In this document: positions 1 to 64,000 of the stretch, piece after piece
Numbering within the stretch: the stretch's first letter is position 1
Layout of the letters: each line of letters starts with the position of its first letter
Assembly: GCA_902762305.1 (NCBI GenBank)
Contig: CACWNW010000002.1
Location: 62,001-126,000 of the forward strand
DNA from: Fibrobacter succinogenes
GTDB lineage: Bacteria; Fibrobacterota; Fibrobacteria; Fibrobacterales; Fibrobacteraceae
DNA: 64,000 bases
Direction of reading: 5' to 3'
Notes under the pieces: model-generated
What the model saw: only the letters and a program-made list of their open reading frames with translations
The model's database searches: none
What the model was told of the DNA's origin: nothing
Program-made: the position numbers and the translations under genes

Positions 1-2
1 AC

Positions 3-914
3 CACTTCTTCGTGACCCCGATGGAAGCGAAGGACGTTGTGGCTGACAAGCTCCCGCAACTCGCCGACGCCATCAAGGAAACGCTCGCCATCGACGGCAG
101 CGACGTGAAGGCCGCCCTCAAGGCCATCAACGAATGGCTGAACTCCGGCGAAATTCCGAGCGATGTGGAACTTTCGAAGAACGAACTCCGCGGCCTCAAG
201 AAGGCATGGCTCACCGCCCAGTGCAAGGAAGCCTTTACCGCCAGCTGGAACGCAAAGATTGCCAACGACTGCGACGACGTCTTTGCCGACTCGATGCTCG
301 CCGACACTTACCTCCGCCTGCTCGGCCTCAAGCCCATCAGCGACGAGAAGAAGGCCAAGGCCAACCTGCTCCGCGTTTTCAACACGAACTACAAGGCCAA
401 CAGCCCGCTCATCGGTGCTGCAAACCTTGTGCGCAAGGACGGCTCTCCGCTCGACGAATTCAACTTCCAGGCTCACGACGTGTGGATTGGCATCCAGTAC
501 AGCATCATGTGCGCCATGATGCACCACGGCCTTGTGAGTCAGGCAGCCGACATGGGTGATTCCATGATCCGCAACCTCTACGAAGAAGCCCGTATCCCGT
601 TCGCCGCACCGGAAGGATTCAACGGTTCCTGCCGCCTGCACCCGGAAGCCCTCGTGAAGGCATTCGGCCTTAGCGCTACCGCCGCCGACAAGATGCACAA
701 GGAACTCCTGAAGAAGGGCGCCCTGCTTGCAGACTCCCGCATCAGCCCGAAGCTCCCGCGCAACCTGCCCGCCTTTACAAAGGCATTCGGCAGCATCGCC
801 AAGGCCAATAAGGTTGAAGCAAGCGCGCTGTTCATGCTGCTCCACAGCACGGCACTCAAGTACACCGCCGGCAAGTACTTCCGCCCGGGTATGGTGTTCG
901 CTCTGCTGTACTAA
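3..914 (+). CDS. C-terminal part of a GH116 (glucosylceramidase/bile-acid beta-glucosidase-like) glycoside hydrolase, 5' end outside window
   Basis: The frame is already open at base 3, so the first in-window ATG (12) is internal and this is the 3' part of a longer gene. From that Met, D93-S-M-L-A-D98 followed by YLRLLGL matches the GH116 region that carries the acid/base Asp in a D-x-M/Q-x-A-D setting. HDVWIGIQY (about 155-163) and MIRNLYEEARIPFAAPEGF (about 184-202) correspond to the VWxGVxY and WExxGxxFQTPEA blocks of GBA2-like enzymes. Members of the family hydrolyse beta-glucosides or glucosylceramide in an (alpha/alpha)6 barrel. The last 90 residues diverge from GBA2. The nucleophile Glu would be upstream of the window, so catalytic competence cannot be judged. 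A REP-like hairpin and an intrinsic terminator follow the stop. Confidence 0.68.
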   Translation, partial: HFFVTPMEAKDVVADKLPQLADAIKETLAIDGSDVKAALKAINEWLNSGEIPSDVELSKNELRGLKKAWLTAQCKEAFTASWNAKIANDCDDVFADSMLADTYLRLLGLKPISDEKKAKANLLRVFNTNYKANSPLIGAANLVRKDGSPLDEFNFQAHDVWIGIQYSIMCAMMHHGLVSQAADMGDSMIRNLYEEARIPFAAPEGFNGSCRLHPEALVKAFGLSATAADKMHKELLKKGALLADSRISPKLPRNLPAFTKAFGSIAKANKVEASALFMLLHSTALKYTAGKYFRPGMVFALLY

Positions 915-916
915 CT

Positions 917-944
917 GTCATCCCCGACTTAGTCGGGGATCTCC
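917..944. repeat. REP-like palindrome, GTCATCCCCGAC family
   Basis: Arms ATCCCCGAC (920-928) and GTCGGGGAT (932-940) around TTA, with flanking GTC and CTCC. Near-identical elements lie inside tilS (11533-11559, opposite orientation) and, with one base pair changed in each arm, at 55111-55140. It directly follows the stop codon of the GH116-like gene. Confidence 0.75.
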
Positions 945-954
945 ATAAACTTTA

Positions 955-982
955 AGAGATCTGCCATGCAGATCTCTTTTTT
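955..982 (+). terminator. Intrinsic terminator of the GH116-like gene
   Basis: Perfect 10-bp stem AGAGATCTGC/GCAGATCTCT with a CAT loop, followed by a run of six T. Positioned 40 nt after the stop codon at 912-914. Confidence 0.85.
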
Positions 983-1012
983 ATTGCACAAATTTATAAA
1001 GAAACTCTATAA

Positions 1013-1035
1013 TTCGTAATAGAATCTATTACGAA
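1013..1035. repeat. Perfect 23-bp palindrome in the intergenic region
   Basis: Arms TTCGTAATAGA (1013-1023) and TCTATTACGAA (1025-1035) around a single A. It lies between the terminator of the GH116 gene and the 3' end of the minus-strand SUMF1-like gene, about 100 nt past that stop. There is no T-tract on either side, so it may be a dyad-symmetric protein site or part of a weak minus-strand terminator. The function is unknown. Confidence 0.5.
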
Positions 1036-1138
1036 ACAGCCATAAAAAGTTGGGCATAAAAACGAGGACTTTTATATCGTCTCGCAGAAAAAGCGAATGA
1101 GACAAAGAATAACACAAAAAAAATATGCAATTTATACA

Positions 1139-2371
1139 TTATTCAAGTTTACGTACTAAGCGGAATCCCTTAAACCCTTTTATTAAAGGAGAGTCTTTAG
1201 GATATGGCATTCCTCGTTCAATACAAACATATTGTTTCATATAACGACAACTAGGGCGAAGATCGTACGAATCCTCATAGCCATTGCATGCTAAATTACT
1301 ACTATATGTCGTTCCCTTAATGGAAATTACAACCTCTTCCGCATTACCATAAACATCGTACAGTCCGAAATAATTGGGCTCAAAGGATTTTATCGAATAA
1401 ACTCCGATTTTGCCGTTAGAACAATTTATATTCATATAACGACTTAATTCTTTTTCATCGGGTTCGTTTCCCCATGGGAATATTGTTGAGGCGCCACCAT
1501 TTTGGAGAACGCTCCATTCATCTCTTAAAGGATATCTATATCCATTTGCTGTAGTATCCCAAAAAACAACAATACCATTTTCTAGCTTCCGTACAAGCCC
1601 ATTTCTTTTTTTGGAATATAAGGTAGAATCTTCTAAAACAGGACTCATCCAAGCAGGATTCAAATGGTCAACTAGTGAACGGATTAAAACATAGCGTTCA
1701 TCATTGACTACTGGATAATTCAAATTATTTATAGAGTCTTGAAAGGGGTAAAAACTTCTTGCAAAATCCCTTTTAAAGAATGTTTCAAAAGAATTAAATT
1801 GAGGACTATTAGGCATTTTTTCATGCATTTCAGAAAATTTTTTTCGTAACCAAATGGCATCTTTTATTCTTAATTCTGTTTTGTCTACAATTAGATCATA
1901 CTGAAAAGAGATATTTCTTACTTTATTTTTCTTTGACCCCTCACCATAATATGAATCCCATATTTTGAAGTTTTTTCCAGCAAAGTCCACAATTGTTTGA
2001 TTTACTAAAATCCAGCTAGAATCCGCTTCTGCCAAATCATTCAAATCTCTAGAGAACAGCACTAAAATGCTCCTCGTGTAAGGAGAGCCATCCACATAGA
2101 CACAATTTAGAGAATCTACATGAGCAGGACCATTTACTATCCAAACGCCATCACTAGCATTTTTTCTATCAGGACAAAGTTTCACACCCTGATTCCAATC
2201 CACTTCATACCATTTCTTACGGCCAACAGTTTTTCTCGGATTCACTGTTTTATAAGATTGCCTCACCGCAATGTTTTTCTCTTTTGGGGCAACATATGAA
2301 TTTTTTAAACCGTTTTCTTCCCCAAATGAACAAGAAAGGCAAATCAGCAATAAAGAAATAAATTTTTTCAT
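1139..2371 (-). CDS. Exported SUMF1/formylglycine-generating-enzyme-like domain protein
   Basis: 410 residues with an N-terminal signal peptide (MKKFISLLLICLSCSFG); the LSCS stretch could be a lipobox. The C-terminal third carries the marks of the SUMF1/FGE fold: FPWGNEPDEKE (about 300-310), GLYDVYGNAEEVV (about 338-350) and the terminal GFKGFRLVRKL. In true FGE this fold oxidises a sulfatase Cys. Here the active-site Cys pair is not recognisable and no sulfatase is nearby, so I read the domain as a structural or binding module, as is frequent in Fibrobacter. The N-terminal 250 residues match nothing I know. Base composition is clearly AT-richer than the housekeeping genes in this window. It lies 13 nt downstream of the AAA ATPase gene and may be cotranscribed with it. 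Confidence 0.65.
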   Translation of the reverse strand: MKKFISLLLICLSCSFGEENGLKNSYVAPKEKNIAVRQSYKTVNPRKTVGRKKWYEVDWNQGVKLCPDRKNASDGVWIVNGPAHVDSLNCVYVDGSPYTRSILVLFSRDLNDLAEADSSWILVNQTIVDFAGKNFKIWDSYYGEGSKKNKVRNISFQYDLIVDKTELRIKDAIWLRKKFSEMHEKMPNSPQFNSFETFFKRDFARSFYPFQDSINNLNYPVVNDERYVLIRSLVDHLNPAWMSPVLEDSTLYSKKRNGLVRKLENGIVVFWDTTANGYRYPLRDEWSVLQNGGASTIFPWGNEPDEKELSRYMNINCSNGKIGVYSIKSFEPNYFGLYDVYGNAEEVVISIKGTTYSSNLACNGYEDSYDLRPSCRYMKQYVCIERGMPYPKDSPLIKGFKGFRLVRKLE

Positions 2372-2384
2372 AAAGAACTACAAT

Positions 2385-3785
2385 TTAAGGCTGAGTCAGC
2401 AAAAATCCCATATATAGGGGGAGCGTGAGAATTGCGCCATTTCGCCCTATATTGTAGTCGCCAAGTTTTATCGCCTGCTCTACATGATATTTCTCCGTAT
2501 TCTTGAGAACAGTCTTTAGCGACTTTGCGTTACCGGTTTGAGCCTTGCATTCGACAGGAGTACATTTGCCTTGGTAACGCATGACAAAATCGAGTTCGAC
2601 GCCGCTATCTTTGTGATAGTAGTAAAGCTTTCGACCCATTTTACCAAGTAAATCAGCAACAAGGTTCTCGAAAATCGCTCCCTTGTAGCCAAGAAGGTCT
2701 CCACTTAAAATATTTGACTGAGTTCCGTCTTCAAGCATCGAAATGAGCAACCCGATGTCGGACATGTAGACTTTAAATTCGCTTTGAATTTTGTTGCCGT
2801 CCAAAGGCAGTTCCGTTTTCTCGATATTATAGCACCGGCGTACGATTCCCGCATCCTCAATCCATTGTAGACTCCCGGCGTAATCTCGTCCGCGGCCACC
2901 TTTTCGCACGATATTATAAGAGAATTTCTTGTATTCGCGTGCAAGCTGAGCTGGGATAGATTCAAAGCATTCTCGGATGTGTGCCTTGTCAGCAGGCGTA
3001 GCATACTTCACCATGTCGGCTTTGTATTCTTCTACAATACGTTTTTGGACCGTCAGCACTTTACCCACGTGCCCCGTCTCTACAAAAGTTGTTAAGACTT
3101 CAGGCATGCCGCCAACAACAACATACTGGTGGAGCAACTCGCGAAAACGATCATGCAGTGCAGGGTCAACGGGAGTCTCTTTTTGTAGGCATTCTTTTAG
3201 ATAACTGAAATGCATCGGTTTGATGCCGTTTGCCCAAAGCCACTCCTCAAAATCCATGGGGTACATTTCGACGATATGTTCGAAACCCACTGGGATGGAC
3301 GCCTCTGGTTCATCCTTCTGTTCTTTTGTCTTGTATCCGTAAACGCCAAGAAACGAACCGGTACACATGACTTCGAATCGTCCATCGAGAAAAAAATATT
3401 TTAGAGAACTACGGGCTAGCGGGCAGTCCTGGATTTCATCGAAAACAAAACACGTTTCGTGAGGTTCTATTTCTGCCGTGGGTATTGCTGCAGAAATTCG
3501 CATGATAATTGACGAGACGGAAATGTCGGTAACAAAGAACTTCTTGTAATCGGGATGCATGCGAAAATCCAGATATACAACATGTTTAAAATGCCGTGTG
3601 GCGAAATCCATCACACTGCTTGTCTTGCCGCATTGACGAATGCCTTTTACGACTATCGGTTTATGATGTGGCTCGCCAAGCCAGTCCTCCAGAATCTTGT
3701 CTATTTTTCTCTTAAACACGTTTTCCAACTCACTTTTTATATGAATATGCACATTTTCCCATTGACTTTTACCATAATGACACAC
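2385..3785 (-). CDS. AAA_14/DUF4143-type ATPase (COG1373 family)
   Basis: 466 residues. Walker A is in VVKGIRQCGKTSS (about 45-57), a beta-strand YLDFR follows (about 71-75), and Walker B is in CFVFDEIQDCP (about 112-122), then the sensor-like MCTGSFLG. The C-terminal half has the DUF4143 nuclease-like region with YKGAIFENLVADLL, YYYHKDSGVELDFVMRY and PVECKAQ, i.e. an E...D...E-x-K PD-(D/E)XK pattern. Family members are common single-gene cargo in accessory DNA of gut bacteria; their biological role is not established. The listed start is a GTG at 3785. A GTG about 22 codons later, just before FKRKIDKILEDW, fits the usual family start better. The gene is AT-rich compared with core genes, which agrees with transfer. 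Confidence 0.85.
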   Translation of the reverse strand: MCHYGKSQWENVHIHIKSELENVFKRKIDKILEDWLGEPHHKPIVVKGIRQCGKTSSVMDFATRHFKHVVYLDFRMHPDYKKFFVTDISVSSIIMRISAAIPTAEIEPHETCFVFDEIQDCPLARSSLKYFFLDGRFEVMCTGSFLGVYGYKTKEQKDEPEASIPVGFEHIVEMYPMDFEEWLWANGIKPMHFSYLKECLQKETPVDPALHDRFRELLHQYVVVGGMPEVLTTFVETGHVGKVLTVQKRIVEEYKADMVKYATPADKAHIRECFESIPAQLAREYKKFSYNIVRKGGRGRDYAGSLQWIEDAGIVRRCYNIEKTELPLDGNKIQSEFKVYMSDIGLLISMLEDGTQSNILSGDLLGYKGAIFENLVADLLGKMGRKLYYYHKDSGVELDFVMRYQGKCTPVECKAQTGNAKSLKTVLKNTEKYHVEQAIKLGDYNIGRNGAILTLPLYMGFLLTQP

Positions 3786-3853
3786 ATTTTTCTAAAAAAA
3801 CAATCATTCAACGCAATATTTGCGAAAAAAAAAAGATAACGTATTAGCAAGCA

Positions 3854-3885
3854 AAAAGAGGCGCCCCATACGGAGCGCCCCTTTT
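3854..3885 (-). terminator. Intrinsic terminator of the lipoprotein gene 3911-4993
   Basis: Read on the minus strand: AAAAGGGGCGC, a 10-nt loop, then GCGCCTCTTTTT. The stem is 11 bp with one G-U and ends in a T-tract. The core and loop are almost the same as at 7478-7503, which follows the paralogous lipoprotein gene. Confidence 0.8.
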
Positions 3886-3910
3886 GTCATTCCAAGGAGA
3901 ATATTTTGGG

Positions 3911-4993
3911 CTAGTTCGCCGGCGTGACGTGCGTCTCCTTTATGATGCGCATCTTGTTGCTCGGATTACTGCTCCATCCGTAATCAAACACAAGGAGCAT
4001 CGCGTTCATAAAGGCCTCATCCGCACTGATATAGAAGTCGAGTTTTGTCGGGCAGATGCATTCGGCAAGCATGGAGGACTCGTCAAAGGTCGGCTTCACA
4101 TAGAGGGTATCGCCCCCAACGGAGACATCGATGTTTTCGAATTGCGTACCGCAGGTCAACTGGACGTTCTCGACGACAATCTCTGCCTTATTTCCCAGAT
4201 TGTACATGTAGGCCACCGGAGGAATCGCATCATCGCCTGTAGGCCCGTCACTTAAAGCGCCTTCCGTCAACGGGTCGTCCACAATGTTCGTCTTTCGGCA
4301 CTGAGCCGACACATCCTCGATAATCTGGCGCGGGCGATCCTTTGCCGCATCGATAACTTCCGTCGGGCCGTTGTTGTCAAAGGCGGTGTAGCCAAAGCCG
4401 ACATATTGTCCGTCGAACAGGAATTCCACTCGAGCATTGCACCCGCACTTATAATCAACGCCCTTGTTGCGCTCGATATTCACGAAAAGCGTATCGTTGA
4501 TGAGGCTCGCACCAGTACGAGCCATAGCCTTCTTGGCTTCCGTTACCGCAGAGTCTGCCTCGCCGCCACAAGGCAGGTTCAAATACGCATTGATGATGGT
4601 GAGTTTCGCAAGCCCGTCGATTCTCGAAACGAAACCCTTGTAAGGGTAAGGTTCGGCCAAAACGTCAGTCGGGAGGGTATTCCCATCAAAATCATGGTTC
4701 GCCTTGCATTCAAGCGACACATTGCTCACCGGCACCGCGACACTCCCGCTAAAAACCGACGAAGAAGTCGGAGCAGTCGAAGAAGAAGACGGCGCATCTG
4801 CGGAAGAACCGGGATTCTCGGAACTCGAGGAATTCAGATTAGAGCCGGACGACTCCGCACCATTCGCGCCCGAAGAAATCGTCGTCGCAGAAGAACTTTC
4901 TTCCCCGCCCGAAACAGGAGCAGTCGAAGAAGAATCCCCACAAGCAACCAGCATAAACGACAGCGTCGCACCAAAAACAAACAACTTTTTCAT
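3911..4993 (-). CDS. Serine-linker lipoprotein, paralogue of 7565-8236
   Basis: 360 residues. Signal peptide with lipobox LVAC (Cys18), then a Ser/Thr-rich linker to about residue 85, then a folded domain with several Cys (LPCGGEAD, YKCGCNARVEFLFD, AQCRK, LTCGTQF, AECICPTKL). Within it, SLINDTLFVNIERNKGVDYKCGCNARVEF aligns with the matching part of the 223-residue lipoprotein at 7565-8236, so the two are paralogues. Here the Cys-containing unit seems to occur twice (around 95-235 and 235-360), against once in the shorter protein. Predicted to be anchored in the outer membrane; function unknown. It has its own sigma70-like promoter (5072-5101) and terminator (3854-3885), and an upstream palindrome that is also found in front of the TIGR02147 operon. 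Confidence 0.75.
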   Translation of the reverse strand: MKKLFVFGATLSFMLVACGDSSSTAPVSGGEESSSATTISSGANGAESSGSNLNSSSSENPGSSADAPSSSSTAPTSSSVFSGSVAVPVSNVSLECKANHDFDGNTLPTDVLAEPYPYKGFVSRIDGLAKLTIINAYLNLPCGGEADSAVTEAKKAMARTGASLINDTLFVNIERNKGVDYKCGCNARVEFLFDGQYVGFGYTAFDNNGPTEVIDAAKDRPRQIIEDVSAQCRKTNIVDDPLTEGALSDGPTGDDAIPPVAYMYNLGNKAEIVVENVQLTCGTQFENIDVSVGGDTLYVKPTFDESSMLAECICPTKLDFYISADEAFMNAMLLVFDYGWSSNPSNKMRIIKETHVTPAN

Positions 4994-5071
4994 GATAGTC
5001 TCCTTTTATTGATTAAGGCACCGATTTTACAATAAGGAATATATCTTTTTTTCAAGTTTCCGCTAGTGTCT

Positions 5072-5101
5072 TATTATACAAAAATTTAGATTTTTTATCA
5101 A
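5072..5101 (-). promoter_or_regulatory. Sigma70-type promoter for 3911-4993
   Basis: On the minus strand, TTGATA (5101-5096), a 17-nt spacer, then TATAAT (5078-5073) inside the nonamer TGTATAATA. Transcription would start near 5066, leaving a leader of about 70 nt before the ATG at 4993. Confidence 0.65.
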
Positions 5102-5143
5102 AATCAACAAATTCCAGCACCGATTTAGTCAAATATTTTTGTA

Positions 5144-5164
5144 TATTATACATTTCGTATAATA
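5144..5164. promoter_or_regulatory. Palindromic site upstream of the lipoprotein gene, candidate operator
   Basis: TATTATACA, then TTT, then CGTATAATA: an 8-bp inverted repeat. It starts exactly 72 bp from the related nonamer at 5072. The same arrangement, also 72 bp, is found at 9106/9178 in front of the TIGR02147 gene. The right arm could alternatively act as a -10 for plus-strand transcription. Confidence 0.5.
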
Positions 5165-5218
5165 CAGCATTCTAAGTGCGTTCAACAGGTCTTTTTGGCC
5201 AAATTGAAAAAGTGAATC

Positions 5219-5247
5219 TTTAAAAAAACATTCAAAATTTGTATATT
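5219..5247 (+). promoter_or_regulatory. Possible promoter for the repeat lipoprotein gene at 5299
   Basis: TTTAAA (5219-5224), a 17-nt spacer, then TATATT (5242-5247), with the ATG 52 nt further on. The -35 is weak and the region is AT-rich, so chance matches are likely. The rest of the 305-bp gap 4994-5298 holds the minus-strand promoter and the palindrome listed separately. Confidence 0.35.
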
Positions 5248-5298
5248 GCTTTGTTACAAATTAAGATGCTTTTTGGGAAAACAAAAGGAGAGAACTGA

Positions 5299-5925
5299 AT
5301 GAAAAAAGTTTTTCTTAGCGCCTCCATAATGTCTGTCGCCTTTTTGAGCGGTTGCGGTGATTCCGAATCTTTCGGATCGTCAGCACCAATGCCCGACGGA
5401 GTCGTAAAGACCCTCGCCGACTTGGGAAAATGCAATTCATCTAAACAGGGAGAAGTTAACCGAGTCCTCGCCGACGGAAGTTTTTACCGTTGCGAAAACG
5501 AGCAGTGGATCGACCTCGGTTGGGAAATGGAGCTCCCAACTTCCTCCAGCAGCGCATCCGATGAAGACGCCAGTTCCAGTTCGAAAAAGCCCGTCTTTGA
5601 CGAAGACGACGTCATCGAGACGCCCAAGAGTTCCTCCAGCATCGAAGAATCCAGCTCCAGCGAAGAAAGTTCTTCCAGCGTAGAAGAGTCCAGTTCCAGC
5701 GAAGAAAGCTCTTCCAGCATCGAAGAGTCCAGCTCCAGCGAAGAAAGCTCTTCCAGCGTAGAAGAGTCCAGCTCCAGCGAAGAAAGCTCTTCCAGCGTAG
5801 AAGAATCCAGTTCCAGCGAAGAAAGTTCTTCCAGCGTCGATGAGTCCAGTTCCAGCGAAGAAAGTTCTTCCAGCGTCGAAGAATCCAGCTCCAGCGAAGA
5901 AAGTTCTTCCTCCGAAGGAACTTAA
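5299..5925 (+). CDS. Lipoprotein ending in seven serine/glutamate 13-mer repeats
   Basis: 208 residues. Signal peptide with lipobox LSGC (Cys19). A short domain (about 35-75) contains GEVNRVLADGSFYRCENEQWIDLG, a pattern seen in Fibrobacter surface lipoproteins. The rest is Ser/Glu rich and ends in seven 13-residue units of the form (V/I)EESSSSEESSSS, then EGT and the stop. In most neighbours the poly-Ser stretch links the lipid anchor to a folded domain; here it is C-terminal and nothing follows it. ATG at 5299 is chosen because AAAGGAGAG lies 8 nt upstream and the signal peptide starts there. A strong terminator follows at 5957-5987. Function unknown. Confidence 0.75.
   Translation: MKKVFLSASIMSVAFLSGCGDSESFGSSAPMPDGVVKTLADLGKCNSSKQGEVNRVLADGSFYRCENEQWIDLGWEMELPTSSSSASDEDASSSSKKPVFDEDDVIETPKSSSSIEESSSSEESSSSVEESSSSEESSSSIEESSSSEESSSSVEESSSSEESSSSVEESSSSEESSSSVDESSSSEESSSSVEESSSSEESSSSEGT
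5641..5913 (+). repeat. 39-bp tandem minisatellite, 7 units, inside the lipoprotein gene
   Basis: Seven in-frame 39-bp units encode (V/I)(E/D)ESSSSEESSSS. Units differ mainly at synonymous Ser codons (AGC, AGT, TCC, TCT) and at the first residue (I, V, I, V, V, V, V). The array runs to within 12 nt of the stop codon. Confidence 0.9.
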
Positions 5926-5956
5926 TTCACTCTAAAAAAAATTTCAATTTCATAAA

Positions 5957-5987
5957 GAAAGGCCGCCGGTTTTACCAGCGGTCTTTC
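5957..5987 (+). terminator. Intrinsic terminator of 5299-5925
   Basis: Arms GAAAGGCCGCCGGT and ACCAGCGGTCTTTC around TTT, 13 of 14 positions paired (one G-U, one C-A mismatch), followed by TCTTTCT. It could also serve the convergent minus-strand gene, whose 3' end is at 6016. Confidence 0.7.
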
Positions 5988-6015
5988 TCTTTCTAAAGCT
6001 GTTGACGTCTAATTA

Positions 6016-7365
6016 TTAATCTTCGTCTAAACCGTCGTCATCATCTTCCTCTTCTTCGTCTTCTTCATCATCGTCATCATCGTCCGAATTGATGGTGTAC
6101 TTGATGACCTTGGCGCCTGCGATATCAGCTTCTATGCCTTCGGAATTCGCCGGAAGAACGATGAAGTAGAGAGTCTTGACCTTGGAGCTAAAGTTGTCGA
6201 CATCGACTCTGTAGTACAGCAAGGTTGTGGTGGAAGCCAAGTAGGTAAAGTCGTTATCGAGGTTCGTCTTGAGATAAATGTTGTAACGTTCGGCGTCTTC
6301 GGATTCATCCCAAGAAAGACGGGCATAGTAAGTGTAGTCCGGATCCTGAGCAACCTTGAGGCCTTCAACATTGTCCGGCCTGTTCGTGCTCTTAGAACCG
6401 CCCACCACGAAAGTCGCGCTCACCTGCGTAGAAGCGCCGTCTACAGAGTAGACCGTTCCGCGGATGGTATAGGAGGCATCCTTAGTCCACTTGCCAGAAT
6501 ACGGAGAAATTTCAATCGTACGCTTGTCCTCGCTCAAGGATACAGAAATCAAGACATTGCTGCCAGACTTGGAAACGGTCCACTTGGAGGTATTCACGGA
6601 ATCGCCTTCCAGTTCCGCAGCATACGTGAAGGTCACGTCGGACGTGGAGTCAATCTCGGAAGTATTGTCCGAAATCTTCACAATCTGGGTCGTAGTCTTC
6701 ACGAGGCTGATCGTAGCAACATTGATGAGGTCGCCAGCGCGGAAAGAGGTTCCGCCAACAGGCTTGATTTCGCTGCCCACATAAGTCTTGGAGTCAATCT
6801 GTTCTTGACCGACAGATATCTTGACTTCGACACCTTCCGGAAGCTTATCGAAGGAGTATTCACCTCTTTCGTCTGTTTCCGTGGTCAATTCGCACGGAAC
6901 GAACTGCTTGGGCAGGTTCGCATAGACGGTAACACCCGAGGCTCCGTTCAACTTGCCCTTGTCGTCGGTATACAGGACAATGCCCTTGGCCTGAACGCCC
7001 ACCTTGTACATAGGAACAGTCTGAATGACATCGCCTACGCGCGGAACATCGCCAGCGCCCTTTTCTTCGAGCGTCACAAGCGCATGAACGGTAGCGTAAC
7101 CATCCTTGGAAACCTGGAAGCTATGGTCGCCCAAGACCTGATCTTTCCACACAGAAAGGCCCAGGGAATCGGCAATGACAGCCTCGTCGTCAACCACGGA
7201 ATAAACGGACACGCCAGAAAGGGCTGCTCCGGAATGATTATCTACGACCTTGATGGTAATAGTCCCCTCGCCCTTTGCGTCGTCATTGATGTTGGTAACA
7301 GTACTATCGCAAGCAGCAAGAAAAGCTATCACAGCTGCAAAAGAAAATGCATATTTAAGCTGCAT
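6016..7365 (-). CDS. Lipoprotein with carboxypeptidase-regulatory-like, Ig-like and FnIII-like modules and an acidic tail
   Basis: 449 residues. Lipobox LAAC (Cys19). Residues about 33-110 (GTITIKVVDNHSGAALSGVSVYSV...KDGYATVHALV) and about 125-210 (GIVLYTDDKGKLNGASGVTVYANLP...GEYSFDKLPEGVEVKISV) are two carboxypeptidase-regulatory-like beta-sandwiches. A middle Ig-like section follows, then an FnIII-like domain (about 335-430: PDNVEGLKVAQDPDYTYYARLSWDESEDAERYNIYLKT). The last 20 or so residues are almost all Asp and Glu. Probably an outer-membrane-anchored surface protein; ligand unknown. The acidic tail might bind calcium, which is inference. The ATG at 7365 has AAGGAGG upstream on the minus strand. 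Confidence 0.75.
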   Translation of the reverse strand: MQLKYAFSFAAVIAFLAACDSTVTNINDDAKGEGTITIKVVDNHSGAALSGVSVYSVVDDEAVIADSLGLSVWKDQVLGDHSFQVSKDGYATVHALVTLEEKGAGDVPRVGDVIQTVPMYKVGVQAKGIVLYTDDKGKLNGASGVTVYANLPKQFVPCELTTETDERGEYSFDKLPEGVEVKISVGQEQIDSKTYVGSEIKPVGGTSFRAGDLINVATISLVKTTTQIVKISDNTSEIDSTSDVTFTYAAELEGDSVNTSKWTVSKSGSNVLISVSLSEDKRTIEISPYSGKWTKDASYTIRGTVYSVDGASTQVSATFVVGGSKSTNRPDNVEGLKVAQDPDYTYYARLSWDESEDAERYNIYLKTNLDNDFTYLASTTTLLYYRVDVDNFSSKVKTLYFIVLPANSEGIEADIAGAKVIKYTINSDDDDDDEEDEEEEDDDDGLDED

Positions 7366-7477
7366 TTGTCCTCCTTAGTTAATTAATGCAAACAAAATAT
7401 AACTAACATGATATACAACGTCAAGCAAACGCAAGCCTTGAACCACCCCCCTCGGTCAACACCCGCATGAACTTTAA

Positions 7478-7503
7478 AGAGGCGCCCCTTACGGAGCGCC
7501 CCT
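7478..7503 (-). terminator. Intrinsic terminator of 7565-8236
   Basis: On the minus strand, AGGGGCGC, a 10-nt loop, then GCGCCTCT and TT. The core and loop match the terminator at 3854-3885 almost base for base. Confidence 0.7.
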
Positions 7504-7564
7504 AACTTCATAGGAGAAAAAAACTTTTCATGAAATGCAGGCCAATACCTTTTTTTCGGCCTTC

Positions 7565-8236
7565 TTATTCCCGCTCTACCAGCGGAATCGTATTCCTCTG
7601 TTCTAGCGACGTGTATTTTAGATCAGAACTGCTCACGTCCAGCGAGAATTTCACTTCCGCGACACATTCGCAACCATACGTCACGTCCATATTCCGCGCA
7701 AAACTTACATACAAAGTATCATTAACGATACCAAGATCCACATCCCCGAGGGCATTAATTTCATTCACAAAGGCTTCCGCCTCGCCCTTATCGCATGGAA
7801 TCTTAAAGTAATCGGTTATCACAATATCTACAGCATCCCCGTCGACAAACTTGGACGCATAAGGCGCCATCACGTCCAATTCCACATGGGCGACATCGTC
7901 TACGCACCTGAGAGATACGTTTCTTGCAAACAAGGCCGCATCAATCGCATCCTCTGCCGAAGAAGACGACAAATCGGGTATGAATTTATTTTCGCCATTG
8001 TCATCCGAACTACTGCTCATCACAGATTCACGGTCCGACGAACTGGATTCGAATCCATTTTCCAAACCAGATGACGAAGTCACCTCGGGCACAGCATCCA
8101 ACGAAGACGAACTGCTGGCCACCGCAAGCGGATTAGAATTGGGGTCAATCGTTCCGCCCGCCATATTTTCACCAGTGCAGGCAATCAAGAAAAGAAGCAG
8201 GAAACTTCCCGTACAAAGAACAAACTTTTTAAACAT
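7565..8236 (-). CDS. Serine-linker lipoprotein, paralogue of 3911-4993, second gene of the TIGR02147 operon
   Basis: 223 residues. Signal peptide with lipobox LIAC (Cys20), then Ser-rich linker to about residue 90, then one domain: NVSLRCVDDVAHVELDV, FKIPCDKGEAEAF, LGIVNDTLYVSFARNMDVTYGCECVAEVKFSLD. The latter blocks align with the first half of the lipoprotein at 3911-4993, with conserved Cys. Its ATG (8236) overlaps the end of the TIGR02147 gene by 8 nt (stop at 8229-8231), and its SD, AAGGAG, lies inside that gene, so the two are probably translationally coupled. Function unknown; likely an outer-membrane lipoprotein. Confidence 0.75.
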   Translation of the reverse strand: MFKKFVLCTGSFLLLFLIACTGENMAGGTIDPNSNPLAVASSSSSLDAVPEVTSSSGLENGFESSSSDRESVMSSSSDDNGENKFIPDLSSSSAEDAIDAALFARNVSLRCVDDVAHVELDVMAPYASKFVDGDAVDIVITDYFKIPCDKGEAEAFVNEINALGDVDLGIVNDTLYVSFARNMDVTYGCECVAEVKFSLDVSSSDLKYTSLEQRNTIPLVERE

Positions 8237-9062
8237 GGTGCGTCTCCTTTATCTTTTCCGTAACAGGGAAAAACTGGAAATTGATTCGGCAGACCTGATT
8301 CTGATCCTTGTATTCGTTCGCAATGGAGAGGATTTTCTTGCAGCATGCATCTATTTCCGCCACAATCCTCTTGTTCGCTTCTTCATTCACGCCAAGCGTG
8401 ACCCCGGTAAAATAGCGTTCACTCGGAGAATAGCGCTCGACAGCGCGCGCCGCCATATTCGCCATTTCCTTGTGCATGGAACGGATTGCGATAGGCAGGG
8501 CCTCCTTCGAACCGATAACGGTTTGCTCCGTCTGAGAATAGACCTTTTCCCCGTCCTTCTTCAGGAATCCAGCCTTGAGCAAAAAGCCCAGAATATCGCG
8601 AACCTCCTCGGCGGACACATGTTCCTTGCATTCGTCGGCGATATCGCGTGGACAGGCGCCCGGCATCATCGGGATAAGTTCCCTCAATACAGGGTACTTC
8701 CAGGATTCGTAATACTGGAAGGCATCCCCATCGACAACGCGCACCTTGTGCTCCATTGCAATTCTCTGCATTTCGAGGAGGGCTTCCTTCTTGACGGAAT
8801 CCTTCTCGGCATTGCAGAACGAAACAAGTTCGTAAAAGTAGTCTTCCTCAAAACCGACAAGGCCCATAGACCTAGCCACGGCACTCGCCTTGATCTTGGA
8901 GAGCTTGCTCTGCCCCATGCAAACGAGTTTAAGGAAATTCGGCGAGGAAAACCCGGCACTCTTGCAGAATTCACGCCACGAGAAAGCACCCAGACGCTTG
9001 CGCTCGTCGTAGTAATCCTGCATATACAGGTGGTAGTCCATATATTCGAGAACCGACTTCAT
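8229..9062 (-). CDS. TIGR02147 (DUF4423) family putative transcriptional regulator
   Basis: About 277 residues from the ATG at 9062; a TTG at 9101 would add 13 residues. The N-terminus, MDYHLYMQDYYDERKR followed by FSWREFCKSAGFSSPNFLKLVCMGQSKLSKIKASAVARSMGL, is the family hallmark and reads as a helix-turn-helix. The C-terminal half is the mostly helical DUF4423 region (KYPVLRELI, AEEVRDILGFLLKAGFLKKDG, a second winged-helix-like segment). TIGR02147 is a family expanded in Fibrobacter and present in Bdellovibrio; its members are generally taken for regulators but are little studied. The gene forms an operon with a lipoprotein. Its promoter region carries the palindrome also found in front of the paralogous lipoprotein gene, which fits autoregulation and control of both genes (inference). 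Confidence 0.85.
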   Translation of the reverse strand: MKSVLEYMDYHLYMQDYYDERKRLGAFSWREFCKSAGFSSPNFLKLVCMGQSKLSKIKASAVARSMGLVGFEEDYFYELVSFCNAEKDSVKKEALLEMQRIAMEHKVRVVDGDAFQYYESWKYPVLRELIPMMPGACPRDIADECKEHVSAEEVRDILGFLLKAGFLKKDGEKVYSQTEQTVIGSKEALPIAIRSMHKEMANMAARAVERYSPSERYFTGVTLGVNEEANKRIVAEIDACCKKILSIANEYKDQNQVCRINFQFFPVTEKIKETHHV

Positions 9063-9105
9063 GCACTTGAATATATGTTTTTCGGCAAGGCCAGTCAACA
9101 ACCTT

Positions 9106-9133
9106 TATTATACAAAAAATGATAAATTTTCAA
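9106..9133 (-). promoter_or_regulatory. Promoter of the TIGR02147-lipoprotein operon
   Basis: On the minus strand, TGTATAATA (9114-9106) contains a perfect -10 TATAAT. A TTGAAA (9133-9128) lies 15 nt upstream, a shorter spacer than usual. The same nonamer forms the -10 of the 3911-4993 promoter. Confidence 0.5.
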
Positions 9134-9166
9134 AAATTTACTTATTTTTACAAAAATTCCATCAAT

Positions 9167-9421
9167 TCAAGCATCAATATTATACACATTGTATAATACG
9201 CAGAACCACGAAGCGAACGGCGACATCGAGCAATTCAAATTGAAAAAAGAGTTCAAAAACGAGAAATCCCCCGCATCGGCGAGGGATTTCTTGTGTTTAA
9301 GGGTTCTGGTGTACTTCGTCTTGTCTCGGACAACTCTAGTCCGTAGGGTAGCTCCGTTCTGGGAGCCGTCTATGCGCAGCTTTCTGAGCCTCGCGCTTTC
9401 TTTTGCGTCGTTTTTAGCCAT
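9167..9421 (-). CDS. ArfA-like small basic protein; frame continues through an internal transcription terminator (predicted non-stop mRNA)
   Basis: Start ATG 9421, with a strong SD (AGGAGG) 5 nt upstream. The open frame is 84 codons, but a 12-bp terminator hairpin with a T-run (9255-9290) lies over codons 44-56 with no stop codon before it, so the transcript should end in frame near codon 54-56. The basic block L26-R-T-R-V-V-R-D-K-T-K-Y-T-R-T-L-K-H43 resembles the C-terminal motif of E. coli ArfA (LFRxRV, then a K/G-rich stretch, Y-x-R, then K-H), with a gap of three residues. The 54-56 residue predicted product agrees with the size of active ArfA (about 55). Known role of ArfA: it binds stalled ribosomes, recruits RF2 and backs up tmRNA; its non-stop mRNA makes it depend on tmRNA failure. 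The N-terminal half does not match ArfA clearly. The residues after the hairpin are hydrophobic (FASWFCVLYNVYNI). Homology is by eye only. Confidence 0.6.
   Translation of the reverse strand: MAKNDAKESARLRKLRIDGSQNGATLRTRVVRDKTKYTRTLKHKKSLADAGDFSFLNSFFNLNCSMSPFASWFCVLYNVYNIDA
9178..9198. promoter_or_regulatory. Perfect palindrome upstream of the TIGR02147 operon, candidate operator
   Basis: TATTATACA (9178-9186), CAT, TGTATAATA (9190-9198): a perfect 9-bp inverted repeat. It starts 72 bp from the nonamer at 9106, the same distance as in the 5072/5144 pair. It overlaps only the untranslated tail of the ArfA-like frame. Confidence 0.55.
9255..9290 (-). terminator. Intrinsic terminator inside the ArfA-like reading frame
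   Basis: On the minus strand, GAAATCCCTCGC (9290-9279), loop CGAT, GCGGGGGATTTC (9274-9263): 12 bp with one G-U pair, then TCG and TTTTT (9259-9255). It lies fully within the open frame that starts at 9421, so terminated transcripts carry no stop codon. Confidence 0.85.
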
Positions 9422-9477
9422 AACGGCCTCCTTAAGGGGCTAATATAAATTATTTTTAGGGCAAGCAAAAGGGTTTT

Positions 9478-10581
9478 ATGAAAAAGGCATATTGCATTCT
9501 TTTCTCCGCGCTGCTGATGATCGCTTGCGGCGACGACAATTCTTCATCTGCTTCGGATGATGACTATTCTTCATCTGAAGAAGTTTCTATTGAATCGTCC
9601 TCGGACGTAACTAACGTCAGTTCGTCTTCCGAGAAAAAAGACGAACAGGAGTCTTCTTCAAGCATTCAAAAGGCAAATTCTTCTAGCGACAAGGCAGAAA
9701 CCTCATCAAGCGTTCAAGAAGCAAACTCCTCTAGCACAGATGAAATAAAGTCTTCTTCAAGCAAACAAATCATTGCAGATTTCGGCGACAACAAATTCGT
9801 CATTAAGCAGATTCCTACATTCGGTAAGCTAGACGGCAAGCCCTATTTTTACACGATGCAGCCAAGATGCATATATAAAAATGGTGTATTCACCTTAAAG
9901 CCCGACACATCGGACAACGCGTACTTCTATGCGATTGCCAACGACACGCTCACACTTAACCATGTAGATTTAGACAAGGTCCTTGCGGGCACTTATGAAG
10001 AGCCCAGCGCAAAGGAGACCTATTACGGAAAGAATACAGCACTCGAAAGCGAGTGGGAACATCTTTGCTATTACAGCCTAAACGGCGATTATACCAATTG
10101 TAAACAAAGCTATTCCTATCTTATAACAAAGGACACCATTTATATAGTCCAAACATATCCTTTCAATTATGACTACGAAATATTTGAAATTATCGAAAAG
10201 ATCTCGCACACAGAACTCGGGCCTTACGACGAAATGAGCGACGCAGAAAGAGCTTTAAAATATGCAGATAACGGAATTACCGTAAATTCCTCAGGTGTCA
10301 AGACACTCATAAATTTTAAAGACAAGGGAACAATATCCATCGATGAATTAACAAACAAAATTATAAATAACAACGAAACAATTTATACAAAAATAGTCAT
10401 ATCTACAGATAAAAAAGAATGCGTTTTAACATCAGAAAGGACTCCTGTCAAATCGTCAAAATACTGTTCCGAAGAATATCTTCCCTATCTTCAAATTGAC
10501 GATTACGACGGATATGTTTCAACTTACGCAAAAGGCAACCAAGAAGAATTCGACGCCTGCCTAGAGAGCCTATTTGATTGA
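9478..10581 (+). CDS. Serine-rich lipoprotein of unknown function
   Basis: 367 residues. Lipobox MIAC (Cys17), then a Ser/Asp/Glu-rich linker with repeated SSSS blocks to about residue 98, then a folded region of about 265 residues that I cannot assign. That region contains YFYTMQPRCIYKNG, several Lys/Asn-rich stretches and a final [11 protein letters not shown]. It is AT-richer than the downstream operon. The start lies 57 bp from the divergent ArfA-like start, so the two genes share a short promoter region. The stop overlaps the TTG start of tilS by 4 nt, so it may be cotranscribed with the tilS operon, an odd partner for a housekeeping gene. Confidence 0.7.
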   Translation: MKKAYCILFSALLMIACGDDNSSSASDDDYSSSEEVSIESSSDVTNVSSSSEKKDEQESSSSIQKANSSSDKAETSSSVQEANSSSTDEIKSSSSKQIIADFGDNKFVIKQIPTFGKLDGKPYFYTMQPRCIYKNGVFTLKPDTSDNAYFYAIANDTLTLNHVDLDKVLAGTYEEPSAKETYYGKNTALESEWEHLCYYSLNGDYTNCKQSYSYLITKDTIYIVQTYPFNYDYEIFEIIEKISHTELGPYDEMSDAERALKYADNGITVNSSGVKTLINFKDKGTISIDELTNKIINNNETIYTKIVISTDKKECVLTSERTPVKSSKYCSEEYLPYLQIDDYDGYVSTYAKGNQEEFDACLESLFD

Positions 10582-11849
10582 GTTTTGATCTAACACAAAA
10601 TATTCACCGTCATGGGTTCAAGCGCCTGCTGCTCGCAGTTTCGGGCGGTCTGGACTCCATTTGTCTAGCACATTACTTTGTTCACAACAAAGAAGCCTTG
10701 GGCATAGAATGGCTCGGTATCGCGCACGTGCATCACGGATTACGCGAAGAAACTGCCGACAGGGATGCTGCATTTGTCGAGGCATTCGCTCGCAAGTATA
10801 ACGTTCCGTTTTTCCTGAAGAAGCTAGATGGCAAAGCGCTAAAAAATGCCGAGGGCTCGCTCGAAGAGAATGCGAGAGATGCTAGGTACAAGGCGCTAGC
10901 TGATGTCTCTCTGGAGGCACTCCGTGCCGATAAAGTCCACCATGCATTGGATCCTTCGGCTTCGCCTCAGGATGACGAAGGGTTGAGCCCAATCGTCCGA
11001 AGCCCAATCGCTATCGTGACCGCGCATCATGCTGGCGACCAGGCAGAGACTATGTACATGCGGCTCCGTCGCGGAACAACTCTGGCAGGATTGCGGGGAA
11101 TTCAGGAAATCCGCGTTTTAGGCAATAGCCAGGGCGTTGCGGGGCTGGCGTCTGAAGCCCCGCTAGAGGGGGTGATGGAAGACCGTGCAACGGGCTACAA
11201 TCAGGGGGATACTTCCCCCCTCATCATCAATCATCCATCATCAATTATCAATCATCAATCAAAATTCATCTATCGTCCTTTCCTGAACATGACGCACGGG
11301 GAGTTCTTCGCTTACGCCCGCGAAAACGGTCTCGAATGGTGCGAAGACGAAAGCAATGCAGACGTGAAGTTCGCGCGCAACAGGGTGCGGCACGATTTGC
11401 TCCCCCAACTGGAACAGGAATGCCCCGGCGCAAGGGAACAGCTCTGCCGGATTGCAGGAGTTGCCGACAGGGCGTATGCGAAGGTTATCGCAAGGTGCGA
11501 GGCGTTATTTGCCGGAATCCGGGAAGAAAGGGAGATCCCCGACCGAGTCGGGGATGACACTCACACACTCACGCTGGACAAGAAAAGGCTCAACAAGGTC
11601 CTGCGGGAGCATGCCGGTGCCGACCTTTCGGAAATGCTCCGGCTGTGGCTCTCGGAACGGGGTTTCCGCTTCCCCATCGGGTTCTTCTACGGAACAAATG
11701 AACCCGCACACGTCAAAATCCCGCACCATGCGGCATACCGCAGGCGTTCCATCGCCAAAATCGGGCCTACTGTCTGGATTTGCGAATTCAAGAGCCCAGA
11801 GGAAGCCCAGAAATTTGTATCTTGCGGAATGAAAGAAAAAGGATTATAA
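10578..11849 (+). CDS. tilS: tRNA(Ile)-lysidine synthetase TilS with four in-frame palindromic-repeat insertions
   Basis: Lysidinylates the wobble C of tRNA-Ile(CAU) so that it reads AUA. The PP-loop AVSGGLDS (about 17-24), HVHHGLREE (about 50-58), [11 protein letters not shown] (about 97-107) and [20 protein letters not shown] (about 148-167) are typical; N-R-V-R-H-D-L-L-P follows near residue 270. The TTG start at 10578 overlaps the upstream stop. Four repeat-like palindromes lie in frame: residues about 124-136 ([10 protein letters not shown]), 188-196, 215-229 ([11 protein letters not shown]) and 319-328 ([10 protein letters not shown]). Between GIQEIR and FIYRPF there are about 48 residues where relatives have a short loop. 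All motif blocks remain intact, so the protein is probably active. The stop overlaps the ftsH ATG (TAATG). Confidence 0.93.
10949..10985. repeat. REP-like element (GGATCCTTCG...AGGATGAC family) inside tilS
   Basis: GGATCCTTCGGCTTCGCC then TCAGGATGACG resembles the element at 42738-42782 (GATCCTTCG ... CTCAGGATGAC). It is translated in frame as part of TilS. Confidence 0.6.
11139..11163. repeat. Palindromic element inside tilS
   Basis: Arms GCGGGGCT (11139-11146) and AGCCCCGC (11156-11163) around a 9-nt loop, translated in frame in a segment absent from typical TilS. No second copy was noticed in this window, so its membership in a repeat family is unproven. Confidence 0.45.
11221..11263. repeat. 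AT-rich repeat (ATCATCAATTATCAATC family) inside tilS
   Basis: CATCAATTATCAATC followed by ATCAATCAA is identical to the segment at 17080-17102 that borders the 17095-17625 gene. Here it is translated as part of TilS. Confidence 0.65.
11533..11559. repeat. REP-like element (GTCATCCCCGAC family) inside tilS
   Basis: Arms ATCCCCGAC (11535-11543) and GTCGGGGAT (11547-11555). It is the reverse complement of the intergenic element at 917-944 apart from the loop. Translated in frame as [10 protein letters not shown]. Confidence 0.75.
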
Positions 11850-13963
11850 TGAGCCAAAACAAGAAGCCCGCATCGCCGTTCAAGAACAGGAATTTCATAA
11901 TTGTTCTTATCATGCTTGTCATGCTCTTTGTCATGCTGCCCCTGACCGGCAACGACAAGGAACAGAGCCTGACGCGCACGGAATTTCTCGCCATGATGGG
12001 AGATTCCTCCAAGGTCATTACCGAACTTACGCTCCAGAAGACCCCCGACGGCATCATCATCGAGGGCGCCTACAAGCTTAGCCCCGAAGAAATCGCCGAA
12101 GCGAACAAGAACAAGAGCCCCATCGTAAGGTTTACCCGCTCCGAAAACGAAGGCGATACCCGCAAGTTTTCGAGCCACATGCTCGAAATTTCGAACGAAC
12201 AGATTACCGCATGGGAAATGTTCAAGGGCGTGAAGGTGAAGGTCATCCACGAATCGACAACGTGGATCGACACCATCATGGCATTCCTCCCGGTCATCCT
12301 CCTCATCGCGTTCTTCTGGATCATGACGAGCCGCCAGATGGGTGGCCCCGGCAAGAACCCGTTCAGTTTCGGCAAGAGCCAGGCGAAAATCCTCAGCACC
12401 GACCCGAAGAAGAAGACTACCTTCAACGACGTGGCGGGTTGCGACGAGGCGAAGCAGGACCTGCAGGAACTCGTGGAATTCCTGAAAGCGCCTAAAAAGT
12501 ACGACGAACTCGGCGGACGTATCCCGAAGGGAGCATTGCTCGTCGGGCCTCCGGGTACCGGCAAGACGCTTCTCGCTCGCGCCGTCGCCGGCGAAGCGGG
12601 AGTGCCGTTCTTCAGCATGTCGGGTTCCGACTTCGTGGAGATGTTCGTAGGCGTGGGTGCAAGCCGCGTACGCGACCTCTTCGAGACCGGCAAGAAGAAC
12701 GCTCCGTGCATCTTGTTCATCGACGAAATCGACGCGGTGGGCCGCCAGCGTGGCGCAGGCCTCGGAGGCGGGCACGATGAACGCGAACAGACATTGAACC
12801 AGTTGCTCGTGGAGATGGACGGTTTTGCCGCGAACGAAGGCGTCATCCTGATTGCCGCCACGAACCGCCCCGACGTGCTCGACAAGGCGCTCCTGCGTCC
12901 GGGCCGCTTCGACCGCCAGATCGTGGTGGGACTGCCCGACCTGAAGGGCCGCGAAGAAATTTTGAAGGTGCACCTGAAGAAGCGCAAGGTTCCGCTCGAC
13001 AAGGACGTGGACGTATCCGCCATCGCGAAGGGCACGCCGGGACTCGCAGGTGCCGACCTCGAGAACCTCGTGAACGAGGCGGCCCTCCTCGCCGCGCGGT
13101 TCAACAACAAGAAGGTCACGATGCTCGACTTCGAGGAAGCCCGCGACAAGCTCAGCATGGGTGCCGAGCGCCGCACGCTCCTGATGACCGACGAAGAGAA
13201 GCGCCACACGGCCTACCACGAAGCGGGCCACGCCCTCATGACGCTCCTGTGCAAGCACTCTGACCCGCTCCACAAGATTACGATTATCCCGCGCGGCCGC
13301 GCCCTCGGCATCACGATGAGCCTCCCGGAACGCGACCAGGTGAGCTACAGCCGCGAGTACGCCGAGGAACGCATCATGATCATGATGTCGGGCCGCCTCG
13401 CCGAACTCATATTCTTCAACCACCAGAGCACGGGTGCCAGCAACGACATCCAGCGCGCCACCGAACTTGCCCGCAAGATGGTCACGGAATGGGGCTTCGA
13501 CGAAGAAATCGGGCCGGTATGCTACAGCCGCGCTGACGGTGAAGTGTTCCTCGGTCGCGAAATTTCCAAGCCCAAGGAAATGTCCGAGATGATGGCCGAA
13601 AAAATCGACAACGCCATCAACAACCTCATCAAGCGTATGGACCAGGCGGCACGCAAGCTCCTTGAAGAAAACAAGGACAAGCTTATCGATCTCGCTGAAG
13701 CACTGTTCGAATTCGAAGTCCTTGACCGCGAAGAAATCGACAAGGTCATGGCGGGCGAAAAACTCACCGGCACCAAGAAGAGCCGCCAGTACCAGGCTCT
13801 CGAAGAGATGGCCGAGAAGAAAAAGAAAGAAGAGACTCCCCCGCCCGACCCGGGCAGGCAACCGCCTATCGCCCCCGTAACCACCGAGACCCCAGTCGTC
13901 TCGAAGCCTGAAACCGCAGGCATTTCTTCCACAGAAATTCCACCCGAGGAACCGCAAGCCTGA
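11849..13963 (+). CDS. ftsH: ATP-dependent zinc metalloprotease FtsH
   Basis: Membrane-bound AAA protease that degrades unassembled membrane proteins and regulators. 704 residues from the ATG at 11849 (AAAGGA 8 nt upstream, TAATG overlap with tilS). Two membrane segments (about 14-34 and 137-157) flank a periplasmic domain. Walker A is in GPPGTGKT (about 232-239), Walker B in LFIDEID, the second region of homology in [18 protein letters not shown], and the zinc site is HEAGH (about 455-459). A 40-residue Pro/Lys/Glu-rich cytoplasmic tail ends the protein. Its neighbours are tilS upstream and folP downstream, with overlapping codons on both sides; the tilS-ftsH pairing is widely conserved. Confidence 0.97.
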
Positions 13964-14874
13964 TGCTCAAGGATGTATTCGAAAAGACCCGTTCTAACCC
14001 ATGGAAAATCGGCGACGATGTTATCGATTGTGCAACGCCGCTCGTAATGGGCATTGTCAATACGACTCCTGACAGTTTTTTCGACGGCGGAAAACACAAT
14101 ACTCCCGAAGCCGCCTATGAACATTCGGTAATGCTCCTGGAACAGGGTGCGACCATACTCGATATCGGCGGCGAAAGCAGCCGCCCCGGCAGCGCCCCCG
14201 TAAGCGTACAGGAGGAGCTCGACCGCGTTTGCCCCGTAGTAGAGGCACTCGCCCAGATGGCTAGCATCTCCGACGACCTCGAGAACCCCGGAAGCCGCAA
14301 GTTCTACATCTCGGTCGACACGGTCAAGGCGAAGGTCGCCCGCGAATGCATGCGCCTGGGCGCCCACATCATCAACGATATCAGCGCCTGCTCGATGGAC
14401 CCCGACATGCTTTCCGCAGTCGCACAGACCGGCGCCAGCGTGGTGCTCAACCACATGCGCGGTTCCTTCGGCAACATGCAGAACGATTTCAAGCCCTACG
14501 CGAACGTGGTGGAAGAAGTAAAAAGCGAACTTTTCGCGCAGGTCGACAAGCTTCTCGCCTTGGGCGTCGAGAAAGCGAAAATTTGCATCGATCCCGGAAT
14601 CGGGTTCGGCAAGACCGTGCAGGACAACATCGACCTGATGAAGGCCGTCGACGTGTTCGCGCAGACAGGCTATCCCGTACTCATCGGGACATCGAGAAAA
14701 TCCTACATCGGGAAGATGCCCGGCCTCGAAAGCAGCGACAGGCTCATCCCGACGGTCACCGCAGGCATTGTCGCGGCAATCGGCGGAGCATCCGTCATCC
14801 GCGTGCACGACGTCCGCGAAGCAAAAGAATCTATACTTTACCTGGAGGCACTGAGGTCCAATGGTACTGTTTAA
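13963..14874 (+). CDS. folP: Dihydropteroate synthase
   Basis: Condenses 4-aminobenzoate with hydroxymethyl-dihydropterin diphosphate in folate synthesis. 303 residues, TIM barrel: LVMGIVNTTPDSFFDGG (about 28-44, pterin and diphosphate binding), ILDIGGESSRPGS (about 66-78), YISVDT, HIINDISA, CIDPGIGFGKT and LIGTSRKSYIG (about 244-254) are all intact. The ATG overlaps the ftsH stop (TGATG). An insertion of about 10 residues lies near 100-112 (SISDDLENPGSRK). The 3' end overlaps cdaA by 14 nt in another frame. Confidence 0.96.
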   Translation: MLKDVFEKTRSNPWKIGDDVIDCATPLVMGIVNTTPDSFFDGGKHNTPEAAYEHSVMLLEQGATILDIGGESSRPGSAPVSVQEELDRVCPVVEALAQMASISDDLENPGSRKFYISVDTVKAKVARECMRLGAHIINDISACSMDPDMLSAVAQTGASVVLNHMRGSFGNMQNDFKPYANVVEEVKSELFAQVDKLLALGVEKAKICIDPGIGFGKTVQDNIDLMKAVDVFAQTGYPVLIGTSRKSYIGKMPGLESSDRLIPTVTAGIVAAIGGASVIRVHDVREAKESILYLEALRSNGTV

Positions 14875-15691
14875 GCTCTTCGACGTCATCGATGTCCGCA
14901 TGGCCGACATCCTGGACATCCTCCTGGTGTCCATAATCCTGTACTACGTCTTCCTGCTTTTCCGCGGAACGCGCGCCGTGCAGATGATCGTGGGCGGCCT
15001 ACTCCTGATTGTCGCATGGCTCATCGCGCAATGGTGGGAACTGCGAAGCATTACATGGCTGCTCAGCAACCTGACAGGTATCGGCATCGTGGCGCTGGTC
15101 ATCCTGTTCCAGCCCGAAATCCGAAGCGCGCTCACCCGCATCGGCCAGATGATAAGCCGAGCGGACCTACGGCAGCTCTTCTTCCATTCCAGCGGCCTCG
15201 ACGAAGTGACAGAATCCATCACCTCCGCCGTACAGGACCTCGCAAAGAACCGCGTGGGCGCACTTATCGTGCTCGAGAAGCGCGTGGGCCTGCGCAACTA
15301 CGAAGAGACCGGAGAAATTTTGAACGCACGCATCAGTTCCCGACTGCTCCGCGCCCTGTTCTTCCCGAATTCCGCACTCCACGACGGCGCCGTGCTCCTC
15401 AACAGCCAGCGCATCGTCGCCGCAGGGTGCATCCTCCCCATGCCCACGGGTAACGCGGAAGGCGACGCCGGCTACGGCATGCGCCACCGTGCAGCCAAGG
15501 CACTCGCCGCCGAATGCGACGCCATGGTCGTCGTCGTATCCGAAGAAACGGGCGGCATTTCCATCGCCTACCGCAACAGCCTGCGCCGCAAGCTCAGCAT
15601 CAAGGAACTCGAAGCCGAAATCAAGCGCCACTGGGCAGAACTCTACCACGAAGAGACCGCCACCGCCGAAAAGATCCAGGTAGACGAATAG
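14861..15691 (+). CDS. cdaA: Diadenylate cyclase CdaA (c-di-AMP synthase)
   Basis: Makes cyclic di-AMP from two ATP at the membrane. 276 residues: three N-terminal membrane helices (about 15-85), then the DisA_N domain with NSALHDGAVLL (DGA at about 171-173) and YGMRHRAAKALA (RHR at about 206-208), both catalytic motifs intact, then EETGGISIAYRNSL. It starts 14 nt inside folP, so it is coupled to it; folP-cdaA neighbourhoods are common outside Firmicutes. The usual partner CdaR (YbbR) is not next to it. Confidence 0.95.
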   Translation: MVLFKLFDVIDVRMADILDILLVSIILYYVFLLFRGTRAVQMIVGGLLLIVAWLIAQWWELRSITWLLSNLTGIGIVALVILFQPEIRSALTRIGQMISRADLRQLFFHSSGLDEVTESITSAVQDLAKNRVGALIVLEKRVGLRNYEETGEILNARISSRLLRALFFPNSALHDGAVLLNSQRIVAAGCILPMPTGNAEGDAGYGMRHRAAKALAAECDAMVVVVSEETGGISIAYRNSLRRKLSIKELEAEIKRHWAELYHEETATAEKIQVDE

Positions 15692-15749
15692 CCCTACACG
15701 CACGGGAACCGCATTTCAACAAGCATTTCAACTGGCAGCATAGAGCATT

Positions 15750-17021
15750 ATGAGCACGAACGAAAAAGAAGAAAAGAAGACTACGGATACACAGAACAAG
15801 GACAACAAGAGAAAGAAGAAGAACATTGCCGTACTGGTCATCATGTTCCTCTTGCTGCTGTGCCTTTTCATAGTGCAGTGCCAGCTCGACAAGATGAAGC
15901 AGGAAGCCCTGCAAAAGCAGCAGGAAACCGAACTCGAAGCAAGGCAGAAGTACATTCTCGACAGCCTGCGTCGCCTCGAGAAGATGAAGGCCGATAGCCT
16001 CGCCGAAGCAGCCCGCATTGCCGACAGCCTCGCCCTGGCGGACTCCCTCCGTACAGCAGATTCCCTCCGCGTCGCCGACAGCCTCGCCTCGCTCAAGCCC
16101 GAAATCAACAAGGACAGCCTGCGTCACGTGCGCGACAGCGTAAAGCATGTACGCGACAGCATCGCCGCCGCCGACAAGGCCCGCAACGATTCGCTCGCGG
16201 CTGTCGCCGACAGCCTCGCAAAACTCGAAAAGGCTCGCCTCGATTCCCTCGAGAAGAAGCGCGTGCAGGACAGCATCCGAGCCGCCGACCAGACGCCACC
16301 GGGCGCCGAAATCGTACCGCCCGCAGGCCGCTACTACGACCCCATCAAGCTAAAGGTCAAGTGCGACGAAATCAAGTGCAAGACATTCCTTTCCATCGGG
16401 GACACGCTCCACCCGCAAGAGGCGGGCAAGGCCGTGGAATACAACAAGACCGGCAGCGTGTTCTTCTTTGCGGAAGATTCCGTCGGGAACCGCTCCCCGT
16501 GGGAAGAAGCCAAGTATGACATGGCATCGGACAACATCTGCGGGAAGCATGCCTACCCCGTCCCCGTTGGCGGCAAGACCGTATGCGTAGACGCCTACGA
16601 ATACCCGAACGAACCCGACGCCAACCCGCGCGACATGGTAAGCCAGGAACAGGCGGTGGAACTCTGCAAGCAGGCCGGCAAGCACCTGTGCACCATCGAC
16701 GAATGGCAGGCGGCATGCCGCGGCAAGGACAAGACGAAGTTCTCGTACGGTGACAGCTACAAGCAGAACAAGTGCAACACCAACACCAAGGCCATGAAGC
16801 GCAGCGGCCGCAAGGAACAGTGCCGCAGCTGGTTCGGCATGTACGACATGAACGGCAACCTGTGGGAATGGACCTCCACCGCAAGCAAGGAACACCCGAA
16901 CATGTTCTTGGTGGCAGGCGGTGCTTGGAACACGAACAACGAAAGCAAGTGCACCGACAACAAGTTCAGCTTCTATCCGCAGAACCAGTACCCGAGCGTC
17001 GGGTTTAGATGCTGCAAGTGA
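15750..17021 (+). CDS. Membrane-anchored coiled-coil protein with chitobiase-C-like and SUMF1-like domains
   Basis: 423 residues: a charged cytoplasmic N-terminus, one membrane helix (about 28-47, VLVIMFLLLLCLFIVQC), a long helical stretch (about 50-180) built from repeats such as ADSLR/RDSV/ADSLA, then a domain starting PPAGRYYDPIKLKVKC that resembles the CHB_HEX_C beta-sandwich, then a SUMF1/FGE-like domain (DNICGKHAYPVPVGGKTVCVDAYEYPN, CTIDEWQAAC, FGMYDMNGNLWEWTS, VAGGAWN, VGFRCCK). FGE-like domains with this Cys distribution are usually non-catalytic. Probably spans the periplasm from the inner membrane. It follows cdaA by 58 nt and may belong to that operon. Role unknown. Confidence 0.75.
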   Translation: MSTNEKEEKKTTDTQNKDNKRKKKNIAVLVIMFLLLLCLFIVQCQLDKMKQEALQKQQETELEARQKYILDSLRRLEKMKADSLAEAARIADSLALADSLRTADSLRVADSLASLKPEINKDSLRHVRDSVKHVRDSIAAADKARNDSLAAVADSLAKLEKARLDSLEKKRVQDSIRAADQTPPGAEIVPPAGRYYDPIKLKVKCDEIKCKTFLSIGDTLHPQEAGKAVEYNKTGSVFFFAEDSVGNRSPWEEAKYDMASDNICGKHAYPVPVGGKTVCVDAYEYPNEPDANPRDMVSQEQAVELCKQAGKHLCTIDEWQAACRGKDKTKFSYGDSYKQNKCNTNTKAMKRSGRKEQCRSWFGMYDMNGNLWEWTSTASKEHPNMFLVAGGAWNTNNESKCTDNKFSFYPQNQYPSVGFRCCK

Positions 17022-17032
17022 CGCGAAACATA

Positions 17033-17100
17033 TAATGGATAATTGATAATGGATGATGGATAATGTGAAATCATTAATCATCAATTATCAATCATCAATC
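17033..17100. repeat. AT-rich inverted-repeat element overlapping the 3' end of the 17095-17625 gene
   Basis: ATAATGGATAATTGATAATGG in one half and AATCATTAATCATCAATTATC in the other form an imperfect inverted repeat. The right half is the family also present in tilS at 11221-11263. The stop codon of the minus-strand gene (TGA, 17097-17095) lies inside the shared sequence. Confidence 0.65.
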
Positions 17101-17625
17101 AAGTAATTCCACGTGCAGGTGTTCGGCCTCGCCCTTTTCCCATAGCACGCGGGCACGGCCTTCCAGGCGTTTTTGCGACATTTCGATAACGGACCTGCGC
17201 TCCTCGCGCTTCAGTCCCATCAGGCGGAAATCGAGCGCCTTGTTCTCGTAATGCTTGGAATTGCGTGCATGGTACGGGTAGTCGTTCCCGCTAGTTATCA
17301 CCGGCACGTATTCATACCCCATCACGGAATGAAACACGTTTATCACCTCCAGGGCGACCGAATCCAGAGCAGGTTCCATGCTCTCCAGGTACACGCCCTG
17401 TTTTTGCCCGGTACGCTGGAGCACTAGCCTGTGGACAGCGCGGCTGTTGAACGGCTTTTTCTGCGCCTTCAGGCTACGCAGGTAGGCTTCCGCATCGAAA
17501 ACGGGCTCCTCAATTGTTACCGGTTCGTAACGTGGAACGGCCTTCACGTTCGTATGTATAAGCCAGAAGGCTCCTCCGGCAAACAAAACGGCAAGAAAAA
17601 GCGGTATTATGGCGAAATACTTCAT
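17095..17625 (-). CDS. Membrane-anchored M15/hedgehog-fold-like protein (DUF5715-like)
   Basis: 176 residues with one N-terminal membrane helix or uncleaved signal (MKYFAIIPLFLAVLFAGGAFWLI). The C-terminal half has VPVITSGNDYPYHARNSKHYENKALDFRLMG (about 108-138) and HLHVELLD at the end. The H-x(6)-D and H-x-H pattern is that of zinc D-Ala-D-Ala peptidases of the M15 and hedgehog/DD-peptidase fold and of DUF5715 proteins, so it probably acts on the periplasmic cell wall or is a non-catalytic relative. The last residues and stop are encoded by the repeat element at 17033-17100. Confidence 0.65.
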   Translation of the reverse strand: MKYFAIIPLFLAVLFAGGAFWLIHTNVKAVPRYEPVTIEEPVFDAEAYLRSLKAQKKPFNSRAVHRLVLQRTGQKQGVYLESMEPALDSVALEVINVFHSVMGYEYVPVITSGNDYPYHARNSKHYENKALDFRLMGLKREERRSVIEMSQKRLEGRARVLWEKGEAEHLHVELLD

Positions 17626-17657
17626 TTACTCGCAAAAAAATAACTATTTTGAGAAAT

Positions 17658-18020
17658 ATGAAAAAGCTAATCTCTCTCGCCGTTCTTTCCATCGTTCCCA
17701 TGATTTTCACCGCCTGCGGGCAAAAAGCGGACAAGGACTCCTTCGTCGGCTACTGGCAGGGTGAAGCCAACACCATCTTCGAAGTGCTGACCGAAAACGG
17801 GCAGGATTTCATCATCCGCAACATCCACGGAGACCTCACCGCCAAAATCGAAGACGGCGAACTCCGCGGCAAGAACGACATGGACATGGCCTACTCCATG
17901 AAGGTCAAGGGCGACTCCGCCTACTACTTCTTCGCCGACATCACGACCGGCTACAAGAGGATTTCCAAGGACGAATACAACAAGATCTTCGAGACGCTCT
18001 CGAAGCCCGCAATCCAGTAA
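17658..18020 (+). CDS. Small lipoprotein of unknown function
   Basis: 120 residues from ATG 17658; a TTG at 17649 would add three residues. Lipobox FTAC (Cys20). The mature part (SFVGYWQGEANTIFEVLTENGQDFIIRNIHGDLTAKIEDGELRGKNDMDMAYSMKVKGDSAYYFF) looks like a small beta-barrel of the lipocalin-like or DUF4488-like type seen in many short lipoproteins. That is a fold-level guess. Divergent from the gene at 17095-17625, with 32 bp between the starts. Confidence 0.7.
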   Translation: MKKLISLAVLSIVPMIFTACGQKADKDSFVGYWQGEANTIFEVLTENGQDFIIRNIHGDLTAKIEDGELRGKNDMDMAYSMKVKGDSAYYFFADITTGYKRISKDEYNKIFETLSKPAIQ

Positions 18021-18045
18021 GCAGGGCCGGCTCAAGGCCGTCCCG

Positions 18046-18825
18046 CTACTTCCCGTTCATCGTTTCGACGACAATCTGCTCGAGAGCCTTCTGGTTGGGC
18101 ACTCCGCTCCATACACCCTTGATATAGCCTTCGCTGTCCAGGAGCATCAGCGTGGGTACGGCGCGTATCCCGTAACGGCGCCACAGATCCTTTGTCGCAT
18201 CGCGGTATAGCGGATACGGGGAACGGTGCTGCTTCTCGTAGAACGCATTGAGCGTCGAGAGGTTCTCGTCGGCAATGCCAATAACCTCAAGCCCCTGGTT
18301 ACCGAGTTTCGAATAGATGCTTTCGAGTATGGGGAGCGTCTGGCGGCAAGGCCCGCACCACGTCGCCCAGAAGTCGAGCAGGGTCGCCTTGGGTTTCGCC
18401 TTGCGCTTGTCGCCGTTCTGGTAGAAGTTCTTCCCGAATTCCGCCATCTTGCTCCCGATTGCAGATCCCGTGAGGCTGCTGATGTCATCGGGCCTGTCAG
18501 TGAGCTTCACCTTGAGGCTCTTCTTTTTACCGTCGCGCAAGATTTCGACCGCAACAGTCGAACCTGCCTTGGACGACGATATCACCGAAGTAATCTGCGA
18601 CATGTCGGCAAGCGGCTTACCCGCAAAACCGATGACCTTGTCGCCCGCGACGATACCCGCGGCAACACAGCCCGAACCGGGATGCACGCCCTTCACGTCG
18701 AGCGCGAGGTGGTTTTCGAATTCCGTCTTCTTGAAGATAAGCCCGAGCCATGGGCCCGCGAAAGAGGGAACTGCCAACAACAGGGAAAGCAAAACAACAA
18801 AGCGATGCGTCAAAGTCATTTTCAT
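18046..18825 (-). CDS. PDZ domain-TlpA-like thioredoxin fusion, periplasmic
   Basis: 259 residues. Signal peptide (about 1-23, VPSFAGPW). A PDZ domain follows (about 25-110: WLGLIFKKTEF, VHPGSGCVAAGIVAGDKVIGFAGKPLADM, KAGSTVAVEILRDGKKKSLKVKL), then a thioredoxin-fold domain of TlpA/ResA type (about 140-255: ATLLDFWATWCGPCRQTLPILESIY, YGIRAVPTLMLLDSEGYIKG) with an intact WCGPC and cis-Pro. Likely a periplasmic thiol-disulfide reductase whose PDZ part recruits a substrate or partner. The combination is unusual. It follows the 18851-19450 gene on the minus strand with 25 nt between them. Confidence 0.85.
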   Translation of the reverse strand: MKMTLTHRFVVLLSLLLAVPSFAGPWLGLIFKKTEFENHLALDVKGVHPGSGCVAAGIVAGDKVIGFAGKPLADMSQITSVISSSKAGSTVAVEILRDGKKKSLKVKLTDRPDDISSLTGSAIGSKMAEFGKNFYQNGDKRKAKPKATLLDFWATWCGPCRQTLPILESIYSKLGNQGLEVIGIADENLSTLNAFYEKQHRSPYPLYRDATKDLWRRYGIRAVPTLMLLDSEGYIKGVWSGVPNQKALEQIVVETMNGK

Positions 18826-18850
18826 TTCATTCTCCTAGAATTTTATTTTC

Positions 18851-19450
18851 CTAGAACAATAGCAGCGAGAAGCGGATGTTCACGATAAGGCGGCCACTCT
18901 GGTCCACTAAGAGCCTGTCGTTCATCTTGGTGACGGGCTCCCCTAGCAAGTAGGCTGCCTGGACCTCGATACGGCCCAGCAAGTCGGATTTCTTGAAGAA
19001 GAGGATATCGCGACCGTAACCAAATTCAAGCGCGGGCGAGAAGAACCATTCTTCAAAATGCTCCATGCAGAACAGCGATACGGAGAAATGCAAAAAGTCA
19101 TCATGCCCGGACCGCATCAGGGCGCCCTTAAAATACCAGCGCCAGTCGAGCCCGGTTTCGATGAATTCCCCCGCAAAGGAAAGCCCGCCATGGATTCCGA
19201 ACGCATGATACCGGTGGGCCCTGTATTCGAGATCCAGATCAACCGTTCCATCGATACCCCTGAGGTAGTAAGCGAGAGAAGCCCCGCCACCAAAAATCCA
19301 TGTAGGGAGAGAGCGTTCATCCTTCGCTGCGGAATCTTCGATAGGCAGCCCCATAAAGTCGTCGGCAAAAGCGGACGGAGCTATGCCCAGGCACAAAACC
19401 AAAGCGAGAAAAATATTACGAACAAACTTTTTTGTGCGGGTACGGCGCAT
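18851..19450 (-). CDS. Putative outer-membrane beta-barrel protein, unknown
   Basis: 199 residues. Signal peptide (about 1-29, ending PSAFADD). The mature part is rich in alternating aromatic strands (WIFGGGASLAYYLRG, VDLDLEYRAHRYHAFGIHGGLSFAG, ETGLDWRWYFKGAL, FFSPALEFGYGRDILFF) and ends NIRFSLLLF, an aromatic C-terminal strand typical of outer-membrane barrels. About eight strands are suggested. Possibly in an operon with the PDZ-thioredoxin gene and pyrD (23 nt from pyrD). No specific function can be named. Confidence 0.6.
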   Translation of the reverse strand: MRRTRTKKFVRNIFLALVLCLGIAPSAFADDFMGLPIEDSAAKDERSLPTWIFGGGASLAYYLRGIDGTVDLDLEYRAHRYHAFGIHGGLSFAGEFIETGLDWRWYFKGALMRSGHDDFLHFSVSLFCMEHFEEWFFSPALEFGYGRDILFFKKSDLLGRIEVQAAYLLGEPVTKMNDRLLVDQSGRLIVNIRFSLLLF

Positions 19451-19472
19451 AACGATAGCTCCCCTTAAACAT

Positions 19473-20648
19473 CTATTTCCTAGGGTTGCGGTCGTCGTAC
19501 TCGCCGAGCGACTTGTAGCCGTCGTTCAGCATAGCATCCATGAGTTCGTTCCTCATGGCGTGTGCCGCCATCCAGCGGAATGCCACCACGGAATAGCACT
19601 GCACCGCATCGACACCGAGCTTGATGAGGTCGTAAATCTTGTAACCATGGTCTATGCCACCACAAGCGATGATGCTCATCTGCGGGTAGTGTTCGCGAAT
19701 GTACTTCACGTTCCATACCATGTTCTCGAACAGCGGACGGCCCGACATTCCACCGCAGTCGCCATCGGCACGGAGCGGGGTCAAGTCTTCGAACTTCGCG
19801 TTCACGGGCAGTTCACTCAATTTCGCGGTCGGGTATGTATTCCCGATTACCACGCCGTTCACTCCGGTACGCACGAGCATATCCATGATGGAAATCAGGT
19901 GACGCTCCGAGAGGTCCGGGCTGAGTTTCGCATACACCGCCTTGCGCAGTCCGAGGCCGTTGCGGAAGTTCATGATTTCGGTAAAGATGCGTTCCGAGAA
20001 ACTCATGTCCAGATCGACGCGGGACTCACCCGTATTGGGGCAGCTCACGTTGATTTCGATGTAGTCCGCCGCGCGGTAGGCAATCGAAAAGCTTTCGATG
20101 ATATCCTTCAGTTTTTCTTCGGGATCAACAAGCCCCGGCGTCTCGGCGACAGAGATGCCGACGCAGAGTCCGGCCTTGTGAGCCTTCACGAGCTGCGCAT
20201 CCACGCGCTTCGCGATGACATCGACCCCCTCGTTGTTGAGGCCCATGCTGTTGTGGATGGCACGGTCTTCTTCCAAAAATCCGATGCGCGGCCTATGCGT
20301 GTTGCCTTCGCGGAAATGGCGAGTCGCAGTCCCTACGGTAATGCCGCCGAACCCGACGTTCGCATAATCCTTAATGCGTTCGGCCGTCTTGTTCGCACCT
20401 GCCGCCAAGATGATGGGGCAGCCCAGGTAAAGCGAATTGCTGTGGTCCGAAAAAGTGACGACACGGCGAAGCGGCTTCGTCAAATCCGGGCGCCCGCCCA
20501 TGAACGGAATAAACGGCGCGAAGCGCGCTACATACTTGAACGAATCATGGCGGAACTCCGGCGAGTTGTGAAAAATCCGACGGATAAGTGCAAGAACCTT
20601 GTCGCTGAAGCGCAAATAATATTCGTGGTTGATACAATCATTTCCCAT
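19473..20648 (-). CDS. pyrD: Dihydroorotate dehydrogenase
   Basis: Oxidises dihydroorotate to orotate in pyrimidine synthesis, FMN-dependent TIM barrel. 391 residues: PIILAAGANKTAERIKDYANVGFGGITVGTAT (about 75-107), NSMGLNNEG (about 130-138), YIEINVSCPNTGES (about 195-208), AKLSPD, GVVIGNTYP, GGMSGRPL and SIIACGGIDHG are conserved. The N-terminal 60 residues and overall length recall membrane-associated class 2 enzymes, yet the SCPN motif has the Cys found in class 1, where class 2 has Ser. The class is therefore uncertain. Divergent from the M20 peptidase gene (35 bp). Confidence 0.9.
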   Translation of the reverse strand: MGNDCINHEYYLRFSDKVLALIRRIFHNSPEFRHDSFKYVARFAPFIPFMGGRPDLTKPLRRVVTFSDHSNSLYLGCPIILAAGANKTAERIKDYANVGFGGITVGTATRHFREGNTHRPRIGFLEEDRAIHNSMGLNNEGVDVIAKRVDAQLVKAHKAGLCVGISVAETPGLVDPEEKLKDIIESFSIAYRAADYIEINVSCPNTGESRVDLDMSFSERIFTEIMNFRNGLGLRKAVYAKLSPDLSERHLISIMDMLVRTGVNGVVIGNTYPTAKLSELPVNAKFEDLTPLRADGDCGGMSGRPLFENMVWNVKYIREHYPQMSIIACGGIDHGYKIYDLIKLGVDAVQCYSVVAFRWMAAHAMRNELMDAMLNDGYKSLGEYDDRNPRK

Positions 20649-20683
20649 ATTATTTAAATTACAAAAAAAATGAGGTCAAGAAC

Positions 20684-22057
20684 ATGAATAGCAACGTAGA
20701 AAACAGAATCCGTGAGAATTTTCCCAAATACATCGACGCCCTGAAACAGCTAGTCCGCATCCCTTCCATCAGTTTTGACAATTTTGACCAGAAGTTCGTG
20801 ATGGACAGCGCAGAAGCCGTAAAGGCCATGTTTGCCGAAGCGGGCTTCACCAATATCCAGTTCTTGCTCCCGCCGAGCGGAAGGCCCACGGTCTACGCCG
20901 AAAGCCTCACCAGTGCGGACAAGCCGACCATACTACTCTACGCCCACCACGACGTGCAGCCACCGATGCGCGAGGCCCTGTGGAAGAGCGCCCCGTTCGA
21001 GCCCGAAGTCCGCGGTGACAGGCTCTACGGTCGCGGAACCGCCGACGACAAGGCCGGCATCATCACGCATATTGCCGCGGCGCAGCAGGTACGCGAGCTG
21101 CTCGGCAAAAACGGGCCGAACCTGAAGTTCATCATCGAGGGCGAAGAGGAATCCGGCAGCGCCGGGTTCGAAGAAATCCTCGCAAAGCATGCGGAACTCC
21201 TCAAGTGCGACGCGGTAATCGTGGCCGACCTCGGGAACTTCGCGAAGGGAGTCCCCTCCATCACGACGACACTGCGCGGAATGAGCGCCGTGAACGTCAC
21301 GCTACGCAGCACCAAAACGCCGCTCCATTCCGGAAGCTGGTCGGGCCCGATTCCCGACCCCGCGCAGGCACTCTGCCGCATGATAGCCAATCTCACCGAC
21401 GAGCGCGGGAACATCGCCATCCCGCACTTCGAAGACTCCCTGGTGCCCCCTACCGAAGAAGAACTGCAGTCGTACCGCAGTCTCGGATACGGGGAAGCAA
21501 AATTCCGCGAAGAAAGCGGGGTTTTGGATAAAGTAAGCCTTACCGTTCCCGACGAAGAAATTCTCGAATCGCTCTGGCGCAGGCCTTCCATCGTGGTAAC
21601 CACGATGGAAGTGGGCAGCCGGACGAATGCGGGCAACGTCTTGCAAGATTGCGCCTACGCGAGAATCGGAATCCGGCTGGCCCCCGGCATGAATGCCGGC
21701 GCCTGCACCGAAATGCTCGTGAACTTCCTGCGCCAAAACACGCCTAACGGGCTCGAAATTGCAATCGATGTCGAAGACGGCGCAAACCCGTTCGTGACCG
21801 ACATCGCACACCCCTTCTTCAAGAAGATGAGCGACGCCATGAAGGAGGCCTACAAGACCGAGCCGAAATTCATCGGCTGCGGGGCAAGCATCCCAGGCGC
21901 AGAACTCTTCCGCAAGACCTTCGGGGACATTCCCATTTTGCTTACCGGCCTCGAAGATCCGGAATGCGCGGCCCACGGCGAAAACGAGAGTCTCTACCTC
22001 CCCGATTTCGAAGCGGGAATCATCGCCGAGACGCTTTTCTTCGTCTCGCTCGCCTAA
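20684..22057 (+). CDS. M20 family metallopeptidase (dipeptidase)
   Basis: 457 residues. Zinc-binding and catalytic motifs: LLYAHHDVQPP (His and Asp near residues 87-90), GRGTADDKAGI (about 117-127), IEGEEESGSAGFEE (about 151-164; general base Glu) and VADLGNF, plus a lid domain and a terminal GCGASIPGAELFRKTFG and AHGENESLYL with the last zinc His. Subfamily of carnosinase/CNDP-type dipeptidases. Cytosolic: no signal peptide. Probably degrades peptides taken up by the cell. Confidence 0.92.
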   Translation: MNSNVENRIRENFPKYIDALKQLVRIPSISFDNFDQKFVMDSAEAVKAMFAEAGFTNIQFLLPPSGRPTVYAESLTSADKPTILLYAHHDVQPPMREALWKSAPFEPEVRGDRLYGRGTADDKAGIITHIAAAQQVRELLGKNGPNLKFIIEGEEESGSAGFEEILAKHAELLKCDAVIVADLGNFAKGVPSITTTLRGMSAVNVTLRSTKTPLHSGSWSGPIPDPAQALCRMIANLTDERGNIAIPHFEDSLVPPTEEELQSYRSLGYGEAKFREESGVLDKVSLTVPDEEILESLWRRPSIVVTTMEVGSRTNAGNVLQDCAYARIGIRLAPGMNAGACTEMLVNFLRQNTPNGLEIAIDVEDGANPFVTDIAHPFFKKMSDAMKEAYKTEPKFIGCGASIPGAELFRKTFGDIPILLTGLEDPECAAHGENESLYLPDFEAGIIAETLFFVSLA

Positions 22058-22161
22058 AACACGGTTTGGCATGTAATTTTCCTCACTTTTGCCAACAAAA
22101 AGCATGCTAGACCGCTACAAACAGTACCCCTCCGCGCCATGCATTACTATATTAAGAATGT

Positions 22162-22851
22162 ATGGATAAGAAATTGGTCGTACTGACAGGCGCAGGGATT
22201 AGCGCCGAATCCGGACTTCGCACATTCCGCGGGAACGACGGGATGTGGGAGCACGAGAACATCGAGGACGTCTGCACGCCCGGTGCTCTTCGTCGTGACC
22301 CGAAGCGCGTGATGGACTTCTACAATTTCTTACGCAAGGGCCTTCCCGAGCACAAGCCGAACGCAGCCCACATTGCGCTCGCCAAACTCGAAGAGCGCCT
22401 GGGGGACCGCTTCTTGCTCGTGACCCAGAACGTCGACGATCTGCACGAGCGGGCCGGCAGCAAGCGCGTACTCCATATGCACGGCGACCTGATGAAACTC
22501 CGCTGCATAAGGGACCCGGAACACGAATTCATGTTCGATGGCGAAGAGACCCTCGAAACCAAGTGCCCGTTCTGCGGTTCAGGTACGCGCCCCGACATAG
22601 TCTTTTTCGAAGAAGTCCCCCTTTATATGGAACAAATCCAGAACGCCCTCCGCACCTGCGATGAGTTCGTGTATATAGGAACCAGCAGCGTGGTCTACCC
22701 CGCCGCAGGCTTCAAGAATTTTGCCAAGCGCTTCGGCGCGAAGGTGACCTGCCTCAATCTCGAGATTCCTGCTCACGACTCGGATACAGACGTGTTCGTG
22801 CAGGGCAAGGCGACCGAGATCGTGCCCAAGTGGTGCGAAGAATTTGAGTAA
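22162..22851 (+). CDS. Sir2-family NAD-dependent deacylase (CobB-like)
   Basis: 229 residues. NAD-binding LTGAGISAESGLRTFRG (about 8-24), VTQNVDDLHERAG (about 92-104), catalytic HMHGD (about 110-114) and a zinc module with LRC...CPFC (three Cys, as in E. coli CobB), then PDIVFFEE. It is related to class III sirtuins, which desuccinylate through a Tyr-x-x-Arg motif. Here the region reads FYNFLRK, so Arg sits at Tyr+4 rather than Tyr+3 and acyl preference is uncertain. A 104-bp gap precedes it; mqnE follows. Confidence 0.92.
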   Translation: MDKKLVVLTGAGISAESGLRTFRGNDGMWEHENIEDVCTPGALRRDPKRVMDFYNFLRKGLPEHKPNAAHIALAKLEERLGDRFLLVTQNVDDLHERAGSKRVLHMHGDLMKLRCIRDPEHEFMFDGEETLETKCPFCGSGTRPDIVFFEEVPLYMEQIQNALRTCDEFVYIGTSSVVYPAAGFKNFAKRFGAKVTCLNLEIPAHDSDTDVFVQGKATEIVPKWCEEFE

Positions 22852-22890
22852 GACGCGCGGCCAACGCGCGATAGAACTAGTTTGTATAAA

Positions 22891-23931
22891 ATGCCGAGAA
22901 TTAGCGAATCCGAAGCTCTCGATTTATTTTTGAATGCACCGCTCGACGAACTCTGCGCCCACGCAAACGCCGAGAAGGAACGCCTGCACGGGAAATCCGT
23001 GTACTGGGTGAACAACCGCCAGATTAACTACACGAACGTCTGTGTACTGCACTGCAAGTTCTGCGCCTTCTCGAAAATCAAGAAGGACAGCCCGACCGCA
23101 TACGACTGGGATTACGATACTATCCGGGACAAGGCGGCAGAGGCTATTGCCGGCGGAGCACGCGAGCTGCATATCGTAGGCGGGCTCCACCCCGACCATC
23201 CCTTCGACTACTACATCGAAATGCTGCGCAAGCTGCGCGTAGAATTCCCGAAAGTAAACCTGAAGGCCTTCACCGCGGTAGAGATTTGCCACTTCGCGAA
23301 AATCTCGGGACAGACGCCCCTGCAGATCATGACCACACTCAAGGAAGCGGGCCTGGACGCCCTCCCCGGCGGAGGCGCGGAAATACTCGTGCAAAGCGTA
23401 CGCGACCAGATTTGCCCCGGCAAGGAGACCGGAGAGGAATGGCTCGACGTGCACCGCGCCGCACACAAAATCGGCATCCCGACAAATGCGACAATGCTGT
23501 TCGGGCACATCGAAAAGCCAGAGGACCGCATCGCCCACATGCGCATGCTGCGCGACCTGCAGGACGAAGCCCCCGGATTCTTCGCGTTCATCCCGCTCGT
23601 GTACCACCCGGAACACAATGCGCTGCACAAGATTGTCCCGAGCATCACGAGCGAAGAGGATATCCTGCGCACGGTCGCAGTCGCACGCCTATTCCTGGAC
23701 AATTTCCCGCATATCAAGGCCTACTGGATTCAGATGGGCATCGAGACCGCGATGAAGGCGCTCCACGCCGGAGCTTCCGACCTGGACGGCACGATTATCG
23801 AGGAAAAAATCACGCACGCCGCCGGAGCTACCGTGCCTGTGGGCATGAGCCCCGAGCGAATGAAGGCCCTCATTACGAACGAAGGCCTAGTCCCCGTCGA
23901 ACGCGACGCTTTATATGAACGATTCTCTTAA
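22891..23931 (+). CDS. mqnE: Aminofutalosine synthase MqnE (radical SAM)
   Basis: Joins a chorismate-derived enolpyruvyl benzoate to SAM in the futalosine route to menaquinone. From ATG 22891 (a TTG at 22882 would add three residues): NYTNVCVLHCKFCAFSK contains the CxxxCxxC cluster motif, followed by GARELHIVGGLHPDHPFDYY, KAFTAVEICHFAKISG, LPGGGAEILVQSVRDQICPGK, TNATMLFGHIE and FIPLVYHPEHN. These blocks separate MqnE from MqnC. The stop codon TAA is the exact centre of a 27-bp palindrome (23917-23943). No other mqn gene is in the window. Confidence 0.92.
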   Translation: MPRISESEALDLFLNAPLDELCAHANAEKERLHGKSVYWVNNRQINYTNVCVLHCKFCAFSKIKKDSPTAYDWDYDTIRDKAAEAIAGGARELHIVGGLHPDHPFDYYIEMLRKLRVEFPKVNLKAFTAVEICHFAKISGQTPLQIMTTLKEAGLDALPGGGAEILVQSVRDQICPGKETGEEWLDVHRAAHKIGIPTNATMLFGHIEKPEDRIAHMRMLRDLQDEAPGFFAFIPLVYHPEHNALHKIVPSITSEEDILRTVAVARLFLDNFPHIKAYWIQMGIETAMKALHAGASDLDGTIIEEKITHAAGATVPVGMSPERMKALITNEGLVPVERDALYERFS

Positions 23932-24042
23932 AGAGAATCGTTCAATCGACTAGGAGAGGCTCCGCCCCTCCTAAGACCTTCCTTTCCCAGATGCATCACT
24001 CTTAACGAGAATCGCTCATTCGACTAGGAGAGGCTCCGCTCC
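23917..24042. repeat. Palindrome over the mqnE stop plus a 42-bp direct repeat
   Basis: Arms GAACGATTCTCT (23917-23928) and AGAGAATCGTTC (23932-23943) flank the stop codon TAA. A 42-bp unit beginning CTTAAAGAGAATCG (23927-23968) recurs at 24001-24042 with 38 of 42 bases identical. The units contain AGGAGAGGCTCC, and the first unit folds as AGGAG...CTCCT. Confidence 0.8.
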
Positions 24043-24097
24043 ATCTATTTTGAATAAACGTTCTCCTCTTTGGGGAACTTTTTTATACATTATAGAC

Positions 24098-25702
24098 ATG
24101 AAGTTTTTTTCCAAGATTCTCTCGATTCTGATGTTTGCCGCCGCATTCGGGTTCGCAGACTCCACCACGACCGCAACGGTCGATTCCGCAACTAAGGCCA
24201 TCGTGACAGATACGGCTACAGATTCTATCGGTCGCGCAGCTCCCTCCAGAATGACTGCAGATAAGAAGCGCGCCGTGTGGATCAAGCTCGAAGGCGACGT
24301 GGAACCTTCCATGTACGATTTCTGCGCCCGCGCCATCGCCGACGCCCTCAAGGAAAATCCGGACTACATCGTATTCGAAATCAACACCTTCGGAGGCCGC
24401 CTCGACGCCGCCTTCGACCTGGTCGATACCATCATGGCAGTCAAGGGTCCCGAAACCATCGCGCTCGTGAAGAAGAAAGCCATCAGTGCGGGCAGCCTTA
24501 TCGCCCTCGCCTGCAAGAAGCTCTACATGCTCGAAGCGACCACCATCGGCGACTGCGCCCCCATCGTGCAGGGCGGCGACGGCACCCCGCAAATCGTCGG
24601 CGAAAAGATTCAATCCCCGCTCCGCGCCAAGTTCAGGAACCTCGCCCAGCGTAACGGCTATCCCGAGCTCCTGAGTTCCTCGTTCGTGACTCCGGAACTC
24701 GAAGTCCTCGAACTCACCGCCAAACTCGACAAGGGCAAGAAGACCGAACGCGACACGACGCTCATCATCGAAGGCCAAAAGTTCGCCGTCCTGGACAGCG
24801 CCGAAAAGAAGTTCTGGGGCGCCCCGAAAATCCTCGTAAAGAAGGGCGAACTCCTGACCATGACCGACAAGGAAGCGCAGGAACTCGGGTTCTCCAGGGG
24901 CACCTTCAAGGACCGCGAGGAATTCGAGACGACACTCGCTATCGAGAACGCAAGCGAAGTCGAAACGACACTCGGCGAAGATATCGCCTCCGCAATCGCA
25001 GCCATCGCAGGCATCCTGCTCATCCTCGGTTTCGGCGCGCTCTACATCGAATTCAAGACCCCGGGATTCGGGCTATTCGGCGTCATAGGCCTGGTGCTTA
25101 TCGGCATCGTGTTCCTCGGGCAGTTCGCCCCGCAGCTCGACGGCTACATTCCCGCCATCCTGCTCGTCGCGGGCATAATCCTCTTCCTTGTAGAAATATT
25201 CGTGATGCCCGGGACATTCCTGTTCGGCATCGGCGGCATCATCTGCATGATTATCGCCCTTGCGATGTCGTTCTCGCCCGCAGAAATGCCCGAGTTCGTG
25301 CCCGAGACTGTGGAATCGACCTTCGATGCGACCCCATGGCTACTGGGGCTGCTCTATATGCTGTGCTGTGCGGGCGTCGCGCTCGTATTCCCGATCGCCG
25401 CCAGCAAGTACCTGATTCCGCTCCTGCCCGAAGGCTGGACGCCCATGCTCAAGACCGACCTCGAGACGGCGGCCTCCCCCACGGAATCCGTACAGGAATT
25501 GCATGTGGGCGATACCGGCATTGCGAAGACATTCCTGCGCCCCGTAGGCCAGGCAAGCTTTACCATGCCCGACGGAAGCACCAAGCTTTTTGACGTGCAG
25601 ACCCACGGTGAAATCATCGAAGCGAACACCCGCGTGAAGGTCGAATCCATACAGGAAGGCCACATCTGGGTCGGGCTCGACGAACAAAATGGAAATGCCT
25701 AG
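24098..25702 (+). CDS. NfeD-family membrane-bound ClpP-class serine protease
   Basis: 534 residues from ATG 24098, where a signal peptide starts ([20 protein letters not shown]). The ClpP-like domain has [24 protein letters not shown] (about 86-109) and [19 protein letters not shown] (about 124-142), with the Ser of SAGS as nucleophile. About four membrane helices follow (about 290-460), then an NfeD C-terminal OB fold ([18 protein letters not shown]...[16 protein letters not shown]). Family members act with stomatin/flotillin proteins in membrane quality control; the FloA gene lies 38 nt downstream, which supports this. Confidence 0.92.
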
Positions 25703-25740
25703 AAAATTTTAGTAGAATTAAACAAAAACGGAGAAAAACA

Positions 25741-26712
25741 ATGGATACACTCCTTATCGTTGGAATCATCATCGCGGCAATTGCCGTCATCGTCATCCTT
25801 GCCTTTGTCGGCAAGTTCATCGGCCTTTGGCTTCAAGCCTTGTTCTCCAAGGCAAACGTGAGCATTTTCCAGCTCATCGGTATGCGCTTGCGTAAGGTGC
25901 CTCCGCAGGTCATCGTCGAAGCCCGTATTTTGAGTTGCAAGGCAGGCCTCCCCGTCGACACGAACCTGCTCGAAGCTCACTACCTTTCCCGCGGTAACGT
26001 GCTCCGCGTGATTCAGGCCCTCATCGCCGCCAACAAGGCGAACATCAAGCTCGACTTCAAGGAAGCCGCTGCCATCGACCTCGCCGGCCGTAACGTGCTC
26101 GAAGCCGTGCAGATGTCCGTGAACCCGAAGGTCATCACGACCCCGAAGGTTTCCGCCGTGGCCCTCGATGGTATCCAGCTACATGCCGTGACCCGTATTA
26201 CCGTGCGCGCCAGCATCCAGAAGCTCGTCGGTGGCGCCGGCGAAGATACCGTGATTGCCCGTGTGGGTGAAGGCATCGTGTCTTCCATCGGTTCTGCAAA
26301 GAGCCACAAGGACGTGCTCGAAAACCCGAACATGATTTCCAAGAAGGTGCTCGCCTCCGGCCTCGATGCCGGTACCGCCTTCGAAATTCTTTCCATTGAC
26401 ATCGCCGACGTGGACGTGGGCCAGAACATCGGTGCTATCCTCGAGACTGACCGTGCCGAAGCCGACAAGAAGATTGCACAGGCAAAGGCAGAAGAACGCC
26501 GCGCCATGGCTTATGCCGCCGAACAGGAAATGAAGGCGAAGGTCATGGAAATGAAGGCCAAGCTCGTCGAAGCCGAAGCCCAGATCCCGATGGCCATGGC
26601 ATCCGCACTGCGCGATGGCAAGCTCGGCGTTATGGACTACTACAACCTCAAGAACATCGAAGCCGACACGCAGATGCGCAAGGAAATCGGAGCTGCTCCG
26701 GAAGCGAAGTAG
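25741..26712 (+). CDS. floA: Flotillin-like protein FloA (UPF0365/YqfA)
   Basis: 323 residues: an N-terminal membrane hairpin (about 4-30, [30 protein letters not shown]), the SPFH-type domain with [69 protein letters not shown], and a helical C-terminus rich in Ala/Glu/Lys. It scaffolds membrane microdomains in other bacteria. The pairing with NfeD just upstream is conserved. SD GGAGAAA before the ATG. Confidence 0.95.
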
Positions 26713-26715
26713 TAA

Positions 26716-27537
26716 ATGAAAGGCTTACTCATACTCATCGGCGTCTGGCTTCTTGATGTTGTCATCAAGAAGGTTGCTGCGAACAGGAAAAAGCAGCAAC
26801 AGATGCCGCAGTACCAGCCGAGCAACGATGCAGATGAAGACGAAAGCGAAATCGAGTCCCAGGAATCGGAGCCGCAGTTTGCACCTCCGCGTTCCTTGCA
26901 GGATTTGATTCGCCAGTTCGAAAATGCACAGAACGAAGCCGAGCAGGGAAACATCGAGCCGCCCACACCGCCGGCACCGCAGCCGCACTACAGTGACGAA
27001 CCGTTAACCTTCCGCGATATCGCAGAAGAGGTAATCGAACTCGACGTCGTCGATATGGAATTTCTGAAAGACCAATTCGACCTGACGGAGGGTGAAGCGA
27101 TTACGATGCTCGCTGAACTCCAGAAGTACCGTATTATCGGGCGCGACATGGGTGACGGCGAGTACGACGTGCTGGTGCACGACCTCATCGAGTTGAACAA
27201 TCTCCTCAATCACGATAAACCCTCGCAGGAGCAGATTCTCGAAGAAGCCGAAGCCGAAGCCGAAGAAGACGACGGTCTCCACCAGGAACTGGAACGCCAG
27301 CGCAAGCTGAACGAACTAGAAGGCCGCGCCAAATCGGCACGCGAATCCGCAGCCTCTTCTTCCGGCTTTGACGCGATCGAAGACCCAAACGCTTCGGACG
27401 ACGGAACGGTTGTTGTCGCGCGGCGCGCTCCCCTTGTTTCCACAAGGAACATCGCCGACGTGCGCAAGGGATTCATCTGGGCGAAAGTCCTGGACGAGCC
27501 CCGATTCAAGCGCCGCTGGAGCACGCAATACCGCTAG
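26716..27537 (+). CDS. Membrane-anchored protein with a winged-helix-like segment, unknown
   Basis: 273 residues. One N-terminal hydrophobic segment (LLILIGVWLLDVVIKKV), a Gln/Glu-rich linker, then a helical unit (about 105-160: VIELDVVDMEFLKDQFDLTEGEAITMLAELQKYRIIGRDMGDGEYDVLVHDLIEL) that reads like a small winged helix, loosely similar to the FtsK gamma domain. An acidic coiled coil (EEAEAEAEEDDGLHQELERQRKLNELE) and a basic tail ending FKRRWSTQYR follow. Starts 3 nt after floA, so almost certainly in the NfeD-FloA operon. The terminator at 27562-27586 ends the unit. Confidence 0.65.
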   Translation: MKGLLILIGVWLLDVVIKKVAANRKKQQQMPQYQPSNDADEDESEIESQESEPQFAPPRSLQDLIRQFENAQNEAEQGNIEPPTPPAPQPHYSDEPLTFRDIAEEVIELDVVDMEFLKDQFDLTEGEAITMLAELQKYRIIGRDMGDGEYDVLVHDLIELNNLLNHDKPSQEQILEEAEAEAEEDDGLHQELERQRKLNELEGRAKSARESAASSSGFDAIEDPNASDDGTVVVARRAPLVSTRNIADVRKGFIWAKVLDEPRFKRRWSTQYR

Positions 27538-27561
27538 GTACAGCTTTTTTTCCACATCGAA

Positions 27562-27586
27562 GCCTCCCCCGCAGGGAGGCTTTTTT
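27562..27586 (+). terminator. Intrinsic terminator of the NfeD-FloA operon
   Basis: GCCTCCC, CCGCA loop, GGGAGGC, then six T, 25 nt after the stop at 27535-27537. Confidence 0.9.
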
Positions 27587-27694
27587 ATCTTCATATGAAA
27601 CACTTTCTGAACTGAAGATAAATTATTTGAAACCAAAGAACTTTCTGTCAATAAAAATTATAAATTACCTTTCTAAGAAAGAAGGAGGTTTCAA

Positions 27695-28087
27695 ATGCAC
27701 AATTTTTTCCGCAAAATTCTCGGTAAAACACTCGCTTTCCTGAGCGCAGTTTTCTGGAGCAGGCGTTACAGGCTGGCCAGCATCATCACATCTTCATTCG
27801 CATTGCAGGCATTCTCGTGCACCTACGGTTCCCCCGACGATGTCGAGCACTCCTGCCATGGTCTAGAATTCCAGTTGCAACATGAAAGCAACCCGTACTA
27901 TTCGGAATGCGAACAGAAAATCGTAGACCAACTCGTCTTGGCCAATCGTGTAAAGGAGCAATACGGAGAAAACTCCAACGAGTACATCTCGCAATGGAAC
28001 GAATCGCTCCGTACAGCCCGAAATATTGCAGAAACGTGCGAAATGAGCACTCTCAAGATAGACGGCACGGTCTCGTGCTACGATTAG
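27695..28087 (+). CDS. Small exported protein with a CTYGSP motif, unknown
   Basis: 130 residues, SD AAGGAGG 6 nt before the ATG. A basic N-terminus and a hydrophobic segment end at FALQAFSCTYGSPDD (Cys42). A Cys followed by (T/M)YG(S/T)P is seen in a group of gut-bacterial lipoproteins encoded near radical SAM/SPASM proteins, so this may be a divergent or shortened relative. No radical SAM gene is adjacent except mqnE 4 kb away. The mature part has four further Cys (HSCHG, YSECEQ, AETCEM, VSCYD), suggesting two disulfides. Confidence 0.6.
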   Translation: MHNFFRKILGKTLAFLSAVFWSRRYRLASIITSSFALQAFSCTYGSPDDVEHSCHGLEFQLQHESNPYYSECEQKIVDQLVLANRVKEQYGENSNEYISQWNESLRTARNIAETCEMSTLKIDGTVSCYD

Positions 28088-28103
28088 GTGTCAGACTCTG
28101 TAG

Positions 28104-32350
<4,247 letters not shown>

Positions 32351-32394
32351 GCTTTTAAAATAACCTAAAACAAGGCGAAAAGCACAAAAAAAAT

Positions 32395-32420
32395 AAAGAA
32401 CCCACCGAAGTGAGTTCTTT
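32395..32420 (-). terminator. Intrinsic terminator of tRNA-Glu
   Basis: On the minus strand AAAGAACTCAC, TTCG tetraloop, GTGGGTTCTTT then ATTTTTTTT: an 11-bp stem with one mismatch (T-G), 3 nt after the tRNA. Confidence 0.88.
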
Positions 32421-32422
32421 AG

Positions 32423-32495
32423 TACCCCCAAGCGGACTCGAACCGCTGTTGCGGGAATGAGAATCCCGAGTCCTGGGCCACTAGACGATGGGGGC
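32423..32495 (-). tRNA. tRNA-Glu (anticodon CTC)
   Basis: On the minus strand the gene starts GCCCCCATCGTCTAGTGG, with acceptor arm GCCCCCA pairing to TGGGGGT. Anticodon stem CGGGA/TCCCG holds loop TTCTCAT, giving anticodon CTC (codon GAG). T-arm GCGGTTCGAGTCCGC. Discriminator A; CCA is not encoded. Sequence elements such as GTCTAGTGGCCCAGGA match bacterial tRNA-Glu. Confidence 0.95.
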
Positions 32496-32534
32496 GTCAA
32501 GCGGGCTCAAATATAGCAAAGCCCGCTAATTTCG

Positions 32535-34478
32535 TCAATCCCTGTAGAACAGGTCAAGATTGCTTTCGACCGGAGTAGACTTCTCGATGTTGCTAATGAA
32601 TCCGTTGAACAAAGTCATAGAAGCGAAGCGGCCAGCGCTTTCGATTTCCTGCTTCACAGCAGTTTCGACAGCGGCATCTTCAGGAGCGACCTTGCTGTTC
32701 ACGCGCACCATCACGGCACCAAGATCCGTCTCGACAACAGGGCCCCATTCGCCGACCTTCTGTTCGTTGAGAACCTTGAACAAGGCAACGTTGCCATAGC
32801 CGAATCCGTTCACGTAACCTTCGGCAGAGGCCTTCATGTTCTGGATAGAAACCTTTTCGACAGAGACCGGAGTTGCAGTGGAATCACCCGCTTCCGGAGC
32901 CTTCCAGGCCTTGACCTTGTCTGCAACGGAGTTCAGGTAGATGCCAGCGGCATTCGCAGACTTCTTGGCCTTCAGAGCAGTCTTGATGGATTCGAAGTAC
33001 ATGTCGAAATCGCGGTCGCCAGCCTTGAGTTCCTTGAGCTTGTTGGCGAGCACAACGAACTTCGCATTGCGGAGCACCGGAGAGACGTTGCCGGCTTCTT
33101 CAGGAAGGTTTTCGTTGGGCCATGCGAAAGAAGTAAGTCCCTTCAGGTAGCCGAGGTCGGCGATAGAGCCGTTGCGGTCAACCCAGCCGGATTCCTTGAC
33201 TTCGAGGTTCTTTTCCTTGGCGGCAGCTGCAAAGTCCTTGCCGGCAGCGACATCGTTCTTGATGCCCGTAAGAATCTTTTCGAGGCTGTCGATCGTTTCG
33301 GAAGAAGCGTTCACGACGAGCAGGATGTGACCGACGTTCGCAGTGACAGCGCCCGTAGAATCGGTAGTCTTGCCGAAGCTCTTGATGATGTGGTAGCCAT
33401 ACTGCGTCTTGACCGGTTCAGAAACGGCACCGGAATCGAGAGCGAGGGCAGCCTTTTCGAATTCAGGAACATACACGCCCAGGCCAGCGGGCTGCGGAAG
33501 CACGCCACCGTTTTCGGCGCTGCTCGGGTCTTCGGAAGAGACGCGAGCCATTTCTTCGAAGGAGGCGGTAGAAGACGTATCGGCAAGCTGGAAGTAGATG
33601 GTCATTGCATATTCGCGCACGCGCTCGTCATCGGCAGCGGTAGCGGCGACAGGAATCGACACATACTGGAACTTGGCGGCATCGTTTTCGACAAAGAAAC
33701 TGTCGGTATGGGCATTGAAGTATCCCTTGACCATCGCGGTATCGACCACGTCTTCGGCAACAGCGAAATCATTGTTGGAAGCAAAGGCGACATCGATGTC
33801 GAAATCGGTCAGACGGCGTTCGACGGACCACTTGGCTTCGAGGGTCGTCGGGTGGACACCCGCACCAACCAGCATCTGAAGTTGCTTGACCGGAATATTA
33901 CTGTTCTTCATTTCTTCTTCAAGCTGAAGCATCATGCTCCATTTGAAAGCTTCCGGCGTTTCGAGCCAAGCTTCGAAGTCTTCCTTGGTTGCGGTCGTAT
34001 CGGTGACGAACTTCGGGAGGCCTGCGATGTAGGCCTGGCTACGCTGCATCAGTTCTTCCTGGGAGGTGGCCTGCTGCTGGATGGCGTTGAGCCTGTACTG
34101 GGCTTCCTGAATCACACGGGAACGGACAACTTCGAAATTGTTCTTGAATTCGGACTTGAGTTCGGCGACCGAGGCTGCCAGTCCGGCCTTTTCAATCTGT
34201 TCGTCCAGAATAATCTGGCGGACGAAAGAGCGGAAAATATCATTGCGGAGCTGTGCATACTGCTCGTCTTCAAGGCGCTGGTTCTGGAACTGATTCTGCT
34301 GAATCATCTTGAAACGAGAATCAAATTCCGAGTACGAGATCTTGCGGTCGTTCACGACACCGACAGGATAGCTCTGCGCACCCTTCGGAACACGGTCCAT
34401 AGCCAATAGGCCCACGACAATACCTGCCGCGAAAATAACAATAACCCACTTGGCCTTTTCATTTATCCACGTTAACAT
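32535..34478 (-). CDS. PpiD/SurA-like membrane-anchored peptidyl-prolyl isomerase chaperone
   Basis: 647 residues from ATG 34478 (MLTWINEKAKW). One N-terminal membrane helix (about 11-27), a SurA_N-like helical domain (NDRKISYSEFDSRFKMIQQNQ...), a parvulin domain (about 290-360: FEEMARVSSEDPSSAENGGVLPQPAGLGVYVPEFEKAALALDSGAVSEPVKTQYGYHIIK) and a second, degenerate parvulin-like part beginning NVGHILLVVN. The arrangement is that of PpiD, which helps outer-membrane and periplasmic proteins fold after Sec export. Divergent from nadB. Confidence 0.88.
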   Translation of the reverse strand: MLTWINEKAKWVIVIFAAGIVVGLLAMDRVPKGAQSYPVGVVNDRKISYSEFDSRFKMIQQNQFQNQRLEDEQYAQLRNDIFRSFVRQIILDEQIEKAGLAASVAELKSEFKNNFEVVRSRVIQEAQYRLNAIQQQATSQEELMQRSQAYIAGLPKFVTDTTATKEDFEAWLETPEAFKWSMMLQLEEEMKNSNIPVKQLQMLVGAGVHPTTLEAKWSVERRLTDFDIDVAFASNNDFAVAEDVVDTAMVKGYFNAHTDSFFVENDAAKFQYVSIPVAATAADDERVREYAMTIYFQLADTSSTASFEEMARVSSEDPSSAENGGVLPQPAGLGVYVPEFEKAALALDSGAVSEPVKTQYGYHIIKSFGKTTDSTGAVTANVGHILLVVNASSETIDSLEKILTGIKNDVAAGKDFAAAAKEKNLEVKESGWVDRNGSIADLGYLKGLTSFAWPNENLPEEAGNVSPVLRNAKFVVLANKLKELKAGDRDFDMYFESIKTALKAKKSANAAGIYLNSVADKVKAWKAPEAGDSTATPVSVEKVSIQNMKASAEGYVNGFGYGNVALFKVLNEQKVGEWGPVVETDLGAVMVRVNSKVAPEDAAVETAVKQEIESAGRFASMTLFNGFISNIEKSTPVESNLDLFYRD

Positions 34479-34624
34479 AGAGTAGACTCCATTAAAATTT
34501 GTCGGAGCAAAATTTAGCAATAAATTCCAAAACCATTTATTTTGAAACCAAATAATGCCGAAATAGCGCTTTTTTTCTATCTATTGGTCATTCAAAAATA
34601 AAAGTTTCTCAACGGAGACATCGC

Positions 34625-36208
34625 ATGTACGATATTTTGGTCCTCGGTGCAGGAATTTCCGGTTTAAGCGCAGCCATACACGCAGCCGAAAAAGGCCTTT
34701 CTGTTGTCATTCTCACCAAAGGCGCAAAGCCCGACGGATCCTCCAACTACGCCCAGGGCGGCATTGCCACTGTCACCGAAAAGACAGACAAGTTCAAATT
34801 CCATATCGACGACACGCTCGAAGCGGGTGCCGGCCTCTGCAAAAAGGAGCCCGTGAACATCCTCACCAAGAGCGGTCCCGAAACTATCAAGCAGCTCGTA
34901 AAATGGGGCGTGCAGTTCACCCCCTCGCCCGTCGACAAGACCCAGTTTGACCTGCACCTCGAAGGCGGGCACAGCCATCACCGCATTTTGCACGCCGCCG
35001 ACCTCACCGGCAAGGAAATCATGCGCGCGCTGCTGTGCGAACTGCACAAGCACAAGAACATCCACTATATAGAGAACTGCTACATCAAGGACCTGATCTG
35101 CAAGGGCGAAGGCAAGGCGAAGCGCTGCGTGGGAGCAAAGATTATCCACCAGAAGACAGGCCTTGTCGAAGACCTCTACGCGAAGGCCTCCATCCTTTCG
35201 ACCGGCGGTGCGGGCCGTATCTGGCAGTACACCGTATGCCCGCACGACAGCTGCGGCGATGGCATGGCGATTGCGGCACGTGCAGGCGCCGCCCTCCAGG
35301 ACATCGAGTTCATGCAGTTCCACCCGACCAGCCTCTATGCTCCGAGCCTCAAGAAGCCGTTCCTGATTTCGGAAGCGGTACGCGGATTCGGCGGCATCCT
35401 CAAGAACGACAAGGGCGAAGAATTCATGAACCAGGTTCACCCGCTGCACTCGCTCGCACCCCGCGACATCGTGGCCCGCGCCATCCACAGCGAAATGCAG
35501 CGCCTCGGCAAGCCGAACATGTTTATCGACCTCTCGGGCCGCACCCCGAAGGACATCAAGAGCCACTTCCCGAACATCTACGCGAAGTGCCTCGACGCCG
35601 GTATCGACATCACGAAGGAATGGATTCCCGTGGTGCCTGCCGCACATTACATGTGCGGTGGCGTACTGGTCGACACCTGGTCCAGGACCGAAATCAATGG
35701 CCTGTACGCCTGCGGCGAAGTCGCCGCGACAGGCGTCCACGGTGCAAACCGCCTGGCATCGAACTCCCTGCTGGAAAGCGTCGTTTTCGCAATCCGTGCG
35801 GTGGACAACATCTGCGACAGCGGACTCCTGAAAGACAAGATTAGCACTTCGAAGTCGAACAAGACGGAACGCGTCACCTTCACGAAAGCCGCCTACTGGC
35901 GCAAGCGCAAGAAAATCCTGCAAGACATGATGTGGACGCACTGCGGAATCGTGCGTACCGTCGCGGGCCTGAACCAGGGCCTCAAGATTATCGAAGGTCT
36001 CGAAGGCGACGTGCAGGCCGCCATCAAGAACAAGGAAACCGAAAATTTCCACTTCATCGAATTCCAGAACGCGCTGCAGGTGTCCAAGATGATCCTCATC
36101 GCGGCCCTCCACCGCAAGGAATCGCGCGGATTACACTATATTCTTGACTATCCGAATCTGGACCCCAAGACGAAGCACCACACGATTTACCTGGAAAAAT
36201 GCCTGTAG
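34625..36208 (+). CDS. nadB: L-aspartate oxidase
   Basis: FAD enzyme that oxidises aspartate to iminoaspartate, the first step of de novo NAD synthesis. 527 residues: N-terminal VLGAGISGLSAAIHAAEKG (FAD), SSNYAQGGIATV, GGHSHHRILHAAD, STGGAGRIWQYT, EFMQFHPTSLY, LAPRDIVARAI, VVPAAHYMCGGV (active-site His and Arg region) and GVHGANRLASNSLLESVVF. The catalytic regions distinguish it from succinate dehydrogenase flavoprotein. Its last codons overlap the kinase start by 10 nt. nadA and nadC are not in the window. Confidence 0.94.
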   Translation: MYDILVLGAGISGLSAAIHAAEKGLSVVILTKGAKPDGSSNYAQGGIATVTEKTDKFKFHIDDTLEAGAGLCKKEPVNILTKSGPETIKQLVKWGVQFTPSPVDKTQFDLHLEGGHSHHRILHAADLTGKEIMRALLCELHKHKNIHYIENCYIKDLICKGEGKAKRCVGAKIIHQKTGLVEDLYAKASILSTGGAGRIWQYTVCPHDSCGDGMAIAARAGAALQDIEFMQFHPTSLYAPSLKKPFLISEAVRGFGGILKNDKGEEFMNQVHPLHSLAPRDIVARAIHSEMQRLGKPNMFIDLSGRTPKDIKSHFPNIYAKCLDAGIDITKEWIPVVPAAHYMCGGVLVDTWSRTEINGLYACGEVAATGVHGANRLASNSLLESVVFAIRAVDNICDSGLLKDKISTSKSNKTERVTFTKAAYWRKRKKILQDMMWTHCGIVRTVAGLNQGLKIIEGLEGDVQAAIKNKETENFHFIEFQNALQVSKMILIAALHRKESRGLHYILDYPNLDPKTKHHTIYLEKCL

Positions 36209-37230
36209 CAAAGAAGACAAAGGAAGCGATGCCGAAGAAAATCGGCGGATACAAACCGACTCAGGTGCTCGGGCATGGCGCCATGGGCAATGTCTGGCTA
36301 TGCCACGATGAATCCCTCGACCGCATGGTCATCGTGAAGCAGATGGTCCCGACCCTCCTCGAACAGGAGGCGTTTATCCGCAGGTTCCAGCAGGAGGCGA
36401 CCATACTCGCCCACCTGAACCACCCCGCCATCGTCGTGCCCTACGCCCTCTGGAAAGAGAGCGACGGCCAACTTTCGCTTTCCATGGAATTCGTGATGGG
36501 CAAGAACCTCCGCGAAATTCTTGACGCATGCAAGCAACCGCCCGTATGGGTCGTGATGGCAATCCTCTACGAGATTTTTCTCGCCCTGAGCGTCGTGCAC
36601 CGTGCAGGCATCGTACACCGCGACCTGAAACCCGCGAACATGATGGTCGACAAGGACGGGCGAATCCGTCTGCTCGATTTCGGCGTCGCGCACATGGACA
36701 AGGTGTACGAAGACGACCCGACGCTCACCATGGCCGGTTCGCAAATCGGTACGGCCGCCTACATGAGCCCCGAACAGACCATCGGAGATGACGCCACCCC
36801 GGCATCCGACCTGTTCAGCATGGGCGTCATCGCAAGCGAAATGCTGCTGGGCGAAAACGTGTTCCGCGGGGAATCGCTCAACCAAACTTTGCAAAACATC
36901 CGCAGGCTCAAAATCGGCAAGAAGGCCTTCCCCGAAGGCACCCCGAAACAGCTCGTGAAACTGGTGATGCAGCTTCTCGAAAAAAAGCCCTCGAAGCGTC
37001 CGCTCTCGGCCGCCGATGTCGCCGATGAACTGAGCCGCATCATGCGAGCCTATCCGCGCGACCTCACGCCATACCTTTCGGAATGGGTGACATCTGCAAT
37101 AAAAGGCGAAATAACCGCCATAGAACCGAAGACCTACCCGAACAAGTGCGGAAAGATGACTATCGTTATTACTGCACTTGCCTCCGCAATAGCAACTACA
37201 GTCGCATTCCTGCTACTGACTACGCTTTAG
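36199..37230 (+). CDS. Hanks-type serine/threonine protein kinase with C-terminal membrane anchor
   Basis: 343 residues. Gly-rich loop LGHGAMGNVWLC (about 19-30), Lys in VIVKQM (about 43), catalytic HRDLKPANMMV (about 137-147), DFGVAHMD (about 157-164), GTAAYMSPEQ (about 185-194) and ASDLFSMGVIASEMLLGE (about 203-220): all catalytic residues are present. A single membrane helix lies at the very C-terminus (VITALASAIATTVAFLLLTTL) with no extracellular sensor domain, so the kinase is tail-anchored on the cytoplasmic side. The start could also be the Met about 10 codons in. Overlap with nadB and 6-nt spacing to the CvpA gene suggest one operon. Confidence 0.92.
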   Translation: MPVAKKTKEAMPKKIGGYKPTQVLGHGAMGNVWLCHDESLDRMVIVKQMVPTLLEQEAFIRRFQQEATILAHLNHPAIVVPYALWKESDGQLSLSMEFVMGKNLREILDACKQPPVWVVMAILYEIFLALSVVHRAGIVHRDLKPANMMVDKDGRIRLLDFGVAHMDKVYEDDPTLTMAGSQIGTAAYMSPEQTIGDDATPASDLFSMGVIASEMLLGENVFRGESLNQTLQNIRRLKIGKKAFPEGTPKQLVKLVMQLLEKKPSKRPLSAADVADELSRIMRAYPRDLTPYLSEWVTSAIKGEITAIEPKTYPNKCGKMTIVITALASAIATTVAFLLLTTL

Positions 37231-37236
37231 AATTCT

Positions 37237-37971
37237 ATGAACTGGATAGACATTTTCTGCCTCGTCTGCATTCTCATACTCACGCTGATTGGCATCTGGC
37301 GCGGTTTCCTGAAAGACGTATTCAGACTTGTCGCCTGGGCAGCAGCACTTGCAGGAGCCTATTTTGCGCAGGACCTGCTCGCCGACACGATAGCAACGAA
37401 TCTCGCCATCAGCGGGTTCACGGTCAAGCTCGTCAGCATCTGCATCGGGTTCCTCGTACCGTTCGTCCTGCTTTTCATGATTGGGCACTTCGTGCAGAAA
37501 TCCATCGCGAACACGAGCGCGGGCAAGTTGAACCGCATCCTGGGCGGCATTCTCGGCGCCTGCAAGGCATGGGTCATCTGCTTCATGTTCCTCAGCATCC
37601 TGCACATTCTTCCGGTTTCGGGCGGCCTCAAAGAGACGAGGAACGACGCCATCGCCTACAATTTCTACAAGTTCAACCTCGAAGTGCTCGGGTTCTCATC
37701 CGATGAAGTCGACCTGGTCGGCTTTGCTGAAAAGAAGGCAAGCGAATTCAGCAAGGAAATCACGGACAAGGCCGTAGAGAAGGTCAAGGAGACCACGACG
37801 CAGGCCGCAGAACAGGCCAAGGACGCCGCAGTCCAGGCAGCAAAGGACGCTGTCAGCAACGCCAAGGATGTGGCAAGCGAAGCAAAAGATTCGCTTGTAA
37901 AAAAGGTAGAAGTAAAAACAGACTCAGCCGTTTCGACCGTCAAGGGAAAAGTCGAAAAAGCCACTAAGTAG
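37237..37971 (+). CDS. CvpA-family membrane protein with a long helical tail
   Basis: 244 residues: four membrane helices (about 3-20, 28-48, 60-82, 101-125), MNWIDIFCLVCILILTLIGIWRGFLKDVFRLVAWAAALAGAYFAQ being the typical CvpA start. The following 110 residues are an Ala/Lys-rich amphipathic helix of LEA-like repeats (VKETTTQAAEQAKDAAVQAAKDAVSNAKDVASEAKDSL). CvpA is linked to colicin V production and envelope homeostasis in other bacteria; the tail is not part of the core family. Convergent with the deaminase gene, with an 8-bp overlap. Confidence 0.85.
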   Translation: MNWIDIFCLVCILILTLIGIWRGFLKDVFRLVAWAAALAGAYFAQDLLADTIATNLAISGFTVKLVSICIGFLVPFVLLFMIGHFVQKSIANTSAGKLNRILGGILGACKAWVICFMFLSILHILPVSGGLKETRNDAIAYNFYKFNLEVLGFSSDEVDLVGFAEKKASEFSKEITDKAVEKVKETTTQAAEQAKDAAVQAAKDAVSNAKDVASEAKDSLVKKVEVKTDSAVSTVKGKVEKATK

Positions 37972-39232
37972 CGGACGCAAGCCTCTTCGCGCAGGCTTCC
38001 GCATCGCGGACAATTTCTTCTTCGCCATCAACATGGCGACCGCGCATCACGAATTTCCCGTTGCAGATAACCGAATCGATGCAACTGCTGTCGGCAGCGT
38101 ATACCCAGTTACTCACCAAATTGTGGCTAGGTACCATGCGTTCGTTCTTCAAGTCGACCAGCAGGCAATCCGCCAGATAGCCTTCCCTGATTTCGCCCAC
38201 ATCCGCTAGCCCGTAAGCACGCGCAGCATTCACCGTAGCCATCTTCAGCGCATCGTACGCGGGCAACATTTCGGCACCCCCCTGCACCTTCGCAAGTAAC
38301 GCCGCAAGTTTCATTTCTTCGTGCATGTCGAGATTGTTATTCGAGGAATCGCCGTCCGTACCGAGAGCAACCTTGGCTTTCGCATTCAGTAAGCGGTCAA
38401 TAGGTGGAATTCCGCTTGCCAATTTCAAGTTCGAGCATGGATTCAGTACAGCTGTCGCGCCGGAATCCACAAAGGCCTTCATGTCATCGTCCGAAAAATG
38501 AACGCAGTGCGCTGCAGCGAGTTTCGAATCCAGCATTCCAGTACGTTCCAGCAGGCGGACCGGGCTGCACCCGTACTGCTTTTCGCAATCTTCCAGTTCC
38601 TTTACCGTTTCGGAAAGGTGTGTGTGGACAAAGAAGTTTTCCACACGTGCAAAGTCGGCACAACGCTTTAGCATTTTCTCGCCCACCGTATAAACGGAAT
38701 GCGGAGCAACCGCAAGACTCACGCGATCCGATTCACCCGTATGGGCAGCCAAGAACTTAAAATTGCCCTCTATCTGTTCTGCCGTCATGAGCGATTCTGC
38801 AAACGTCACGCCCACCGCAGCACGGATGCCCATTTCCTCAACTATCTTGATGGTACGTTCGCGATGCCAGTACATGTCGGCAAAGAACACCGTCCCGGAT
38901 TTTATCATCTCGAGAAAGGCTAGGCGGCAAGCCAACTCGATATCGCCACCCGTAAGTTTGGCCTCGAACGGCCAGATGTATTCCTGCAGCCACTTCTGCA
39001 GCGGCATATCGTCGGCATACCCGCGCAAGAGCGACATGGCAGCATGCGTATGCCCGTTGTAAAATGCAGGAAAAACGGCAAAACGGGAGCAGTCCACGAC
39101 TTCGGCACCCGCAGACTCTTCTGGCGAGACAATCCCAATGCGGGCAAAGCGATTCCCCGCAATCAAGATGTCGACAACGCGAGCCCCATCCTGAGCAGGC
39201 AAGAGCGCCGATTTCAATAAAATCTTTTTCAT
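37964..39232 (-). CDS. Amidohydrolase, MtaD-like (5'-methylthioadenosine/S-adenosylhomocysteine deaminase family)
   Basis: 422 residues from ATG 39232. Metal-dependent hydrolase barrel: FPAFYNGHTHAAMSLLRG with HxH, LQKWLQEYIWPFE, AVAPHSVYTVG, FVHTHLSETVKELEDCEKQYG, AAHCVHFSDDDM, NPCSNLKLASGIPPIDRLL and ALGTDGDSSNNNLDMHEEMKLAALL (terminal metal Asp). These are the marks of the MtaD/SsnA/TrzA group of purine or guanine-type deaminases; MTA/SAH deamination is the likeliest role, and substrate choice cannot be settled from sequence. It lies 23 nt downstream of the Mur ligase gene and is probably cotranscribed with it. Confidence 0.85.
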   Translation of the reverse strand: MKKILLKSALLPAQDGARVVDILIAGNRFARIGIVSPEESAGAEVVDCSRFAVFPAFYNGHTHAAMSLLRGYADDMPLQKWLQEYIWPFEAKLTGGDIELACRLAFLEMIKSGTVFFADMYWHRERTIKIVEEMGIRAAVGVTFAESLMTAEQIEGNFKFLAAHTGESDRVSLAVAPHSVYTVGEKMLKRCADFARVENFFVHTHLSETVKELEDCEKQYGCSPVRLLERTGMLDSKLAAAHCVHFSDDDMKAFVDSGATAVLNPCSNLKLASGIPPIDRLLNAKAKVALGTDGDSSNNNLDMHEEMKLAALLAKVQGGAEMLPAYDALKMATVNAARAYGLADVGEIREGYLADCLLVDLKNERMVPSHNLVSNWVYAADSSCIDSVICNGKFVMRGRHVDGEEEIVRDAEACAKRLASAT

Positions 39233-39255
39233 GGCTCCTCCGTCAGTCAAAAGAT

Positions 39256-40683
39256 TTACTCGCGGTTTTCCAGTAGTTTCTGTACCGACTGCGCGTAGGC
39301 CTGCAAACTCGGGTCGCGAGCGCCCATCAGCAGGATGGTATCGCCCGGCTGGGCGCATTCCACCATCTTCTTAGCGCATTCATCGCGGTTCTCGATGTAG
39401 ATGGCCTCGCAGCCCTTCAGCAAAAGGTCGTCGGCAAGGTCGCCCGCGCTGATATCGCGCGTGACAGTTCCGCCCGCATAGTAAATCTCGCTGAAGAACA
39501 TCATGTCGTTGTCGCGGTCGTCGTCAAAATCCTTCGGGCGAAGCGTCTTCGCAATGAATTCCACGAGGTCCTTGCGCAAGAAGCGCGTGGGCCCGAAGCC
39601 ATGCGGCTGGAACCAGGCAATCACGCGGCCATCCGTAAAGTCCTGTGCGCTCTTGATGCTTGCGGCAATCTTCGCGGGATTGTGCGCGAAGTCGTCTACG
39701 AGAGTGACGCCATTGAACGTCCCCAGAATCTGGTGACGGCGGAACACGCCCGGGAACGTGGCTAGCGCGTCGGCACACGTATGGAGCGACACTCCGGCGC
39801 GAAGCGCCGCGGCCACAGCCGCGAGGGCGTTTTCCATGTTGTGCTTGCCCGGAAGCGGAACTTCAAAGTTCACGAGTTCTGCCAGATGACGCACGCGGAA
39901 CTTGATATGCGTACCGGCGGTCTTGAAATCCGTGCCCTGCACGCCCACATAGTTTTCGAAACCGAAATCGAATTCGCGGCCCGCGCTGAACTTCTTCGCC
40001 AGCGGGTGCGCATCGTTCACGATCAAAATCTTCCCATTACCAAGGATGTTGTGACTAAACTTGAGGAAGATTTCCTGCAGTTCGTCCATTTCCTTGTGGT
40101 CCTTGTCCACATTCAGAATCAGGCCTATTTCCGGTTCATAGCGCACAAGCGTTCCATCGCTCTCGTCGGCTTCAACCACAAGCCATTCACCCTTGCCGCT
40201 CACCGCATTGCCAATCTTTCCCTGCGCCTGCAGGTTCACGAGGCCAGCCCCCGTCATCACCGAAGGCTGCAATCCGGCGTATTCAAGAATGTGGTAAATC
40301 ATTGCGGTCACGGTGGACTTACCGCTCGTACCGCTCACGGCGATAGTCTTCGCCTCTTTCGAAATCTTCGCGAGCATCTCGCTTCTGTGCATCACGGGGA
40401 CGCCGAGTTCCTTCGCACGCTTCAAATCGGGATTCGTATCTTCGATGGCGGTACTCACCACCACGGCATTGAGGCCCGCGACAACGCCCGAACCATCCTG
40501 CGCAAAGCACTTGATTCCGCAGTCTTCGAGCTGGCTCATCACGAGCGGCTTTTCCGTTTTGCCCGCAAGGAAGTCGCCGAATTGGCGGTCAGACCCGCTC
40601 ACCGCAACGCCCCTGCCGACAAGGTATTGGGCAATGGCGCTCATACCCACGCCCGCAACACCGATAAAGAAGTAAGATTCCAT
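39256..40683 (-). CDS. murC: MurC-like Mur ligase (UDP-N-acetylmuramate-alanine ligase family)
   Basis: 475 residues. N-terminal FFIGVAGVGMSAIAQYLVGRGVAVSGSD (UDP-binding), P-loop SGTSGKSTVTAMI (about 114-126), VEADESDGT (about 172-180), NVDKDHKEMDELQEIFLKFSHN (about 192-213), FAHNPAKI (about 330-337) and a C-terminal ligase domain. Role: attaches L-Ala to UDP-MurNAc, or in an Mpl-like variant a recycled peptide. The P-loop has Ser-x-x-Ser where MurC normally has GTHGKT, and the gene lies outside any dcw cluster, so this could be a second, specialised paralogue. Preceded by the inverted-repeat element at 40684-40797. Confidence 0.78.
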   Translation of the reverse strand: MESYFFIGVAGVGMSAIAQYLVGRGVAVSGSDRQFGDFLAGKTEKPLVMSQLEDCGIKCFAQDGSGVVAGLNAVVVSTAIEDTNPDLKRAKELGVPVMHRSEMLAKISKEAKTIAVSGTSGKSTVTAMIYHILEYAGLQPSVMTGAGLVNLQAQGKIGNAVSGKGEWLVVEADESDGTLVRYEPEIGLILNVDKDHKEMDELQEIFLKFSHNILGNGKILIVNDAHPLAKKFSAGREFDFGFENYVGVQGTDFKTAGTHIKFRVRHLAELVNFEVPLPGKHNMENALAAVAAALRAGVSLHTCADALATFPGVFRRHQILGTFNGVTLVDDFAHNPAKIAASIKSAQDFTDGRVIAWFQPHGFGPTRFLRKDLVEFIAKTLRPKDFDDDRDNDMMFFSEIYYAGGTVTRDISAGDLADDLLLKGCEAIYIENRDECAKKMVECAQPGDTILLMGARDPSLQAYAQSVQKLLENRE

Positions 40684-40797
40684 AATAAACCTTCGGTTTA
40701 GTTACTAGTTCTGAGTTCCGAGTTCCTAGTGTTGCAGATATCAAGAAGCTTCTTGATATAAGATATTCTAGTAACTAGTAACTATAAACTAGTAACT
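40684..40797. repeat. Long imperfect inverted repeat filling the rluD-murC gap
   Basis: TTAGTTACTAGTT at 40699-40711 and AACTAGTAACTAA near 40787-40799 form the outer arms; ATATCAAGAAG and CTTCTTGATAT (40739-40760) form a perfect inner palindrome. TAAACC-TTCG-GTTTA is a small hairpin at 40686-40700. The element fills the whole 112-bp gap, and the pseudouridine synthase stop (TAG) falls in its border. Confidence 0.8.
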
Positions 40798-42076
40798 AAT
40801 CTAACAAATCCGGGTCGATGGTCGGTTCGTAACCGGGTTCCACGAAGTCCTCAACAGCGACGCCCTTCTTGCGGGCGGCCTTCATCTGCTTGATGAGCTT
40901 GCGTTCAGCCGCTTTCGCCTTGCGGTGCGCGGCCGTAGCCGCCTTCTCGGCATGGCGCTGGGCGCGGGTCTTGCGCTCCTTCAGTTCCGGGAAAACGCAT
41001 TCCTCGAACTTGTCGAGCGAGCTCTCATCGATTTCCTCGTCGAAGCCTTCGTCAAAACGGATGTCGGCATCAAAGTCGCGGAAGCCTTCCTCTTCGTCGA
41101 ACACCGGAGCGTCTGCCGGGCATTCCTTCTTCAGGAACTTGAGCACCTTCGCGAACGGTTCTTCCAGCGGGACCTTGAACTTCATCTTCTTGCCCGTGCG
41201 CGGGTGGATGAGTTCAATCTTTACCGCCTGCAATAACTGAGCAGGAGCCATCTCGAGAACCTTCGCTGCGATATCCTTCATCAGGGGCGGCACGCGGTTC
41301 AGGCTTTCTTCACGGCCATCGTAGAGCGGGTCGCCCACCACCGGGTGGCCCGTATAACGGCTATGCACGCGAATCTGGTGCGTACGGCCTGATTCGAGCT
41401 GGAGTTCGAGCAAAGTAGCAATCGCAAAGAACTGCTTGGCAACGAAATGCGTGCGGCTTTCCTTGCCACCCTTCACCACCGCCATCTTGAGGCGGTTCTT
41501 CGGATTGCGCCCGATGGGAGCGTCAATGCAGCCTTCCAAGTCACGCGGGCAGCCCCACACAAGCGCATTATAGGTGCGGTGCAGCGTGCGGGTTTCGAGC
41601 TGGTGCGCCAAATGCCTGTGGGCGGCATCGTTCTTGGCCACCACCATGAGGCCCGGCGTATCCTTGTCCAGGCGGTGCACGATACCCGGGCGAAGCGGTC
41701 CGTTCACCTGCGACAGGTTGTCCTTGAAATGGTGCAGAAGGCCAGCGGCAAGCGTACCCTTGCTCACGCCATTACCCGGATGCACCACCAGGTTGCGCGG
41801 CTTGTTCAGCACGACGATGTCTTCATCCTCGTACACGATGTCGAGCGGGATATCTTCGGGTTCGAGCGTACTCGATTCCTTCTCGACAAGCTTTTCCACG
41901 ACTACGACCATGCCCGTTTCTACGCGGAAATTCTTGGCGGCGGCAGCGCCGCCCACCTTCACCTCGCCTGCGGCAATCAATTTCTGCACATCGGTTCGCG
42001 ACACGTTTTCCATCACGCCGACAAGGAACTTGTCGATGCGCTCGCCGTTATGCTGTTCTTTAACAATGTAATTCAT
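40796..42076 (-). CDS. RluA/RluD-family pseudouridine synthase with extended basic tail
   Basis: 426 residues. S4 domain (about 10-75: ERIDKFLVGVMENVSRTDVQKLIAAGEVKVGG) and catalytic HRLDKDTPGLMVVAKND (about 134-150, catalytic Asp), ALVWGCP, GRTHQIRVHSRYTGHPVVGDPLY. Isomerises uridines in rRNA (RluD sites of 23S) or tRNA. The C-terminus carries about 100 extra residues: an acidic patch (FDEEEGFRDFDADIRFDEGFDEEIDE), then a Lys/Arg/Ala-rich helix (RKTRAQRHAEKAATAAHRKAKAAERK). The tail is not in E. coli RluD; RNA binding is a guess. Starts 2 nt after the lspA stop. Confidence 0.92.
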   Translation of the reverse strand: MNYIVKEQHNGERIDKFLVGVMENVSRTDVQKLIAAGEVKVGGAAAAKNFRVETGMVVVVEKLVEKESSTLEPEDIPLDIVYEDEDIVVLNKPRNLVVHPGNGVSKGTLAAGLLHHFKDNLSQVNGPLRPGIVHRLDKDTPGLMVVAKNDAAHRHLAHQLETRTLHRTYNALVWGCPRDLEGCIDAPIGRNPKNRLKMAVVKGGKESRTHFVAKQFFAIATLLELQLESGRTHQIRVHSRYTGHPVVGDPLYDGREESLNRVPPLMKDIAAKVLEMAPAQLLQAVKIELIHPRTGKKMKFKVPLEEPFAKVLKFLKKECPADAPVFDEEEGFRDFDADIRFDEGFDEEIDESSLDKFEECVFPELKERKTRAQRHAEKAATAAHRKAKAAERKLIKQMKAARKKGVAVEDFVEPGYEPTIDPDLLD

Positions 42077-42078
42077 GC

Positions 42079-42708
42079 CTAATCCTTCGGCTCGGTTGCT
42101 TCAGACTCATTCGATTCCGGTTTTGCTTCGGGCGTCCTGGAATCGGCAAGTTTTTGCTTCTCTATTTCCTTTTCTTCCTTGATCTGCTTGTGCACTTTCT
42201 TCAGAATCACAGGCGACAAAATTACCACCGCCACGCCCACCGTCACGAAGGAATCGGCTACATTGAACGTCGGGAAGCGGGTCATGATAAAGTCTGGCAA
42301 GTCGCAGTCGATAAAGTCCACCACCATCTTGAGGCGCATGCGGTCGATGAAGTTGCCCACGGCACCACCGAGAATCATCACCACGCCAAGGCGGCTCAGC
42401 CAATCGCGCTTGTCGATACTCTTATAGAAAACGAACATCACTACGCACGCCACGACAGAAATCAATATGAAGAACACCGTCGGCGAAAGGAAAGGCATCA
42501 GGTCTTGCGGGCGGCTGCTGAATGCGGCCCCCTTGTTGAACACCAGCTGGAAGCGCACCAGCTCGCCAATCACGTTGATGATATCGTGGTTCGGCGCACC
42601 CGTCTCGTTCGTGAACCGAGCAAGCGCCCAGAGCTTCGTCAACTGGTCTGCGACAATGCTAAAGACAATAACGCCAATATGGAACGGCCACTTATTGTAG
42701 AATTTCAT
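42079..42708 (-). CDS. lspA: Lipoprotein signal peptidase II
   Basis: Cleaves prolipoproteins before the lipid-modified Cys, which suits a genome with this many lipoproteins. 209 residues, four membrane segments: GVIVFSIVADQLTKLWAL (about 13-30), FQLVFNKGAAFSS (about 53-65), GAVGNFIDRMRLKMVVDFID (about 115-134; catalytic Asp) and FPTFNVADSFVTVGV (about 145-159; second catalytic Asp). A charged tail of about 40 residues (KEIEKQKLADSRTPEAKPESNESE) extends beyond the usual length of about 165. Followed at 2 nt by the pseudouridine synthase gene, the conserved lspA-rluD pairing. Confidence 0.95.
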   Translation of the reverse strand: MKFYNKWPFHIGVIVFSIVADQLTKLWALARFTNETGAPNHDIINVIGELVRFQLVFNKGAAFSSRPQDLMPFLSPTVFFILISVVACVVMFVFYKSIDKRDWLSRLGVVMILGGAVGNFIDRMRLKMVVDFIDCDLPDFIMTRFPTFNVADSFVTVGVAVVILSPVILKKVHKQIKEEKEIEKQKLADSRTPEAKPESNESEATEPKD

Positions 42709-42737
42709 TCGTCTCCTTTACATTCTTAATTTCGCAG

Positions 42738-42782
42738 GGTGATCCTTCGACTTCGTGCTTCGCACTCCGCTCAGGATGACAC
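42738..42782. repeat. REP-like element (GATCCTTCG...AGGATGAC family) at the 3' end of the squalene/phytoene synthase gene
   Basis: GATCCTTCGACTTC, an inner hairpin GTGC-TTC-GCAC, and CTCAGGATGACAC. On the minus strand GTGTCATCCTGAG contains the TGA stop codon (42773-42771) of the synthase gene. A related element is inside tilS at 10949-10985. Confidence 0.7.
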
Positions 42783-43910
42783 TGCAGCCTTCTTCAATTT
42801 CGTATAAGTTTTCTCAATCCAGCGGTCCGAATAGAAATGCCGCATTGTGCTCTTGATAATCTTCTTCACCGTGTCGCGCGAAATCTTCACCTTCGTTTCA
42901 CTGGCAAAGAGGCTCGAACCGTCACCGATGAGCTTCATGTTCTCTGCCGCCATAAAGAGCGGCCACAGGCAGAACAGGCGTGTACGCATCTTCACGCTCG
43001 GCACGAGCTTCGTGTAGGCGATGGCATCGTCCAGGTGCCTCCACGCCTTCGCGACAAGTTCACTCATCACCGCAGAACGGCGGGCATCGAAATCGGCACG
43101 GAACGCCGCTGCGGCTCCATCCGAACCCGCAGCCGGCACGTCGAACATTTCGTACGAATGCGCGAAGCCGTGGCGACGGCAGATTTCTTCGGGAACAAAG
43201 CACACCCTGCGCGTCGAATCCTCCACGCAGTCCTTCACGATGTTTGCCACCTGGAGCGCAAGCCCGAAGCTCACGTCGAGCTTCTGCATCTCGGCCTTAC
43301 GCGCCTCGCCTATGAGGCACGTATCTGCGGCAAAGAGGTTCGTAAGCAGTTTTCCGACGATACCCGCCACGTAATAGCAGTATTCGTCCAGGTCTTCGAC
43401 ACTTTCGAGCGTAAACCATCCCGAACTCAGCGCCGCCTCCTGCCTAAGGGCAAACTTCGCCATCCCACCGCACATCTCGATGGTCACATCGCGCACCGGA
43501 GCCGCATAGACCTCGGGCAGTTCCTTCAAAAGCGGGACAACCACATGCGTATGCAGGCACAGGTTCATATACGGATGGTCAGACTTGCGCCAGCTTTCGG
43601 GGAGCGCGGCCTCGAATGCGGCCACCGCCTCTTCCTTCAGGTCGGGCGTGCGGAAGATATCGGCGAAAAGCCCGAGCAGGGCCTCCTTCTCGGACGCCTT
43701 CATGCCGGGATCGTCTTCCACCGTATCGGCAATACGCAGGTACAGATACGCAAGCAAAATGCTCTTGTGCAACTTGCCCTTGAGCACATTGATGTTGAGC
43801 GCGAACGTCCTCGAAACCAGGAGAAGAATCTCTTCGGCGTACATCCACGCCTTCTTCCCTTCGAGCACCTCCTCGCCCATACCGAGCGTATCCAGGATAT
43901 TCCTAGACAT
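42771..43910 (-). CDS. Squalene/phytoene synthase family protein
   Basis: 379 residues from ATG 43910 (MSRNILDTLGMG). Head-to-head prenyl synthase motifs: SRTFALNINVLKG (about 32-44), YLYLRIADTVEDDPG (about 52-66; first Asp-rich motif DTVED), ALQVANIVKDCVEDSTRRVCFVPEEI (about 218-243; second Asp motif D-C-x-E-D). Makes C30 or C40 prenyl products for carotenoid or hopanoid-type lipids. No other terpenoid gene is adjacent, so the product is unknown. The ATG overlaps the 3' end of the upstream membrane-protein gene by 8 nt. The last codons and stop come from a repeat element. Confidence 0.88.
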   Translation of the reverse strand: MSRNILDTLGMGEEVLEGKKAWMYAEEILLLVSRTFALNINVLKGKLHKSILLAYLYLRIADTVEDDPGMKASEKEALLGLFADIFRTPDLKEEAVAAFEAALPESWRKSDHPYMNLCLHTHVVVPLLKELPEVYAAPVRDVTIEMCGGMAKFALRQEAALSSGWFTLESVEDLDEYCYYVAGIVGKLLTNLFAADTCLIGEARKAEMQKLDVSFGLALQVANIVKDCVEDSTRRVCFVPEEICRRHGFAHSYEMFDVPAAGSDGAAAAFRADFDARRSAVMSELVAKAWRHLDDAIAYTKLVPSVKMRTRLFCLWPLFMAAENMKLIGDGSSLFASETKVKISRDTVKKIIKSTMRHFYSDRWIEKTYTKLKKAAVSS

Positions 43911-44484
43911 ACATCGTCTCCGCATAGACATCGGGCGGGATCTTCTTCGTCTTCGCCATCGCGTTTACGTACTTCCAGAACCTTCCGTGGGCTTCGGCAT
44001 TCTTGAGCTTCTTGGCGAAGCTCCATGCGGTACGGTTGTGGATGTCGGTCTCGTTCTGGAAATTGCCCTTCCTTTCGGACTGGTAACGCACCTTGCGGTA
44101 TTCCAGGAAATATGCCGCCTCGAAAAGAGCGGTAATGCGGCTCATCGCCATGCGGTAAAGCGCGATCGCGAGGAGGAGGAATACGGGCACCGAAGCAAAT
44201 CCGTACACCGGCGGACAGATGGCGGCCTTGTCGAGAGCCCAGCAAACCGATACCGAAAGCGCAACCGAGGCAACCAGCGAGAACATGAAGTTCTTCACGC
44301 GCAGTTTAGCCACCCAGCCAGGCTTCTTCGAGACCTTTTCAGGGACGCAAGCCCACTTTTTCCCTTTTTTCATCATTTTTCGCAGATAAAGAGGGTACGA
44401 AAAACGATAGAACCAAACATAGAGCACCACCCACAGGAGCAGGGGAAGCAAAGACAAATAATCCATTTTATCAAAGATTTCCAT
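43903..44484 (-). CDS. Membrane protein of unknown function, upstream of the prenyl synthase
   Basis: 193 residues; start at 44484, or 44466 if the second Met is used. Hydrophobic segments at about 10-27 (LLPLLLWVVLYVWFYRF), 68-87 and 96-112, then a polar C-terminal half (RKVRYQSERKGNFQNETDIHNRTAWSFAKKLKNAEAHGRFWKYVNAMAKTKK). No family recognised. The overlap with the squalene/phytoene synthase gene suggests a joint function in membrane lipid formation. Confidence 0.6.
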   Translation of the reverse strand: MEIFDKMDYLSLLPLLLWVVLYVWFYRFSYPLYLRKMMKKGKKWACVPEKVSKKPGWVAKLRVKNFMFSLVASVALSVSVCWALDKAAICPPVYGFASVPVFLLLAIALYRMAMSRITALFEAAYFLEYRKVRYQSERKGNFQNETDIHNRTAWSFAKKLKNAEAHGRFWKYVNAMAKTKKIPPDVYAETMYV

Positions 44485-44856
44485 ACTGCGTAAAATATAG
44501 AAATTTAAGTCGAGCCCCCATTCCCACGCACAGGTTTAGCCGCACCCAAAATCCCGACCCCCCGAAACGCAGCTGTTTTTGTTAATTTATCTGTAATTAA
44601 ACAGGATTATACCGTTTTTTCGGCAAGAATTCCACGAATCAGCACATATACGTCTTCCTCAGCCGAAAAAACAGCCCCTCGTTTTTAACACAATGACAAT
44701 CAAGGACTTACACAGCCAGTCCGACATCAAAAAAACGTTTTTCCAGCCCTATTTCGGCAAACTTATCAACACACCCGCCCGATTTTGTTAAATTTTTAGC
44801 CTACTTGTTGATAGATTTTAAGATACAGGAAACCCAACGGACGAGGACACACCCCT
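44485..44856. other. AT-rich dnaA upstream region, possible origin or DnaA-regulated region
   Basis: A 372-bp gap. It contains TTATCAACA (44763-44771) and, inverted, TGTTGATAG (44806-44814), each one or two bases off the DnaA box TTATNCACA, plus several A/T-rich runs (GTTAATTTATCTGTAATTAAAC near 44581). A perfect 11-bp inverted repeat GTTTTTTCGGC/GCCGAAAAAAC (44614-44624, 44662-44672) is separated by 37 nt. No clear full-consensus DnaA box cluster is visible, so origin function is only a possibility; DnaA autoregulation is the alternative. Confidence 0.35.
44614..44672. repeat. Inverted repeat upstream of dnaA
   Basis: GTTTTTTCGGC (44614-44624) and GCCGAAAAAAC (44662-44672), 11 of 11 bases paired, 37-nt spacer. 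It precedes the DnaA-box-like pair by about 90 nt. Confidence 0.7.
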
Positions 44857-46182
44857 ATGCAAATCGACTGGGAAAGATGCCTGAACTACTTACGCGGAAT
44901 GCTCTCCGATTCCGTATTCAAGACGTATTTCGCACAGACCAAGATGGTGAACCAGACTCCGGGACACGCCGTGATATCCGTGCCCCCCGGACTGGACATT
45001 AAGGTCTACTCCGCATACAAGGAACTTATCAAGCTCGGTTGGAAGGAAGCCACCCACAACGACACGCCCATGGAATTCGAATTCCAGCCGCAAGAAGTCG
45101 TGATGCAGGCGGCTCCGCCCATCGACAACAACTTCAAGGATTTTCTCAAGCCGAGCGTCCCGCTTTCGAACAGTTTCCGCTTCGAAAACTTCGTTCCGGG
45201 TGACAAGGCTCAGCTCGCCTTCAACGCAGCACTCGCTGTCGCGAAGAACCCGTACGGCACGCAGTACAACCCGCTGTTCATCTACGGACCTTCGGGCCTC
45301 GGCAAGACGCACTTGTTGCAGGCCATCGGCAACTACGTGCTCGAAGAAGATCCCGCCAAGCGCGTGTGCTACCTCACCAGCGAAGATTTTTCGCAGCAGT
45401 ACATGAAGTGCCTGCGCGAAGGCCGCGTGACAGAAATGAGTGATTTCTATCGCAACGAAGTGGACATCCTCCTCATCGACGACATCCAGAACTGGACCGG
45501 CAAGTACGAAACGCAGAACGAATTCTTCCTCATCTTCAATGCGCTGCATCAGGCCGGCAAGCAAATCGTGCTTACCTCCGATGCTCCTGCAGGCGAAGTG
45601 AAGAACCTCTCCGATCGACTCGTGAGCCGCTTCTCCTGGGGCCTCACCGTCGACATCCAGCCGCCCGACGTGGAAACGCGCGAAGCCATCCTCCACAAGA
45701 AGGCGGAAGAGCGCCACCTCGACATCAGCGAAGACGTGCTCCACTTCCTCGCCGAAAAGATTGCAAGCAACGTCCGCAGCCTCGAGAGCGCCATCATCAA
45801 GCTCACGCTCCAGTCGAGCCTGATGAACCATGACATCGACATGAGCATCGCCCAGAAGGTCGCCGCGGAAATCGCCCCGACGCTCCGCCGTCGCGTAAGC
45901 CTCGACGCCGTGCTCCACACCGTATCGCAGCACTACGAAGTCGCCGAATCCAAGCTCACCGAGCCCGGACGCGGCACCAAGGAAATTTCGAAGGCGCGCC
46001 AGGTGGCCATGTACCTCATGCGCGAATGCTCTTCCATCAGTTTGCAGAGCATCGGGTCACGCTTCGGCGGCAAGGACCACTCCACCGTCGTTCACGCCAT
46101 CAAGAGCGTGAAGAAGGAAATGGAAACCGACGCCGCATTCGCACGCCTCATCGAAGGCCTCAAGAACTCCATCCACGACTAA
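44857..46182 (+). CDS. dnaA: Chromosomal replication initiator DnaA
   Basis: 441 residues. Domain I MQIDWERCLNYLRGMLSDSVFKTYFAQTKM, short linker, AAA+ domain with FENFVPGDKAQLAFNAALAVA, Walker A GPSGLGKTHLLQA (about 143-155), Walker B ILLIDDIQNWTGK, arginine finger SRFSWGL. The C-terminal domain IV has GRGTKEISKARQVAMYLMRECSSISLQSIGSRFGGKDHSTVVHAIKSVKKEM, where FGGKDHSTVVHA reads the DnaA box. In many bacteria dnaA neighbours rpmH/dnaN; here neither is adjacent. Confidence 0.97.
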   Translation: MQIDWERCLNYLRGMLSDSVFKTYFAQTKMVNQTPGHAVISVPPGLDIKVYSAYKELIKLGWKEATHNDTPMEFEFQPQEVVMQAAPPIDNNFKDFLKPSVPLSNSFRFENFVPGDKAQLAFNAALAVAKNPYGTQYNPLFIYGPSGLGKTHLLQAIGNYVLEEDPAKRVCYLTSEDFSQQYMKCLREGRVTEMSDFYRNEVDILLIDDIQNWTGKYETQNEFFLIFNALHQAGKQIVLTSDAPAGEVKNLSDRLVSRFSWGLTVDIQPPDVETREAILHKKAEERHLDISEDVLHFLAEKIASNVRSLESAIIKLTLQSSLMNHDIDMSIAQKVAAEIAPTLRRRVSLDAVLHTVSQHYEVAESKLTEPGRGTKEISKARQVAMYLMRECSSISLQSIGSRFGGKDHSTVVHAIKSVKKEMETDAAFARLIEGLKNSIHD

Positions 46183-46192
46183 CGGGAACAAG

Positions 46193-47317
46193 ATGAACTT
46201 CACGAAAACTTTTACCATGTGCTTCGCCCTTGCGGCAAGCACGGTTTTTGCGCAACCGCAAGCAGCAACGACAGACTCTACAACAACACAACCCGCCGCT
46301 GAACAAGCTGCCGGAGAATCGCTCACCATCATCGGCGTGGGCGACATCATGATGGGCCTCAACTACCCCGACGAAAAGCCCGCGCTTCCGACACAAGACG
46401 GCGAACTCACCTTCTCCGAAGTGAAGGACATCCTGCGCGACGCGGACCTCACCACCGGCAACCTCGAAGGAACCCTGCTGAACAAGGGCGGCCTCCCGAA
46501 ACCCTGCTGCCGCGTGACGAAGAAGTCTGGCAACTGCTACTGCTTCCGCTCACCCGAACATTACACGAAGCACCTGCTCGACGCGGGCTTCGACTACGTA
46601 AGCGTATCTAACAACCACTCCGGCGACTTCGGCAACGAAGGCAAGATTGGCACAATGCGCGCCCTCAACGAGGCAAACCTCGCCTATGCGGGTTTCGAGA
46701 ACAGTTGCGAACAGCGCGTACTCGAACTGAACGGCGTGCGCTACGGGTTCGCATCTTTCTCCGTAAGTAGCGGGACGCTCACCGTGTTCAACACCGAGAA
46801 GGCCAAGAAGACCATCGCCGCGTTGCGCGACAGCGCCGATATCATTATCGTCACAATGCACGTGGGTGCGGAAGGCTCCAAGTACACGCACGTCACGCGC
46901 GAATCGGAAACGTTCCTGGGCGACAACCGCGGCAACCCCTACCAGTTCGCGCGCCTCGCCATCGACGCGGGAGCCGACGTGGTATTCGGTCACGGCCCGC
47001 ACGTGCCGCGCGCCATCGACCTCTACAAGGGCAAGTTTATCGCCTACAGCCTCGGGAACTTCGCGACTTCTACCAGCGTGAACATCACGGGCGTTACGGG
47101 TTATGCCCCCATCGTGAAAATTACCGTCGACAAGAAGACCGGCAATTTCAAGGAAGGCCAGATTTACTCCTTTATCCAGAGGGGCAACAACGGTGACCGC
47201 AAGCCCACCCGCGATGACAAGGGCGCATGCATCAAGCTCATGAAGGAACTGACCGAGCAGGACATTCCCGAAGCGGGCGTGAAGATTGCAGACGACGGCA
47301 AGATTACCCTGAAGTAA
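46193..47317 (+). CDS. Exported CapA/PgsA-like (PGA_cap) metallophosphoesterase-fold protein
   Basis: 374 residues with signal peptide (MNFTKTFTMCFALAASTVFA) and a Thr/Ala-rich spacer. Core motifs: IIGVGDIMMGLNYP (Asp of GDIM), TTGNLEGTL, FDYVSVSNNHSGDFG (usual family NNHxxD), IIIVTMHVGAEGS (usual HWG), VVFGHGPHVPRAIDLYKGKFIAYSLGNF. All metal-ligand positions of the CapA family are present. CapA proteins act in poly-gamma-glutamate or capsule synthesis; no capB/capC genes are adjacent, so the substrate is unknown. A CCRVTKKSGNCYCF Cys-rich insertion lies near residues 103-116. Confidence 0.88.
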   Translation: MNFTKTFTMCFALAASTVFAQPQAATTDSTTTQPAAEQAAGESLTIIGVGDIMMGLNYPDEKPALPTQDGELTFSEVKDILRDADLTTGNLEGTLLNKGGLPKPCCRVTKKSGNCYCFRSPEHYTKHLLDAGFDYVSVSNNHSGDFGNEGKIGTMRALNEANLAYAGFENSCEQRVLELNGVRYGFASFSVSSGTLTVFNTEKAKKTIAALRDSADIIIVTMHVGAEGSKYTHVTRESETFLGDNRGNPYQFARLAIDAGADVVFGHGPHVPRAIDLYKGKFIAYSLGNFATSTSVNITGVTGYAPIVKITVDKKTGNFKEGQIYSFIQRGNNGDRKPTRDDKGACIKLMKELTEQDIPEAGVKIADDGKITLK

Positions 47318-47345
47318 AAACTTCGGGGTCAATCCCCCCAAAAAA

Positions 47346-48776
47346 CTATTCTTCTAGACGGTTCCAGAAATCGGTGTCCTGCTTGACACCGCATTCCTTG
47401 GCGTAGTATACGGGTTCGATACCCTTCTTGCGCTGTTCCATATAATTCTTGAGGGCCTTGATTGCGATAGGCGAAAGAATCAAGATACACGGAATGTTCA
47501 CGACGACCATCAGCGCCTGGCACAAGTCCGCAGAATCCCATGCGAAGCCTGCACTCGCAAGAGCGCCCGCAAACACGATAACCGATGCGATTATCCTGAA
47601 CACCGTCATCACCGCCTTGCCGGGGCGACGGTTCATGATAAAGCGCAGGCAACCCTCGGTATAATAGTAGTTGCCTATAAGCGTCGTGAAGCCGAACAGC
47701 AATATCGATACCGTAATGAACACCGGGCCCCATTCACCGAACACCGTACGGAGGGACGCCTGCACATAGGGAATTCCCGAAATTTCGCTCGTCGGCACCA
47801 CTTCGGTCGAAAGGCACATCAGGGCCGTCGCAGAGCAAATCACGAGCGTATCGATAAACACGGAAAGCGACTGCACCAAACCCTGCTTAACCGGGTGCGA
47901 AACGCTCGCGCTCGCAGAGGCGTTTGGAGCAGAACCCATACCGGCTTCATTCGAATAGAGACCGCGCTTGATACCGTACATAATGCAGCTTCCGGCAAAT
48001 CCGCCCGCACCGGCCTCGAACGAGAACGCATCCTTGAAAATAGTCGCGAACATCGAAGGAATGTTGCTGAAATTGTAAAATACGACACCGATGGCCGCAA
48101 CGATATAGGCAATACTCATCACCGGCACCAGATAGCTCGTAATCTGCGTGAGCTTCCGGGCACCTCCGAACACGCACAACGCAAACAAGACCGCAAGGCC
48201 TCCCCCCACAATCAAGGGAGTCTTGGATTCGCTATAGAAACTGTAGCCCGAAAAACTGGTCTGGACGTTGTAAGAAGCCAAGAGGTTGTAGCCGACCAGG
48301 TAGGTCAACAGAATGAACACCGAGAAAATGACACCCAGCCAACGCTGCCCCAGCGCCGTCTGTATATAATACGAAGGTCCGCCGTAGGAATGTCCCGTCA
48401 CCAGGTCCTCGCGCTTGAATATCTGCGCCAGCGTCGATTCCACGAACGCAGAAGCGCTTCCGAAAACCGCAATCAGCCACATCCAAAAAACTGCACCCGG
48501 GCCACCCATGCAGATAGCCGAAGAAACGCCGACAATATTTCCGGTACCCACGCGGGATGCCGTCGAGACCATCAAGGCGCCGAATGAAGAAATTCCGCTC
48601 CCCTGCACCGGTTTCTCGTTGATAACGCGGAACATTTCGGCAAAAAGGCGAATCTGCGGGAACCCCATGCGGACAGAAAGGTACACGCCCGCCGCAATCA
48701 AAAGGAACGGCACGATAAAGGGCTGATACAAGAAACCGCTCAGGGCATTTACGGCATTGTGGATCGATTCTAGCAT
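47346..48776 (-). CDS. Alanine/glycine:cation symporter (AGCS family)
   Basis: 476 residues, about ten membrane segments. AGCS signatures: SASRVGTGNIVGVSSAICMGGPGAVFWMWLIAVFGSASAFVESTLAQIFK (about 52-101), GGPSYYIQTALG, GIKRGLYSNEAGMGSAPNASASASVSHPVKQGLVQSL (about 248-284). Imports alanine or glycine with sodium or protons. A polar C-terminal tail of about 30 residues. No regulatory RNA was noticed in the 58 bp before the next gene on that strand. Confidence 0.95.
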   Translation of the reverse strand: MLESIHNAVNALSGFLYQPFIVPFLLIAAGVYLSVRMGFPQIRLFAEMFRVINEKPVQGSGISSFGALMVSTASRVGTGNIVGVSSAICMGGPGAVFWMWLIAVFGSASAFVESTLAQIFKREDLVTGHSYGGPSYYIQTALGQRWLGVIFSVFILLTYLVGYNLLASYNVQTSFSGYSFYSESKTPLIVGGGLAVLFALCVFGGARKLTQITSYLVPVMSIAYIVAAIGVVFYNFSNIPSMFATIFKDAFSFEAGAGGFAGSCIMYGIKRGLYSNEAGMGSAPNASASASVSHPVKQGLVQSLSVFIDTLVICSATALMCLSTEVVPTSEISGIPYVQASLRTVFGEWGPVFITVSILLFGFTTLIGNYYYTEGCLRFIMNRRPGKAVMTVFRIIASVIVFAGALASAGFAWDSADLCQALMVVVNIPCILILSPIAIKALKNYMEQRKKGIEPVYYAKECGVKQDTDFWNRLEE

Positions 48777-48834
48777 AGGCTTTTCCTGTTTCGCGTATTT
48801 GTTTACAAGATAATAAAAAATCTCGTCAGGCTAA

Positions 48835-49935
48835 TCAAGGTTGCCGATACGCAGGGTTCACCCAAAGATTGGGGTATCCCATTTTTCCGCCGCGAACAAG
48901 GTCTACGATGGAAGAATCGCGCATATTCACAAGAACGATTGACGAATTAAACGACTCCGTTTCAATCAGGTCAGCAATGACATAGTCATCGACACCAATC
49001 CACTCGGTATTGTTAAAAGCTGTCCCCGCAGGAGACGGCACCGAATGAACCAGCGTCCCGGATTCATCAACCACCAAAATACGTTGATGCGGCCTATACG
49101 TTTCTCCAGAAAAATCCACACCCTGCTTTCCACTCATATCCAGGAACAAGGTCCTATTCGTACCGTCCCGCGACAAGGAGGTATTGCACACCTGTTCCCA
49201 ATCGAACCAAATCGACGTTTCCTCTTTTTCTACACCCCCACCCTCTCCATAAACGACATGCCGCCCCAAGAGCAGCGCTGATCCGGAAACCATATAAGTC
49301 AGGTCTTCCGAAACACCTCCATTGAACGTTCCGTCAGCAATCTTTCTGCTTTTTCCGAACGAGCCCCCCTTAAAAGGGACTATCCACGTACCTCGATCCG
49401 TCCACTGCAAAAAATGTATCCTGATCAAGGAATCCTCTTCCGTATTCCTAGAAGGCAGGACTCTCGTATCATCTACATAGACAATGACGGTATCCCCATC
49501 GGGCAAGACTCTCCACCGCGGGATGGCGGCATTCACGACGTTCAATTTTTGGGGAGGAGCCGAGTTTCCGATTCTCTTGACATACAACGACGAAGCACCA
49601 CCTGAAGATTCATAGCCAGTCGAAAAAGCGACCCATTTCCCGTCGGGCGAGACTTCAGGATGGTAACAGTCGAGCCCTAGGTCCATATCGACAGCAGCGG
49701 AATCCAGCAGGCTAAATCCAGGGTCCGTGAATTTTCCCATAAAAGCGATGTACTTCAAACGGCCTGTACTGTCATCCCGGAAGAACAAGTATCCATCGGG
49801 AACGTCCTCGCTCGAAGTTTCATGCTCTTCCGGCTCGTCGGGCATATCGCCCGAAACACAGCCCCATGTGCAAAACAAAGACACAGGAAGACAAAACCAC
49901 ACCAAGCGCAAAATATCGCAGCAACGGAAATCCAT
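48835..49935 (-). CDS. TolB/WD40-like lipoprotein resembling the TIGR02171 Fibrobacter family
   Basis: 366 residues. Signal peptide with lipobox-like TWGC (Cys26), an acidic linker, then a beta-propeller-like part: YHPEVSPDGKWVAFSTGYESSGGASSLYVKRIG (about 91-123) and IPRWRVLPDGDTVIVYVDD (about 136-154) are the TolB/WD40 blade motif and look like the propeller portion of TIGR02171, a Fibrobacter paralogous family of unknown function. Members are usually longer (about 900 residues), so this would be a short or stand-alone version. Outer-membrane location is inferred from the lipobox. Confidence 0.7.
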   Translation of the reverse strand: MDFRCCDILRLVWFCLPVSLFCTWGCVSGDMPDEPEEHETSSEDVPDGYLFFRDDSTGRLKYIAFMGKFTDPGFSLLDSAAVDMDLGLDCYHPEVSPDGKWVAFSTGYESSGGASSLYVKRIGNSAPPQKLNVVNAAIPRWRVLPDGDTVIVYVDDTRVLPSRNTEEDSLIRIHFLQWTDRGTWIVPFKGGSFGKSRKIADGTFNGGVSEDLTYMVSGSALLLGRHVVYGEGGGVEKEETSIWFDWEQVCNTSLSRDGTNRTLFLDMSGKQGVDFSGETYRPHQRILVVDESGTLVHSVPSPAGTAFNNTEWIGVDDYVIADLIETESFNSSIVLVNMRDSSIVDLVRGGKMGYPNLWVNPAYRQP

Positions 49936-50019
49936 ACGTATAATGTAAAAACAGGTCTACCTCACCTTTTTCCTAATTATATGAAAAAGGGGCAAACAAA
50001 GGTTTTTACACGAAATATC

Positions 50020-50048
50020 TTGACAACGCCTTTTGTTTAGTATATATT
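50020..50048 (+). promoter_or_regulatory. Sigma70-type promoter of ruvAB
   Basis: TTGACA (50020-50025), 17-nt spacer, TATATT (50043-50048). Transcription would start near 50055, giving a leader of about 34 nt to the ruvA ATG. Confidence 0.75.
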
Positions 50049-50056
50049 TGTGCAGT

Positions 50057-50070
50057 AGCACAAAAGTGCA
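50057..50070. promoter_or_regulatory. LexA (SOS) box candidate in the ruvAB promoter
   Basis: AGCAC, AAAA, GTGCA. The motif reported for Fibrobacter succinogenes LexA, as I recall it, is TGCNC-N4-GTGCA; only the first base differs here. The site covers the predicted transcription start, where a repressor would block RNA polymerase, and ruvAB is SOS-regulated in many bacteria. Confidence 0.6.
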
Positions 50071-50088
50071 TATCATTTCGGAGCTTCT

Positions 50089-50697
50089 ATGATTGAACGT
50101 ATTCGCGGAATTCTCGTGGAAAAGTCCCCCACCTTCGTGGTCGTAGACGTGAACGGCGTCGGCTACGGCATCAACATATCCGCCTACACCTCGGGCATGT
50201 TGCCCGAAGAAGGTACCGAAATTACGCTTTCCACGCATCTCGTTGTCCGCGAAGACTCCATGACGCTCTTCGGGTTTGCGGACAAGACCGAAAAGACGGT
50301 CTTCCTCATGCTGCTCGACGTGAACGGAATCGGCCCGAAAATGGCGCAGCGCATCTTGAGCGGGGTCACCCCGGCCGACCTCCTGAACATGATCGCAAGC
50401 GAGAACAAGTCCGCCCTCGGGAAAATCAAGGGGCTCGGGAAAAAATCCTGCGAGCAGATGACCCTCAGCCTGAAGGACAAGGCGGCAACGCTCCTGCAGG
50501 CGCTCGGGAACGTCGAAGGGAGCGGAGTCACCGGAATGGGCGCCCTCACCGGAGCCAAACTCGAAGCGGTACTCGCGCTGCACACCCTCGGCGTCAAGGA
50601 CCCGTCCGCAGAAAAGGCCGTCGCAAAGGCCGCAGAAATCCTCGGCGACAACGCCGATGCCGCCGCACTCATCCCCGAGGCATTAAAGTATCTTTAA
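50089..50697 (+). CDS. ruvA: Holliday junction DNA helicase RuvA
   Basis: Tetrameric junction-binding subunit that loads RuvB. 202 residues: MIERIRGILVEKSPTFVVVDVNGVGYGINISAYT OB-fold start, HhH motifs LLDVNGIGPKMAQRILS (about 79-95) and LGKIKGLGKKSCEQMTL (about 110-126), C-terminal domain III (AVLALHTLGVKDPSAEKAVAKAAEILG). Full length. SD GGAGC before the ATG; ruvB follows after 48 nt. Confidence 0.96.
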   Translation: MIERIRGILVEKSPTFVVVDVNGVGYGINISAYTSGMLPEEGTEITLSTHLVVREDSMTLFGFADKTEKTVFLMLLDVNGIGPKMAQRILSGVTPADLLNMIASENKSALGKIKGLGKKSCEQMTLSLKDKAATLLQALGNVEGSGVTGMGALTGAKLEAVLALHTLGVKDPSAEKAVAKAAEILGDNADAAALIPEALKYL

Positions 50698-50745
50698 AGC
50701 CATGGATCCTATCGGCCCATGGCCTCCAGGATGACAGGTTATAGA

Positions 50746-51786
50746 ATGGAAGACAACCGCATCATTTCCCCGCAAAAGAGCGCTTTCGACGAAGGCGACA
50801 CCGACCGTAATCTCCGGCCGCCCAGTCTTGCCGAATTCACCGGACAAGACGCCATCAAGGAAAGCCTTTCCATCGCCATCGAGGCGGCAAAGCACCGCGG
50901 CGATTCGCTGGACCATTGCCTGTTCGCAGGGCCACCGGGCCTCGGCAAGACGACCCTCGCGGGCATCATCGCAAAAGAAATGGGCGTGAACATCCATATT
51001 ACAAGCGGGCCCGTCCTCGAGAAGGCAAGCGACCTTGCGGGGTTGCTCACAAGCCTGCAAGAGAACGACGTTCTGTTCATCGACGAAATCCACCGCCTGA
51101 ACCGCACCGTCGAGGAATACCTCTACCCCGCCATGGAAGATTTCAGGCTCGACATCATGCTGGATTCGGGCCCCGCCGCCCGGAGCGTGAACCTGCCGCT
51201 CAAGCACTTCACCCTCGTCGGCGCCACCACCCGCAGCGGGCAACTTACGGGGCCGCTGCGCGACCGCTTCGGGCTCCAGTACAGGCTCGAACTGTACAAC
51301 GAGAAGGACATCGTGAAAATCCTGATGCGCAGTGCAGCCATCCTCGGGGTGGAGCTTTCCGAAGACGCAGCGCAACTGCTAGGCGGGCGCTGCCGCGGCA
51401 CGCCCCGCATCGCGAACCGGGTTCTACGCCGTTGCCGCGATGTCGCGCAGGTGCGCGGAACCGGCATCATAGACGTGCAATCGGCCCAAAAGACGCTCGA
51501 CATGCTAGGAATCGATAGCGAAGGCCTCGACCCGACCGACCGCCGCATCCTTTCCACGATGATCGACATGTTTGACGGTGGCCCCGTAGGTATCGGCACC
51601 ATCAGTGCAGCCATGGGCGAAGAAGCGAACACGATAGAAGAAGTATACGAGCCCTACCTCATCCAGAAGGGCCTTCTGAACCGCACTCCCCGCGGGCGCA
51701 TCGCCACAAGGAACGCCTACATGATGCTCCACAAGACGATTCCTGCAAACAAGGGTATCGAGGGCGACCAGCTTAACTTGTTCTAA
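50746..51786 (+). CDS. ruvB: Holliday junction DNA helicase RuvB
   Basis: AAA+ motor of branch migration. 346 residues from ATG 50746 (MEDNRIISP; in-frame ATGs at 50719 and 50731 are less typical). [19 protein letters not shown], Walker [13 protein letters not shown] (about 62-73), Walker [25 protein letters not shown], sensor 1 [18 protein letters not shown], then [27 protein letters not shown] and RTPRGRIAT of the DNA-binding winged helix. The C-terminus extends beyond E. coli RuvB and ends GDQLNLF, a clear QLxLF clamp-binding-type peptide. Cotranscribed with ruvA. Confidence 0.96.
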
Positions 51787-51821
51787 AATTTTGCGAATCT
51801 GCGCCACACCAGCGCACTGTC

Positions 51822-53399
51822 TTACCGGAATTCGGGCGCTATTGTCAGCACGAGATTCACGCCGTGCAGTCCGTGGAACCCAAGCTGCACACGGAACCAG
51901 TACATGTCCGGCCTGCGCACACGCACACCGAACCCCCATGAGTTGTAGAGGCGGTCAAGCGACCAGTCCTTGAAGCCCGGTGCAAGCATCATGTACTCGT
52001 TGAATAGCACTCCGTCCACATAGTAATCAATAGGCCACCTGTATTCCGCCGAAAGGCTCATGACATGCCTCGCCGACCAGTAGTCGTTGTATCCGCGCAA
52101 CGGGAATCTCGGGCCTATAAGCGTGTAAGCATCAACGCTCGCATGCCCGATTTCCATTTCCCATATGTCGATAAGGCGGTACTGCAGCGCAATGACGCGA
52201 CGTTCGAACAAAGTCTCGCGAACGTTTTCGGGGCGCCACATGCGCAACGCTGCATCCCAGTTGAAGTCGGTGTAGAACCGCCTGTTCTGGCGTGCCTCCT
52301 TCTTGGAGAAATGGAACGTCTCCGCCTTACCGAAATAGAAATAATGCTGGAGCATCAGCTCGGTCCGGATGAAGTCGTGATTGTCTCCGCGATCCCTAAA
52401 CGGGCCATCATCCTGGTTGCCGGTAGCCTTCGACATCTCCGTTTGCGTGATCCCCCCGTACTTCCCGACAATCACATACCGGGCGGAAAGCTGCATACGG
52501 CTGCCACGGCTCGGGGTATACGGGAAATCCAGGTTATCGAACAGCAGCGAGACCTCCAGCGGGTATTGCATGTAGTGCTGGTAGAGCCCGTGGTCCTCGA
52601 TGAAGAACTTCTTGTCGATAAGGATGCTATCCTGCGACTTGTCCGGCAGGCTGAACCTCACAAAATCCACGCGACCGTTGAATTCCAGGCTCCAGTGGCC
52701 ATCGCTTGTCAGCGGCAGCCCCATACGATAATCGAATATCGATGCGGAATCGGGCATCACGAACGATTCCTTCGTCCCCGGAATGATAAACTGCGCATCG
52801 CGATCCCAATACTGGCGGAACCTCACGCCTCCAAAAAGCCTGGTACCAAAAAGTTCATGCTTCGTGTAGCGGACATCAAAGAACCAGTCGCTATTCGCAA
52901 AGTATTCGGACGACATGACAAGGTAGTCGCGGTTCAAGAATACATTCCTGTGGCGGTACGTGACACCGAGCATCGTAGAATTGCCAGGCTTCAGGTTCAT
53001 TATCGGGTACAGGAGGATATTCCGCTTCTTACCGAACGTAATGAGGTCTACCGCAGTCTCGATGACCCCGTTGTCGAACGCATAGCGGATGGGTTGCGCA
53101 ATCGGGTACACGGCTCCGTTCAAGACGGGCTGGATAATATGTTCGAACGGCCAGACAAAAAAACGGGTCCACGAAGAACTGCCCGTATCGATAGTTGCCG
53201 TATCGTTTTTCGATACATCCGTTTCCGCAGTTTCTGTTTTCGAAGAGTCGGAAATTGCCGAATCAGCCGGCATTGGCGCTTGAACCGAAGCCGAATCCTG
53301 CGCAGGAGCGGCCACCACCAGGAAAAGCAAAACGGCCAAAGAGAGCAGCAAGCTCCTTCGGCTAGCAAATCCAAGAGCGATTTTAGTCACCCGGGCCAT
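51822..53399 (-). CDS. Outer-membrane beta-barrel of Omp85/BamA-like type
   Basis: 525 residues. Signal peptide (ending VVAAPAQ), a Ser/Thr/Asp-rich spacer, then from about residue 100 a barrel with many amphipathic strands (MLGVTYRHRNVFLNRDYLVMSSEYF, FDVRYTKHELFGTRLFGGVRFRQYW, VSLLFDNLDFPYTPSRGSRMQLSARYV). FPLRGYNDYWSARHVMSLSAEYRWPI matches the (V/L)RG(F/Y) lid-lock motif region of Omp85 proteins, and the chain ends VNLVLTIAPEFR. POTRA domains are missing, so it is a barrel-only Omp85 relative such as those fused to or near patatins. Role unknown. Confidence 0.75.
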   Translation of the reverse strand: MARVTKIALGFASRRSLLLSLAVLLFLVVAAPAQDSASVQAPMPADSAISDSSKTETAETDVSKNDTATIDTGSSSWTRFFVWPFEHIIQPVLNGAVYPIAQPIRYAFDNGVIETAVDLITFGKKRNILLYPIMNLKPGNSTMLGVTYRHRNVFLNRDYLVMSSEYFANSDWFFDVRYTKHELFGTRLFGGVRFRQYWDRDAQFIIPGTKESFVMPDSASIFDYRMGLPLTSDGHWSLEFNGRVDFVRFSLPDKSQDSILIDKKFFIEDHGLYQHYMQYPLEVSLLFDNLDFPYTPSRGSRMQLSARYVIVGKYGGITQTEMSKATGNQDDGPFRDRGDNHDFIRTELMLQHYFYFGKAETFHFSKKEARQNRRFYTDFNWDAALRMWRPENVRETLFERRVIALQYRLIDIWEMEIGHASVDAYTLIGPRFPLRGYNDYWSARHVMSLSAEYRWPIDYYVDGVLFNEYMMLAPGFKDWSLDRLYNSWGFGVRVRRPDMYWFRVQLGFHGLHGVNLVLTIAPEFR

Positions 53400-53433
53400 C
53401 GCAAGATAATTTATAATTATTGCGAACGAAAAT

Positions 53434-53850
53434 CTACTCGACCTTTTCGCGAATCGGGTCGAACTTGTTCAAAAGGAGGCACACCAGCGCATAGATGGCG
53501 CCACCCGTGAGTCCACCCGTAAGGTCCGCCACCAAATCCAGAGCGCTGCTGTCGCGCCCTTCCACAAAACTCTGGTGGAATTCATCGGTACACCCGTAAG
53601 CCAGGGCAAGGCCCCCAACGACCAGCACACGCAGCCACTGGCGCTTGGACCATTCATTACGCGTCCAGAGCATGGCGTAGCAACCGGCGAGAGTCGCGTA
53701 TTCACAAAAGTGAGCCAGCTTATCCCAGATATGCGGAAAATCTTCCAGCTCCGCAGTCGTCATGGACGAAAGCTTAAAAATGATGGCCATGCAAAGCACA
53801 GCAGGAACAACGCGGAAAAAGGGGTACTTGTCAAAAAGGGATTCAAACAT
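53434..53850 (-). CDS. VanZ-family membrane protein
   Basis: 138 residues, four membrane segments. VPAVLCMAIIFKLSSMT, HIWDKLAHFCEYATLAGCYAMLW and YGCTDEFHQSFVEGRDSSALDLVADLTGGLTGGAIY are the VanZ signature (D-K-x-x-H-x-x-x-Y and D-E-x-H-Q). VanZ-like proteins occur widely; resistance to lipoglycopeptides should not be inferred from this. Divergent from the RlmI-like gene (50 bp). Confidence 0.92.
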   Translation of the reverse strand: MFESLFDKYPFFRVVPAVLCMAIIFKLSSMTTAELEDFPHIWDKLAHFCEYATLAGCYAMLWTRNEWSKRQWLRVLVVGGLALAYGCTDEFHQSFVEGRDSSALDLVADLTGGLTGGAIYALVCLLLNKFDPIREKVE

Positions 53851-53900
53851 CTTGGGCGCAAATCTAGAAAAAAAAGCGTCCTTTTTCTACATTTACGCGC

Positions 53901-55094
53901 ATGAAAGCGATTACCCTGAAGGCCGGACGCGAAAAGTCCGCATTGCGTTACCACCCGTGGATCTTCAGCGGGGCTGTCGACGAAGTCGTCGGCGACCCCT
54001 CTCTCGGCGATACCGTCGAGGTTTACAGTTTCAAGAGCGACTTTCTGGGTCTTGCGGCGTATTCGCCCAAGTCCCAGATACGCGGGCGCTTCTGGACGTT
54101 CGGCGAGAAGGGCAACATCGACCGTGAATTCTTCAGCGACCTGCTCGACCGCGCCATCGCCGCACGCAAGAGCCGCGGTTTCGACATCGAGGACAAGACG
54201 AGCGCCTTCCGCCTCATCAATGCGGAAAACGACGGCATCCCCGGATGCATCATCGACAAGTACGCCGACATCTACTCGGTAGAAATCCTTGCCGCCGGTG
54301 CGGAAGTCCACCGCAAGGACATTTACGAACTGCTCGCCGAAAAGACGCACTGCCGTGGCATCTACGAGCGTTGCGATTCCGACGTGCGCAAAAAAGAAGG
54401 ACTACCGCTCCGTACGGGAGTCGTGTTCGGCGAAGTGCCCGATGAACCCGTCATCATTGACGAAAACGGCATTCTCTTCCCCATCGACGTGAAGAACGGC
54501 CACAAGACGGGCTACTACCTCGACCAGCGCGACGCCCGCCGCCGCATCGGTGAAATTTCCAAGGGCAAGAAGGTCCTGAACTGCTTCTGCTACACCGGCG
54601 GATTCGGGCTCTATGCCCTCCGTGGCGGCTGCGAGAAGGTCTACCAGGTGGACGTTTCGAAGGACGCCCTCAAGCTCGCGAAGGAAGGCATCATGCGCAA
54701 CAAGCTCAGCACCGCGCATGCCACGCACGTGGAAGCCGACGTGTTCCAGTACTTGCGCAAGTGCCGCGACAAGGCCGAGACGTTCGACCTGATCGTTCTT
54801 GACCCGCCCAAGTTCGTAGAGAGCAAGGACAACCTGCAGAAGGGCGCCCGCGGGTACAAGGACATCAACCTGCTCGCCATGAAGCTCTTGGCCGAAGGCG
54901 GCATGCTCGCGACCTTCAGCTGCTCCGGGCTCATGGAAATGGACTTGTTCCAGAAGATTATCGCGGATGCCGCCGCCGATGCACATCGGCGCGTTCAAAT
55001 CATTGAACGCTTCGGCCAACCCGCCGACCATCCCGTAAACACGGCCTTCCCCGAAGGGCAGTACCTCAAGGGATTGCTCGTGCAGGTCGTTTAG
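53901..55094 (+). CDS. RlmI-like class I SAM-dependent rRNA methyltransferase
   Basis: 397 residues. N-terminal PUA domain (ITLKAGREKSALRYHPWIFSGAVDEVVGDPSLGDTVEVYSFKSDFLGLAAYSPKSQIRGR), central EEHEA-like domain (RLINAENDGIPGCIIDKYADIYSVEIL), and Rossmann domain with KTGYYLDQRDARRRIGEISKGKKVLNCFCYTGGFGLYALRGG (motif I, about 197-238), FDLIVLDPPKFV (motif IV DPPKF) and ATFSCSGLM. The layout fits RlmI, which methylates C1962 of 23S rRNA to m5C. Full length. Confidence 0.92.
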   Translation: MKAITLKAGREKSALRYHPWIFSGAVDEVVGDPSLGDTVEVYSFKSDFLGLAAYSPKSQIRGRFWTFGEKGNIDREFFSDLLDRAIAARKSRGFDIEDKTSAFRLINAENDGIPGCIIDKYADIYSVEILAAGAEVHRKDIYELLAEKTHCRGIYERCDSDVRKKEGLPLRTGVVFGEVPDEPVIIDENGILFPIDVKNGHKTGYYLDQRDARRRIGEISKGKKVLNCFCYTGGFGLYALRGGCEKVYQVDVSKDALKLAKEGIMRNKLSTAHATHVEADVFQYLRKCRDKAETFDLIVLDPPKFVESKDNLQKGARGYKDINLLAMKLLAEGGMLATFSCSGLMEMDLFQKIIADAAADAHRRVQIIERFGQPADHPVNTAFPEGQYLKGLLVQVV

Positions 55095-55110
55095 TTACAC
55101 CCTTAAAAAA

Positions 55111-55140
55111 GGAGATGCCCGATCAAGTCGGGCATGACAC
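55111..55140. repeat. REP-like palindrome related to the GTCATCCCCGAC family
   Basis: Arms ATGCCCGA (55115-55122) and TCGGGCAT (55128-55135), flanked by GGAG and GACAC. Same layout as 917-944 and 11533-11559 with one compensated base-pair change in the stem. Located between the convergent 3' ends of the methyltransferase and GH16 genes. Confidence 0.7.
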
Positions 55141-55161
55141 CAACATTCGGGCAAGACTACC

Positions 55162-56721
55162 CTACTTTTTAAACCGCAGAATTTCCGTGCGGTTTTTGCT
55201 TTGCACGGCTACGTGGTAAACGCCCGCGGGCAATGCGCGCACATCCATCGCAGCACCATGAACAACACGCTGGCGCATGATTACGCGGCCCTGCAGGTCC
55301 ATGATGCGCACCGTCGCACCATCGGCAAAACGGCTTCCTAGTTCTACAAACAAACGATTGCCTGCGTAATGGACCGAGGATCCATAGACGCTCGTAAAAT
55401 TACCGAGATACGGAATTGTATGCGGAATCGAATCTTTCTTCGTAGTATCCGTCTTTGTCGTATCCCTCTTGCCGGTAGTATCCTTCGCAGGAATAGCCTC
55501 GTCGGGCTTGAGCAAGCGCCACATCTGGTACCAGCGCCAGTCATCTTCCCAGCTCTGTACCACGCGTTCGGCATCAGTCGTCGCACGCAGGTACATATCG
55601 CTGTGCTGCATTTTCATTCGCACCACGGAGCCCTCGTAGCCGGACTGCTTTTGCATCGAGACTTTCTGGTGGGCACCGCCGTTCCACTTGTAAAGGCTCA
55701 TCGTGTGGCCCGCATCCTTCGATTCGTCCGGAGTATCAAGGGAGAGGTCGCCAAAATTGATGCGGTAGGCCGAACCCGAGAGCGGCGTAATCGTTGCAAT
55801 CGCATTGTCGCCCTTACAGTCGCCCAGCGCAAGCTTGTCTTCAGCAGTCCTTACCATGCACGTGCCGAAGTTCATCGACATGATGCGTACGGTATCGGGT
55901 TTCGCGGGCTTGGCCTGCCATACGCGCACCCAGTCCGCCTCGAAATACGCGGGCTTGTCCGCCGTAATTTCAATGTCATCACCCGCCCAGCCACCAATGG
56001 CGAGGTTCACGATGATGTACTGCGCCGAGAGTTGCTTGATTTCGGTCGGTCGGTTGTAACTGGCAAACTTCTTGTCGTCGAAATAGAAACTGAGCGTCGA
56101 CTCGTCCCATTCCACGGCGTAATTGTGGAAGCCGGCAGAACGGTCCGTATTGTCGTCCTTGTGCCCACCGAAGGAGGCTTCGTGGTCCCACGCCGAGCCA
56201 TGACTGTTGTACCAACTCGGGTCGGTGTAATGCAAGTAGTAATGGTGCTGCTTTCGCGATGCAGGAATTTCAAGGATGTCGATTTCCGGAGGCCAACCGT
56301 CCTGCAAAGTCCAGAACGCAGGCCACGTTCCCTTTTGCCACGGGGCCTTGAAGCGGCCTTCGATATAGCCGTACTTCACTTCGAAATGATTCTTGGTATC
56401 GATTGCTCCCGAAGTGTAGTCGACGGGAATTTCCTTGTTGTTGAACTTCGCCTTTTTTCCTTTGGCATTCGGGTGCACTTTCTTTTCGCCCTTGAGCTTG
56501 AGCGTACCGTCGGAAACGATTACGTTCTCTTCGGCGCAATAGGCGCGGTGATTGTGCGTCGGGCCCCAGTTGTACGTGGGGTTCCACTTCGTCTTGTCGA
56601 GGCTGGTGCCGTCGAAGTTATCCTCGAACACGAGTTCCCAACCACTAAAATTCGACGGCGGATCCGCAAAAGAAACTCCCGCAGCCAAGAACGCCAACAA
56701 CGTTGCATTTAAAAATTTCAT
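55162..56721 (-). CDS. Secreted GH16 endo-glucanase/laminarinase-like glycoside hydrolase with C-terminal sorting domain
   Basis: 519 residues. Signal peptide (ending GVSFA), then GH16 (about 25-275): WELVFEDNFDGTSLDKTKWN, YGYIEGRFKAPWQKGTWPAFWTLQ, the catalytic E-x-D-x-x-E in PPEIDILEIP (about 145-154), VEWDESTLSFYFDDKK, IGGWAG and EADWVRVWQ. Residues about 280-410 look like a beta-trefoil or similar binding module (KLALGDCKGDNA...). A Thr/Lys/Asp-rich linker and a C-terminal domain (RLFVELGSRFADGATVRIMDLQGRVIMRQ...LPAGVYHVAVQ) of the type IX secretion sorting style follow. Substrate is a beta-1,3- or mixed-linkage glucan or another GH16 target; not decided. Expected outside the cell. Confidence 0.9.
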   Translation of the reverse strand: MKFLNATLLAFLAAGVSFADPPSNFSGWELVFEDNFDGTSLDKTKWNPTYNWGPTHNHRAYCAEENVIVSDGTLKLKGEKKVHPNAKGKKAKFNNKEIPVDYTSGAIDTKNHFEVKYGYIEGRFKAPWQKGTWPAFWTLQDGWPPEIDILEIPASRKQHHYYLHYTDPSWYNSHGSAWDHEASFGGHKDDNTDRSAGFHNYAVEWDESTLSFYFDDKKFASYNRPTEIKQLSAQYIIVNLAIGGWAGDDIEITADKPAYFEADWVRVWQAKPAKPDTVRIMSMNFGTCMVRTAEDKLALGDCKGDNAIATITPLSGSAYRINFGDLSLDTPDESKDAGHTMSLYKWNGGAHQKVSMQKQSGYEGSVVRMKMQHSDMYLRATTDAERVVQSWEDDWRWYQMWRLLKPDEAIPAKDTTGKRDTTKTDTTKKDSIPHTIPYLGNFTSVYGSSVHYAGNRLFVELGSRFADGATVRIMDLQGRVIMRQRVVHGAAMDVRALPAGVYHVAVQSKNRTEILRFKK

Positions 56722-56790
56722 ATCAAATATTCCTCATCCAACTCCACAAAGCGGCAGCCCTCATAGCTCAAGGCTCACCGCTCACACCTA

Positions 56791-57813
56791 TTATTCCTTC
56801 ACACAGCGGACCGAAAGTCCATCGATCTTTCTCACCGTTTTCACAATGGCGTTGTCGTTACTGCAATCCAAGTACATGTGGTAAGCCAGGGAATCCGCAG
56901 CGCCGCCGTCGGCTTCCGTAGCAGCCCACATGAGGGAAGAGCATCCGTGATAGGTAAACCCGTCCTGGGTGCGAGTGGTAAACTTCATGCCCGCGGGAAG
57001 CGCCGTAAAGCCGAAGTCATCGGTACCGCTACCATCATTTTCCCAGCCGCTCATAGACTTGAGCTTACTAGAGCCCTTCCAGAGAATCTCGTTCAAGGAA
57101 TCCGCTCCGACTTCCTGCAACAGGGTTTCCCAGTCCGCCTTCGTCGGCAAACGCCAGCCTTCGGGGCAAACCCGTTTCGCCACTTTCCACGTGTAGAGGC
57201 GGCCCGCCGATTCGCAGTTCTCGGGCTTATCCCAATAGCACCAGTCGTTCTTGATTGAGCTCGCAGCCCCTTCGATGTCGAAGTAGTTCAGGTTCTCGGC
57301 CATCCATACCTGGCCGCCGATGGTCGTCGTCTTGTAGACCATCCCGTCACGCGGGTCCGTCATTTCGCCATAGGCAAAGTCGGGATTGTCGTGCGTACCC
57401 CTGGGGTCGTAGAAATGCCACACGCCCACGCTGTCGGGGTCATGGCGGGCCGTATCGACGCCGTCAATGCCGTCGGAGAAAAGAATGTTGAAAACGGAAT
57501 CAAAGACAGCGGAAGACTCGACGCTGGAAGAAGATTCCGCAACCGGTTCTTCAGACGATGCTTCGCCAGCATCTCCATACTGGCCTCCGTCAGCATCCGG
57601 CACAGCCGGTTTGGCAGCTCCTTCGCCGATTTCAGGAGCAGGATCCTTCGAAAATTCGGCAGCAACCGCATCCGTTTCTTCCGCTTCGACACCCGCGCCA
57701 CCGGGAACTCCGGCATCTTCGCTACATGCGGACAACACGCACATAGAAAGTGCCGCACCTGCAGCAAGCAAGCCTGCGACAAAATTCTTTCCCAACGTCT
57801 TTTTGATGGTCAT
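56791..57813 (-). CDS. FISUMP-domain lipoprotein
   Basis: 340 residues. Lipobox LSAC (Cys30), acidic and Ser-rich linker to about 100, then one Fibrobacter major paralogous domain (TIGR02145; about 145-340): MVYKTTTIGGQVWMAENLNYFD, YCWDKPENCESAGRLYTWKVAKRVCPEGWRLPTKADWETLL, WENDGSGTDDFGFTALPAGM, SSLMWAATE, VRCVKE at the end. Surface-located by inference. Function unknown. Its domain is related to the three copies in the protein at 30329-32350. Confidence 0.9.
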   Translation of the reverse strand: MTIKKTLGKNFVAGLLAAGAALSMCVLSACSEDAGVPGGAGVEAEETDAVAAEFSKDPAPEIGEGAAKPAVPDADGGQYGDAGEASSEEPVAESSSSVESSAVFDSVFNILFSDGIDGVDTARHDPDSVGVWHFYDPRGTHDNPDFAYGEMTDPRDGMVYKTTTIGGQVWMAENLNYFDIEGAASSIKNDWCYWDKPENCESAGRLYTWKVAKRVCPEGWRLPTKADWETLLQEVGADSLNEILWKGSSKLKSMSGWENDGSGTDDFGFTALPAGMKFTTRTQDGFTYHGCSSLMWAATEADGGAADSLAYHMYLDCSNDNAIVKTVRKIDGLSVRCVKE

Positions 57814-57891
57814 TCCATCCCCCTTTAAAAGCCATTACTTAATCTATGTTTTCACGCAAAAAAAAGCAATAGGGAGCACCCCGCCAAAAAG

Positions 57892-57919
57892 AAAAGAGCC
57901 CCATTTTTGGGGCTTTTTT
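57892..57919 (-). terminator. Intrinsic terminator of the TPR gene
   Basis: Arms GAGCCCCA and TGGGGCTT around TTTT, extended by A/T pairs, with T-runs on both sides. It follows the minus-strand TPR gene (stop at 57941) by about 20 nt and lies 79 bp before the next gene's start. Confidence 0.85.
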
Positions 57920-57940
57920 AAGGCTTTTCGCATTATGGAA

Positions 57941-59293
57941 CTAGCGTGTACGGCGCGGGAGTTCCGAAGCGTGCCTTTCGAGCCATACGGCATCTTCGAG
58001 AGCGCGTTCGGCTTCGGTCGCCCAGTCAGATTCCGGGTACTGCTGCACCACCGTGCGGTAGCGGGTCACGGCACTATGGAAATCGCGGAGCTCGCGGTAG
58101 ATGTTGCCCATCTGGAGCATCGCGAAATACCGTTCGTCGGTACTGATTTCCTTGTCGAGAAGCGCCTTGTAGATGCGCAAGGCCTCGGCGAGATTGCCGC
58201 TTTTGAACAAGGCGTTCGCATGCGCGACGCTGAATTCCTCATTGGCAGATGCGGGTGCCGCAGCAGCCTTCTGTACCGGAGCAGGCGTCTGTGCCGTTTG
58301 GGCAGGAGCTTCCGCCGGCTTCGTTGCGGCAGCGGACTCCGTCTCGGCAGCCTTCGTCGCTTCGACCGCAGCCTTCATTTCGGCAAGGCGGTTTTCGGCA
58401 AGCGCACGGAACTTTCCGTCGGGAGCAGCCTTCTTGAGGTACGCAGAAAGCGCCTTCTTCTCCAGGTCTCCACGGTTAGTCTTCTGGTAGACAAGCGCGA
58501 GGTAGTAGTTCGCGTCGTTCCCCTGCTCCTTGTAGGCAAGGCCCTTCTTCAAGTTGAATTCCGCCTTGTCGTACTCGCCCATCTCGTAACGGGTAACGCC
58601 CGCATAGAAATACGCGCCGGCATGTCCGGGCTGCTTCGCAAGAACTTCGCGCCACATCGCGGCAGCATCCTTGTACTTGCCTTCGGCGAGGAAAGCCTTG
58701 CCCTTCTCGAACGGGTCGGAGGACGGTTCCGCCTTGGGAGCCTCGACCGGCTTCGGTGACTCGGCAATTTTCTTTTCTACAGGTTCCGCAACCTTCTGCG
58801 GTACAGGTTCACTCGCCTTGACCGGTTCCGGAGCGGGTTCGGCGACCTTCTGCGGCGCGGGCGCTTCTGCCACCGGAGCTGCGGCCGGGGCTGCCTCTAC
58901 GGCAGGGGCAGCGGCTTCTTCGACGGGCCTGTTCTTCGGATCCTTTGCAAGTTCTTCCTGGGCCTTGGCTTTCTGGCCCATCTTTTCGTACACCTTTGCG
59001 GCACCTTCGTACGCCTTGCTCATAGTCGGCGTAAACTTGTACGCCAGGCGGTAGTTGGCAAGCGCGCGTGCAAGATCAGGCTTGGGCATCTTGACGTAGA
59101 CTTCCGCAGCAAGGAAATACGCCTCGGAGTTCTGCGGCTGTTCCGCAAGGAGAGCCCTGTATTCGCCGAGAGCCATTTCGTAATCGCCCTTGGCCTCGAA
59201 TATTGCGCCCTGCTCTATGCGCGGGTCGGCAGCGAAGGAGGTCGCAAACGAGAAAGCAAGCGTAAGCGCCACTACAGAAAGTCTAATATTCAT
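57941..59293 (-). CDS. Exported tetratricopeptide-repeat protein
   Basis: 450 residues from ATG 59293, where a signal peptide starts (MNIRLSVVALTLAFSFATSFA). TPR units at about 25-120 (IFEAKGDYEMALGEYRALLAEQPQNSEAYFLAAEVYVKM), 210-310 (FEKGKAFLAEGKYKDAAAMWREVLAKQPGHAGAYFYAGVTRYEMGEYDKAEFNLKKGLAYKEQG) and near the C-terminus (LFKSGNLAEALRIYKALLDKEISTDERYFAMLQMGNIYRELRDFHSAVTRYRTVVQQYPESDWATEAERAL, similar to YbgF/CpoB). The units are separated by Ala/Pro/Glu-rich linkers. Probably a periplasmic scaffold protein. Confidence 0.85.
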   Translation of the reverse strand: MNIRLSVVALTLAFSFATSFAADPRIEQGAIFEAKGDYEMALGEYRALLAEQPQNSEAYFLAAEVYVKMPKPDLARALANYRLAYKFTPTMSKAYEGAAKVYEKMGQKAKAQEELAKDPKNRPVEEAAAPAVEAAPAAAPVAEAPAPQKVAEPAPEPVKASEPVPQKVAEPVEKKIAESPKPVEAPKAEPSSDPFEKGKAFLAEGKYKDAAAMWREVLAKQPGHAGAYFYAGVTRYEMGEYDKAEFNLKKGLAYKEQGNDANYYLALVYQKTNRGDLEKKALSAYLKKAAPDGKFRALAENRLAEMKAAVEATKAAETESAAATKPAEAPAQTAQTPAPVQKAAAAPASANEEFSVAHANALFKSGNLAEALRIYKALLDKEISTDERYFAMLQMGNIYRELRDFHSAVTRYRTVVQQYPESDWATEAERALEDAVWLERHASELPRRTR

Positions 59294-59382
59294 ATGAAGC
59301 AATTTAGCAAAAAAAGCACAAAAAAAAGAGCCCCTGCAATTTTTTACCCGCAAGTGCACCGCTATTTTCGCAAAATGCAAGA

Positions 59383-59404
59383 ACGGCCGGGACACCCCGA
59401 CCGT
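59383..59404 (-). terminator. Hairpin after the subtilase-like gene, possible terminator
   Basis: ACGGTCGGG, loop GTGT, CCCGGCCGT on the minus strand, one mismatch in 9 bp, followed by TCTTGCATTTT, a poor T-tract. It lies 29 nt after the stop at 59433. Confidence 0.45.
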
Positions 59405-59432
59405 CCGTAACCTATTTACAATTCAACAACTA

Positions 59433-61385
59433 CTAGTTTACACGACGAGACATATTGAAGCCAAGGGCAATTTGACCAACATTGTTCACGCCGCAATGAT
59501 CAGCATACAGCACAATGCGGAACATCAGGTATTTCACATTGGTATTTGTAATGTTCTCAACCATTTCATAAGAGTTTTCAGAGGTCGAAGACGTGGTTAT
59601 AGGAGGAGTGAGAATGTCATTGACATTGGTTGTCGGAGAACCGAATACCTGCAGATCAAAGTCCTGAGGAGTAGCACCGCCCCAATGTTCAATATCATCA
59701 CCACTGTTAAGCCAAGCAATAGCGGCATTAATAGGACGAACAGCGCTACTGCTAAGGCCGTAATTCGGGTTCTCAATGAAGAAGTCAATAGCCGATTTTC
59801 CGTTGCTCAAGACCTTCGTCCTCAACTTATTGATATCACCGTTCCAGTATTTCGAGACGTAATCATATTTTTTATTCATGACGTCTTCACTGAACACAAG
59901 ATATTCATAGTCAGGCACAGTTTCCGTCACCTGATTATTAACATACGGAGAAGCGATAGGATGACCGTTACGCGACGAGAGAAGCAAGGCCTTCACAACT
60001 TCCGGATGCCAGTAATAGAACGGGTTGGAAGCCAAAAGGTTCGCCGCCATGCCCGCAGTCAACGTAGCTGCCACTTCTGTACCATCATAGAGTGGCGGAT
60101 AAACCATGTCACTCCTATAGGTTCTCGTCATCTCGTTATTCCCATACATACGGTCAAAGTTGTAAATTTCCGGTTTTTGAACACCTTCATAATTTTGCGC
60201 TGTTACCGATGTATACGGAGCAACTTGCAAAGGATAATTGCCATTCTGATTGACCAAATGAACCGCACCCACCGTAACGGCGTTTGCGGCTAAGGCCCTG
60301 CCAAACATCTTCGTTTGACCACTTACGTGCCCATAGTTGCCCGAAGGAACAAATTCCAGTGTACGATACTGGTAAATAAAGTTGTCGAGCGCCTTAGCCT
60401 GGGCATTATACGCAGACCACTTTGTTGTACCAATATTGTTGTTACGGACACCCACAACAATCTGCGGTTCAGCATTTGCAGGGTTTTTCGGGTCGGTTTT
60501 ACCTACATAAACATGAGCATGATTGACCGCAGGAGCATAAACGGTACTTGCATGAGTAGTCGCCGCCGTCAAGAGGGCGTATGTCTGAGATTCGCGTTTT
60601 TCATAGCCTGGAGCCGGATTGTAAGATTCACCACTCTGAGGCTTAAAATAGCTAGGAACGAAAGCATTATTACCGAGTCGCACCGGGAGAGCATCGACAC
60701 CCATAAAGACACCTATGTCGCCGGCATCTCCATCAAGCCAATCGCTCACATAGCAATATTTGGATAAATTGCAAAGAATATCGCTCCTATCATTAAACAA
60801 CCTGTTTGCGCCCGGCTCTAGGCTAGAGGACAGATAAAGCCAGCTACCAAAACCGTAACCAGACTCCACCTGATTAAAAGTAGACGCATAGGTCGTGTTA
60901 TTGGTCATCTCGGTATGGGCCGTATAAGCCGTATAGGGGTACTTCGCAGGATAATTATGCAACTGCTGAGATTGAGAGCAAGAAGGAGGATTAGAGCAAG
61001 ACGTTCTTAAATATGGAATAGCGGAAATAAACGCCTCATTCGCCTTCTGAAGATATTGACCTCGTTCGTAATAACCACTAGAGCAACTTCCCGAAGCAGG
61101 GCACCTCATAAGATTCAACCTTCTATACCAAGGCTCAAACGTATTGAGGGTTCCCGCAATTGCAGAGTAAGAACCTTTCATACCACTCTTCTGCAAGGAA
61201 CGCGTTTCCGGCAAAGGTTCATTTTTCTGTTGGTTTTCCTTTTTTGTCTTAGCGTAATCTATGTTCTTGTAAACCATCGGGGAATTCATTTGACTCCCAC
61301 GGCGACCTAAAAGGTCATAGTTACTCGTAGCAGCGCTAGCGCCTATGCAGCCAGCGGCCACAATCAATGCTATTTCTTTTCTCAT
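59433..61385 (-). CDS. Secreted subtilase (S8)-fold protein with the catalytic serine replaced (probable pseudoprotease)
   Basis: 650 residues; signal peptide MRKEIALIVAAGCIGASA. The centre reads as a subtilisin-like domain. TTHASTVYAPAVNHAHVYVG (His278 at the place of HGTxVAG) is followed by PSGNYG (Asn350, as in the oxyanion AAGNxG), ANAVTVGAV, and GTEVAATLTAGMAANLLASNP. The last corresponds to GTSMAAPHVAGxAALL, with Glu437 instead of the nucleophilic Ser, and ends as usual with EVVKALLLSS. The catalytic Asp may be in GDIGVFMGVDA. The Cys-rich N-terminal region (CPASGSCSS, CSNPPSCSQ) and the C-terminus ending GFNMSRRVN are unassigned. Without Ser it should not cleave by the normal mechanism, so binding or inhibition is more likely. 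Two TTTGTACAAA sites precede it. Confidence 0.65.
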   Translation of the reverse strand: MRKEIALIVAAGCIGASAATSNYDLLGRRGSQMNSPMVYKNIDYAKTKKENQQKNEPLPETRSLQKSGMKGSYSAIAGTLNTFEPWYRRLNLMRCPASGSCSSGYYERGQYLQKANEAFISAIPYLRTSCSNPPSCSQSQQLHNYPAKYPYTAYTAHTEMTNNTTYASTFNQVESGYGFGSWLYLSSSLEPGANRLFNDRSDILCNLSKYCYVSDWLDGDAGDIGVFMGVDALPVRLGNNAFVPSYFKPQSGESYNPAPGYEKRESQTYALLTAATTHASTVYAPAVNHAHVYVGKTDPKNPANAEPQIVVGVRNNNIGTTKWSAYNAQAKALDNFIYQYRTLEFVPSGNYGHVSGQTKMFGRALAANAVTVGAVHLVNQNGNYPLQVAPYTSVTAQNYEGVQKPEIYNFDRMYGNNEMTRTYRSDMVYPPLYDGTEVAATLTAGMAANLLASNPFYYWHPEVVKALLLSSRNGHPIASPYVNNQVTETVPDYEYLVFSEDVMNKKYDYVSKYWNGDINKLRTKVLSNGKSAIDFFIENPNYGLSSSAVRPINAAIAWLNSGDDIEHWGGATPQDFDLQVFGSPTTNVNDILTPPITTSSTSENSYEMVENITNTNVKYLMFRIVLYADHCGVNNVGQIALGFNMSRRVN

Positions 61386-61513
61386 AGTCCCATCCTTTTT
61401 TTAAAACAACATGCTGAATGCACATTGTGGGTGTAAAGAAAAATATAATAGCAAACAAACTAAAGCAATACCTAAAACAAACAATTCCTCCACATATAAA
61501 AAAAGTAAGCATT

Positions 61514-61556
61514 TTGTACAAATTACACGAATTTATTTGTATTACTTTGTACAAAT
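61514..61556. promoter_or_regulatory. Pair of TTTGTACAAA palindromes, candidate operators
   Basis: The perfect 10-bp palindrome TTTGTACAAA occurs at 61514-61523 and 61547-61556, 33 bp apart (about three helical turns), 129-171 bp upstream of the start at 61385. The spacing suits cooperative binding. The 61386-61620 gap holds no other recognisable element. Confidence 0.45.
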
Positions 61557-61620
61557 AGAGTAAACAAACGCCAAAACAACGCCCGTATAAAATTTCCCCT
61601 CCTAGCACATTTTCAACAAA

Positions 61621-63633
61621 TTAATGTTTATTTACAGACATAATTTTCATTCCATTTCCATTTACCAAGCAAACAAGATAGACGCCGACAGGCAAACCCG
61701 ACAAGTCGACCACGCGGGCAGTACTCGTAAGCACCTTTTGGCCATCCACGCGGACAACATCCAAGCGGAACGCTCCTGGGGCGTAAATTTCGAGGCGCGA
61801 TTCCCCTGCAATATACCGCATGGGCTCGCCATGCAGGGGCATCGCCAGCACCTCCGTAATGTTCGAGGAGCTACTCATGGACACACTTGTCTCGCTAGAG
61901 TTCGACTGCGGTGTGACGCTAGAACTAGACTTTTCAGAACTGCTGGAGGAAAGGAAATCCCCATTCGAGGCAGGGATGACACCCCCGTTCCATCCCTTGT
62001 ATGCCACAAGCGCATCCTTGAGCGCCTGGTTCACTTCGGAGGCGGCATCGTCCTTAGAATTCTCGAAGCTCCACTTGAAATTGCCACCCTGCACGCGGCC
62101 CGCATATGCCATCACGTTCGCCTTCGCCGTCGCGGCATCGTCCGCCTTGTAGCTGTACATCACGGACTTGTCGGTATCGAAATTGTTGTAGGTATTTTCC
62201 CCGTCATACGACTTGACCGTAGAAGGCACCTTCGTATCGCGGCCATCCACGACGTACGCGTCGAAATCCACGGAGGTACTGATTCCCTGACTTGCCGCCG
62301 TCGTTTCCGCGCCCTTTACTTTATACAAAGCAGCGCCATACGGAATGAACGTGTAGGAACCTTCCATGTAGTTGCCGTAAGCCTTGATCGTGCCACCCGC
62401 TTCCTTGCTAAACGTACCGTTGTTGGCCGGGTCGCGCTTGGCACCACCCGCATAGACGTCGCTCCCCTGCATGGAGGTGAGCATCGGGTACTTGCAGTTG
62501 CGGAAGTAATTTGCCTCCATGAACACCGAGGAGCCGAGCGTGGAACCCGCGCCGTACTTCGCATTGCCATCGTAGTAGTTGTTGTAAACGTGAGCGCTGT
62601 AGAACCGCACGCGCGGGTGGCGGCTGTCGGAATGGTCGTACCAGTTGTGGTGATACGTGATGTAGAGCCCGTCCGCCGTATTTTCCTTGAGTCCGAGCAG
62701 GTTCGACTTGCCGTTATCCCAAAAATGGTTGTAACTGAAGGTGATATAGGTAGACTTCTTGCAGTCGAGTGCACCATCGCCCTTCACCTGGTCCTTGTCG
62801 CTGCCCGCATCGCCGTAAAAGAAGTCGCAGTTGTGCACCCACACGTAGCTGTTGTCCTGTTGGAGCCCGATGTTATCGCCTTCATCGCTATCCACGTTCA
62901 TGATTCCGAGGTTACGGACTTCCACGTCCTGCGCATTCTTGATGCGGATGCCCCAGCCGTTCGCGGTCGCATCGGGACCGATGCCCTCGATGGTCACCAA
63001 CACGCCTTCCTTCTTGTCCATGTCCACCAGGACATCGCCCTTGTCCGTGGAATCAGGGTCCGTGATGTTGCCCACCAGGCGGAAATCGAGCGGACGTTTC
63101 TCGAAGCCCTTCTTGACGGCGGCAAGGATCGCCTGGAAGCCGGTACAGTTCGTCGCTCCGCCCTTGTTGTCTGTCGTGACGTCGAGCTTGACCGAGTTCT
63201 TCGTCGATTCGCTGATGTAGATAACGACGGCGCCGTCCTTGAGCGTGCCGTCCACCTTGTAGGCGCCGGGGACGTGATTGTTGCTGAACGCAAATCCCGC
63301 GCGGTCGTGCGCCTTCACCGAAAGCGTCTTCGTCGTAGCGGCCGCAGCCTCCTTGCCGCCCTTCACTCCCGCGACCTTCAGCGTGTAGTCACCCGCCTTG
63401 AGGCCCGGCACGTCCACACGCCAGGTGGAGCCGTACTTGCGGACAAGCTGGGCATCGACCTTCACGTCGGTCTTGCCCGCACCGCTATAGTAAACGTTGT
63501 AGCTGTCGGAGCCGTCGTCGGCCCACTGCGCATACGCGGATTCGAGCCAGCCCCCGGCCGCCACCAGGGAAATTTCGGCATAGGCCCCGGCCGCGAGGCC
63601 GAGCCCTAGGAACAAAATCGAAGAAATTTTCAT
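61621..63633 (-). CDS. Secreted PL1 pectate lyase with serine linker and C-terminal sorting domain
   Basis: 670 residues from ATG 63633, the start of the signal peptide (MKISSILFLGLGLAAGAYA). An N-terminal FnIII-like module (about 20-110) is followed by PL1 (about 110-420): FRLVGNITDPDS, TIEGIGPDATANGWGIRIKNAQDVEVRNLGIMN, DNIGLQQDNSYVWVHNCDFFYG, DGALDCKKSTYITFSYNHFWDNGKSNLLG, and TYHHNWYDHSDSRHPRVRFYSAHVYNNYYDG, where HPRVRF carries the catalytic Arg. A further domain, an SSSS-rich linker (about 570-605), and a C-terminal domain (RLEIYAPGAFRLDVVRVDGQKV...LPVGVYLVCLVNGNGMKIMSV) similar to that of the GH16 enzyme complete it. Cleaves polygalacturonan by beta-elimination with calcium. Confidence 0.92.
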   Translation of the reverse strand: MKISSILFLGLGLAAGAYAEISLVAAGGWLESAYAQWADDGSDSYNVYYSGAGKTDVKVDAQLVRKYGSTWRVDVPGLKAGDYTLKVAGVKGGKEAAAATTKTLSVKAHDRAGFAFSNNHVPGAYKVDGTLKDGAVVIYISESTKNSVKLDVTTDNKGGATNCTGFQAILAAVKKGFEKRPLDFRLVGNITDPDSTDKGDVLVDMDKKEGVLVTIEGIGPDATANGWGIRIKNAQDVEVRNLGIMNVDSDEGDNIGLQQDNSYVWVHNCDFFYGDAGSDKDQVKGDGALDCKKSTYITFSYNHFWDNGKSNLLGLKENTADGLYITYHHNWYDHSDSRHPRVRFYSAHVYNNYYDGNAKYGAGSTLGSSVFMEANYFRNCKYPMLTSMQGSDVYAGGAKRDPANNGTFSKEAGGTIKAYGNYMEGSYTFIPYGAALYKVKGAETTAASQGISTSVDFDAYVVDGRDTKVPSTVKSYDGENTYNNFDTDKSVMYSYKADDAATAKANVMAYAGRVQGGNFKWSFENSKDDAASEVNQALKDALVAYKGWNGGVIPASNGDFLSSSSSEKSSSSVTPQSNSSETSVSMSSSSNITEVLAMPLHGEPMRYIAGESRLEIYAPGAFRLDVVRVDGQKVLTSTARVVDLSGLPVGVYLVCLVNGNGMKIMSVNKH

Positions 63634-63919
63634 ACAAGCATCCCTTTTTTCGAGAACACTCGGGAACAATCCCGATTACACCAATTTTAAATGTTCTCAA
63701 AATAACAAAAACAATATAGCTTTATTTTCAAAATTTTAAGCAAATTTTTCAATAATTTTACAAAATATGTTCTCATTTTTAAAATTAAACTTCTTTTATT
63801 TAACGCAATTTCTGCGTTGAATATTCATTTTTCACAACAAAAAACAACACAAATATTGACTGGAAAGCCCCTCAAAAAGATATTTTTTTATTATCATTCC
63901 TATAAATTAATTCGGAACG
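63634..63919. other. AT-rich divergent intergenic region
   Basis: 286 bp between the pectate lyase start and the plus-strand gene at 63920. The word ATGTTCTCA occurs twice (63689-63697 and 63768-63776). AACGCA-ATTTC-TGCGTT forms a small hairpin at 63800-63816. Long A/T runs make promoter calls unreliable. Confidence 0.4.
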
Positions 63920-64000
63920 ATGATGAAGCCAAAATTACTATTGACAATGTTGTCCCTATTTTTTGCAACAAGCTTTGCAGAAAATGAACCCGATACGGCC
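63920..64000 (+). CDS. Start of an exported protein, 3' end outside window
   Basis: ATGATG at 63920 (either Met could be the start) begins MMKPKLLLTMLSLFFATSFA followed by ENEPDTA, a clear signal peptide with an AxA-like cleavage site. Only 27 codons lie in the window, so nothing more can be said. Divergent from the pectate lyase gene. Confidence 0.6.
   Translation, partial: MMKPKLLLTMLSLFFATSFAENEPDTA

Follow-up and report, generated by a model that had tools for sequence, protein, structure and literature searches.

Genes in which a terminator lies within the reading frame, so that the message lacks a stop codon, have been studied experimentally in two cases, ArfA and BrfA, and both products are RF2-dependent ribosome-rescue factors (PMC8012679, PMC6881298). 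Surveys place ArfA in gamma-proteobacteria, some beta-proteobacteria and a Bacillus group, with BrfA counted as an ArfA homologue (PMC11633108); elsewhere in the literature, the two are presented as independent solutions. ArfA from Escherichia coli has a Lys-His pair (KH) at residues 44-45 of a mature product of 52-55 residues, and its F25 is held in a pocket formed by V198 and F217 of RF2 (PMC6299226). BrfA (YqkK) from Bacillus subtilis is a proven tmRNA-controlled rescue factor, whose gene has an internal terminator and whose product is degraded through tmRNA tagging; the Lys-His of both ArfA and BrfA touches U534 of 16S rRNA (PMC6881298). A third protein, ArfT from Francisella tularensis, is a basic protein of ~40 aa through which a release factor is brought to non-stop ribosomes, but its gene has no terminator ahead of the stop and it carries KKGGSTNKK instead of a KH core (PMC6299226).

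The gene analyzed here lies on the minus strand of a 64,000-nucleotide stretch of Fibrobacter succinogenes DNA (the window, to which positions refer unless a locus is named). Sequence comparison and analogy with the systems above make it likely that it is a monocistronic, non-stop-encoded gene for an alternative ribosome-rescue factor, which would be controlled by tmRNA and would most likely recruit RF2. From the ATG at 9421 the frame is open for 84 codons to its first in-frame stop at 9169-9167, and the sequence, frame, Shine-Dalgarno element and coordinates first proposed all stood on re-reading. The Shine-Dalgarno form AAGGAG(G/A) is kept 5' of nearly all homologues. A consensus scan of the upstream region found no promoter; the TATATT there, a candidate element, is so near the gene that the leader, if any, would be very short. 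The conserved core (Table 1; consensus RTRVVRDKTKYxRxxKHK) is predicted to comprise a release-factor-contact strand followed by an mRNA-channel tail, and the part of the frame beyond the T-run is probably absent from the main expressed product.

Table 1. Positions of the gene, its parts, its neighbors and related loci
Feature	Position	Strand	Basis or remark
Predicted gene	9421..~9255	-	~55 codons; frame enters 13-bp hairpin and T-run without a stop
Reading-frame part expected in mRNA	9257..9421	-	~55 full codons, MAKNDAKESARLRKLRIDGSQNGATLRTRVVRDKTKYTRTLKHKKSLADAGDFSF
Shine-Dalgarno AAGGAGG	9427..9433	-	direct reading
Upstream region, between gene and divergent lipoprotein-like gene (start 9478, +)	9434..9477	-	contains TATATT 9447-9442
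Conserved core LRTRVVRDKTKYTRTLKHKK	9287..9346	-	codons 26-45, near-invariant alignment columns
KH motif	9298-9293	-	codons 42-43, within core
In-frame 13-bp hairpin AGAAATCCCTCGC-CGAT-GCGGGGGATTTCT, loop CGAT	9262..9291	-	fold and conserved pairing
Tail CGTTTTTGAA, T-run 9259-9255	9252..9261	-	predicted 3' end of the mRNA, not preceded by a stop codon
Rest of open frame up to first stop	9167..9254	-	non-conserved
TIGR02147 gene, downstream	8229-9080	-	same strand as the short frame
Lipoprotein-like ORFs	5299-5925; 9478-10581	+	long serine-rich runs (SSSSEE/SSSVEE repeats)
L260 homologue, viral contig	11050-11166	+	ordinary stop
Jumbo-phage hairpin homologues	L264:~5665-5880; L267:~1560-1790	-	hairpin within the frame
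Viral L262 gene, ending ...GPFRMRVVRDKTKYTRKTKHKCVRSSDG and stop	~280-416	+	ends directly before tRNA-Arg gene
Pelagibacter phage HTVC027P gp30	L244:15768-15944	-
Standalone GGQ protein, locus L113	G000:C34:4281-4745	-	155 residues

The hairpin at 9291-9262 is the strongest terminator-like site within the surrounding 2.6 kb, and its fold is far more stable than that of shuffled sequence (z = -4.6). That it lies inside the frame, as the original prediction had it, was borne out: it starts at codon 44, its stem measures 13 bp, and the T-run is over after codon 55. A terminator survey of the window, based on 51 non-overlapping ORFs of at least 100 aa, placed the five other clear terminators 21-39 nt 3' of the upstream gene's stop; two more terminator-like sites fell within ORF calls, one of them being the end of a tRNA-Glu beneath a probably spurious ORF. 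By analogy with ArfA and BrfA, the transcript would end at the hairpin and T-run. However, several species have only a short or broken U-tract 3' of the stem, and the mRNA end may therefore be created by cleavage instead of termination.

A systematic homologue search of Fibrobacterota genomes gave strong family-profile scores in 66 of the 80 genomes of the genus Fibrobacter and in 4 genomes from three other Fibrobacteraceae genera, with weak Fibrobacterota matches in G022 and G002. The full-length gene is missing from the remaining 14 genus genomes, several near-complete ones among them. The first 56 residues match close relatives in Fibrobacter; within the family alignment, both the NGxTLRTR(V/I)(V/I) segment and the KH are near-invariant, the variants of the latter being one KH-to-KY change and one LKS. 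No in-frame stop occurs up to the end of the T-run in 65 of 66 distinct homologues, whereas the same stretch contains stops in 21 (+1) and 49 (+2) of the 66 when read in the other frames; because these 66 rows are mutually related, the counts are not independent trials, and the non-stop argument is carried by more distant homologues. In two of these (L073, with a stem around TCGAAATCCTTCGA followed by T8, and L075, with AACGGCCC-GCAA-GGGTCGTT followed by TGATTTTTT), an unrelated stem is found in the same layout, and a third with the same layout and again an unrelated stem (L246; AGGAAAAGGGCC ... GGCCCUUUUUCU) comes from another family of the phylum and lies 3' of a tyrosyl-tRNA synthetase-like gene. 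All three lack a stop from the KH core through the T-run. The stem of the chromosomal homologue L072 reads CCATCGC/GCGATGG instead of CCCTCGC/GCGGGGG.

Selection acts on both the protein and the RNA. Ahead of the hairpin, conservation is 0.86, 0.91 and 0.62 at codon positions 1, 2 and 3, and the looser third position therefore indicates a protein under selection. In the stem codons, the corresponding values are 0.90, 0.96 and 0.85, with TCC and GCG each present in 60/60 sequences, while third positions on the loop side are free (0.49), which implies that the RNA stem is under selection too. The stem is paired in 98.2% of cells over 50 distinct hairpins, compared to only 41-64% when the partner is slid by 1-3 columns. 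The covariation score was matched by 1/500 shuffles, with changes on both sides in only 2/12 pairs, as strong conservation of the stem sequence leaves few classical compensatory changes. When codons are numbered from the one after the conserved Tyr, the T-run ends at codon 18 and the earliest in-frame stops among the 65 open rows appear at codon 20, past the T-run. From this codon onwards, conservation is at background (0.30, 0.28 and 0.29), with scattered stops at codons 20-39. This fall at the T-run means that the functional unit ends there, without a stop codon.

An ordinary stop ahead of the hairpin in chromosomal homologues, named in the original prediction as a refuting observation, was also looked for and not found. 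Three of the relatives inspected depart from a frame open through the hairpin. One, divergent in sequence, lies on a contig that resembles a mobile element (L255/L074, G108:C34) and has an ordinary TAG and no T-run. The second, L066, is the only row with an early stop: near position 3132, at the end of contig LVAE01000007.1, its hairpin switches to unrelated sequence beginning TGAACCCCGAAAGTTGGACA, possibly the end of an insertion sequence of the IS3 type. The third, G116, is a broken copy, a truncated pseudogene with the first 22 residues followed by unrelated sequence. Thus, at the level of sequence, the stop counts, the pairing, the end of conservation and the distant homologues strongly support the non-stop logic that had been proposed from this one gene.

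The same genome encodes tmRNA (tag ADENYALAA), SmpB, RF1 and RF2, the last with an SPF motif and an E. coli-style programmed frameshift site. Fibrobacter RF2 has V and F at the equivalents of E. coli V198 and F217, and RF1 has V and A; the place in the Fibrobacter protein comparable to ArfA F25 is taken by a near-invariant Leu (L26) in the core, and by Phe in the viral homologue L262. Sequence comparison supports a selected protein, a selected in-frame hairpin with no stop before it, conservation that ends at the T-run, and the presence of tmRNA, SmpB and RF2. From ArfA and BrfA we infer termination at the hairpin, tmRNA tagging, channel binding, RF2 recruitment and rescue. As long as trans-translation works, tmRNA-SmpB would mark the nascent chain for degradation; under overload, a fraction of the protein would escape untagged. 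The basic KH tail KTKYTRTLKHKK would then enter the vacant mRNA channel of further non-stop ribosomes, while NGATLRTRVV, the segment ahead of it, would recruit and activate a release factor, most likely RF2, leading to peptide release. The circuit would thereby act as a back-up, becoming functional only upon failure of trans-translation. The factor of ~55 residues probably folds only on the ribosome. Such a factor in Fibrobacterota would show that the feedback circuit recurs across bacterial phyla. It also supplies a search rule: a conserved frame, a hairpin ahead of the stop, and conservation that ends at the T-run.

Sequence searches place the KH core in a broader family, most of whose members are carried by phages. 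It matches phrog_2701 (E 1.6e-6), phrog_18092 and phrog_6310, as well as DUF7230 (PF23876), the last below the curated cut-off and over residues 29-46 only (22.5 vs 27 bits, E 1.3e-4). These are phage microproteins of unassigned function that share an NKxKYxRKxKHK core, but most of them are without the NGxTLRTR segment and the viral ones examined end with an ordinary stop. Profile-profile comparison with the phage KH family gave E values of 2.5e-9 to 4.7e-11, the best hhalign match (E 4.7e-11) scoring 49.5, when none of 150 column shuffles exceeded 15.2. A search of IMG/VR, whose labels define viral status here, with the degenerate pattern KxKYxRKxKHK returned at least 80 loci (L122-L201 among the matches listed). 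Nearly all of the 80 loci examined encode small proteins (mostly ~35-55 aa); in every one the core is near the end of the frame, with an ordinary stop 1-8 residues past KHK, and no stable hairpin was found past KHK. The sequence MKRDGFIIKSFKREINLQTRFIKNKTKYTRKEKHKK... or close variants occurs in 40 Campylobacter phages, and many phage relatives have only the tail in common with the Fibrobacter protein. Searches of phages and plasmids by tblastn with short basic queries were mostly negative, a result for which low-complexity filtering and the shortness of the queries are the probable reasons.

Closer relatives were found on several viral contigs. Near-full-length homologues on L260/L261 (243 kb), L263 (55 kb) and L265 (248 kb) have an ordinary stop overlapping the next start and no hairpin, and such copies, of jumbo or large phages, would escape tmRNA control. 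Six tRNA genes are also present on L265. In the jumbo-phage homologues of L264 (355 kb) and L267 (308 kb), by comparison, the frame contains a hairpin (TCCATCGC...GCGATGGA with TTTCGCTTTT) like that of L072, which suggests that phages, too, can sense the state of the host tmRNA system. Where the frame of these two finally stops, it overlaps the start codon ATG of the following gene, which is conserved (MRR(R)KQxK.D..EV.VGRAIK.ANLFK). Apparent nicotinate phosphoribosyltransferase and nucleotide adenylyltransferase genes were recognized by eye on L264.

The family match predicts that phages carry ribosome-rescue factors. It is conceivable, with the balance only slightly against it, that KH-tail microproteins form a widespread, phage-spread class for ribosome rescue or takeover, comprising constitutive phage versions and tmRNA-sensing non-stop versions in some jumbo phages and Fibrobacterota chromosomes; if true, this would be the third independent lineage of back-up factors encoded without a stop, and would give a function to DUF7230/phrog_2701-type proteins. 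A related proposal, which we regard as possible but somewhat doubtful, is that the Fibrobacter gene is itself phage-derived, a phage KH protein that rescues or takes over ribosomes during infection having been domesticated under tmRNA control. While this fits the close homologues on 243-355 kb and other viral contigs, the Campylobacter phages, the large IMG/VR family and the strength of the best profile match, the hairpin is already present in two jumbo-phage copies, and chromosomes of almost the whole genus have the gene, with changing gene neighborhoods. The proposal concerns origin, and is compatible with the product being a rescue factor.

How the protein relates to ArfA (YhdL, PF03889; E. 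coli, beta/gamma-proteobacteria) has to be considered separately. The two have in common a small basic protein of similar (predicted) product length, KH in a basic C-terminal tail, a hydrophobic-R-x-R-V ahead of the tail, and a hairpin within the frame ahead of the stop, as confirmed by refolding E. coli arfA; the Fibrobacter KH lies 11-13 residues ahead of the predicted product end. They differ in phylum, in the unrelated sequences of their stems and tails, and in the KGKGS segment of ArfA, in place of which the Fibrobacter core reads RDKTKYTR with a spacing to KH that is 3 residues shorter. The PF03889 profile matched neither the protein from this genome nor any aligned family member, and PDB chains searched with the family profiles yielded no ArfA match. 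With E. coli ArfA as the single sequence on the ArfA side, hhalign gave E values of 0.008-0.014 and a probability of 3-5%, and 4/300 shuffled ArfA sequences (~1%) scored equally. We have therefore not filed the protein as an ArfA. Of the ArfA-like end described in the original prediction, the KH tail is indeed shared, but the KGKGS segment and a profile match are missing and the profile similarity is only suggestive; its option of a distant ArfA went unsupported by the Pfam comparison, and its other option, an independent factor that senses in the same way, is the better fit.

That the protein is a genuine ArfA, highly divergent and with its KGKGS segment lost, is accordingly unlikely, even though the parts follow the ArfA order (hydrophobic residue-R-x-R-V ... 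Y-x-R-x-x-K-H), local alignment with ArfA exceeds shuffles for several members (p 0.0005-0.02), and the viral L262 sequence PFRMRVVRDKTKYTRKTKH is intermediate in look between the two. No relatives of ArfA were found in the viral contigs. The phage protein HTVC027P gp30, named ArfA in PMC12753301, is likewise small and ends in a basic, ArfA-like tail, but has KKGRGSFKR and no KH, scores 20.6 vs a cut-off of 25.5 bits with PF03889, and is outside the Fibrobacter family.

BrfA, compared here from its published description, offers the same intrinsic terminator within the coding region, a non-stop mRNA (predicted here) and a Lys-His channel contact (PMC6881298), but is reported only from Bacillus and has N-terminal helices and a product of ~62 residues; a designed BrfA probe against the PDB matched ArfA chains only. 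The Fibrobacter gene departs from ArfT in that a hairpin precedes its stop, and from ArfB, which has a GGQ catalytic domain, in that its product contains no GGQ. Most likely, the protein adds another rescue factor to those encoded without a stop and controlled by trans-translation; it is not a demonstrated ArfA, but probably works like one. A standalone GGQ protein (L113; RF-1 domain E 1.8e-9), present in 79/80 Fibrobacter genomes and scoring far below the ArfB and RF cut-offs, is a separate candidate for an RF-independent rescue factor distinct from ArfB.

A non-stop-encoded protein under the same regulation could also bind ribosomes without rescuing them; upon failure of trans-translation it might, for example, sit on vacant or stalled ribosomes and serve inhibition, hibernation or signaling. 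The KH tail alone is clearly shared with known rescue factors, and alone is shared by many of the phage relatives, and the release-factor-contact part is not recognizably ArfA. We nevertheless consider such a role quite unlikely, as both experimentally studied genes of this layout encode RF2-dependent rescue factors (PMC8012679, PMC6881298) and the near-invariant NGxTLRTR(V/I)(V/I) stands where ArfA touches RF2.

Because the short frame overlaps a terminator 5' of the TIGR02147 gene on the same strand, it could be read as a leader-peptide attenuator, whose translation governs the hairpin and hence the downstream gene. This very improbable reading was rejected: protein-level conservation extends over ~40 codons, the peptide finishes with a ribosome-factor-like tail, no stop codon lies in or ahead of the hairpin, and the genes adjoining the distant homologues vary, which speaks against a leader that regulates a single neighbor. 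That an ordinary small gene merely happens to be open through its terminator, as is possible for a single sequence, has a negligible probability and is refuted by 65/66 open homologues with at least four unrelated stems, together with phage relatives that, where they have ordinary stops, end 1-8 residues past KHK in 80/80 cases examined. Around the gene, the two lipoprotein-like ORFs listed in Table 1 each adjoin TIGR02147-family genes.
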